DNA of 36,899 bases from an uncultured Bacilli bacterium (GTDB lineage Bacteria; Bacillota_I; Bacilli_A; RF39; UBA660), in NCBI GenBank assembly GCA_944358735.1, contig CALVRT010000015.1, forward strand, positions 1-36,899, in the 5' to 3' direction. The notes under the pieces are model-generated. The model worked only from the letters and a program-made list of their open reading frames with translations. It did not search any database and was not told the DNA's origin. Below are positions 1 through 36,899 of the stretch, one piece after another. Each line of letters begins with the position of its first letter. Positions within the stretch are counted from its first letter, which is position 1. A program made the position numbers and the translations under genes.

Positions 1-716
1 GCAAATTTCTTTTGGTTAAATAATTGTAAATTAGTTAAATCATTATTAACTTTATCAAATTTATTTTCTTGATATTCTTCAGCATTAAAAGCTCTTACTA
101 CTCGAATACCTGTTAAATTTTCTCTTGTTACGCCATTAACTTTATCAGTTAATTTTTGAACTAATTTAAATCTAGGAACAACAATAATCATTAACATTAA
201 AATAACCCCAAGAAGAATAACAACGGCAACACCCGTAATGGCACTCCACTGCCAACTTTTATTTAAAATTTTAGTAATTGCCCAAACTGCCGTAATAGGC
301 GCTTTAATAAGTAATTGCATACCTAAAGCAATTAACATTTCAACTTGCGTTACATCGTTAGTTGTTCTAGTGATTAAACTGCTAGTTTCAAAATTTTTAA
401 CTTCCTGCGTGTCTAAACTTTCTACTTTATGAAAGATTTTTTTGCGCACTTTCATAGAAAAAGTTGCGGCAAGTTTTGCGGCAAAATAGCCAGTAATAAC
501 TGCAAAAGCCAAACTACCAAAAGCACACAAAAGCATATAAATACCATTTAAAATAATATCATTCATACTACTTCCTTCAGTTTGTACTAATGTTGTTATT
601 TCTGACATATAATCTGGTAATTTTAAATCAAGCCAAACCTGCCCAACAATAAAAACTATACAAATTAAAATATATAGAAAATCTATTTTATTAAAAACTT
701 TTAATAATTTTAACAT
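1..716 (-). CDS. ABC exporter, N-terminal membrane domain (partial)
   Basis: The minus strand reads open from an ATG at 716 to the window edge (about 238 residues). The product starts MLKLLKVFNKIDFLYILICI and continues through several hydrophobic spans. A stretch TTNDVTQVEMLIAMGMQ and a later ENLTGIRVVRAFNAE are hallmark parts of the type-1 ABC exporter membrane domain. The ATP-binding half lies beyond base 1. A GGAGAAAAT ribosome site precedes the start. The gene lies 16 bases behind a MarR gene in the same direction, an arrangement typical of a drug or peptide exporter under MarR control, often one half of a heterodimer. The substrate cannot be read from the sequence. The family call is secure. 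Confidence 0.88.
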   Translation of the reverse strand, partial: MLKLLKVFNKIDFLYILICIVFIVGQVWLDLKLPDYMSEITTLVQTEGSSMNDIILNGIYMLLCAFGSLAFAVITGYFAAKLAATFSMKVRKKIFHKVESLDTQEVKNFETSSLITRTTNDVTQVEMLIALGMQLLIKAPITAVWAITKILNKSWQWSAITGVAVVILLGVILMLMIIVVPRFKLVQKLTDKVNGVTRENLTGIRVVRAFNAEEYQENKFDKVNNDLTNLQLFNQKKF

Positions 717-732
717 ATTTTCTCCTTTCTCA

Positions 733-1179
733 CTAATTATTATTATATTCAATATTTTCTTTCATTTGATTAATAACTTTAATAAAAATATCCATATCTT
801 CTTGACTAATATTTTTAATTAATTTATCTTCCCATTTTTTTACTTCATTTATATGTTTTTTTAATGAAGTAGCTAAATGAGCATTTAAAATTATTTTTTT
901 ACTTCTAGTATCATGTTCATTAATAATTCTTTTAATTAAATTATTTTTTTCCATAGTTCCTAAAACTCCAGAAACGGTGGCTCTTCTCAATCTTAGAACT
1001 TTTTCTAAATCTTTTTGATAAACATCTTCTCCATTGTGTTCTAAAATATAACTAATTATTTGCATTTGCGTCGGTGTTGGCATTTTATAATTTTTCGGCA
1101 TCTTAATGTCGGCAAATATAAAACGAACTATTTCTTGTTCGAGAGATTTTAGGGCGAAAATTACACTTTTATTTGTCAT
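733..1179 (-). CDS. MarR-family transcriptional repressor
   Basis: This 148-residue protein has the size and layout of MarR winged-helix regulators. The N-terminal helix is followed by a helix-turn-helix region around PTPTQMQIISYILEHNGEDV and RRATVSGVLGTMEKNN, then a wing with IINEHDTRSKK. That last piece matches the family's conserved D-x-R-x-K/x wing. The C-terminal helices would form the dimer. It is first in an operon with the ABC exporter, and a perfect inverted repeat sits over its promoter, so autoregulation and control of the exporter are likely. The ligand is unknown. A GATGAGGT ribosome site supports the ATG start. Confidence 0.88.
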   Translation of the reverse strand: MTNKSVIFALKSLEQEIVRFIFADIKMPKNYKMPTPTQMQIISYILEHNGEDVYQKDLEKVLRLRRATVSGVLGTMEKNNLIKRIINEHDTRSKKIILNAHLATSLKKHINEVKKWEDKLIKNISQEDMDIFIKVINQMKENIEYNNN

Positions 1180-1199
1180 ATTACCTCATCACCTTATCC

Positions 1200-1246
1200 A
1201 TTTTAGTACATAATAAAATAATTGTCAATAGCCTGACAATTATTTT
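1200..1246 (-). promoter_or_regulatory. Promoter and palindromic operator of the MarR-exporter operon
   Basis: On the minus strand TTGACA (1228-1223) and TAAAAT (1205-1200) are separated by exactly 17 bases. Overlapping the -35 box is a perfect 13-bp inverted repeat: AAAATAATTGTCA at 1215-1227 and TGACAATTATTTT at 1234-1246, with a 6-base spacer. Position and symmetry fit a MarR operator that blocks RNA polymerase. The operator role is inferred. Confidence 0.75.
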
Positions 1247-1266
1247 TACATATTTATATATACAGT

Positions 1267-2070
1267 TTAATTATTAATATGATGATGACAAACCGGCGTA
1301 TTTTTAGTTATTCTGGCAAAGGTATAGCCATTTGCTTTCGCATAATCAATAATTAATGGTAACGCTTCGACTGTAGTTTGTTTAGTATTAGTATCATGCA
1401 TTAAAACAACATTAGCTCCCATTTTTAAATTATTAACCACACTATTATAAATAACTTCTTTAGAAACCCGGCCTGAAGCATCTAATGAATCGATATTCCA
1501 ATCAAAATAATAATAATGTTTATCGTTAAGATAATTGGTTACTTCGGTCACAATCCCTTTTTTATATTTACGACTTACGACATTAGAACTACCACCTGGA
1601 AGTCTAACGATTCTTGGATTTTCCTTAATAATGCTTTTTACTCTTTGCTTTAAAATTTTTAAATCATTAACATAAGCATCTAAAGAAGCATAAATTTCGT
1701 TATAACGATGAGTATTACTATGAAGCCCAATAGTATGACCTTCAATATAAGCTCTTTTAACCGTTTCCCTGTAAGTATCTAAATTACTACCGACGAGAAA
1801 AAATGTTGCCGGAACTTCTTTTTCTTTTAAAATATCAAGTATTTGATTGGTTAAATAACTTGGACCATCATCAAAAGTTAAATATATTGTTTTATCAGAT
1901 ACTAAAGAACAAGCCCCTTCTCTTTGTAGTCTTTCTGGTTTTTGATATTCAATCGTTTTAAAAGTATCTTCTTTGAGTAAAGAAGACTTTAAAACTATTT
2001 CGTTCCCGCTTCCGATAAATAAGAAAAAAGTTAAAACAAATATAATTAAAGAAACAACTATTTGACGCAT
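1267..2070 (-). CDS. Polysaccharide deacetylase (NodB domain), membrane-anchored or secreted
   Basis: The 267-residue protein starts with a hydrophobic segment (about residues 3-20) that can act as signal peptide or anchor. A NodB-type carbohydrate esterase 4 domain follows. The family motifs are in order: TFDDGP at 65-70 (catalytic and metal-binding Asp), HSNTH at 117-121 (the two metal His), RLPGG at 156-160, DWNID at 190-194 and LMHD at 223-226. All key residues are present, so it should be active. The likely substrate is N-acetylated cell-wall glycan, as for PdaA-type enzymes; this is inference. Its start overlaps the queH stop by 13 bases. The C-terminus ends in an unusual HHH. Confidence 0.88.
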   Translation of the reverse strand: MRQIVVSLIIFVLTFFLFIGSGNEIVLKSSLLKEDTFKTIEYQKPERLQREGACSLVSDKTIYLTFDDGPSYLTNQILDILKEKEVPATFFLVGSNLDTYRETVKRAYIEGHTIGLHSNTHRYNEIYASLDAYVNDLKILKQRVKSIIKENPRIVRLPGGSSNVVSRKYKKGIVTEVTNYLNDKHYYYFDWNIDSLDASGRVSKEVIYNSVVNNLKMGANVVLMHDTNTKQTTVEALPLIIDYAKANGYTFARITKNTPVCHHHINN

Positions 2071-2663
2071 ACTTCAGTAATTGAATATTCACAGCCACAG
2101 TAATGCTGGCGATATAAATCATATATTTTAGCTAGTTCATTGCTTCGTTTATAACCTTCTTTTTTCTTAAAATCAGAATACAAATACTTTACTCCATACT
2201 TCTTTTCTAAAACCTTACCAATTTCATTTAATTTAGTACTATCTTTATAAGGACTTACTGAAAGGGTGGTACAGAAATAGTCAAACTGTTTTTCTTTAGC
2301 GATTTTAACGGTTTGCTCAAGTCTTAAATAAAAACATTTAACACATCGCGCGCCACCTTCTTTTTCTTTCTCTAAACCCTTGGCTATATTTTCAAAATCT
2401 TGATTACAATAACCAATTTCTAATAATTTAACTGGTAAGTGCATTTTATCAATTATTTCTTTTTGGGTCTTTAGTCTTTTCTGATACTCGCTTTCAGGAT
2501 AAATATTAGGATTATAATAAAGAACAGTTATATCAAAATAAGGAAGTAAACGTTCTAAAACAGAGCTACTACAAACCCCGCAGCACGCATGAAGTAATAG
2601 TTTTGGTCTACCTTCTAAAGTATCAATGATTTTTTCCATTTCTAAATTATAATTTGCTTTCAT
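2058..2663 (-). CDS. queH: Epoxyqueuosine reductase QueH
   Basis: The 201-residue protein has the QueH (DUF208) pattern. It shows LLLHACCGVC near residues 22-31 with Cys 27, 28 and 31, YYNPNIYP at 49-56, the pair RCVKC (Cys 107 and 110), TTLSVSPYKDS at 132-142 and YCGCEYS near 188-194. QueH reduces epoxyqueuosine to queuosine, the last step of tRNA wobble-base queuosine synthesis, and uses an iron-sulfur cluster held by these cysteines. It is unrelated to QueG. No other queuosine gene lies in the window. It sits 9 bases downstream of the ydbT-like gene in one operon. Confidence 0.9.
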   Translation of the reverse strand: MKANYNLEMEKIIDTLEGRPKLLLHACCGVCSSSVLERLLPYFDITVLYYNPNIYPESEYQKRLKTQKEIIDKMHLPVKLLEIGYCNQDFENIAKGLEKEKEGGARCVKCFYLRLEQTVKIAKEKQFDYFCTTLSVSPYKDSTKLNEIGKVLEKKYGVKYLYSDFKKKEGYKRSNELAKIYDLYRQHYCGCEYSITEVCVK

Positions 2664-2672
2664 AAAATCCCC

Positions 2673-4058
2673 CTAATAAACATTTTCAATTTGTTTCATT
2701 ACTTCTTTATTAAAATATCCACTTCTAAACGAATTATTAGTTAAATTACCAACAATATTTATTGTTACCCTCCAAAGTTTGGTTAAATGGGCAAATACCC
2801 CTTTTTGAAAAGAAACTAACTCTATTTTCGTAAGTTTAATAATCGCAACACTATTTTCAAAGAAACCACTTTCAAAGATTAAGAAATCATCATTTATCCC
2901 TATTTTTTTAGTTTTGTATTGATACCAAACAATTAAAACTAAAAAAGGAATTAATAATAATGATAAATAAGAAGTTATAGGTATTAAAGCTATAGCTAAA
3001 ATGACCCAAATGATTTTCGAAATACTATAAGTTATCAAAGCTTTTTTTGGTTGTTTAATTAAACCTAAATTAGCTTGATATTCCGGAATTATTTTATTAA
3101 AAATAAAGTTTAATTTATTTTGTTTAATATACAAGGTTATAATAGTTTTTTCCTGTTCGTTTTCATTCATCCCTGCATTAACCACTTCAACTAAATAATA
3201 ACCGAAAATTCTTGCTTGTAGCGTTCTTTTTATCATAACCGCATTAATTTTTTTAATTGGTAATTCATATTTATATGTCGTCAAAAGGCCGTGGGTTATT
3301 TTTATTGTATCCCCTTCTCTATTTAATTTAAAATTATAGTAATTTAGAAATGTCTTGCCAATTGCCCAGACAATACTAAAGACAAATATAACGGTAATAA
3401 TAATCGCCATAATTAAATTTTTAGTATTAAAATCAATAACAAACATATAGATAATAGGAATATAAACGGCTAGTAAAACCATTAATGATAAAATATTAGT
3501 ACTGAAGAAAATATGTTTTACAATATCCGCTAGCTGAAAATCGATTAAACTTTCAAATGTTTCTTCTTTCTGGTCTTTTTTTAGTATTTGATTTCTAATT
3601 TCTTTAGCTTTTTCAGTTTTAAATAATAATTTTCCTTTAAAATTATTTTCATCATTAGTATTTAAAACAATTTTCATATTTGAAGTGTTTAACAGTTTTT
3701 CTAAAATATTTTGTTTAATATTAACAGCCGCTATATCTTTTAAATGCATTGTCGTATGTTTCTTAAATAGCCTTCCACTTTCAATATTAAAACTATCCTC
3801 ATTTAAATAAACAAAGGTATTATACCATCTAAAGAAAAAGTAAATCGTAAAAATAATTAATAAAATTATAAATACACCAATACCTATTAAAATCCCCATA
3901 AATGGGACACTAGTAGCTAACTCGGCAAGTTCTCCAAGGGCCTTGCTATCAATATCATCGAACATGTTAAATAATAAATACAACCCAGCGGCAATGATAA
4001 TCCAAATACTAGAGATGATATTTTCTAAAATAATCGATGGATGCATTCTAGTTTTCAT
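2673..4058 (-). CDS. ydbT: YdbT-like PH-domain membrane protein
   Basis: This 461-residue membrane protein has hydrophobic pairs near residues 15-30 and 50-75, near 190-235, and near 345-380. Between them lie repeated bacterial PH-like (bPH_2, DUF304) modules, for example YLNEDSFNIESGRLFKKHTT, INREGDTIKITHGLL-type text and DDFLIFESGFFENSVAIIKL. This matches the YdbT partner of the B. subtilis ydbS-ydbT pair. It overlaps the ydbS-like gene by 11 bases, so the two are translationally coupled. The molecular role is not established. In Bacillus the pair is linked to resistance to some antimicrobial peptides; whether that holds here is unknown. Confidence 0.8.
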   Translation of the reverse strand: MKTRMHPSIILENIISSIWIIIAAGLYLLFNMFDDIDSKALGELAELATSVPFMGILIGIGVFIILLIIFTIYFFFRWYNTFVYLNEDSFNIESGRLFKKHTTMHLKDIAAVNIKQNILEKLLNTSNMKIVLNTNDENNFKGKLLFKTEKAKEIRNQILKKDQKEETFESLIDFQLADIVKHIFFSTNILSLMVLLAVYIPIIYMFVIDFNTKNLIMAIIITVIFVFSIVWAIGKTFLNYYNFKLNREGDTIKITHGLLTTYKYELPIKKINAVMIKRTLQARIFGYYLVEVVNAGMNENEQEKTIITLYIKQNKLNFIFNKIIPEYQANLGLIKQPKKALITYSISKIIWVILAIALIPITSYLSLLLIPFLVLIVWYQYKTKKIGINDDFLIFESGFFENSVAIIKLTKIELVSFQKGVFAHLTKLWRVTINIVGNLTNNSFRSGYFNKEVMKQIENVY

Positions 4059-4533
4059 TTTTTATCTCCAACTTTGCTTTTAGTAATTCATTAATCTGTT
4101 TAGTAATTTCTTCAGCTTCCTTATTATCTAAAAATTTAATATCTACAAGTCCGGCAGCGGTAAAAATATTAACATTAGCAAGGTTATATTTACGGTCAAT
4201 TGGTCCACTACTTATTTCAATTTTTTGAACCCTTTCAACTAAAATAATTGACCTAGTAATTAAGAAAAGGCCTTTTTTTACTTCAATTTTTTCATCAGTA
4301 ACTAAATACTTATAACGTTTATACCGAATATTTGGAAATAAAATAATATCTAATAGGCAAGCAATTAAAGTAATAACTACTATAGTTATAATTATTATAT
4401 GAGCAGTTATCCCTTCAAAATTTTGCCAACATACAAATGCTGCTACAGCAACAATAGTTAATACGATTAATCCACTTATTAAAGCATTTATGCGCATAAC
4501 TTTAATTGACTTTTTATCTAATGACTTATACAT
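4048..4533 (-). CDS. ydbS: YdbS-like PH-domain membrane protein
   Basis: The 161-residue protein has two membrane spans (about residues 14-34 and 43-65) and one bPH_2 domain. The domain carries the family's typical text: YLVTDEKIEVKKGLF, then VERVQKIEISSGPIDRKYNL and VNIFTAAG. Length agrees with B. subtilis YdbS. It is first in the operon ydbS-ydbT-queH-deacetylase. An AGGAGG ribosome site lies 7 bases before the ATG, and an extended -10 promoter lies just upstream. Confidence 0.82.
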   Translation of the reverse strand: MYKSLDKKSIKVMRINALISGLIVLTIVAVAAFVCWQNFEGITAHIIIITIVVITLIACLLDIILFPNIRYKRYKYLVTDEKIEVKKGLFLITRSIILVERVQKIEISSGPIDRKYNLANVNIFTAAGLVDIKFLDNKEAEEITKQINELLKAKLEIKNEN

Positions 4534-4552
4534 ACATCTTCCTCCTAGATTT

Positions 4553-4582
4553 ATTATATCATTTTAAGTATTTATTTAGCAA
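4553..4582 (-). promoter_or_regulatory. Promoter of the ydbS-ydbT-queH operon
   Basis: The minus strand has TATAAT at 4558-4553 preceded by TG with one base between (extended -10). A TTGCTA -35-like box lies 18 bases upstream (4582-4577). The ydbS ATG is 20 bases downstream of the -10 box. Confidence 0.6.
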
Positions 4583-4602
4583 GGAAAAGCTTATTTTTAA
4601 AC

Positions 4603-4627
4603 GAAAAAAAACCGCTAATAAACGGTT
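4603..4627 (-). terminator. Rho-independent terminator after the prepilin peptidase gene
   Basis: On the minus strand AACCG (4627-4623) pairs with CGGTT (4614-4610) around an 8-base loop, followed by a run of eight T. It overlaps the stop codon of the peptidase gene and ends the pilC-pilD operon. Confidence 0.75.
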
Positions 4628-5384
4628 AATATAAATTAATTAAAGTATCAATATTAAGTTGCATTAATAAAAGAATAATTGAACCTATAGCTAAAAATGG
4701 TCCAAAGGGAATTACATGGTCGTTACTTTTATTTAAATAAATTAAGGATATTGGTAAACCAATTAAACTAGCTAAAAAAACAGTAACAATCCCCATCGGA
4801 AAAGATAAAACGAGGCCGATAATAAACATTAATTTTATATCGCCCCCCCCCATACTCTCTCGCTTGAATAAAAAATCTCCAAACTTTTTTAAAGCAAACA
4901 TAAATATAAAAGCTCCAAGACCATTAAGTAAAGATATTAATAGGTTTTCAAAACCACTAATTAAAACTATTTCAATTGATAATAAACTACCAAAAACAAT
5001 TAAAACACTATCAGGAATAATTAAATAGTAATAATCACTTACAACAATGATAATCATCATTGAAATAAAGGTTAAAGCGACTATTAAATTAGGTGAAAAC
5101 CCAAAAGACAAATAAGCTAGAGCAAAAAGTAAGCCACAAGCAGCTTCAAAAATTGGATAAACGTAAGAGATTTTTTCACCGCAATGTCGACATTTGCCTT
5201 TACAAATAAAATAAGAGATTATCGGAATTAGTTCTGTAGCTGATAATTTATGATTACAATTTGGACAGTGACTTGGCGGAGAAACAATTGATTCTCCTTT
5301 AGGAAGTCTTAAGCCGACAACATTGTAAAACGAACCAAAAATGGTTCCAACAATAAACATCCATATTGATACGATAATCTCCAT
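4626..5384 (-). CDS. comC: Prepilin peptidase (A24 family, PilD/ComC type)
   Basis: The 252-residue polytopic membrane protein carries the A24 layout. It begins with FGSFYNVV, then the cytoplasmic loop with two C-x2-C pairs (CPNC and CRHC). The catalytic aspartates sit in VVSDYYY and in GGGDIKL, the GxGD motif. It cleaves and methylates type IV pilin-like precursors at the membrane. I start it at the ATG 5384, which has AAAGGGTGA five bases before it; the GTG at 5393 lies inside that ribosome site. It follows pilC by 12 bases in one operon. With comEA-comEC in the window it probably serves a DNA-uptake pseudopilus. Confidence 0.9.
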   Translation of the reverse strand: MEIIVSIWMFIVGTIFGSFYNVVGLRLPKGESIVSPPSHCPNCNHKLSATELIPIISYFICKGKCRHCGEKISYVYPIFEAACGLLFALAYLSFGFSPNLIVALTFISMMIIIVVSDYYYLIIPDSVLIVFGSLLSIEIVLISGFENLLISLLNGLGAFIFMFALKKFGDFLFKRESMGGGDIKLMFIIGLVLSFPMGIVTVFLASLIGLPISLIYLNKSNDHVIPFGPFLAIGSIILLLMQLNIDTLINLY

Positions 5385-5396
5385 ATTTCTCACCCT

Positions 5397-7040
5397 TTAC
5401 TGCTGTATTGCACTATACATATTAAACATTGGTACAACAATTGCTAAAACGATTACCCCAACCATAACAGTTAGCATTAAAATTAAAATTGGCTCAATAA
5501 ATGTTTTTATTCTTGTAATAGAATTACGATGTAAATCTTGATAATACACCGCAACTTTATGCATCATTTCTGGTAATTCCCCTGTTTTTTCACCAGTAAC
5601 TATCATTTCATATGCTGGAATTGGAAACGCCCAGTGGTCTTTAAATGCTGTTGATATTTTACCACCTTTAGCAATATTATTAATAGCTTTTTTTATTAAT
5701 TCCTTATATATTTCATTATTAGTCACTTTATTTAAAATTGTCATACTATCAGTAATAAAAACATTATGAGAAAGAAGTGAAGAAAATGTTTTGGTAAACA
5801 TTGTTACTTCATTATAGATAATAATATTTCCAAAGCCCGGAAGTTTCATTCCAAATAACTGAATAGCTTTTCTAAATGATTTAACATTACGATACAAGTA
5901 AATACAAACAATTAAAATTAAAACGACTACTATACCAATAATAATTATATATTTCTGTAAAAAATCACTCAAGGCTAGAACAAAGAGGGTTATTCCAGGA
6001 ATAGTTGCATCATCCATACTTTCATATATTTCAACAAACTGTGGCACAACATAAAGCATAATAAATGTACCGACGCCTATTGCGATAATAAAGATGATTA
6101 CCGGATACATCATTGCTGTAACCATAGCTTTTCTCGTCGCTTCAGTTTCAGCAAAATATTCGGCCATGTCATCTAAAGTTTCTGGAAGTTCTCCAGTCAT
6201 TTCGGCCGCTCTAACTAAATTTATTAAAATTTGTGGGAACGCTTTACCTTGTTTTTCTAAAGCTTCACTAAAGTTTTTACCAATTGAAAGGTCATAAACA
6301 ACGCCTCTTAATATTCTTTGATAATTTTTATTTTTAAATTGTCTAACTAATATTTTAACCGCATCAGCAAGTGGAATACCGGCTTTTAAATAAGTTGATA
6401 ATTGAGTTAATAAAAAGTTTAAATCTTTTATTTTTATTTTACTATTACCAGCCACATTACTATGTGTTGTCTGAAGCCACTTACTAGTTCTAATATTATA
6501 AACTGTGTTTCCTTCACTTCTTAAAAAAGAATATACTTCGACTTTTGAGAAAGCGCTAAAATAACCAGTTACAAATTTTCCTTCTTGGTCTTTAATAATA
6601 TATTCATAAACTTGCTTGTCAGCACTTTTGACAGCATCAGGACCATCATAATTAATGCTCATTGGTACTGGTTCATCTTTATATTTTGTGTATTTTTTTA
6701 ATAAAGACAAAGTATTTTTTTCTTTTATTTTTTCTGGAATACTCATTAATTTTTTGCCAAGTCTAGTTAAAGCATCATTACTACTATCATCAATATCTGC
6801 ATCAGTATCTATTTCGAGCTCAAAATCATTTTGCTCGTTGGAATTGATAGTATCCATAATAGATTTACCAGCATTGGCTTTTTGAAATTTAATATCTTCT
6901 TCGGTTACTTCTTCAACCTGTGGCATATTTCTTGATTTTATCATAAAAGGGATTGCCATAACGGCATGATATAAAAGGCTGCCTAACGCCTTGAAAAATA
7001 CAATAAATCCCCTACCAATATATACAGGTATTTTTCCCAT
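5397..7040 (-). CDS. PilC/GspF (ComGB-type) platform protein with long N-terminal extension
   Basis: The C-terminal 340 residues hold two T2SSF domains (roughly 205-330 and 410-535). They include LLTQLSTYLKAGIPLADAV, RAAEMTGELPETL and, in the second copy, EMIVTGEKTGELPEMM, with three main membrane spans. This inner-membrane protein assembles type IV pili or competence pseudopili with a PilB/GspE ATPase, which is not in the window. The first 140 or so residues are unusual. They hold a hydrophobic segment at about 9-34, then an acidic region (EIDTDADIDD) and a region resembling the family's ARNA-like lead-in (YEYIIKDQEGKFVTGYF). Family members are usually near 400 residues; this is 547. The start is ATG 7040, with AGAAAGG nine bases upstream. 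Confidence 0.87.
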   Translation of the reverse strand: MGKIPVYIGRGFIVFFKALGSLLYHAVMAIPFMIKSRNMPQVEEVTEEDIKFQKANAGKSIMDTINSNEQNDFELEIDTDADIDDSSNDALTRLGKKLMSIPEKIKEKNTLSLLKKYTKYKDEPVPMSINYDGPDAVKSADKQVYEYIIKDQEGKFVTGYFSAFSKVEVYSFLRSEGNTVYNIRTSKWLQTTHSNVAGNSKIKIKDLNFLLTQLSTYLKAGIPLADAVKILVRQFKNKNYQRILRGVVYDLSIGKNFSEALEKQGKAFPQILINLVRAAEMTGELPETLDDMAEYFAETEATRKAMVTAMMYPVIIFIIAIGVGTFIMLYVVPQFVEIYESMDDATIPGITLFVLALSDFLQKYIIIIGIVVVLILIVCIYLYRNVKSFRKAIQLFGMKLPGFGNIIIYNEVTMFTKTFSSLLSHNVFITDSMTILNKVTNNEIYKELIKKAINNIAKGGKISTAFKDHWAFPIPAYEMIVTGEKTGELPEMMHKVAVYYQDLHRNSITRIKTFIEPILILMLTVMVGVIVLAIVVPMFNMYSAIQQ

Positions 7041-7073
7041 AGTGTTCAACCTTTCTATTCTTATAACATTTTA

Positions 7074-7102
7074 ATTATATCATAATTTAAATTCAAATAA
7101 AA
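7074..7102 (-). promoter_or_regulatory. Promoter of the pilC-prepilin peptidase operon
   Basis: The minus strand reads TGATATAAT, an extended -10 (TATAAT at 7079-7074). A weak TTTTAT -35 lies 17 bases upstream (7102-7097). It faces the pilC start at 7040. Confidence 0.55.
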
Positions 7103-7147
7103 CATTTTTGAGTAAAAACATATAATATTTTAGAAAGGAAGTGGATT

Positions 7148-7480
7148 ATGAACTACTTTAATCCATATTTTAACTACTCCCTATCTCCAGCAAAGCAAGG
7201 TTTATTTAGTTTTTTAAAAGGTAACGGCCTTACCTTAAGTACAATTTTAAATGGCACGCAAAGAACTCTCGGCATTATTAATCAAGCAATTCCCGTTATA
7301 AAACAAGTACAACCAATGTTTAGAAATGCCAAAACGATGTTTAAGGTAATGAATGAATTTAAAAAGGTGGATACTCCTAAAAAAGCTAATACTTCTAATC
7401 CTGACAATATAAATCAAAGAAATAACGAAAATATCCAAGAAATAAATTCTAATGATGGTGGACCAACTTTCTTCATATAA
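7148..7480 (+). CDS. YqfQ-like small protein
   Basis: This is a 110-residue protein with no catalytic motif. A hydrophobic and amphipathic middle (GTQRTLGIINQAIPVIKQVQ, then PMFRNAKTMFKVMNEF) is followed by an Asn/Asp-rich tail ending GGPTFFI. The middle resembles the YqfQ/VrrA family. In B. subtilis yqfQ lies in the same chromosomal neighbourhood as dnaG, sigA and trmK, which also follow here. Function is unknown. An AAAGGAAG ribosome site lies before the ATG, and a TATAAT box lies at 7121-7126. The family call is moderate because low-complexity text limits it. Confidence 0.55.
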   Translation: MNYFNPYFNYSLSPAKQGLFSFLKGNGLTLSTILNGTQRTLGIINQAIPVIKQVQPMFRNAKTMFKVMNEFKKVDTPKKANTSNPDNINQRNNENIQEINSNDGGPTFFI

Positions 7481-7515
7481 AAACACGGTAACTATTTATA
7501 TTATCCGTGTTTTTG
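7480..7515 (+). terminator. Rho-independent terminator after the YqfQ-like gene
   Basis: AAAACACGG pairs with CCGTGTTTT about 18 bases later and runs into further T. It starts at the stop codon of the YqfQ-like gene. Confidence 0.75.
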
Positions 7516-7649
7516 TTTGCAAATAAGTACAGTATCAAAAGAAAAAGATGTCCAAAATAAGAACTAGTTATCCAATTATATACAATATTATAAGTTTTTC
7601 GGAAGCTATTATATCCTATTCAAACACAATTTTACCCAATATCTCCGGG

Positions 7650-7668
7650 TTTGCCAATATTTGGCAAA
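7650..7668. repeat. Perfect 8-bp inverted repeat upstream of the tandem-HTH gene
   Basis: TTTGCCAA and TTGGCAAA flank a 3-base centre. The palindrome lies 33 bases before the regulator's ATG and overlaps a TTGCCA -35-like box (a TACAAT box follows at 7676-7681). It may be the regulator's own operator; this is inferred from position. Confidence 0.5.
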
Positions 7669-7700
7669 AAACAAGTTACAATTTTTTTAGGTGATTACTT

Positions 7701-8150
7701 ATGCTTCTTACATTTAAACGAATAACCGATTTAAGAACTGATAACGATATTTCTCAAAGACAAATGGCTAAAATTTTAAATATTTCGCCTGATAATTATT
7801 ATGACTACGAACACGGACGTTCTAACTTTCCTTTGGAAAAATTAAACATATTTGTTAATTATTTTAATGTCAGTTTTGATTATATTACTGGTTTAAGCGA
7901 TACCAAAATGAATTATAACAATAATATCGATTATAATATTTTATATAAAAGATTAAAAGAAGTTAGGAAAAGCAATTATCTTTCTCAACACAAAGCCGCT
8001 TCAATATTAGATGACCCTCAATCTACATATTGGAATTACGAAAAAGGTGTATCAGTAATTCCTATCTCTAAACTATATTTATTAAGTAAATATTATAATA
8101 TTTCTATCGACTATTTTCTCGGGAAAAGCAACAAAAAAAGTATACTTTAA
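7701..8150 (+). CDS. Tandem HTH (Xre-type) regulator
   Basis: The 149-residue protein is made of two Xre-type helix-turn-helix units. The first is at about residues 5-65 (ISQRQMAKILNISPDNYYDY, then FNVSFDYITGLSD). The second is at about 79-145 (LSQHKAASILDDPQSTYWNY, then YNISIDYFLGKSN). Each ends in the xxxSxDYxxG signature of single-domain Xre repressors, so the gene looks like an internal duplication. It is a DNA-binding regulator of unknown target. Its 3' end overlaps the convergent trmK gene by 4 bases. An AGGTGAT ribosome site supports the start. Confidence 0.8.
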   Translation: MLLTFKRITDLRTDNDISQRQMAKILNISPDNYYDYEHGRSNFPLEKLNIFVNYFNVSFDYITGLSDTKMNYNNNIDYNILYKRLKEVRKSNYLSQHKAASILDDPQSTYWNYEKGVSVIPISKLYLLSKYYNISIDYFLGKSNKKSIL

Positions 8151-8749
8151 CAAAATTTCTTAATTTTCTTTAAAATAAAGTATACTTTTATTTTTTTTAA
8201 ACTTTTTGGTGTTTTTAAATATATTTTATTATATTCATCATATAAACTTTGCATATATCCTTTATCACTAGTTAAAAAAGGACTTATTAGGTAATTTGTT
8301 TTCTTTCTTCCTTTTTTAAAATGCATAATTACATAATACCTTTTATCAAATATAGCTTTTTCGTTATATATGTAATAGCCTTTTTCCATCATCTTTTTTC
8401 TTAAAAGTTCTAAATTTCGGTGACTACTGATAATTAAATCATTATCTAAATTAGAAGGCACAATATCTAATATCGTTTTAGTTCCCATACCAGCAATAAC
8501 AATATATTTATTGGTAATATCAAGGCCTTTTAAACCATCAGTAACTTTAGTTTCAACTATGGCTTTATATTTCCTTATGTTTTCTTTAGCTTTTATAATA
8601 CATAAAGAAGATTTATCAGTAGCTAATACAGAACAATGTTTTTCTTTTGATAAATAAATAGCTAAAAAACCATGGTCTGTTCCAACATCAATAACCGAAC
8701 TACCTTCAGGAATAAAATCACTTATAGCTTTTAATCTCTTGGAAAGCAT
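8147..8749 (-). CDS. trmK: tRNA (adenine22-N1)-methyltransferase TrmK
   Basis: The 200-residue protein has a Rossmann methyltransferase fold. The SAM motif IDVGTDHGFLAIYL is near residue 20, ATDKSSLCIIKAKENI follows, and VIAGMGTKTI is the TrmK-type motif IV. TrmK methylates N1 of adenine 22 in the D-loop of some tRNAs. The C-terminal helical domain is present but the protein is short for the family (usually about 225-240 residues). Its ATG overlaps the rpoD stop (TAATG), so it is coupled to rpoD, matching the dnaG-sigA-trmK neighbourhood of Bacillus. Confidence 0.88.
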   Translation of the reverse strand: MLSKRLKAISDFIPEGSSVIDVGTDHGFLAIYLSKEKHCSVLATDKSSLCIIKAKENIRKYKAIVETKVTDGLKGLDITNKYIVIAGMGTKTILDIVPSNLDNDLIISSHRNLELLRKKMMEKGYYIYNEKAIFDKRYYVIMHFKKGRKKTNYLISPFLTSDKGYMQSLYDEYNKIYLKTPKSLKKIKVYFILKKIKKFC

Positions 8750-9816
8750 TAGTCACCTAAATAATCCTTTAATTTGCGACTTCTTGATGGATGACGAAGT
8801 TTTCTTAAAGCTTTAGCTTCTATTTGTCTAATGCGTTCTCTTGTAACTCCAAATAATTGGCCTACTTCCTCTAAAGTTCTAGGGCGTCCATCTTCTAAAC
8901 CAAAACGAAGACGAATTACTTTTTCTTCTCTTTCAGTTAAAGTAAGAAGAACTTCTGATATTTCATCCTTTAACAGTTCATTAACGGCAAAATCTTCCGG
9001 ACTCATATTGGTTTCATCAGGAATAAAATCACCTAAATGTGAATCTTCTTCTTCACCAATTGGAGTTTCTAAACTAACTGGTTCTTGACTAATCTTGTAA
9101 ATTTCTCTTATTTTATCAACAGAAATACCCATTTTTTTAGAAAGTTCTTCTTCGGTTGGTTCTCTATTTAATTCAAGCGTTAACTGTCTTTCAATCCGCG
9201 CTAATTTATTAATAGTTTCAACCATATGAACTGGTACTCTAATCGTTCTTGCCTGGTCGGCAATAGCCCTCGTAATAGCTTGTCTAATCCACCAAGTAGC
9301 ATAAGTTGAAAATTTATATCCTTTAGAAACATCAAATTTATCAACCGCCTTCATTAAACCAATATTTCCTTCCTGAATTAAATCAAGAAATAGCATACCT
9401 CTACCAACATAACGTTTAGCGATACTAACAACTAAACGCAAATTAGCTTCAGCAAGAGTTGCTTTGGCATTTTCATCGCCTTCAGCAATTCGGTCGGCAA
9501 GTTCTAGTTCTTCTTCTAAAGTCAATAATTTTACTTGTCCGATTTCTTTTAAATACATTCTAACTGGGTCATTAATCGTTAAATCTTTAGTTAAAACTTC
9601 ATCGTCTTTAACTTTAGCCTCTTCTTCCTCATTTTCTGAAACGACAGCAATTTTATTTTCACTTAATGCATTATAAAGTTCATCTAAACTATCGGCATCT
9701 AATTCTAATCCTTTTAATTTTTCAGCAAGTTCTTCATAAGTAATAGTTCCTTTTTGTTTACCTACTTTGATAAGTTCTTGTTTTCTTTCTTCAAAAGTTT
9801 TTATTTCATTAAACAT
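8749..9816 (-). CDS. rpoD: Primary RNA polymerase sigma factor (sigma-70/SigA)
   Basis: The 355-residue protein has all primary-sigma regions. Region 1.1 is at the N-terminus ([12 protein letters not shown]), and region 1.2 is [16 protein letters not shown]. Region 2 has [38 protein letters not shown] and [15 protein letters not shown] for core binding, -10 recognition and melting. Region 3 follows. Region 4 has [20 protein letters not shown], the -35 helix-turn-helix. Length is close to B. subtilis SigA. It overlaps dnaG by 8 bases and trmK by 1, the classic macromolecular-synthesis operon. The TTGACA/TATAAT promoters seen across the window fit its specificity. Confidence 0.98.
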
Positions 9817-11539
9817 TATTTTCCACTCCTTTTTTTAATTCAACAATTTTTTGAGCAATTTGCGCTTTCGCTAAAGCATCAGTAGCACCAGCCATTTTGT
9901 TTTTTAAACGAATAACTTCATTTTTGACATTGTACTCATAAATAACATTTATATAATCTTCAATTTCTTCGGTACTATAGTCATCTTTTAAATCGGCTAA
10001 ACTAATCTCATTTAAAACAGTAGTTAACTCCTCATTTTCAATTACATAGTCCATAAATTCAGCTTCGTCGATGTAACCAAAGTTATGATAAAATAAACTA
10101 ATTTCCCTAGCCAACAAACGATACTTTTCTTCTGGCATATAAGTTATTTTGGCATCATACATTTTGATAACCTGCTCACTTTTTAACATATAATAAATTA
10201 AATTACGCTGGGCTAGTAAATACTTATCGTATTTAACAGTTTCTCTAATTTTTGCCGGTTTTGGTTTTTCTTTAGTAAAAGCCACTTTTTCTTTAAGAAG
10301 ATTAACTTCTAAACCACTTTCCTCGCTTAACCGTTTTAAAGCTACTTCTTTTAAAATATCATCACTAGTTCCCAGCTTATCAATTTCGTCAAGCATTGTG
10401 CTTGTATATTTAGCTAAATCATCACTACTTTGTAAATTAAGACCTAACTTAAAATAATTAAATTTAAAATCAATAATATTTATTGGATTTTTTATTTTAG
10501 TTAAAAATTCCTCACCAAATTTGGTAATATATTCATCAGGGTCATAGCCATCTAAAGCCACGACTTTCGGACTAACACCAATCTTAAGTAATTCGTCACC
10601 TAAACTAATAGTAGCTTTTCGCCCAGCATCATCACCATCAAAACAAAGGATAATTTCTTTAGCCATTTTTTTTATTAAATTAGCTTGAAACGGTGTTACT
10701 CCAGTACCCATAGTTGCCACAACATTTTCCAGGCCAATTGTACTAGCTTTAATCACATCCATAAAACCTTCCATTACAATAACTTGTCCACTTTTACGAG
10801 CAACTGGTTTGGCCCGGTGATAATTATAAAGAAGTTCACCTTTTTTAAATATTTCTGTTTCCCTAGTATTAAAATATTTAGAATTATCCTCACGGTCATA
10901 AATCCGGCCACTATAAGCAACAACTTTGCCATCTAAATCATAAAGCGGAAACATAATCCGGTCATAAAATAAATCATAAAAATGTTTTTCATTCTGGCCG
11001 ATTAAACCACTTTTCATTAAAGTGTTTTCGTCATATTTTTGCGTTAAAATTTTCGATAAAGTATTTCGGTCATTTAAGGCTAGTCCAACTTGATATTTAT
11101 TAATCATTTCTTCAGTAAAACCACGTTTCTGTAAATAACTTTTAGCCTTTTTACCATACGCGGTATGTAGATTATTGGTATAAAATTTTAAACTTAAAGC
11201 ATAAACATCATATAAAGGGCTTCTAACCTTTGGTTTATGAGATGCATCAATATCTAAATGTATTCCCGCTTTTGGCGCTAGTTTAGCTATGGCTTCTGGA
11301 AAACTTATATTTTCATAATCCATAACAAATTTAAAAACAGTTCCTGTCGCCCCACAAGAGAAACATTTAAATATTTTTTTCTCACGGCTAACACTCATAC
11401 TTGGATTATTATCGTCGTGAAAAGGACAAACACCCATAAAATTGCGTCCTTTAGGTACTAAAGGGACATATTCTGAAACAACATCAACAATATCGACTTT
11501 CTCGCGAATTTCATTTATTACTTCTTGTGCGATTTTCAT
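9809..11539 (-). CDS. dnaG: DNA primase DnaG
   Basis: The 576-residue protein has the DnaG domains in order. An N-terminal CHC2 zinc site comes first (Cys38, His41, Cys59, Cys62 in CPFH...CFSC). The primase core has the Toprim residues EG at 257-258 and DGDDAG at 301-306. A less conserved C-terminal helicase-binding region lies from about 430. It makes RNA primers for replication and binds the DnaB-type helicase. A GGGGGCGA ribosome site precedes the ATG. It heads the dnaG-rpoD-trmK operon. The upstream 107 bases hold long A/T runs and no clear -35 box. Confidence 0.97.
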
Positions 11540-11646
11540 AATTATCGCCCCCTATTAATAAATATACGACAAAAAATCATAAAATCCTTCTTTTTTTTAA
11601 ATTTTTTTTAAATTTATGAACATATTATAATTATGAAGGTGATTTT

Positions 11647-12183
11647 ATGACATTAAAAAAAATAAAAATATTAGATACTTTTTTAATTTTTGGCTTTAGT
11701 TATTTGGTTCATTATCTCTATATGTGGTTTCCAAATACTTTATTTAGTATTTTTTTTCCTGTTAACCAAAGTTTATGGGAACATATGAAAATGTTATTTA
11801 CCGCTATATTAATGGTTACTATTTTTGACTATTTTATTTTTAAACGCTGGCATATTGAAAATAACAACTTTTTAACTAGTGCTTTTTTAAGTTCTAGTTT
11901 AAGCGTTCCAATATTTTTATTTTTGCACCTAGTTTTTGATAGGCAATTTGGTTATCTTATGTATGTTAATCTTGGTATTTTAATATTTGTCATAATACTA
12001 TCACAAGTAATTAGTTATTATGTTTTACAAAATAAATATTTAAAGCATTTAGGATATTACAGCTTAATTGGCATTATTATTGCTTATATTATTTTAGGCT
12101 TTCTAACTTATTATCCCCCAGAAAACAATATGTTTTTCGATAAAACTAATAATAAATATGGAATTAACCATTACGTCGTTTAA
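11647..12183 (+). CDS. DUF6512-type integral membrane protein
   Basis: The 178-residue protein has about five membrane spans. It carries FFPVNQSLWEHMKMLF near residues 36-52 and a tail with YYPPENNMFFDKTNNKYGI. Both are the distinctive conserved parts of the DUF6512 family as I know it. Function is unknown. TATAAT at 11626-11631 is so close to the ribosome site (GAAGGTG) that any leader would be very short. The 3' end overlaps the convergent gene on the other strand by 20 bases. Confidence 0.7.
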   Translation: MTLKKIKILDTFLIFGFSYLVHYLYMWFPNTLFSIFFPVNQSLWEHMKMLFTAILMVTIFDYFIFKRWHIENNNFLTSAFLSSSLSVPIFLFLHLVFDRQFGYLMYVNLGILIFVIILSQVISYYVLQNKYLKHLGYYSLIGIIIAYIILGFLTYYPPENNMFFDKTNNKYGINHYVV

Positions 12184-12670
12184 AACTTTTTTGACGGCCA
12201 CCAGTTATTATATGATTATTACAATCATTAATTGCATTTAATCCTGAAGCATAAAGCCGATTAAATTCTAAAGCATAACTTGGATTTTCTCTAACAAACT
12301 CATCAGCTTCTTCTTCTGAATATGTAATTGTTTTAGCATTATTAGGTACACATAAAGGCGCACCAGCAGCCACATCTGCGCTTTCCATAAATATTGCTTC
12401 TGTACCCCACATATATAAAGGCGTACTTTCAGGCATCCCTTTAGCAACAATATGATTAGTTATATAATCACGGTAGTAATCTCCATAATCTTTAAAAAGA
12501 ACATATTTAATGTTAGTTTGACCTTCTTTTTTGTTTTTAAATGGTGTATAATGACACGGCATATAGATAATTTCGGCCGAGGTAGCATACTTATCCTTCT
12601 CATAAAATGTAGCTTTACATATATCGTTAATCGTTATAATACATAATCGATTATAAGTTTCGTTTTCCAT
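12164..12670 (-). CDS. Conserved-looking hypothetical protein
   Basis: I do not recognise this 168-residue soluble protein. It has an N-terminal half with scattered Cys and Tyr (IIYMPCHYTPFKNKKEGQTN), then a stretch PLYMWGTEAIFMESADVAAG and an acidic helix EEEADEFVRENPSYALEFNR, and a basic tail. There is no signal peptide or membrane span. I place the start at ATG 12670, which has AGAAAGGAAAG seven bases upstream. An ATG-type start at 12703 would lie upstream of the mapped promoter's transcription start. The end overlaps the DUF6512 gene tail to tail by 20 bases. Confidence 0.7.
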   Translation of the reverse strand: MENETYNRLCIITINDICKATFYEKDKYATSAEIIYMPCHYTPFKNKKEGQTNIKYVLFKDYGDYYRDYITNHIVAKGMPESTPLYMWGTEAIFMESADVAAGAPLCVPNNAKTITYSEEEADEFVRENPSYALEFNRLYASGLNAINDCNNHIITGGRQKSFKRRNG

Positions 12671-12692
12671 AATATCTTTCCTTTCTGCCATT

Positions 12693-12720
12693 ATTATATT
12701 CATTTTAAAAAAAATGTCAA
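12693..12720 (-). promoter_or_regulatory. Consensus sigma-70 promoter
   Basis: On the minus strand TTGACA (12720-12715) and TATAAT (12698-12693) are 16 bases apart, both perfect consensus. It drives the hypothetical gene starting at 12670 and begins right behind a terminator for the com operon. Confidence 0.85.
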
Positions 12721-12722
12721 AT

Positions 12723-12742
12723 AAAAGCCCGCTTTTGCGGGC
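12723..12742 (-). terminator. Terminator 2 of the com operon
   Basis: GCCCGC and GCGGGC form a 6-bp GC stem with a 4-base loop. On the minus strand it is followed by TTTTATT. It separates comEA-comEC transcription from the next promoter, which starts 2 bases further on. Confidence 0.85.
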
Positions 12743-12752
12743 AATTCTATAT

Positions 12753-12773
12753 AAAACGCTAAATGCATTAGCG
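12753..12773 (-). terminator. Terminator 1 of the com operon
   Basis: On the minus strand CGCTAA pairs with TTAGCG around a 5-base loop and is followed by TTTTAT. With the GC-rich hairpin just downstream it forms a tandem terminator. Confidence 0.65.
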
Positions 12774-12805
12774 GGCTCAAGTAATTGTGGCTTGCTAGCG
12801 CCACT

Positions 12806-13001
12806 TTATGCGGTAAATAAAATTTGATTTTGTGGGTGGGGGTGTCCATATAAATCATTTAAGCCGGCGGAGAAAGCTAATTGAAGGTTTTCCTTGCTTG
12901 TTTTTTTGAAGCCCCGTAACTATGATGCCCTACTTTTAATATATCCATTTATTATAGATTATATTCATAAATTTTTAAAACCTTTTTTCACCATCTCCCA
13001 T
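12806..13001 (-). pseudogene. Decayed ComEC-type metallo-beta-lactamase fragment
   Basis: The minus strand between comEC and its terminators encodes broken pieces that align with the C-terminal hydrolase domain of the intact comEC next door. Pieces are MGDGEK (comEC has LLMGDAGIETEK), YNL then two stops then MDILKVGHHS (comEC YNLKNIDILKVGHHG), and LNDLYGHPHPQNQIL (comEC NNNYGHPNKEVL). Joining them needs a frameshift in an A-run near 12990, two in-frame stops, and another frameshift in the seven-A run near 12901-12907. It ends in TAA at 12806. It is a relic of a separate hydrolase gene or of a partial comEC duplication; divergence from comEC favours the former. Confidence 0.8.
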
Positions 13002-13051
13002 TAATAATATATTCAGTTAATCTTTTTTTGTATGTATCTTTCGGCCACCTT

Positions 13052-15106
13052 CTACGATAAACAAGTATCAATTTCTAGTTTATTATTTAATTTAAATTTA
13101 ATACTTCCTATTTGGTCTGTTCGATAAATGACTGAATTTTTTAAATTTTTAAGAACTTCTTTATTTGGATGCCCATAATTATTATTTTTACCAACAGATA
13201 TCACACTATATTTTGGTTTAATATCATTTACAAAAGAAGCACTTGTACTTGTTTTACTACCGTGGTGACCGACTTTTAAAATATCGATATTTTTTAAATT
13301 ATATCTAGCCAATATATCTTTTTCAGTTTCAATCCCGGCATCACCCATAAGTAGTAATTTAATATCATTTATCTTTGTATATATAACGCTAGAGTTGTCA
13401 TTTTCATTATCATAAGTTCCTTTATTTAAAAAATATAAAGTATTACCTTCTAAATTTAACTTTTCAATATTTTGGTAATATTTTATGTTTTTATTTTTTA
13501 ATACTTTAATGAGATTTTGCTCCAAATCATTGTATTCATCATTATTAAAAATAACCTTATCTACCTTAAAATTATTAATTAGTTTAATGGCATCCCCCAT
13601 ATGGTCGTAATCACCATGCGTAACTATTAAATAATCTAAATGATTAACCCCTTCAGCTTTTAAATAAGGAATAGTTATATTAGTTACATAATCATAATCG
13701 TTATCAGAAAAACTAACTTTACCACCAGTATCAATTAAAATATTCCCTTTATTATTAGGTAATTTTAAAAACAAGCTATCACCTTGTCCAACATCAAGGA
13801 CCGTTAAATAAGCAGTTTTATTAAAATAATTAATATTATGATGAAAAACTAGAATTAAGAATAATAAAATTAACAATTTATATTTTTTTTGAAACAACTG
13901 ATAAATTACAAAAGTAATTAATAAATAATAAATAATAAAAATTATTAAATTTATATGTTTTAAAATTAAAATAAAATTAGTAAATTTACTAAAAAATAGT
14001 GATAAGTTTTCAAGTAACTGACAAAAATTAAAAAAAGTATGGTCCAGTACTGGTAAAAAAGTGGTTATAATGGCTAAAGGATAAATAATAAAGGTTACTA
14101 AAGGAACAAAAATGATATTTAATAAAGGCGATAAAAAATTTATATAATGAAAATTAATTATTAATATTGGTGTGCTGGCTAAAAAACAAACAAAACTTAT
14201 GATAAAAGTCTTTTGAATGTATCCTTTTATTTCATTTATATTGTTTGTAAATAACAATAAATAGAAACTAATAATAAAGGAAAATAAAAAACCAATGTTA
14301 TAAATTATAAAAGGATTATAAAATAAATATAAACTAGCAGTTAAAATAAGTAAATAAATAGTTTTTACATTTATTTTAATAAAATCTTTAATCGTAATTA
14401 AAATAAACAAACTAGTGGCCCGCACAATTGGCGGGCTAAAAGCAGTTATAAAAGTATAGAAAACGAGAAATGACAGTAAAATAATATAATTTAAAGCTTT
14501 CCGTTTACTAATTAAATTTAAAATAAATAATAGGCACACCGCTAAAAAGGTTATTTGCATACCGGAAATAGCTAATAAATGACTAATACCATTAATCTGA
14601 TAACTATCAGTTACCTTATCACTAATACTATTGTCATCACCTAAAATAAAAGCTTTTAAATACGGTGAACTTTTAAAAGTTTCTAAATGTTTAACTAATT
14701 TATTTTTTATTTGGTAAGCGCCTTCACTTTTATCAGTTATCTTTATTTTTTCAGCATCCATTATCCAGTATATTTTTTCACTTTTTAAATAGTTCTGATA
14801 GTTAAATAAATAAAAATTAGTATTAACAGCTGGTTTAGTTAATGTCCCCGTTATTCTAATTTTATTACCAAGTTTAAAATCTAAATCTTGATAAACTCTA
14901 ACTAATAATTTTTCTTTGGCTTTAACTGTTAACCGATATCCATAATCGGTTTTTTGTTTAGCGATAACTGTCCCTTCTATTACTTTTTCATTGCCATGAT
15001 AAATACTTAAATCAACTTTGTTTAAATAATAACCGGTATAAAGTAAACTAATTAAAAAAATAAAAATTATATATTTAGATAGTAATGCGGTCTTTGATTT
15101 TTTCAT
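13052..15106 (-). CDS. comEC: ComEC DNA-uptake channel with metallo-beta-lactamase domain
   Basis: The 684-residue protein has the full ComEC architecture. An N-terminal extracytoplasmic DUF4131 part comes first (KVIEGTVIAKQKTDYGYR). The competence membrane domain has HLLAISGMQITFLAV and FSPPIVRATSLF and about ten spans. The C-terminal MBL domain has LDVGQGDSLFLKL, DTGG, THGDYDHMGD and KVGHHGSKTS. It carries single-stranded DNA across the membrane in transformation, and the MBL domain may degrade one strand. I start it at ATG 15106 with GGTGAT eight bases upstream, which overlaps comEA by 32 bases; 15133 is a possible earlier start. Confidence 0.95.
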   Translation of the reverse strand: MKKSKTALLSKYIIFIFLISLLYTGYYLNKVDLSIYHGNEKVIEGTVIAKQKTDYGYRLTVKAKEKLLVRVYQDLDFKLGNKIRITGTLTKPAVNTNFYLFNYQNYLKSEKIYWIMDAEKIKITDKSEGAYQIKNKLVKHLETFKSSPYLKAFILGDDNSISDKVTDSYQINGISHLLAISGMQITFLAVCLLFILNLISKRKALNYIILLSFLVFYTFITAFSPPIVRATSLFILITIKDFIKINVKTIYLLILTASLYLFYNPFIIYNIGFLFSFIISFYLLLFTNNINEIKGYIQKTFIISFVCFLASTPILIINFHYINFLSPLLNIIFVPLVTFIIYPLAIITTFLPVLDHTFFNFCQLLENLSLFFSKFTNFILILKHINLIIFIIYYLLITFVIYQLFQKKYKLLILLFLILVFHHNINYFNKTAYLTVLDVGQGDSLFLKLPNNKGNILIDTGGKVSFSDNDYDYVTNITIPYLKAEGVNHLDYLIVTHGDYDHMGDAIKLINNFKVDKVIFNNDEYNDLEQNLIKVLKNKNIKYYQNIEKLNLEGNTLYFLNKGTYDNENDNSSVIYTKINDIKLLLMGDAGIETEKDILARYNLKNIDILKVGHHGSKTSTSASFVNDIKPKYSVISVGKNNNYGHPNKEVLKNLKNSVIYRTDQIGSIKFKLNNKLEIDTCLS

Positions 15107-15773
15107 AAGTACTATCACCAATACCAGAAACATTTTTTATTTCTTCGATTTTCTTAAAAGCTCCATTAGTTTCTCTATATCCAATTATCGCTTTAGCTTT
15201 TGTCTCGCCAATGCCATCTAAAGTTTGCAGTTCTTCTAAAGTACCTGTATTAATTGAAATCTTTTTATTTGTATTAGTTTGTTTACTATTTTCTTTAGTA
15301 GTTTCTTTAGAACTTTCACTATCGTTTTCACTCACATCACTTGCTGAACTACTGCTCTCAATACAAGCATCGCTTAATTCTGGACATTCACACGGTGGGC
15401 ATACTTGATTTTGGTCTTGCATTTCAGCTTTTGTATAAATATCTATTACCATTTCATCAGTAAGCTTTTTACTTAAATTTATTAAAGATGTATCGGCTTC
15501 ACCAGTTAAACCTCCAGCCATATTAATCGCGTCTATAACACGTTTATCACTTTTTAGCGTATAAACTCCAGGTTTATTCACCGCCCCTTTAACATCAACT
15601 TTAACTTCCTTTACAGACTCTTTGTCCGTTTCTTTTTCTACCACCACATCTTTATTATCATTCGTTTCGGGGGCAGAAAAATCAACCGTCAAAAACAATA
15701 GTATTATTAAAATTATCCCAGCAAATATTACTTCGACTTTATTTTCTTTTATTTTGTTTAATATATTATTCAT
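15075..15773 (-). CDS. comEA: ComEA DNA receptor
   Basis: The 232-residue protein has one membrane anchor (about residues 13-32) and a SLBB domain (VDVKGAVNKPGVYTLKSDKR to about residue 115). A Cys/Ser/Glu-rich linker follows (CPPCECPELSDAC, then SSSSASDVSENDSESS). The C-terminal pair of helix-hairpin-helix motifs is LQTLDGIGETKAKAIIGYR and IKNVSGIGDSTYEKI. It binds double-stranded DNA outside the membrane and hands it to ComEC. It is first in the comEA-comEC operon, with an AAGGGAG ribosome site. A TATAAT box at 15811-15806 may be its -10; a TTGCAG -35 candidate is 20 bases away, too far to be convincing. Confidence 0.93.
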   Translation of the reverse strand: MNNILNKIKENKVEVIFAGIILIILLFLTVDFSAPETNDNKDVVVEKETDKESVKEVKVDVKGAVNKPGVYTLKSDKRVIDAINMAGGLTGEADTSLINLSKKLTDEMVIDIYTKAEMQDQNQVCPPCECPELSDACIESSSSASDVSENDSESSKETTKENSKQTNTNKKISINTGTLEELQTLDGIGETKAKAIIGYRETNGAFKKIEEIKNVSGIGDSTYEKIKDRITI

Positions 15774-15873
15774 ACCACTCCCTTCTATGGTTATCTCTAT
15801 TAAGTATTATAGGAGATTTATTTAAAAAATCCTGCAAGAATATGAAAAAAATTATTTAATTTAACATTTAAAT

Positions 15874-15898
15874 CAAAAAAAGAGGAACAAAGTCCTCT
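15874..15898 (-). terminator. Terminator after the YjcZ-like gene
   Basis: On the minus strand AGAGGA and TCCTCT form a stem with a 6-base loop followed by seven T. It lies 8 bases after the small gene's stop. Confidence 0.8.
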
Positions 15899-15905
15899 AA
15901 AATTA

Positions 15906-16070
15906 TTAATTGCCAAATGCACGAGTACCAATTATAATAACTAGCAAAATAAATAATACTAGAATAATTGCTGCTCCATATCCTGTACCACAGCCATAGC
16001 CACCTTGTCCGTAGCCCCCGCCACAGCAAGGATTACAACCATAGCCTTGGTAACCGCCATAGTAATACAT
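15906..16070 (-). CDS. YjcZ-like Gly/Tyr-rich membrane mini-protein
   Basis: This is a 54-residue protein. The first half is Gly/Tyr/Cys-rich (YYYGGYQGYG, CNPCCGGGYGQGG). The second half is one membrane span, AAIILVLFILLVIIIG. The pattern matches the YjcZ family of small proteins often annotated as sporulation proteins. I choose ATG 16070 because AGGAGG lies eight bases upstream; a longer reading frame from 16115 has no such site. No other sporulation gene is visible here, so a sporulation role should not be assumed. Confidence 0.7.
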   Translation of the reverse strand: MYYYGGYQGYGCNPCCGGGYGQGGYGCGTGYGAAIILVLFILLVIIIGTRAFGN

Positions 16071-16093
16071 ATAAAACCTCCTATCTCTAGTAT

Positions 16094-16116
16094 ATTGTAT
16101 TAAAAATGTATACAAT
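16094..16116. repeat. Inverted repeat at the YjcZ-like gene promoter
   Basis: ATTGTAT and ATACAAT flank 9 bases. The repeat lies about 24 bases upstream of the YjcZ-like ATG and next to a TATACT box on the minus strand. It could be an operator; no regulator is identified. Confidence 0.4.
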
Positions 16117-16178
16117 CGGTTATTAAAAACACCTATTTTTATTTTTTTCTTTTTTAAAGTTTAAAAAAAATAAATAAT

Positions 16179-17384
16179 ATGGTATTATATTATATGATAG
16201 GAGGTGGTAATACGAAACAATCAAATACCAGTATACGAAAAATTCTTCATGATTTAGATAAACCCTTATTAATAGTTTCCATTATTTTCTTTGTATTTGG
16301 TCTTTTAAATATCGTTACTGCCTCATCAAGAGCCGCAGTTGTCAATTATGATGTATCAATATATTATTATTTCTTTAGACAGCTAATATTTATTATTGTT
16401 GGTTTAATAATTGCTGTTTTCATTTTAAAAACCGATACTAAATATTATAAATTACTAGTCTGGGTTTTATTCGCTATTGCGATTATCCTAAATCTTTGGG
16501 CTTTAAGTTTTGAGGCTATAAGTGGTTCTAAAAACTGGATAAATTTACCATTATTTAACATTCAGCCAAGTGAACTATCAAAGCCAATCTTAATTGCTCT
16601 TTTAGCTATTTTATATGAAAAAAACTACCGAAAACTTCGGACAATTAATGTTAACAGATGGAATACAATTGGTTTTATTATTCTAATTAGTGCTATCATC
16701 CCTCTTATTGTCTTTTTGCAGCAAGACTTTGGTACTCTACTAATAATCTGTTTTATAATTGGTATGATGTTTCTTGCCGGACCATTTCTGCGGATTGATA
16801 AATTAAAAATGATAGCTATTTTTATCGTTGTCATCGGTATTGCTCTCGGGGTTATGTATTATAAACAAGGTTACATCTTAAATGATGCCAGAATGTCAAG
16901 ATTTTCTTCATTTTTAAATCCATGCGCGAATTACGAAAATGGTGGCTACCAAGTTTGTAATAGTTTTATTGCCATTAATGAAGGGGGAATTAATGGTTTG
17001 GGTCTTGGTAAAAGTAAACAAAAATATTCTTATATACCTGAACCTCATACCGATAGTGTTTTTGCGATTATTGCTGAAGAAAATGGCCTTAAATCAATAA
17101 TTATTTTCCTTGGCTATGCGATTATCTTATGGCGTATCTTTAAAATTGCTTCTGAAGCCTCTAGTTTAAGAGGCCGGTACTTGTGCTTTGGTATTGGGTG
17201 CTACATATTTGCACACGTCTTTATTAATTTAGGGGGACTCCTCGGGGTTATCCCACTTACCGGTGTTCCATTACCTTTCTTTAGTTATGGTGGTAGTTTT
17301 GTACTGTCACTTCTTGCCTCTTTAGCCATTGTTCAAAGGGTTAATATTGAAACAAAAAATAAAAAAATAAAGGTGGCAGTCTAG
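16179..17384 (+). CDS. ftsW: SEDS peptidoglycan polymerase, FtsW/SpoVE type
   Basis: This polytopic membrane protein (about 10 spans) has the SEDS landmarks. These are SGSKNWINLPLFNIQPSELS, QQDFGTLLIICF, the loop GLGLGKSKQKYSYIPEPHTDSVFAIIAEE, and PLPFFSYGGS near the end. The PEPHTD loop resembles FtsW/SpoVE more than RodA. It polymerises lipid II glycan strands with a partner penicillin-binding protein, most likely at division. The start is uncertain. The reading frame opens at ATG 16179, but the strong AGGAGGTGG (16199-16207) lies downstream of both in-frame ATGs and is followed at ideal distance by ACG (16212), not by a standard start codon. Confidence 0.9.
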   Translation: MVLYYMIGGGNTKQSNTSIRKILHDLDKPLLIVSIIFFVFGLLNIVTASSRAAVVNYDVSIYYYFFRQLIFIIVGLIIAVFILKTDTKYYKLLVWVLFAIAIILNLWALSFEAISGSKNWINLPLFNIQPSELSKPILIALLAILYEKNYRKLRTINVNRWNTIGFIILISAIIPLIVFLQQDFGTLLIICFIIGMMFLAGPFLRIDKLKMIAIFIVVIGIALGVMYYKQGYILNDARMSRFSSFLNPCANYENGGYQVCNSFIAINEGGINGLGLGKSKQKYSYIPEPHTDSVFAIIAEENGLKSIIIFLGYAIILWRIFKIASEASSLRGRYLCFGIGCYIFAHVFINLGGLLGVIPLTGVPLPFFSYGGSFVLSLLASLAIVQRVNIETKNKKIKVAV

Positions 17385-17429
17385 GAAAAATAAGAAAAAC
17401 ATGTTAAAATATATTTAGGGGGAATTATA

Positions 17430-17915
17430 ATGCAAGATAAAAAAATAGATAAGATTTTAGAAGGTCATATGATTAACGATAACTTTAATAGTTATCCAAT
17501 TGAAGCTATCCAAATTTTCGGTTTAAAATTTATTACCAAAATGAGCAAAATATATGAATATAAAGAGGACTTATATTTTCGTTTAACAGAAGCCGTCTCT
17601 CTGTTTAAAGAATTTTATGTTGAAGATATTGATGAAAACGAGCTTAAACAAGATATTTTATTTTCATTTCGTATGAGGCCAGAATTAAATTCTTATGAAA
17701 GACTAACTTATTTAGATGCTTTACTATGTACTAAATATTTATATGAAGACATCGAAAATACAGAAGAAAAAATTGGCCGAAAATTAATGATTTGGTATGA
17801 GGTCCAAACAGAAGATGTTGATATTGAACTAGCTAAAGCTGCAATTAACGACCATGTTTTAAACCAAATGATGGAAAATCATAAACAAAAAGAACGTCAG
17901 AAAAAAATTTCTTGA
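17430..17915 (+). CDS. Hypothetical acidic soluble protein
   Basis: I do not recognise this 161-residue protein. It is mostly helical and charged, without Cys clusters, signal peptide or membrane span. Notable parts are LFSFRMRPELNSYERLTYLD and TEEKIGRKLMIWYEVQTEDV. An AGGGGGA ribosome site lies before the ATG, 45 bases after the ftsW-type gene on the same strand, so the two may be cotranscribed. Its TGA stop lies in the right arm of the following terminator. Confidence 0.75.
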   Translation: MQDKKIDKILEGHMINDNFNSYPIEAIQIFGLKFITKMSKIYEYKEDLYFRLTEAVSLFKEFYVEDIDENELKQDILFSFRMRPELNSYERLTYLDALLCTKYLYEDIENTEEKIGRKLMIWYEVQTEDVDIELAKAAINDHVLNQMMENHKQKERQKKIS

Positions 17916-17919
17916 CGTT
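17893..17919. terminator. Bidirectional terminator between convergent genes
   Basis: AACGTCA (17893-17899) and TGACGTT (17913-17919) form a 7-bp stem followed by T-runs on both strands. It serves the hypothetical gene on the plus strand and the small HTH gene on the minus strand. Confidence 0.75.
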
Positions 17920-17923
17920 TTTC

Positions 17924-18169
17924 TTATACAACAACTTTTACTTTTTCAATGGTCTTTTTAGAATCGCCATGACAAAATTCAAAATAAAATAATTCATCAG
18001 GTTGATTATTGAACACTTTAGCAATTAGTATTGCCTCTAAATATGTAATTGAACTAACATCATTTAATAAGATATTTAATCTTTCTTTGGATATTTTTGT
18101 TAGATTAGCTAATTCATCTACATCAATATGCTCGTACTCTAAAAGACCTAAAAGTGTCTTACATTTCAT
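17924..18169 (-). CDS. Small Xre-like HTH protein
   Basis: The 81-residue protein is a single helix-turn-helix unit. HIDVDELANLTKISKERLNI is followed by ITYLEAILIAKVFNNQPDEL, matching the five-helix Xre/Cro core, then a short basic tail. It starts at ATG 18169, which has AAGGGGGA seven bases upstream. Its target is unknown. A consensus promoter precedes it. Confidence 0.72.
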   Translation of the reverse strand: MKCKTLLGLLEYEHIDVDELANLTKISKERLNILLNDVSSITYLEAILIAKVFNNQPDELFYFEFCHGDSKKTIEKVKVVV

Positions 18170-18225
18170 TAAATTCCCCCTTGCCACAAGCATTTTAATA
18201 AGCAACACAATACTCTACATTTCTA

Positions 18226-18254
18226 ATTATAACAAAGTAAAGGAATTATTTCAA
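18226..18254 (-). promoter_or_regulatory. Sigma-70 promoter of the small HTH gene
   Basis: The minus strand has TTGAAA (18254-18249), a 17-base spacer and TATAAT (18231-18226). It begins 3 bases after the uvsE stop and faces the HTH gene. Confidence 0.75.
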
Positions 18255-18256
18255 TA

Positions 18257-19195
18257 TCAAACAACAAAAGTCGTCTCATTAATAAATTTATAATTCGTTT
18301 TATATTTAAGCTCCCGTACCAAACGAAACAAAGCATCATCTTTGGCTTTACACTCTAACATAATATATATTTCATCAGTAAAATTTTTTAAAAGTTCTAA
18401 AAAAACTATAAAATCGCCGGCATTTATATAATCACTATGGCTTCGTTTAGCATAAATACTTTTCGGCGAAGAAAAATGCATTTTTGGCATCAAACCACTA
18501 TTATTCCAAGTTTTAATAATTCGTGGTAGATAATCTTTAATATCCTCCCCTTCGTTATTGCACTTATAATGGTGATAATCTAAAACCATAGGTATTTTTA
18601 AAGTTTCACAAATTTTTAAAACATCTTTAATATTAAATACTTTATCATCATTTTCTAAAAGAATCATTTCTTGTAATGTTTTATCTAATTTTTGAAAGTT
18701 TTTAATAAACCTTTGAATAGCTTTTTCTTTATCATTAAAAAGTCCACCAACGTGTAAAATGACTTTCCCTTCTATTTCCATGGCATTGAAAATATTTTTA
18801 TTGTATTCTAGTATTCTAATACTATTATTTAAAACTTCTTTATTTGGACTATTAAGAACGCAAAACTGGTCGGGATGAGTATCAGTTCTAATATTGTATT
18901 TTTTAAAGAACAAACCTATTTCTTGCCAATAATTTTGATAGTTTTTAATATAATCAAAATGAACACTAGGATGCGTCGCTAAAGGAATTAAATGATGACT
19001 TAACCGATAAAAATGTACGTTATTGGCATAATTATATTTTAATATTTCTTTTAAATTATGAAAATTATTTAAAATAATATCATTTAATTTTGGTAAAGCG
19101 TTAGAACCTAGTTTTTCGTAATTAGTATATGTTAATGTTTTGGACGCTGATGGCAGTGGTAACGCCAGCGCTACATAGCCTAAACAAACTCTCAT
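18257..19195 (-). CDS. uvsE: UV DNA damage endonuclease UvsE
   Basis: The 312-residue protein matches the UvdE/UvsE family, a TIM-barrel metal-dependent enzyme. Conserved parts are MRVCLGYVALALPL at the N-terminus, FYRLSHHLIPLATHP, IRTDTHPDQFCVLNSPN, KVILHVGG, LENDDKVF, VLDYHHYKC and LMPKMHFSSPK. The many His, Asp and Glu residues would hold the metal ions. It nicks DNA 5' of UV photoproducts and starts an excision repair route independent of UvrABC. It stands alone in its transcription unit, with a GGTGAT ribosome site. Length is normal. Confidence 0.93.
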   Translation of the reverse strand: MRVCLGYVALALPLPSASKTLTYTNYEKLGSNALPKLNDIILNNFHNLKEILKYNYANNVHFYRLSHHLIPLATHPSVHFDYIKNYQNYWQEIGLFFKKYNIRTDTHPDQFCVLNSPNKEVLNNSIRILEYNKNIFNAMEIEGKVILHVGGLFNDKEKAIQRFIKNFQKLDKTLQEMILLENDDKVFNIKDVLKICETLKIPMVLDYHHYKCNNEGEDIKDYLPRIIKTWNNSGLMPKMHFSSPKSIYAKRSHSDYINAGDFIVFLELLKNFTDEIYIMLECKAKDDALFRLVRELKYKTNYKFINETTFVV

Positions 19196-19226
19196 GTAAT
19201 CACCATTTTTATTATAAACATTTAAT

Positions 19227-19255
19227 TTGACATTATACTTGTCATAATATATAAT
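19227..19255 (+). promoter_or_regulatory. Consensus sigma-70 promoter of def
   Basis: TTGACA (19227-19232) and TATAAT (19250-19255) are separated by 17 bases, a perfect consensus. The spacer also holds an inverted repeat, TGACA and TGTCA with 7 bases between. The leader to the def ATG is about 70 bases. Confidence 0.85.
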
Positions 19256-19329
19256 ACTTTTGTCGTAAATACGGGGAATAAATTTATTAATATCTAAAAA
19301 TATGATAAAATAGAGATGGAAGTGATATT

Positions 19330-19878
19330 ATGTTTAAACAATTAAACATTTTAGATGAAAAAGATAAAACGTTAAGAAAAGTTAGTAAGGAAGTATCTTT
19401 ACCACTTAATAAAGAAGATAAAGATACCATAAAACAAATAATTAAACAATTAACTTATAGTCAAATTCCTGAATACGAAAAAAAATATAATTTAAGACCA
19501 GGAATGGGCCTCGCCTTTCCACAACTTGGACAACTTAAAAGAATAATTGTAATTGTTCATGAATATGAAGAAGGTAAATTTAATAATTATGTGGTTGTTA
19601 ATCCAAAGATTATTAGTCATTCTGAAGAAGTTATTGCCCTAGAAACTGGTGAAGGTTGTTTAAGCGTTAATAGAGATGTTGAAGGTCATGTTCCAAGATA
19701 CGCTAGAGCGACAATTACCGGTTATGATGAAAATGGCGAAAAAATAAAACTTCGAGTTCGTGAAGAACTAGCTGTCGCTTTCCAGCACGAAATCGACCAT
19801 TTAAATGGTATTTTATTCTTTGACCGCATTGATAAAAATCATCCATTTTTTGGGGAAAATGAAATTAGATTAATTTAG
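19330..19878 (+). CDS. def: Peptide deformylase
   Basis: The 182-residue protein has the three deformylase motifs. These are GMGLAFPQ (motif 1, usually GxGLAAPQ, so Ala is replaced by Phe here), EGCLSV (motif 2, with the metal Cys) and QHEIDHLNG (motif 3, HExxDH). It removes the formyl group from nascent proteins. Length and an insertion between motifs 1 and 2 fit the Gram-positive type 2 group. An arylsulfotransferase-like gene follows 9 bases after the stop. Confidence 0.95.
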   Translation: MFKQLNILDEKDKTLRKVSKEVSLPLNKEDKDTIKQIIKQLTYSQIPEYEKKYNLRPGMGLAFPQLGQLKRIIVIVHEYEEGKFNNYVVVNPKIISHSEEVIALETGEGCLSVNRDVEGHVPRYARATITGYDENGEKIKLRVREELAVAFQHEIDHLNGILFFDRIDKNHPFFGENEIRLI

Positions 19879-19887
19879 AGGTGAATT

Positions 19888-21621
19888 ATGAAAAATACAA
19901 TTAAATATATTTTGCTAGTTATTTTTGCTTTTGCAACATCGATTCTTATATATGAATATGTTGAAGCCAATGAAGAAGTCGCAATTGAAGATGATATATT
20001 AATTTATCAACAAACTTTAGAAAATGAATTTTTAAGTAAAACTGATTATAGTATTAACGAACCAAAAGTTATTTTAAATCCTTATGGTAATTCACCACTG
20101 ACAGCTTTAGTGATTTTTGAAACCAGTGATTTAACTACTCCAACAATTACGGTTAAAGGAAAAGATGGTGAAGATGATTTAACTCATACATTTATTCCTA
20201 ATAAAGTCCATATTTTGCCAATATATGGCTTATATCCTGACTATAATAATAAAGTAGAAATTAGTGTTAGCGGAATTACAAAAACTATTAATATTAAAAC
20301 AGAAAAATTGCCAGATGATTTTATAGAACTTGAAAATGTTAGTGGTGACCTAGATACTGACGAATTTTACTTTACTACGCCTGAAGACAAATCTTATACA
20401 GCTGCTTATGATAAAAATGGCAATGTCAGATGGTATTTAATTGGTGATTATAGATGGGATATTAACCGGTTAAATAATGGACACTTACTTATAAGTAGTG
20501 CGAAATTAGTTAACCTTCCCTATTATTCTAAAGGATTAGTGGAAATTGACTTATTAGGTAAAGTTTATTTTCAATACAATATTCCAAATGGCTATCATCA
20601 TGATGTTACCGAATTAGAAAACGGAAATTTCTTACTAGCCTCTAATAATCTAAAAGATGGAACGGTAGAAGATTATATTATTGAAATTGACCGTAGTACT
20701 GGAGAAATTATTAAAAATTGGAACTTACACAAACTTCAAAACAATGAAAAAGAAAATTGGTTAGGACTAAATAGTTTATTTTATAGTCGTAAAAACAATT
20801 CTATTACTTTTGCTGGAACAAATAACAATATGATTGGTAATATTGATTATAAATCTAATGAAGTAAACTGGCTTCTTGCTGATAAAGAAAATGTTCCGAC
20901 TAAATTTCAAGAATATATTTTAGATTATGATTTTACTTTAAATAAGCCACAAGCTATTAATAGTTTAAGTGATGATGAGATAGCTTTTATCAATACAAAA
21001 GATGATGGGCTTTATTTAACTATCATTAAAATTGATAATGAAAATAAAAAAGCTAGTTTAATTAGTGAAACTTTAGTCAGTGAAGATAAAACTGAGGCTA
21101 ATTTAGATATTACTGATGAAAATAATTATTTATTTACTGGTGAAAAATACATTAAAGACGTAAATAATGATGATGATTTAACTATTGAAACTGATAGTAC
21201 TTTATATAATAGTAAAAAATTAAGCTTATACGCTAATGATATTTATACTAGTGGTCCTGGTACTAAATTAGGTTCTTTAGGTATTACCCCAACTACTAAT
21301 AATATATCTGTTTTCTTTCATAAAGACGGAACAGAAATTATGAAAGATTATGATATAAATTTAGTTAAAGAAGCTGACCGATTAGTTGTTACAGGGACTT
21401 TTAAAGCTAGTGATGATGTTACAATTATTTTAGATAATTTCTTAACGAAAAAAACTTATGATTTACCTATTTCTAATACACCATATGAAGGAAATAAAAA
21501 AGACGATAAGAAAATTACCGTTTCTAAATATATTAATGATGAAGATGTTTATGGTAAATACTATATCTTTATTAGAGTTAATGGCGTTAATTATAAATTA
21601 GGTAAATATGTTGTATTTTAA
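19888..21621 (+). CDS. Arylsulfotransferase-like (ASST) membrane-anchored protein, active site degenerate
   Basis: The 577-residue protein has an N-terminal anchor (about 5-27), an N-terminal beta domain (about 50-140) and a beta-propeller. The propeller text matches the arylsulfate sulfotransferase family: YTAAYDKNGNVRWYLIGD (170-187), NGYHHDVTELENGNFLLAS (234-252), YIIEIDRSTGEIIKNW and EVNWLLAD. In active family members a propeller His (E. coli AssT His252) lies in the HHD motif, which is kept here (237-239). The next catalytic His, usually in DWxHxNS, is replaced in NWLGLNS (290-296), and the usual SSRH text is FAGTNNN (308-314). So it probably does not transfer sulfate and may bind a ligand. 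It lies in an operon with def. Confidence 0.75.
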   Translation: MKNTIKYILLVIFAFATSILIYEYVEANEEVAIEDDILIYQQTLENEFLSKTDYSINEPKVILNPYGNSPLTALVIFETSDLTTPTITVKGKDGEDDLTHTFIPNKVHILPIYGLYPDYNNKVEISVSGITKTINIKTEKLPDDFIELENVSGDLDTDEFYFTTPEDKSYTAAYDKNGNVRWYLIGDYRWDINRLNNGHLLISSAKLVNLPYYSKGLVEIDLLGKVYFQYNIPNGYHHDVTELENGNFLLASNNLKDGTVEDYIIEIDRSTGEIIKNWNLHKLQNNEKENWLGLNSLFYSRKNNSITFAGTNNNMIGNIDYKSNEVNWLLADKENVPTKFQEYILDYDFTLNKPQAINSLSDDEIAFINTKDDGLYLTIIKIDNENKKASLISETLVSEDKTEANLDITDENNYLFTGEKYIKDVNNDDDLTIETDSTLYNSKKLSLYANDIYTSGPGTKLGSLGITPTTNNISVFFHKDGTEIMKDYDINLVKEADRLVVTGTFKASDDVTIILDNFLTKKTYDLPISNTPYEGNKKDDKKITVSKYINDEDVYGKYYIFIRVNGVNYKLGKYVVF

Positions 21622-21650
21622 AAGACTTACTAAATTGTAAGCCTTTTTTT
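21622..21650 (+). terminator. Terminator of the def operon
   Basis: AAGACTTAC pairs with GTAAGCCTT (one mismatch) around a 6-base loop and is followed by a T-run. It starts at the stop codon of the ASST-like gene. Confidence 0.8.
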
Positions 21651-21729
21651 GTATAGAGATGATTAAAAATCCTCTTTTATCATAAATTATTAATTTTATT
21701 GGTATAACCCACATAAAGTTTATACTTTT

Positions 21730-23322
21730 TTAACCTTTATTATATTTTTCAGTAAATTCTTCATAACTAATTTGTTTATCAATATAAGTTCCATCTTCAT
21801 TAATATAAATAAGTCTATTAGCAGCGGTTTCAATAAGTTCTGTATCATAAGTAGCTAAAATAACTGGTCCATTAAAGTTACAAATAGCTTTATTAAGTGA
21901 AGTAATGGCTTCAATATCTAAATGATTAGTTGGCTCATCTAATAATAAAACATTACCTTTAGTAAGCATCATTTTAGCTAGCATTAATCTTACTTTTTCC
22001 CCACCAGAAAGAACGTTCACTTTTTTTAAAGCTTCTTCACCGGAAAATAACATTCTTCCTAAAAAGCCTCTTACAAAACTTTCATCTTTATCTTCAGAAT
22101 ACTTTCTTAAAAAGTCAATTAAAGTTTCGTTATTCATAAAATAATTATCATGATTTTTTGGGAAATAAGACATAATCACAGTTGAACCTATTTTAATTTC
22201 ACCACTATCAGGTGTTAATTCACCAGTAATTACTTTAAATAAAGTTGTTTTAGCTATTTCGTTTTCACCAATTAAAGCAATTTTATCTTCAGGTCTAACA
22301 TTTAAAGAAAAATCTTTAAGAATTGGTTTTCCATTTTTCGTAACATTAATTTTACTTAAATATATTACTTCTTTTCCTAGTCTTCTTTCATAGGCAAAAT
22401 TAATATAAGGATATTTTCTCGAAGATGGCTTTAAATCTTCAATAACAATTTTCTCTAATGCTTTTTTTCTCGAGGTTGCTTGTTTTGATTTAGAAGCATT
22501 AGCTGAAAATCTAGCAATAAAAGTTTGTAACTCTTTAATTCTTTCTTCTTTCTTTTTATTGCTCATTTTTAATTGTTTTTGCATAAGTTCATTAGATTCA
22601 TACCAAAAATCATAATTACCAACACATAGTTTTATTTCACCACGGTCAATATCTAACATATGTGTACAAACTTTATTTAAAAAATGTCTATCGTGAGATA
22701 CTAAAATAACCGTACCTTTAAAATCTAATAAAAAGTTTTCAAGCCATAATTTACTTTTAATATCTAGTCCATTAGTTGGCTCATCAAGTAATAAAATATC
22801 AGGACTTCCAAATAAAGCTGAAGCTAGTAACACTTTAACTTTTTCTAAATCTTTAAGTTCACTCATTTGTTTATTATAAAGTTCGGGATTTAGTCCTAGA
22901 CCGGCAAGTAAAGTAGCAGCCTCACTTTCCGCTTCCCAACCATTTAAAGCTTCAAAATCAGCCTCCAATTTAGCAACTTTCATCCCATCTTCCATACTAA
23001 AGTCTGGTTTAGCATATAAAGCATCTTTTTCTAACATAATATTATAAAGCTTTTCATTACCCATAATAACTGTTTCTAAAACCTCATACTCGTCATAATC
23101 ATGATGATTTTGTTTCAAAAAAGAAATTCTATCATTTTTATCTTTAATAACTTCACCAGTAGTACTATCTATTTCGCCTGTTAAAATTTTTAAAAAAGTA
23201 CTTTTACCAGCTCCATTAGCTCCAATAACGCCATAACAATTATTACCAGATAACTCTAAATTAACATTTTCAAATAAAATACGTTTTCCATAACGTAATG
23301 ATAAATTATTTACTTTTAACAT
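21730..23322 (-). CDS. ABC-F family ATPase (YkpA/YbiT type) with degenerate second site
   Basis: The 530-residue soluble protein has two ABC domains and no membrane span. Domain 1 has Walker A GANGAGKST (34-42), Walker B ILLLDEPTNGLD and switch VSHDRHF. Its signature is SELKDLEKVKV, and a poor first signature is normal in the YkpA/YbiT group. The linker holds SFSANASKSKQATSRKK-type text typical of that group. Domain 2 has an intact LSGGEK (438-443) and LLLDEPTNHLD. However, its Walker A is GENEIAKTT (352-360, missing the Gly before Lys) and its switch is ATYDTE (490-495, Tyr for His). ABC-F proteins act on the ribosome. It starts at ATG 23322; a GTG at 23331 lies inside the AAGGTGG ribosome site. 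Confidence 0.88.
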   Translation of the reverse strand: MLKVNNLSLRYGKRILFENVNLELSGNNCYGVIGANGAGKSTFLKILTGEIDSTTGEVIKDKNDRISFLKQNHHDYDEYEVLETVIMGNEKLYNIMLEKDALYAKPDFSMEDGMKVAKLEADFEALNGWEAESEAATLLAGLGLNPELYNKQMSELKDLEKVKVLLASALFGSPDILLLDEPTNGLDIKSKLWLENFLLDFKGTVILVSHDRHFLNKVCTHMLDIDRGEIKLCVGNYDFWYESNELMQKQLKMSNKKKEERIKELQTFIARFSANASKSKQATSRKKALEKIVIEDLKPSSRKYPYINFAYERRLGKEVIYLSKINVTKNGKPILKDFSLNVRPEDKIALIGENEIAKTTLFKVITGELTPDSGEIKIGSTVIMSYFPKNHDNYFMNNETLIDFLRKYSEDKDESFVRGFLGRMLFSGEEALKKVNVLSGGEKVRLMLAKMMLTKGNVLLLDEPTNHLDIEAITSLNKAICNFNGPVILATYDTELIETAANRLIYINEDGTYIDKQISYEEFTEKYNKG

Positions 23323-23345
23323 AAAAACCACCTTGCTAAATTATA

Positions 23346-23404
23346 TCATATTTTGTAAAAGAAACAAAATAAAAGTAGAACTTAATCTACTTTGGTTCAT
23401 TGTT
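23346..23404. repeat. 59-bp direct repeat, copy 1
   Basis: This is an exact 59-base copy of 23702-23760. It holds the last codons (NNEPK, stop) and terminator of the transposase-remnant gene family, here without any gene in front of it. It directly follows the ABC-F gene's promoter side. Confidence 0.9.
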
Positions 23405-23507
23405 CATTAATTATAAAACCAAATGTAACCAGTAAAAATAAGAAAGTTGCATTTAGTTTTACAGTTGACCCAAACAAAACAATCATAAGAAAAATTGTGA
23501 AAAAGTA

Positions 23508-23535
23508 TTGACATAAATATCAAAAATAGTATAAT
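23508..23535 (+). promoter_or_regulatory. Consensus promoter in a gene-free region
   Basis: TTGACA (23508-23513), 16 bases, TATAAT (23530-23535). No open reading frame follows on the plus strand. A terminator-like hairpin follows within about 85 bases, so it probably drives a small RNA. Confidence 0.75.
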
Positions 23536-23541
23536 TAAAGT

Positions 23542-23622
23542 ACTTTAGATTGTTGCAGGTGTATATATACACTTGGTAGAAGTTTTTCAAAAGGAAGAGC
23601 AGTGCTCTTTCTTTTGCTTTTA
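23542..23622 (+). ncRNA. Putative small RNA of about 80 nt
   Basis: A perfect-consensus promoter predicts transcription from about 23542. The transcript would hold a perfect 14-base palindrome, GTGTATATATACAC (23559-23572). It would end at a strong hairpin, AAAAGGAAGAGC and GCTCTTTCTTTT (12 bp, one G-U pair, 3-base loop, 23589-23615), followed by a T-rich stretch. No reading frame of note lies inside and no plus-strand gene follows. I do not recognise it as tmRNA, SRP RNA, 6S RNA or a known riboswitch. It sits between the two 59-bp repeats. Confidence 0.6.
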
Positions 23623-23701
23623 TATGATGTTTTTATTAATGCAATTAAGATATCACATATTACTATTTTGCCTTAATATTAAACTTTTTTATCTAACTAA
23701 T

Positions 23702-23760
23702 TCATATTTTGTAAAAGAAACAAAATAAAAGTAGAACTTAATCTACTTTGGTTCATTGTT
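23702..23760 (-). repeat. 59-bp direct repeat, copy 2, containing a terminator
   Basis: This exact copy of 23346-23404 includes the 3' end of the gene that stops at 23743. It also holds the hairpin AAAGTAGA/TCTACTTT followed by TATTTTG, a minus-strand terminator. Confidence 0.9.
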
Positions 23761-24267
23761 TAAAGCAATAATTTGTTCTTCAGAAAGTCCAGTAACTTCA
23801 CTAATAAAATGAATATTAAGTTTTTTATTAAGCATAAATTTAGCTAGTTCAAGTCTATTTTGTCTTCCTTCTCTGCTATTCATATCATTAACGTTTTTAA
23901 AGACTGTAATTCGGATATTTTTAATTTCTTCGCCTTCGGTTAAAGATTTTTTAAACTCTTTGTCCTTAATTAGGCTCATTACTTTATCTTTAAATTGCTC
24001 CATAAGTTCATCGCCCTTACAATATTTTTCTAACTCTTCCTCGTTAAAACCAAGCATAGCTAGATATTTATATTCTTCATTACCGGCATAAAATAATTCT
24101 TTACATTTATCTATATCAAACTCATGGATAGATAAATTATCAATAAGCTTTATATTAGAGTTTGGAGCACTAAAATAACTATGAAAAGCAGCAGGAGGTT
24201 CTTCCTGATTACAAGACATTGCTTTAAACATATCATTGGTTTTTAATGTACAGTTTTTTTCTTCCAT
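23743..24267 (-). CDS. C-terminal part of a PD-(D/E)XK (Rpn-type) transposase-family protein
   Basis: The 174-residue product matches the C-terminal half of the PD-(D/E)XK nuclease transposase or Rpn family. Matching text is LSIHEFDIDKCKELFYAGNE, then YLAMLGFNEEELEKYCKGDE, then FKDKVMSLIKDKEFKKSLTE, and the typical tail FISEVTGLSEEQIIAL. The N-terminal nuclease domain that carries the catalytic residues is missing; full-length members have roughly 280-320 residues. The first 35 residues (SCNQEEPPAAFHSYF) look unrelated. It has an AAGGAGATG ribosome site and its own terminator, so it may still be expressed. Its 3' end is duplicated at 23346-23404. Confidence 0.68.
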   Translation of the reverse strand: MEEKNCTLKTNDMFKAMSCNQEEPPAAFHSYFSAPNSNIKLIDNLSIHEFDIDKCKELFYAGNEEYKYLAMLGFNEEELEKYCKGDELMEQFKDKVMSLIKDKEFKKSLTEGEEIKNIRITVFKNVNDMNSREGRQNRLELAKFMLNKKLNIHFISEVTGLSEEQIIALNNEPK

Positions 24268-24292
24268 ACATTCATCTCCTTTCTTGTATTTT

Positions 24293-24317
24293 GAGAGAAA
24301 AATATCTCTCTATTATA
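24293..24317 (-). promoter_or_regulatory. -10 box and leader hairpin of the transposase-remnant gene
   Basis: On the minus strand TATAAT (24317-24312) is followed at once by GAGAGA and TCTCTC with a 6-base loop. This would put a hairpin at the 5' end of the message. No good -35 box is visible. Confidence 0.4.
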
Positions 24318-24370
24318 TATCATAGGAGATTTTTTTATAAAACCCTTCTTTTTTGCTAATTTTTTAAAAA

Positions 24371-24410
24371 TTTTTTTAAAAGCCCTTTCAAAACTATGAA
24401 AAGAGCTTTT
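24371..24410 (-). terminator. Terminator after the smc operon
   Basis: On the minus strand AAAAGCTCTTTTC and GAAAGGGCTTTT form a long stem with small defects, followed by T-rich sequence. It lies 10 bases after the stop at 24420. Confidence 0.65.
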
Positions 24411-24419
24411 TATATAATA

Positions 24420-24884
24420 CTATAAATGTTTTTTATGTTTCTGTAAGCTAATATTATGATTATTATTTTTTGCTTGATTCCATAATAAACCTAAAATTTC
24501 CATTTCTTGTTCATATAATGCATAATAACTATAAGCTTCATCTTGTGAAGCAACTTCAGCCTCATTTTCATTAGGAATAAATCCAAAAACAATAGGGTCT
24601 TCCTCATCATAAATCATATAAATATCTTCAGCATCGGCTAGATAGCCATCTTCTTTAACCGCACTAACTGTAGGAATTCGAATATCGGTATCTAATAAAT
24701 AAAAGTTATAACCAGCAATACTTCCTATTTTCCCGTCAGTTTTGAAAACCGCTTCTACTTTGGTTGGAACTTTATCAAGGCCCTCAATATCAATTGGTCC
24801 CCACATTTCTTTCATAATATTATATAATTTTAATTTTTTTAGCTTTAGAAATGCATATCCTGCTTCTACTTCTGTATATTCCAC
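24420..24884 (-). CDS. Hypothetical protein downstream of smc
   Basis: I do not recognise this 154-residue acidic protein. A basic amphipathic start (YAFLKLKKLKLYNIMKEMWG) is followed by a beta-rich part (TKVEAVFKTDGKIGSIAGYN, YLLDTDIRIPTVSAVKED) and a His/Lys/Asn tail. There is no signal peptide or membrane span. The start is GTG 24884, supported by AGGAAGG at the right distance. It lies 23 bases after smc and probably shares its message. In Bacillus the gene after smc is ftsY, which this is not. Confidence 0.75.
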   Translation of the reverse strand: MEYTEVEAGYAFLKLKKLKLYNIMKEMWGPIDIEGLDKVPTKVEAVFKTDGKIGSIAGYNFYLLDTDIRIPTVSAVKEDGYLADAEDIYMIYDEEDPIVFGFIPNENEAEVASQDEAYSYYALYEQEMEILGLLWNQAKNNNHNISLQKHKKHL

Positions 24885-24907
24885 AATTTCCTTCCTCTAT
24901 AAAACCC

Positions 24908-27847
24908 CTATTTTATTTCTTCTAAACTAACGCTAACGAGTTTACTAACCCCTGATTCTTGCATAGTTATGCCATATAAAACATCAGCGTATTCCATTGT
25001 TACTTTTTTATGAGTAATGATAATGAATTGTGATAAATCTTTTAAACTCGTAACATATTTACCAAACGTATCGACATTGGCTTCATCTAAAGCGGCCTCA
25101 ACTTCGTCTAAAATACAAAATGGAGCAGGATGAGACTTAATTATCGCAAAAAGTAAGCTAATAGCCGTTAAAGTTTTTTCTCCTCCAGATAACAAACTAA
25201 TACTATTTAATTTCTTTCCTGGAGGACTGGCAACTATTTCAACACCTGTTTCTAATAAATTATTAGGCTCTGTTAACTTAAGCATAGCTTTACCACCTTT
25301 AAATAATTGTTTAAAAGTTTCTCCAAATAATTTATTGATATTTTTAAAAGCTTCATCAAATTCTTTAATCATAACTTTATCCATTTCATTAATGATAACA
25401 TTTAAAGTATTTTCGGCTTTTAATAAATCTTCTACTTGCTGATTTAAAAATTCATAGCGTTCAGATACTTTATCATATTCACTTTCAGCTGTCAAATTTA
25501 CTTCACCTAAATCTTTAATTTGTCTTTTTAAACTATTTACTTTATTTTTGGCTACATTATATGGAATATCTAATTTATAGTTTTCTTTAGCTCTTTCATA
25601 AGTTGTACTGTATTCTTCATTTAATGTATTAAGTAAATTATCAAGTTTAACATCCATACGATTAACGCTTACTTCTAAATCTTTAAGCTCACTATTTTTA
25701 CTAGTTAATAATTTATTGTCTTGTTTAATTGAAAGCTCGTATTCATTACTAGCATTCATTACTTCTTCTTTTTCTTTCATAAGGCTACTTAATTTTTTAT
25801 TATTTTCATCTCTTTTAGCCACAGCTTCATAATATTTGCTTATTATTTCTTCTTCTTCAGTTGACAAAACGCCATCTAAAATATTAGTCGTTCCGCGAAT
25901 ATCAATTTCCACTTGCTCAAGTTCACTATTTAAAATTTTAATTCGTTCCTGCTTATTATTAATATCATCATTTTTTAAAAGTTTTTCTTTATTAACTAAA
26001 TATAATTTATCTTCAAGGCCTTTTAACTCATAATCGACTTCATTAATTTCATTTTCCTTGTTTTTAATATTTTCAATAACAATATTAAAGTCTTTTAATA
26101 TTTTTTCAAGCTCATATTTTTCACTAATAACATTTCGTTTACCACTGATTTTACCACCAGTAAGTGAGCCGCCAACATGAATAATTTCACCATCTAAAGT
26201 TACAACCCGGTATCGATAATTAATTAAGCTAGCAATTTTACTTGCTCTATCTAAAGAATCGGTAACAATAATATTACCAAGTAAATTTTCTAAAATATTA
26301 TCATATTTGGCATCGTTTTTAACTAAAGACTTGGCTACAGAAGCAAAACCACCTAAACTTTTTATTTGGTCTAAAACGCTTTTTTCAATATATTTAGGTT
26401 TAATAACATTAAGTGGGAAAAAGGTCGCTCGTCCAATATTTTTAATATAGTTTATTGCTTCTTGGGCTGCTTGCTTATTATCTGTCACGATATAATTACT
26501 CGCATTTCCTAGCGCGACACTGATAGCTGTACTGTATTCTTCTTTCGTTTCAATTAAATTACCAACCACATCATGAATGCCACGAAGGCGCGGATTATTT
26601 AAAACTGCCCGAACCGCATTTGGTAAAATACTGGCATTTTCAATACTATTAGTTAAATTATCCCGGTTTATTTTCAAAGTATTTTGTTTTCTAATCTCAC
26701 CAGTAAGTTCAAACTCTAATTTATTTTTATTGCTTTTAAGCATATTTATCTGGATTGTTAATTCATCTTCTTTTTCTCTTAAACTATCAGCATTTTTATT
26801 TAAATTAACAATATCGGTACTAACTAAGTTAATTTCATTTTTTAATTGCTCTTTACGTTCTTTAAGGGAAAGGAGGTGCTGGTGGACTTTAGCGTCTTTA
26901 GTTTGATATTTTTGCCTTTCAACGATAATATTCTTTTGTCCATTTAATTTTTCGGCTTCAGCAGTTAAAGATAATAATTTTGTTTGAACGTTTTTTATTT
27001 CTTCATCAATTTTATTAATTTTAATTTTATACTTTTGCGCTTCAGCTTCATTTTTAGTACTAGCTGTCGTCAAAGTTAAAAGTTCTTCATTTAATTTATC
27101 GATTTTTTCTTTTTCTTTTTGATAATCATAATTGATATTTGTAATTTCTTCAGTTACTAAAGCAATTTCGATGTTTTCAAGCTCACTTTTATATTTTTTA
27201 TAAAGGATAGCTTTTTCCCGAGCTTCTCTTAAAGGATTTATTTGATTTTCAAGTTCACTAATAATATCATTAACTCTATCAATATTGTTTTTAGTTTTTT
27301 CAAGTTTTCGCAAGGCTTCTTCTTTCCGCCTTTTATATTTTAAAACACCAGCCGCTTCTTCAATGATACTTCTTCTATCTACGGCTTTACTACTAATAAT
27401 ACTTTCGATTTTACCTTGGGAAATTATATTAAAGCTTTCTTTAGCAATTCCACCATCTAATAAAACATTACCAATATCTTTAAGCCTAACTTTTTTATTA
27501 TTTAAATAGTATTCATTAGTTCCATCTCTATAAACTCGTCTTTTTATTTCAACTTCATCATAATCAAGTGGTAGATAATGGTCTTTATTATCAAATACTA
27601 AAGTTACCGAAGCGACATTCATAGGACTTCGACTTTTACTACCTGAAAAAATAACGTCACTCATTGACCCATCACCACGTAATGACTTAACTGATTGTTC
27701 TCCTAAAACCCATCTAACAGCATCAACCACATTACTTTTACCTGAACCATTAGGACCTACTATACCAGTTATACCAGTGGATGGCTCAATATTGATTTTA
27801 TCAGCAAATGATTTAAAACCATGAGCTTTTATTTCTTTTAAATACAT
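24908..27847 (-). CDS. smc: SMC chromosome condensation ATPase, short-armed
   Basis: The 979-residue protein has the full SMC order. Walker A is GPNGSGKS (31-38), followed by ISQGKIESIISSK and a coiled coil to about 395. The hinge is at about 400-590 (LRGIHDVVGNLIE, HVGGSLTGGKISGK). A return coiled coil leads to the ABC signature LSGGEK (886-891), Walker B CILDEVEAALD and TKHK-type THKK at the end. It loads on DNA with ScpA/ScpB (not in the window) and organises and segregates chromosomes. Bacterial SMCs are usually near 1150-1200 residues, so both arms are shortened. An AGGAGGTGAG ribosome site precedes the ATG. Confidence 0.96.
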   Translation of the reverse strand: MYLKEIKAHGFKSFADKINIEPSTGITGIVGPNGSGKSNVVDAVRWVLGEQSVKSLRGDGSMSDVIFSGSKSRSPMNVASVTLVFDNKDHYLPLDYDEVEIKRRVYRDGTNEYYLNNKKVRLKDIGNVLLDGGIAKESFNIISQGKIESIISSKAVDRRSIIEEAAGVLKYKRRKEEALRKLEKTKNNIDRVNDIISELENQINPLREAREKAILYKKYKSELENIEIALVTEEITNINYDYQKEKEKIDKLNEELLTLTTASTKNEAEAQKYKIKINKIDEEIKNVQTKLLSLTAEAEKLNGQKNIIVERQKYQTKDAKVHQHLLSLKERKEQLKNEINLVSTDIVNLNKNADSLREKEDELTIQINMLKSNKNKLEFELTGEIRKQNTLKINRDNLTNSIENASILPNAVRAVLNNPRLRGIHDVVGNLIETKEEYSTAISVALGNASNYIVTDNKQAAQEAINYIKNIGRATFFPLNVIKPKYIEKSVLDQIKSLGGFASVAKSLVKNDAKYDNILENLLGNIIVTDSLDRASKIASLINYRYRVVTLDGEIIHVGGSLTGGKISGKRNVISEKYELEKILKDFNIVIENIKNKENEINEVDYELKGLEDKLYLVNKEKLLKNDDINNKQERIKILNSELEQVEIDIRGTTNILDGVLSTEEEEIISKYYEAVAKRDENNKKLSSLMKEKEEVMNASNEYELSIKQDNKLLTSKNSELKDLEVSVNRMDVKLDNLLNTLNEEYSTTYERAKENYKLDIPYNVAKNKVNSLKRQIKDLGEVNLTAESEYDKVSERYEFLNQQVEDLLKAENTLNVIINEMDKVMIKEFDEAFKNINKLFGETFKQLFKGGKAMLKLTEPNNLLETGVEIVASPPGKKLNSISLLSGGEKTLTAISLLFAIIKSHPAPFCILDEVEAALDEANVDTFGKYVTSLKDLSQFIIITHKKVTMEYADVLYGITMQESGVSKLVSVSLEEIK

Positions 27848-27866
27848 GTTCTCACCTCCTCGTATA

Positions 27867-27894
27867 ATATAGTTAAGATATTTTTTAACTATAT
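27867..27894. repeat. 10-bp inverted repeat upstream of smc
   Basis: ATATAGTTAA (27867-27876) and TTAACTATAT (27885-27894) flank 8 bases. The repeat lies 20-47 bases before the smc ATG. It overlaps the likely -10/-35 area (TATTAT on the minus strand) and could be an operator or a leader hairpin. Confidence 0.5.
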
Positions 27895-27939
27895 TTCTGA
27901 TTTAGATTTTTGTTAAGAGATATCTATAAACTCATTATT

Positions 27940-27968
27940 TTGTAGATTTTAAAAATCTATATTATAAT
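27940..27968 (+). promoter_or_regulatory. Promoter of the IS110 left-end RNA
   Basis: TTGTAG (27940-27945), 17 bases, TATAAT (27963-27968). Transcription would start at about 27975, exactly at the 5' arm of the proposed bridge-RNA closing stem. The spacer contains the palindrome TAGATTTT/AAAATCTA. Confidence 0.6.
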
Positions 27969-27974
27969 GTCTGT

Positions 27975-28146
27975 AGAGATAGAGTGGTTTTAACCTCCTC
28001 CTTGAACATTTGGTTCTTAAAGTAGATTAAAGCCTCTTCTTTACAATTTGGATATTAATGAGTTGTATAAGGACTTGCTTGCTAGCTTTTGCCTTTTATT
28101 TGCGAGGTTATATCTTTGTAAAGGTATTGAGGGTTGCCTCTATCTT
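27975..28146 (+). ncRNA. Candidate IS110 bridge RNA
   Basis: AGATAGAG (27977-27984) is perfectly complementary to CTCTATCT (28138-28145). It would close an RNA of about 170 nt upstream of the transposase. IS110 elements encode a bridge RNA in this left-end position, 177 nt in IS621, with two loops that pair to target and donor DNA. Size, position, promoter and closing stem all fit. Inner loops are likely but I could not assign the guide sequences. No reading frame competes for this space. Confidence 0.6.
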
Positions 28147-28174
28147 AATTTTTTTATGAATTGGAGTTGTTTTT

Positions 28175-29368
28175 ATGTATTATTATTTAGGCATCGACAT
28201 TGCCAAAACCAATCACATTGCTTCTCTTATTAACAATAATGGAGATATTGTTATAAGAGCAATTAAATTTACTAACAGTAATGAAGGTTTCCATAAGTTT
28301 TTATCAATCCTCCAAGATAAACTTGGTAATTTAAATAATATTGAAATAGCTATGGAAGCTACCGGTCATTACTGGCTTTCCCTATATTCTGCTTTGACTG
28401 ATAATGGTTTTAATGTTTCTGTTTATAATCCTTATCAAATTAAAGCTTACCGGGGTGCTTATAATAATAGAAAGCAAAAAAATGATATTATTGATTCTAT
28501 TATTATCGCCGATTACTTAAGAGTTTTTGGTTCTAAAAACTCTAAACTCCCAGAAGAAAATATTTTATCTTTAAAACAATTAACTCGTTTTAGAAGCAAT
28601 ATTGTTAGCAATGTTTCTTCTTTGAAGGTTCAAGTTATTGGTTTATTAGATAAAGTATTTCCAGAATACAAGAAGCTCTTTTGTGATATTTTTGGGACAA
28701 CCTCTAAACAGCTATTACTTAACTGTCCAACTCCTGAAGACATTATTAAGATTCCCACTACTAAACTAGCTAATTTATTATCTAAACATTCTAAAGGTAG
28801 ATTTAATAAAGATACTGCCACTCATATTAAAGAAACTGCTAAAAACTCTTTTGGTATTAAATTTACTACTGATGCTTGTTCTTTTGAAATCAAACAGCTT
28901 ATTAACCAAATCATATTTTTAGAAAATCAAATTGATGAAGTCAGCAAACAAATCAAAGAACTTTACGATAAATTAGATAGTCATCTTTTATCAGTCCCTG
29001 GTATTGGCGTTAATCTTGCTCCTATTATTTTAGCGGAAATTGGCGACATTAATAACTTTGACAAACCAAGTAAACTGATTGCTTTTGCGGGCGCTGACCC
29101 TTCTGAAAATCAATCTGGTAATAAGTTATCTACTAATGATAAAACGTCTAAAAGAGGTTCTCCTTATCTTCGTCACGCCATTTATACAGCTAGTTTAGTA
29201 GCTATATCAAATGAGCCTGAACTTAGAGCTTATTATGATAAGAAAATTAAAGAAGGTAAGCACCACTTTGTTGCCCTTACGGGCATTAGTCGTAAACTTT
29301 TAACCATTATCTACTATATTCTTAAAGAAGATAGAGATTATATCAGATACGACCAGAAACACAACTAA
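28175..29368 (+). CDS. IS110-family transposase (DEDD, Tnp_20)
   Basis: The 397-residue protein has the IS110 layout. The N-terminal RuvC-like DEDD domain has YLGIDIAKTNH (Asp8), IEIAMEATGHYW (Glu) and NDIIDSIIIADYL (two Asp). The C-terminal transposase_20 domain has LLSVPGIGVNLAPIILAEIG and FAGADPSENQSGNKLS, where the Ser is the expected nucleophile. The ending SPYLRHAIYTASLVA and HHFVALTGISRKLLTIIYYI is typical. It is full length and looks intact. It recombines DNA under guidance of the bridge RNA. GGAG lies before the ATG. Confidence 0.95.
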   Translation: MYYYLGIDIAKTNHIASLINNNGDIVIRAIKFTNSNEGFHKFLSILQDKLGNLNNIEIAMEATGHYWLSLYSALTDNGFNVSVYNPYQIKAYRGAYNNRKQKNDIIDSIIIADYLRVFGSKNSKLPEENILSLKQLTRFRSNIVSNVSSLKVQVIGLLDKVFPEYKKLFCDIFGTTSKQLLLNCPTPEDIIKIPTTKLANLLSKHSKGRFNKDTATHIKETAKNSFGIKFTTDACSFEIKQLINQIIFLENQIDEVSKQIKELYDKLDSHLLSVPGIGVNLAPIILAEIGDINNFDKPSKLIAFAGADPSENQSGNKLSTNDKTSKRGSPYLRHAIYTASLVAISNEPELRAYYDKKIKEGKHHFVALTGISRKLLTIIYYILKEDRDYIRYDQKHN

Positions 29369-29508
29369 TAGTCACAATTAACAAAAGGTAATGTTTTCGG
29401 TAATTAACAATTGTTAATTATTTTCACTATGTCTTTTTTTAACAATCACAATATTTTCAAACTTTTTCATAATTTTTGTTAAATTTGACTTGACTTATTT
29501 ATAGTTGT

Positions 29509-30030
29509 CTAATTTATTAAAATATTAGTTATTAAATCGAGTAAATTATTTAAGGTATCACCTATAAAATAAATTTTATCTTTAAAAAACTTATTTTTAG
29601 TGTTTTCCATATTTATTTCTATTAAATTATCTTTAATCTTAATATCACTAGTATATCTTTGATATTTTTTGATAATTTCTTCTTTTTCTTCTTCATTTAT
29701 ATCCCCGTAAATATATAATTTACTTTTACCGATGTAAATACTACTAGGTACAAAATGTTTAGTAAATTTACTAATATAATTATAATTACAAATAACAAAA
29801 TCCATCTGTTTCTTTTTGAATTTTTTCTTTAATTTTTTAATATTTACTTTTTTATGACGACCCCTAAATTTTAATTTAGAACTACCTTTTTTCTTAATAT
29901 TTTCTAATAATAAACAATTTACTATTTTATTATTTTTATTTATTTCTTCTAACACTTTTTCATTTTCAATACCAATGCCAAGTAGTGTTCCTTCTATTTT
30001 TTTGACTATTTTTATTAGTTCTTTATCCAT
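29509..30030 (-). CDS. Hypothetical protein, Rossmann-like, paralogue A
   Basis: I do not recognise this 173-residue Lys-rich protein. It is a clear paralogue of the next gene: both have xxKxxxGxxLxxGIxxEKxLEExNxNxKIxNCxLL near the start, an xxICNYxY strand in the middle, and a KLYIYGDI or KLYLYGYM strand followed by an EEE helix. The alternation of strands (GTLLGIGI, NCLLLENI, FVICNYN, LYIYGDI) resembles a small Rossmann or methyltransferase-like fold without a SAM glycine loop. An AAGGTGG ribosome site precedes the ATG. It lies 32 bases downstream of its paralogue. Confidence 0.7.
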   Translation of the reverse strand: MDKELIKIVKKIEGTLLGIGIENEKVLEEINKNNKIVNCLLLENIKKKGSSKLKFRGRHKKVNIKKLKKKFKKKQMDFVICNYNYISKFTKHFVPSSIYIGKSKLYIYGDINEEEKEEIIKKYQRYTSDIKIKDNLIEINMENTKNKFFKDKIYFIGDTLNNLLDLITNILIN

Positions 30031-30062
30031 AAAACCACCTTAATTATTAAAATTTTTATATT

Positions 30063-30545
30063 TTACCTAGTAAATATCCCTATTACCGCATCTATTAAAT
30101 CAATAAGAACAAAACTATCAGGTTTATTTTCTTTAGTTTCTGACCCAATAGTCATTATTGTTTCACCCATAACCGTTATAACATCAATATTTTTTGTATA
30201 ATAACTATATTTTTCTTTTATTTCTTCAGTTTCATATTTAGACATATAACCATATAAGTATAGTTTACCATCTAAATAAAACTTACTAGGAATTTTCTTA
30301 AATACATCTTTATCAGTATAGTAATTGCAAACTATTTCATATATTTTGTTTTTAGAAAGTAATTTTTCTAACTCTTTATCACTAATTACTTTTTTACGTT
30401 TAATTATTTTTGTATCTTTTAACAAATAACAATTTTTGATTTTTTTATTGTTATTGACTTCTTCTAAACCTTTTTCACTATCGATACCTACTATTAAAAC
30501 ATTACCTTTTAAGTTTTTTATTATTTTTATAAGTGCGTCCTCCAT
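30063..30545 (-). CDS. Hypothetical protein, Rossmann-like, paralogue B
   Basis: This 160-residue paralogue of the neighbouring gene aligns along its length: NVLIVGIDSEKGLEEVNNNK, IKNCYLLKDTK, YEIVCNYY and KLYLYGYMSKYETEEIKEKY. It ends in a hydrophobic helix (VLIDLIDAVIGIF), as does its partner. Function is unknown. It starts at ATG 30545 with AAGGTGAT just upstream; a GTG at 30554 overlaps that site. The pair looks like a tandem duplication in one operon. The short gap to the IS110 and IS91 elements places it in mobile DNA. Confidence 0.7.
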   Translation of the reverse strand: MEDALIKIIKNLKGNVLIVGIDSEKGLEEVNNNKKIKNCYLLKDTKIIKRKKVISDKELEKLLSKNKIYEIVCNYYTDKDVFKKIPSKFYLDGKLYLYGYMSKYETEEIKEKYSYYTKNIDVITVMGETIMTIGSETKENKPDSFVLIDLIDAVIGIFTR

Positions 30546-30617
30546 TACAATCACCTTAATTATTGTACCAAATCGCTAACGCGAAGTCTAGTACCTAAAA
30601 ATTATTGTTTTTTTTAA

Positions 30618-30688
30618 TTTAATATATAAAAAGAACGTGATTTATGATAGAATAACTACCATTAACTCCGCCAAGAGTAATCACGTTC
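30618..30688 (-). terminator. Hairpin with minus-strand T-tract at the left edge of the IS91-type element
   Basis: GAACGTGATT (30633-30642) and AATCACGTTC (30679-30688) form a perfect 10-bp stem over a 36-base loop. On the minus strand it is followed by TTTTTATATATTAAA. A second, alternative pairing joins the loop text TATGATAGAATAAC with GTTATACTATATCATA (30691-30706). It looks like a terminator shielding the region from minus-strand transcription, or a terminus structure of the element. Confidence 0.5.
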
Positions 30689-30720
30689 GAGTTATACTAT
30701 ATCATAAATATTTGAATTTG

Positions 30721-30771
30721 AAAACCTCTTTGGCGAAAGTTATATAAATTTTCTTTCAGATTGGAGGTTTT
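30721..30771 (+). promoter_or_regulatory. Leader hairpin masking the recombinase ribosome site
   Basis: AAAACCTC (30721-30728) is complementary to GAGGTTTT (30764-30771), which contains the GGAGG ribosome site (30763-30767) of the ATG at 30777. In an RNA this stem would hide the site and lower translation, as in other insertion sequences that block read-in transcripts. Confidence 0.5.
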
Positions 30772-30776
30772 ATTTT

Positions 30777-31624
30777 ATGTCAGAAGATTTATTAAAAGTT
30801 AAAAATTATTACAGATAAGGAGGTGTAGTAATAGAACAATTAACACTTATATAAGTTGTTTAAACAGATTCAAAAATTATTTTAAAGGAAAAGATATTTC
30901 TAAATTTACTGAAGAAGATATTTTAGAGTATCTCAAAGTTAATTTTATTGATTTAGATATGTCTCCTGCTACTATTAATGTTAATAGGTCTGCTATCAAA
31001 TATTATTATCTTGTTAACTGGGATAAAACTTTTAGTGATATTTTACTTCCTTATTGTAAAATTGGTTCTAAATTCCCACCTATTTTAGACAAACAAGATG
31101 TTCTTTATCTAATTGAAAACACAAAAAATATTAAACACAAAATTTGATTATGTCTAGGTTTTGGTTCTGGTCTTAGGGTATCCGAAGTTGCTACTTTAAA
31201 AATCGGCGATTTTTCTCATAATCTTCATAAAATTACCGGTAAAGGTAATAAAGATAGATTTGTTCCCTTTCCTGATTTTACTTATAATTTATTATTGGAA
31301 TACTATAAGAAAAACCACGATAAAATTATAGAATCTGGTGGTTATTTATTCCCAAACGTGAATAAAAATTCTTCTTTAAATCATATTAATGATGCTTCTA
31401 TTAAAGATTTCTTTTCGAAACTTAAGAAAAAACATAATTTAGATAGTCAAATGTCTTTCCATACTTTAAGGCATTCTTTTGCCACTGAATTTATTAGAAA
31501 TGGTGGCGACTTATGGAAACTTAAAGCTATTTTAGGACATACTTCTATTAATTCTACTACTGTTTATCTTCATATGGCTGAAAATTTTAATGATATTCAT
31601 TCTCCTTTAGATGGCATATTGTAA
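30777..31624 (+). pseudogene. Tyrosine recombinase linked to the IS91-type transposase, broken
   Basis: Translation begins MSEDLLKVKNYYR at 30777 and then hits TAA. The continuation lies in another frame from about 30821 (SNRTINTYISCLNRF, ITEEDI-type KFTEEDILEYL), so there is a frameshift near 30817. A TGA at 31145 then interrupts it before LCLGFGSGLRVSEVATLKI. The catalytic domain is otherwise complete: Arg in GLRVSEV, GKGNKDRFVPF, HTLRHSFAT, LGHTSINST and the Tyr in TVYLHM. Its TAA overlaps the transposase ATG (TAATG). Similar integrase-transposase pairs are known in some IS91-type elements. The two lesions make a working protein unlikely unless the TGA is read through. Confidence 0.82.
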
Positions 31625-32742
31625 TGTACACTATACAAGATGTTTTTAAGCTATATGGAGACGAATATATTAAAACGCATAATTTATCTAAAGAACAGTG
31701 GAAAGCTTATAATGCCATTCTTAATTGTAAAACTAGTAATTTAGGTTTTCACAATATTACTTGTCAGCATTGTGGGAAAACTATTTCTGCTTTTAATAGT
31801 TGTCGTAATAGACACTGTCCTATGTGTCAAAGCTATCAGAGGGAAAAATGGATTCAAAAAGAATATAATAACTTGTTAGATTGTCCTTACTTTCATATTG
31901 TTACTACTGTTCCGTCTGAACTTAATGATATTGCTTTATACAATCAAAAAACTTTTTACAACATTTTATTTAAAGCTCACAGTGAGTCTATTATGACTTT
32001 GACAAATGACCCTAAATGGCTTGGAGCGAAAGTTGGTATAACTTCTATTCTTCATACCTGGGGACAAACTTTAGAACTTCATCCTCATATTCACTCTATT
32101 GTGACTGGTGGTGGCCTTAAAGATAATAAATGGATTAACTCTAAAGATAATTATTTATTTAAAGTTCAAGTTCTATCATCTTTATTTAAGAAAAAGTTTT
32201 TAGCTTTACTTAAAGAAGCAGATTTAGTTTTTCCTAAACATTTATCTCATCTTAAAAATTCAAAAGCTTTTAATAAGTTTTTAGAAACACTTTATGATAA
32301 AACTTGGATAACCTATATCGAGCCACCTAAAGGTTCACCAGAAAATGTTATAGAATATATTGGTAGATATTCTTTTAGAGTAGCTATCTCTAACAATCGT
32401 ATTAAGAGTATTGATAATGGTAAAATAACCTTTGAATATAAAGATTACAAAGATAATTCCAAAATAAAGTTAATGACTTTAGACGCCTTAGAATTTATCA
32501 GAAGATTCCTTATGCATATTCTTCCCGATAGATTTACCAAAATCAAACATTATGGATTACTTAGTAACAGGGATAAGAAAAATAATCTTAAAATTTGCCG
32601 TATTCTCATAGGACAAACTGTATTTAATGATTTTACTATTTCAATAACTCCAAGAAGGTCATTATATAAATTCGTATGTGATGAATGCGGTTGTGATAAA
32701 TTTACTTATTCTTTTTATTATCGATCCTGCTTTTTAAACTAA
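31624..32742 (+). CDS. IS91-family HUH (Y2-type) transposase
   Basis: The 372-residue protein begins with an IS91 zinc-finger domain: Cys47 and Cys50 (CQHC), Cys60, and Cys65 and Cys68 (HCPMC). The HUH relaxase-like domain follows with HIVTTVPSEL and the metal motif HPHIH (153-157) in LELHPHIHSIVTGGG. The catalytic tyrosine region is ENVIEYIGRYSFRVAISNNR. The tail has another C-x2-C-type cluster (CDECGCDKF). It would nick one strand and move the element by rolling-circle copying. The gene is full length and coupled to the broken recombinase. Confidence 0.92.
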   Translation: MYTIQDVFKLYGDEYIKTHNLSKEQWKAYNAILNCKTSNLGFHNITCQHCGKTISAFNSCRNRHCPMCQSYQREKWIQKEYNNLLDCPYFHIVTTVPSELNDIALYNQKTFYNILFKAHSESIMTLTNDPKWLGAKVGITSILHTWGQTLELHPHIHSIVTGGGLKDNKWINSKDNYLFKVQVLSSLFKKKFLALLKEADLVFPKHLSHLKNSKAFNKFLETLYDKTWITYIEPPKGSPENVIEYIGRYSFRVAISNNRIKSIDNGKITFEYKDYKDNSKIKLMTLDALEFIRRFLMHILPDRFTKIKHYGLLSNRDKKNNLKICRILIGQTVFNDFTISITPRRSLYKFVCDECGCDKFTYSFYYRSCFLN

Positions 32743-33018
32743 ATAATAATATCTTATATCCACATATATTTGGGGGTAAGGGGGCTTATGCCCTAATTTC
32801 CCTATAATCATCTATACCCACACTTACTCTGAAATATTTCCTTTATTTTTTCTTATTACTCCAATCATATGAAATATACTTTCCCCTATACTTCGCTCTT
32901 CGATTTGCCACAATATCGTTATAGAGCTTTTTGTTTGCACAAAAAACTCCATAACTTCCTTTACATTATATCAAAAAAAAGCCCTATTTTCCAGGCTTTT
33001 ACTAACTTATTTATTAAA
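32743..33018. other. Gene-free stretch: IS91 right end and unassigned hairpin
   Basis: No supported gene lies here. It holds the G-rich hairpin AGGGGGC-TTAT-GCCCT (32778-32793), a candidate oriIS. It also holds a long imperfect inverted repeat at about 32919-32952 (TTTTTGT and ACAAAAA at its core), and then a minus-strand terminator. Confidence 0.5.
32973..33000 (-). terminator. Terminator downstream of the AAA/DUF4143 ATPase gene
   Basis: On the minus strand AAAAGCC and GGCTTTT form a stem with a 10-base loop followed by a run of T. It lies beyond the flanking direct repeat, 59 bases after the ATPase stop. Confidence 0.75.
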
Positions 33019-33056
33019 TGTCACCCAACTTTTTTGACGTAAACGTACATTTTGTT
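33019..33056. repeat. 38-bp direct repeat, copy 1
   Basis: The sequence begins TGTCACCCAACTTTTTTGAC and ends CGTACATTTTGTT. It recurs in the same direction at 34326-34363 with one substitution. Copy 1 ends 2 bases before the stop codon of the ATPase gene. Confidence 0.9.
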
Positions 33057-33058
33057 TA

Positions 33059-34306
33059 TTATAAATCTAAGCTATTTGGATTTAGTAAGAATTCTTTAAT
33101 ACCAATTATTAATATACCTTCATCATTTCGCCATAGTTTAATATCATCTTTAACAACGATAATTTTTTTAAAACTATCACCAATGTTATTAAGCGGTCTA
33201 GTCTCTTGAAGTGCTTTTTCGGGCTCATCGATATTTAAAGCTGACTGAATATAGTATCTTTTACTGCCCATATTACACACAAAATCAACTTCTAGCTGTT
33301 TTTTAGTATTACCTTCTCTAATTTCTACAACTCCCACATCGACATTATATCCTCTTTTTAAAAGCTCATTATATATAATGTTTTCCATTAAATGATTTTC
33401 TTCATGCTGTCTGAAATTAAGCCTAGCGTTTCTAAGTCCAATATCAGCAAAGTAATATTTTTGCGGAGTACCAATATATTTTTTCCCTTTTACGTCATAT
33501 CTTTCAGCTTTTTCAATAAGAAATGAATCTAATAAATAATCAATATATGAAATTATAGTATTTTTTGAAACATCTTTTATACCATTACTAATATAAGTAT
33601 TATAAATTTTTTGTGGATTAGTTAAAGAACCGACAGATGATGCTAGCATATTAATCAAAGAATCTAAAACATCATCTTTATTTATATTATTTCTATCAAT
33701 AATATCTTTTTTATAAGTAAGCTCAAATAACGAAGATAAATAATTACTTTTTTGCTCATCCGTTTGTTGTTTTAATATAAGTGGCATACCACCATAAGTA
33801 ATATATTCATTCCACGCTTCATTTTTATCACCTTTATATGCAGAAGCAAATTCTGAAAAAGATAAAGGAAAAACTCTTATTTCATCGCCTCTGCCCCTAA
33901 ACTCGGTAATGATATCACTTGATAAAAATCTTGAATTACTTCCCGTTACATAAACATCTAAATTTCGTTTATGTAAAAATCCATTTAATACAGCTTCAAA
34001 ATTTTTAACATTTTGAATTTCATCAATTAAAACATAATGCATATTATCATCGACAATTTTAGATTCAACATAGTTATCAAGTTCATGTGGATCTAAATAC
34101 TTTTCGTTTTTAATTGCATCTAAATCTAATTTAATTATGTGTTTATCATCAACACCACTTTCTTTTAAATAATTTACAAAAATAGGATCAAGTAAATATG
34201 ATTTACCACATCTTCTTATTCCCGTAATTATTTTTATCAAACCATTGCCTTTTCTTACAATTAGTTTGTTTAAGTAATCATTTCTTTCAATAATTTCTTC
34301 TTGCAT
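33059..34306 (-). CDS. ATP-binding protein, AAA_14 plus DUF4143
   Basis: The 415-residue protein has the common AAA_14/DUF4143 layout. Walker A is GIRRCGKSYLL near residue 30, Walker B is YVLIDEIQNV, and VTGSNSRFLSS plus the arginine-finger-like FRGRGDEI follow. The C-terminal DUF4143 part has YYFADIGLRNARL, LMENIIYNELLKRGYNV and the nuclease-like core LEVDFVCN...YYIQSAL. The last piece resembles PD-(D/E)XK text but has Q where K/E is usual. The cellular role of the family is unclear; members are often in mobile regions. The start is ATG 34306 with AAGGGTGA upstream. The gene is framed by 38-bp direct repeats, which suggests transfer as a unit. Confidence 0.87.
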   Translation of the reverse strand: MQEEIIERNDYLNKLIVRKGNGLIKIITGIRRCGKSYLLDPIFVNYLKESGVDDKHIIKLDLDAIKNEKYLDPHELDNYVESKIVDDNMHYVLIDEIQNVKNFEAVLNGFLHKRNLDVYVTGSNSRFLSSDIITEFRGRGDEIRVFPLSFSEFASAYKGDKNEAWNEYITYGGMPLILKQQTDEQKSNYLSSLFELTYKKDIIDRNNINKDDVLDSLINMLASSVGSLTNPQKIYNTYISNGIKDVSKNTIISYIDYLLDSFLIEKAERYDVKGKKYIGTPQKYYFADIGLRNARLNFRQHEENHLMENIIYNELLKRGYNVDVGVVEIREGNTKKQLEVDFVCNMGSKRYYIQSALNIDEPEKALQETRPLNNIGDSFKKIIVVKDDIKLWRNDEGILIIGIKEFLLNPNSLDL

Positions 34307-34325
34307 ATATATCACCCTTTCTAAT

Positions 34326-34363
34326 TGTCACCCAACTTTTTTGACGGAAACGTACATTTTGTT
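34326..34363. repeat. 38-bp direct repeat, copy 2
   Basis: Same direction and sequence as 33019-33056 except one G for T. It lies about 20 bases upstream of the ATPase start codon, inside the likely leader. The TGT start and ACGTACATTTT tail vaguely resemble insertion-sequence ends; this is not established. Confidence 0.9.
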
Positions 34364-34381
34364 CAATATAATTATATAATA

Positions 34382-34410
34382 TTTTTATAAATTATTCAAT
34401 ATTATGTCAA
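34382..34410 (-). promoter_or_regulatory. Likely promoter of the ATPase gene
   Basis: The minus strand has TTGACA (34410-34405), 17 bases and TAAAAA (34387-34382), a good -35 with a weak -10. Transcription would cross the 38-bp repeat before reaching the ATG at 34306. Confidence 0.45.
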
Positions 34411-34481
34411 ATTTTTTTAATAAAACTATATCTTTTATTTAGTAAAAATATTATGTATATTAATATTATATTACTTAAACT

Positions 34482-34502
34482 AAAAAAAGACTTATTTAAG
34501 CC
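34482..34502 (-). terminator. Second terminator behind the DGR operon
   Basis: On the minus strand GGCTTA and TAAGTC form a short stem followed by seven T. It backs up the larger hairpin at 34513-34566. Confidence 0.45.
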
Positions 34503-34510
34503 TTTAATAT

Positions 34511-34566
34511 ATAAAAAGCACGGTTAGTTTGTATGCGACGAGAACTTTATTTTTTAACTAGCCGTG
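34511..34566 (-). terminator. Hairpin terminator at the end of the DGR reverse transcriptase gene
   Basis: CACGGTTAGTT (34519-34529) and AACTAGCCGTG (34556-34566) pair over a 26-base loop. On the minus strand the hairpin ends in CTTTTTATATA. The RT stop codon lies in one arm. The T-tract context (16 bases, 34503-34518) is identical to that beside the hairpin at 30633-30688. Confidence 0.65.
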
Positions 34567-35588
34567 AGTGCGAATAATTTAGTACTTACAATAAGAATTA
34601 AGTGAGCAAAAGTAACCTTCAAAATTTTATTATTTTTATAAAATCTATGTTTTAATTTTAAATTTTTATTTATTTTATATCTTGTTTGCCTGCATAATTT
34701 AATAATAATTTTATTATTTTTAAGTTTAAAATGATAACCTAGAAATACAAAACCATTTTTAATACTAACAATTTCTATCTTGGTATTATTTAGTTTTAAA
34801 CCATATTCATTTAGTTTATTTTTTATTTTGATTAAAGAATTTTTTAAATAATTTTTATCATGATGAATTAATATAAAATCATCCATAAATCTAATAAAAT
34901 ATTTAATTTTTAAGTCATGAATTATATAATGATCTATTTCTGATAAGTAAAAAGCAGATAAAGCTTGTGATGTAAGTCCTCCAATAGAAAGTCCTTTATC
35001 TTTATAGTAATAAGGAATATTTTGAATACTTTTAGTTTTATATTTGTCTTTGATTTTTTTAATATTTTCATTAATATATGAATAATTAGTACTATCTATT
35101 ATTTTAGATATAATATCATATTCATCAGCAGTTATTTTAGCTTTTAACATGTCTTTTAATTTATTATGATCGATAGTATAAAAGTATTTAGAAATATCTA
35201 ATTTTAAAATATAAAATTCATGATATTTTTTATTTAAGTTTAAATATTTTTTAAGCAGTTTAATAGCGTAGCTAGTTCCCATGTTTTTTCTAGTAGCCGT
35301 ATTTCTAATATCTAAATATTTTTCTAATTTAGGGATTAATATAGTTCTAGCGACATAATGATTAATTATTTTATCTATAATATTTAAACTCATAACAATT
35401 CTTTCTTTTGGCTCTTTAATTAAAAAAATATTATATTTTTCTTTATCAAAGTTATTTATTTTATTTAAAGCTATCGTTATATTTTGCATTTTATTTTTTT
35501 CGAAATTATATAATTTTTTCTTGTTTTTGACGTTTTTACTAATTTCATCATAAATATTTAATAAATCATTAAACCTAACTTTCAGCAC
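34554..35588 (-). CDS. Diversity-generating retroelement reverse transcriptase
   Basis: The 344-residue protein is a single-domain RT. Motifs are IFLIKEPKERIVMSLNIIDK (54-73), the first catalytic Asp in LKLDISKYFYTID (131), LSIGGLTSQ (200-208) and FMDD (234-237), followed by LGYHFKL. The IGxxxSQ motif in place of the QGxxxSP of retrons and group II introns is the DGR signature. DGR RTs copy the template repeat with errors at adenines and the cDNA replaces a variable repeat in a target gene. It starts at GTG 35588, overlapping avd by 14 bases. The C-terminal 20 residues look atypical; another frame there encodes GYFCSLNSYCKY, so a late frameshift is possible. Confidence 0.92.
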   Translation of the reverse strand: MLKVRFNDLLNIYDEISKNVKNKKKLYNFEKNKMQNITIALNKINNFDKEKYNIFLIKEPKERIVMSLNIIDKIINHYVARTILIPKLEKYLDIRNTATRKNMGTSYAIKLLKKYLNLNKKYHEFYILKLDISKYFYTIDHNKLKDMLKAKITADEYDIISKIIDSTNYSYINENIKKIKDKYKTKSIQNIPYYYKDKGLSIGGLTSQALSAFYLSEIDHYIIHDLKIKYFIRFMDDFILIHHDKNYLKNSLIKIKNKLNEYGLKLNNTKIEIVSIKNGFVFLGYHFKLKNNKIIIKLCRQTRYKINKNLKLKHRFYKNNKILKVTFAHLILIVSTKLFALTAS

Positions 35589-35910
35589 TTTTGATCCATC
35601 CTAATATCATTTTATGAATTATAAGTAATTTATTAGTCATTTTTAAGCATTGTTTTTCACTTAAATACTTGTTTTTTAAACTTCTTTCAAAATAAAAATC
35701 TAACATACTTATTTTACTTAAAATTTTTATTTGAATATTTTTTCTATCTTTACTATTATTAGCTAAATATATTAAATATAAAATATCTAAAGAATCGTTA
35801 TATAATCTATCTTTTATTACGTTTTCTTTTCTAGGATAATTAATTACTATATTATCTAAAGACATGATAAAATTTTTCATGTTTTTTACAATTAAAAAAT
35901 CATTATGCAT
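35575..35910 (-). CDS. avd: Avd-like DGR accessory protein
   Basis: This is a 111-residue all-helical protein. The spacing of helices and the C-terminal text YLSEKQCLKMTNKLLIIHKM followed by ILGWIKS match the Avd four-helix bundle, whose members end in a similar LGGWxKS. Avd forms a positively charged barrel-shaped pentamer that binds the RT and the template RNA and is needed for mutagenic homing. The gene overlaps both neighbours (8 bases with the MutS-like gene, 14 with RT), so the operon is translationally coupled. Sequence identity to known Avd is probably low, and the call rests on pattern plus context. Confidence 0.82.
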   Translation of the reverse strand: MHNDFLIVKNMKNFIMSLDNIVINYPRKENVIKDRLYNDSLDILYLIYLANNSKDRKNIQIKILSKISMLDFYFERSLKNKYLSEKQCLKMTNKLLIIHKMILGWIKSAES

Positions 35911-36253
35911 TTAATTTACTTTCAATAAAATTTAATATTTCTTTTAAATCTTTAGAAGATAATAATTCTAATTTATCATATATTTTTTCGATATCTATTT
36001 TAAAATTATATTTTGTTTTTCCTTTTTCCGCATATTTTTGATAATTGTTTTTCTTCTTAAAATCAATTATATTACTATCTAACTGATAATTTATTTTCTT
36101 TTCTTCTAAAGTATTTATAACTTTATTAATGGCGGAAATAGGAAAACCTACTCTATTATTAATAATTTTATAATTAAATAAATAGTTTAAAATATAAATA
36201 TCATCATCAAAGACATGATAAAAACCCCCAACTTTTCTAAAAGTTACATTCAT
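35903..36253 (-). CDS. DGR-associated MutS domain-I-like protein
   Basis: The 116-residue protein starts MNVTFRKVGGFYHVFDDDIY, continues ILNYLFNYKI, then GFPISAINKVINTLEEKKIN and FKKKNNYQKYAEKGK. The order (a Phe-Tyr-xxx-Phe strand, acidic turn, helix, GxP and a helix ending near a Lys/Tyr loop) resembles the mismatch-binding N-terminal domain of MutS, but nothing else of MutS is present. Small MutS-I-like proteins occur beside RT and avd in some gut DGRs. Its job there is unknown; binding of mispaired cDNA duplexes is a guess. It is first of the three overlapping DGR genes. Confidence 0.72.
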   Translation of the reverse strand: MNVTFRKVGGFYHVFDDDIYILNYLFNYKIINNRVGFPISAINKVINTLEEKKINYQLDSNIIDFKKKNNYQKYAEKGKTKYNFKIDIEKIYDKLELLSSKDLKEILNFIESKLNA

Positions 36254-36286
36254 TTCGCATACCCCTTTATAATTATAAGTATTATA

Positions 36287-36313
36287 CTAAGTAATATTAT
36301 TAATATTACCTAG
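36287..36313 (-). repeat. 12-bp hairpin between the template region and the DGR genes
   Basis: On the minus strand CTAGGTAATATT and AATATTACTTAG pair along 12 bp (one G-U) with a 3-base loop. There is no T-tract, so it is not a plain terminator. It could be part of the template RNA or a processing or attenuation element. Confidence 0.65.
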
Positions 36314-36450
36314 TAGCTTTTACGATAAAGTTTACAGGCCTGTACGTATACATAGCCATCTTTATCCTGTTTTAGGAAACAAGTCCAAGGATATACTTTG
36401 TTCTTTAATACTCTATTATATAGCCTGGAGCCATATAAGCGCGTTTTTTA

Positions 36451-36558
36451 AAGAGCTGGGAACACCGCGTTGGAGTTAGTCACGTTGTTGTTGCCATTCA
36501 CGTTACCAGTACTATTGAGATTAGCCGCGTTATTACTATTACTGGCATAAGGCGCCCT
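36451..36558 (-). other. DGR template repeat (TR)
   Basis: Read on the minus strand in frame this 108-base segment would encode R-A-P-Y-A-S-N-S-N-N-A-A-N-L and so on, ending A-V-F-P-A-L and a stop. Twelve of 36 codons are AAT or AAC, spaced among fixed residues. This is what a template looks like when adenine-directed mutagenesis is used. The flanking pattern RAPY...AVFPAL mirrors C-type-lectin-fold variable repeats, which commonly read RSPY...GVRPAL. It has no start codon or ribosome site and is not a gene. It lies upstream of and in line with the MutS-like, avd and RT genes. Confidence 0.82.
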
Positions 36559-36574
36559 ATATTTTCAGCATACC

Positions 36575-36899
36575 CTATATATTAGATAATAATTTATCTA
36601 ATATTTGTCTTATTTTAACAATATATAAATATTTTTTATAATAATTATTGTCAAAATTTTTATTTTTAATTATTTCTAAATTATCAATAACTTTATAATT
36701 TATTTGATATTTATCAAATATTTTAAAGCTATTTTTAAATTTTATTAATTTTAATATTTTAGCATCATAGCTAAAACTAAAATATTTGTTTTTTCTTTTA
36801 ATTATTATTAAATCTCTTTTATGTAATTTTTTTAAAAATACATATCTATTATAAGCACTAAATTCATCATCACCTCTTTTCTTGTGGAAATTCGCGGTG
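36575..36899 (-). CDS. Partial gene upstream of the template, possibly MutS-I-like
   Basis: An open frame enters from beyond the window and stops at TAG 36577-36575 (about 107 residues seen). Visible text includes KKRGDDEFSAYNRYVFLKKL, DLIIIKRKNKYFSFSYDAKI and YQINYKVIDNLEIIKNKNFD, and it is very Lys/Ile/Asn-rich. The order Lys-strand, Tyr-Phe-x-Phe, Asp-Ala helix, then INYxVID and a KNxxxNNYYKKY loop parallels the small MutS-I-like gene at 35903-36253. I therefore suspect a related domain; this is weak. It ends 17 bases before the template repeat. Confidence 0.6.
   Translation of the reverse strand, partial: TANFHKKRGDDEFSAYNRYVFLKKLHKRDLIIIKRKNKYFSFSYDAKILKLIKFKNSFKIFDKYQINYKVIDNLEIIKNKNFDNNYYKKYLYIVKIRQILDKLLSNI

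Follow-up and report, generated by a model that had tools for sequence, protein, structure and literature searches.

Overall organization of the cassette

The window analysed here is a 36,899-nt stretch from an uncultured Bacilli bacterium (contig CALVRT010000015.1). Its last part carries a cassette encoded on the minus strand in the order msl2, template repeat (TR), structured spacer RNA, msl1, avd (accessory variability determinant) and reverse transcriptase (RT). This layout points to a diversity-generating retroelement (DGR), the bacterial device for random rewriting of one stretch in a surface-protein gene. The genes msl1, avd and RT are operonic, and avd overlaps RT by 14 bases and msl1 by 8 bases, in agreement with the overlaps of 8–14 bases given in a sequence-only reading of this DNA. 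That reading described the TR, a MutS-I-like gene, avd and RT as a complete cassette. These four parts hold as far as they were given, whereas the variable repeat (VR) lies beyond the contig end, and both the structured spacer RNA and the frame at the contig edge (36898–36575) were missed. The edge frame is a cassette member too, so that the TR is located between two putative MutS-domain-I genes. The msl1-avd-RT order is syntenic, together with TR and VR, throughout the host family, and because it recurs in dozens of genomes, the cassette is not a chance assembly.

Reverse transcriptase and Avd

The RT (34554–35588, minus strand) is composed of 344 aa with a GTG start and harbors the motifs IGGLTSQ and FMDD, of the IGxxxSQ and YMDD types, which had been taken earlier as marks of a DGR RT. 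A profile of 25 relatives finds as its top match in the PDB the 328-residue RT chain of 8ub7 (E 1.4e-38), which we take to be the DGR RT (bRT) of BPP-1, with group II intron RTs (E 7e-19) and retron RTs (E 6e-6) both far behind. Motifs and profile together identify the protein as a DGR RT at the sequence level, and the search against retrons and group II introns leaves the earlier assignment standing. The RT core motifs and the palm are intact in the window copy, and dN/dS is 0.15–0.26 within the sub-clade of the window.

The gene before the RT (35575–35910, minus strand) encodes 111 aa and was previously proposed to be avd. In line with this, the protein matches PHROG 3206 ('Avd protein of DGR') at E 1.4e-14 and NCBIfam NF033474 (DivGenRetAVD) at E 1e-10, the latter under the curated score of the model, and it scores 38.4 bits against Pfam bAvd, just under the cutoff of 40. 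These family matches indicate that the cassette contains the accessory gene typical of a DGR. The avd gene is strongly constrained, with dN/dS mostly below 0.09, and all four genes (RT, avd, msl1 and msl2) have values well below 1 in the sub-clade.

Template repeat, variable repeat and adenine bias

The TR (36456–36556, minus strand) is A-rich and non-coding, and corresponds to the Asn-codon-rich repeat recognized earlier upstream of the genes. The window contig ends about 200 bases before the expected position of the VR, and searches of the window's own 88%-complete assembly with the TR, the target protein and the VR flank found no TR-like sequence that could serve as VR. The nearest target homologs in the same genome, on contigs C17 and C37 (53–56%), are other paralogs, and the C-terminus of the C37 homolog has no TR match. 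The sister locus L032 (CALVVT010000079.1, another Bacilli MAG) is 98% identical and continues through the VR. Its TR is identical to that of the window, and over the 101-nt core its TR and VR differ at 18 positions, 15 of which are template A. A genomic match differing mainly at the adenines of the template, as foreseen in the sequence-only reading, is thus present in the sister locus and was not found in the window's own assembly.

A family-wide scan recovered 33 TR/VR pairs among 58 related loci, in which 471 of 500 differences are located at A, a base occupying 31% of the TR positions in the scanned loci. The scan tolerates one free base, a design that favours A-biased pairs, and the 94% share of A is therefore an upper estimate; the contrast with control scans, whose free base was C, G or T and which yielded 0, 7 and 2 loci, is unaffected. 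The L032 pair and the family pairs indicate that the TR is real and that its VR target differs mainly at template adenines.

In L032, the VR belongs to a 311-aa protein whose N-terminus contains a hydrophobic segment and which is predicted to be either secreted or membrane-anchored. Its predicted structure has a pLDDT of 39 and is unusable. The domain of the target protein (NELWRIxGV...) belongs to a large paralog family, occurring at 42 places in the 1.4-Mb genome of the window. In addition, a hairpin, GTCCCTAGGAAGGCGCAAGTCTTCCAGGGAC, follows the stop of the VR gene in L032 (4562–4700) and is a candidate DGR target hairpin. Counterparts exist in four further loci (L037–L040), with the stem kept by paired changes (GGAAG/CTTCC versus GTAAG/CTTAC). 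Strong hairpins occur within 220 nt after 57% of the VRs versus 4.5% of random windows, transcription terminators being a rival reading of this enrichment. The post-VR hairpins are often about 85–180 nt from the VR, compared with 4–34 bp in phage DGRs, and their loops are mostly not GRNA.

A conserved structured RNA at the 3' end of the template

The spacer RNA (36310–36460, minus strand) is a non-coding element of 150 nt on the 3' side of the TR. It is conserved across the sub-clade of the window. Within it, a TATCCT stretch is conserved and a UACG loop mostly so, and no Rfam family matches the window at the gathering threshold. At every site where a TR was identified, the element begins at the 3' end of that TR, including loci that have the TR downstream of the RT. 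With a covariance model, 22 further sites were detected across the host family (E below 0.01), and over 395 genomes of the class the matches at 1e-4 are confined to this family.

In the model-fitted alignment, 93% of the cells pair and 252 cells show changes on both sides, compared with 74 in shuffles and 42–63 in slid structures. As such an alignment leans to the structure, 23 sequences were realigned by sequence alone, and RNAalifold again recovered the outer helices, with a compensatory change in 19 of 23 pairs. The comparative data thus identify the spacer as a covarying structured RNA. The equivalent spacer of BPP-1 is reported to fold, to recruit bRT-Avd and to prime cDNA synthesis (PMC12875486), and for this reason the spacer RNA described here is likely its counterpart.

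Two MutS-domain-I proteins

The msl1 gene (35903–36253, minus strand) encodes a MutS-domain-I-like protein of 116 aa and in nearly all loci either overlaps avd or directly adjoins it. In its family, 28 of 36 members match Pfam MutS_I (PF01624; best 4.1e-10). The window sequence, which is 29–75% identical to the other members, has no Pfam MutS_I match when searched alone, so the MutS-I-like assignment made earlier is supported for the family and not by the window sequence itself. The msl1 profile finds MSH6 and Taq MutS in the PDB, with weak E values of 0.005–0.07. The protein keeps the GxFY and VGFP motifs, of which the GxFY stretch presumably contains the mismatch-contacting Phe of MutS, and lacks the N-terminal helix of the one-MSL relatives.

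The msl2 gene (36575–36898, minus strand), cut on its 5' side by the contig end and conserved from 36862, encodes a second, shorter MutS-domain-I-like protein. Its profile aligns with that of msl1 by hhalign (97%, 3.5e-11). The AlphaFold model, built from 4 sequences (pLDDT 62), was compared by VIA-align, and all 25 matches listed are MutS/MSH domain I (Z 4.8–6.1), aligned over residues 1–65; Foldseek with the same model gave no E below 0.001, and Pfam MutS_I matches none of the msl2 sequences. The GxFY and VGFP stretches are lost in msl2; compared with other DGRs, whose single MSL is full-length, msl1 and msl2 show complementary losses. The profile alignment and the modelled fold therefore indicate that msl2 is a MutS-domain-I paralog of msl1. 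All 27 two-MSL loci fall into one clade of the RT tree (100/100); row 28 of this clade is a locus truncated by the start of its contig. The msl2 gene is located upstream of the TR in some loci, among them the window, and downstream of the RT in others.

At the conserved start of msl2, the window has TTT (36862–36860) and no canonical start codon. Relatives have ATG (for example L102, MSAYNRYKF) or TTG (L099) at the same position, TTT is shared by the window with L032, L037 and L038, and L039/L040 have TTA. Between the preceding stop and the conserved start, L032 and L039/L040 contain no NTG or ATN codon, and L037/L038 contain only a distant TTG or GTG. Because dN/dS of msl2 is 0.12–0.30 among divergent pairs, the protein appears to be still made in the sub-clade despite the lost start codon. 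In divergent pairs msl1 is likewise under purifying selection. A further locus of the collection, L098 (G184:C50), contains three MSL-type ORFs in one DGR locus.

Proposed working and alternatives

Considered jointly, these features are very probably those of a chromosomal DGR of an uncultured gut Bacilli lineage. What the data support directly is the presence of all components, TR/VR differences specific to adenine, a conserved structure of the RNA, and purifying selection acting on all four genes (RT, Avd, msl1 and msl2). By analogy with BPP-1, the TR would be transcribed together with the structured spacer, which would recruit the RT-Avd complex and prime cDNA synthesis. The RT would misincorporate opposite template adenines, and the mutated cDNA would replace the VR, situated close to the 3' end of a gene for an exported or anchored protein encoded just upstream. 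This target gene would lie beyond the window contig, as seen in L032. The msl1 and msl2 proteins may represent diverged halves of a duplicated MSL. Judging from their fold, a plausible place of action is the heteroduplex step, where they might, for instance, bind or shield the mismatched cDNA/VR duplex.

An RT of another class, namely of a group II intron, a retron or a DRT/UG defence system, beside a merely coincidental repeat is favoured by the matches of generic models (group_II_RT_mat at E 2e-21 and PADLOC RT models), while the NCBIfam equivalogs score far below their curated cutoffs. With 8ub7 as nearest structural relative, Avd adjoining, the IGxxxSQ motif present and TR/VR pairs differing at A, which refute a coincidental repeat, we rejected the retron, group II intron and DRT identities and regard the chance of such an RT as negligible. 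It is also improbable, to a lesser degree, that the DGR has recently decayed, with template and genes still recognisable and retrohoming lost in the window strain. The last ~22 codons of the RT are frameshifted compared with L032, RTs of the window's sub-clade already end early, msl2 lacks a canonical start, and broken DGR copies are found elsewhere in the genus, including G000:C50 in the genome of the window, so that decay is frequent here. Against such decay, the length of the RT tail varies among relatives that carry A-specific TR/VR pairs; moreover, the RT core is intact, selection is maintained on all four genes, and the VR differences in the sister locus are largely confined to A.

The function of the MutS-I proteins is the part where another explanation carries more weight. 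They could act outside retrohoming, as regulators of the cassette or of the spacer RNA, or be neutral passengers after duplication, which we consider somewhat doubtful and still a serious candidate. Some DGR loci of the same genus, among them L118, L119 and L126, have no MSL detected beside the RT, and msl2 has lost GxFY/VGFP and changes its position. However, the tight coupling of msl1 to avd, the purifying selection on both genes in divergent pairs, and the single stable clade of two-MSL loci speak against this alternative.

Relation to known systems

The cassette resembles BPP-1 in RT family, Avd, adenine-specific transfer from TR to VR, and a structured spacer RNA 3' of the TR. It differs in its order msl2-TR-spacer-msl1-avd-RT, in its location on a bacterial chromosome, and in its target, which is a tail fibre in BPP-1 and a predicted exported or anchored protein in the window lineage. 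To our knowledge, BPP-1 has no MutS-I protein. With MutS/MSH domain I, both proteins share the fold and msl1 also the GxFY stretch, whereas msl1 and msl2 consist of domain I alone, without ATPase, clamp and connector, and msl2 is without the FY motif. MSL (Pfam MutS_I) is already known as a DGR accessory (PMC10053308). Like the DGRs with this accessory, the window encodes a MutS-domain-I protein with the RT, in its case together with Avd and a TR/VR system; the window lineage differs from them in that its MSL is present as two diverged paralogs, which have complementary losses and lie on opposite sides of the TR. The novelty is this two-MSL arrangement, of which a literature search leaving out the main DGR survey (10.1093/nar/gky1150) found no description.

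A mismatch-binding domain that is kept, duplicated and specialised beside an RT may offer a handle on how DGR cDNA passes mismatch repair into its target. In addition, the locus shows that gut Bacilli with small genomes hold a reservoir for diversifying surface proteins.

Host spread and dispersed templates

A related RT is present in 32 of the 44 genomes of the genus and, at E 1e-60, in 41 of 243 genomes of the family, and many of the DGR copies in these genomes are broken. The named relatives are uncultured Bacilli MAGs, one of them from roe-deer rectum. The second DGR in the genome of the window (G000:C50, L054 1362–3026) comprises one MSL, Avd and an RT with frameshifts, and is apparently decayed. 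Against IMG/VR, the window RT as a single sequence has no match, and the RT profile finds 80 viral RTs with up to 37% identity; Avd accompanies 62 of these 80, and MSL is detectable in none of the 80 loci.

The covarying spacer RNA is a searchable signature for template RNAs even without a nearby RT, and through it relatives that carry several dispersed templates have already come to light. Three genomes of the same family contain multiple copies of TR plus spacer RNA: six on four contigs with one RT in G619 (L239–L243), at least seven on six contigs with no RT found in G253 (L244–L249), and four on one contig in G607 (L250). Several of these copies are preceded by promoter-like sequence and lack a VR nearby. 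Particular dispersed TRs are fitted by VRs located elsewhere, the best pairs showing 0 non-A and 12–14 A differences, and among the dispersed TRs themselves 59–78% of the mismatches are located at A-involving sites. The set looks like a template library acting in trans. A more elaborate arrangement, a distinct DGR branch in which the duplicated MutS domain is split into two complementary proteins that form a heteromer on the heteroduplex, combined with a conserved template-RNA scaffold whose dispersed, apparently separately promoted copies (G619 and G253) act in trans with one RT, is speculative and seems rather unlikely to us. In L098, three TR spacer RNA copies (2350, 3008 and 3972) lie within 2 kb of one DGR.

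The DGR of the window is itself located in a contig end rich in mobile elements. Upstream of the cassette (28175–29368; 30959–32742) are an IS110-like transposase as well as integrase-like ORFs and an IS91-like transposase that adjoin each other, the families being assigned by visual inspection of the translated ORFs. Moreover, the end of the RT gene adjoins an AAA_14/DUF4143 ATPase gene (34315–33059), which is flanked by 63-bp imperfect direct repeats (86%; 33015–33077 and 34322–34384) and possibly forms an insertion unit with them.
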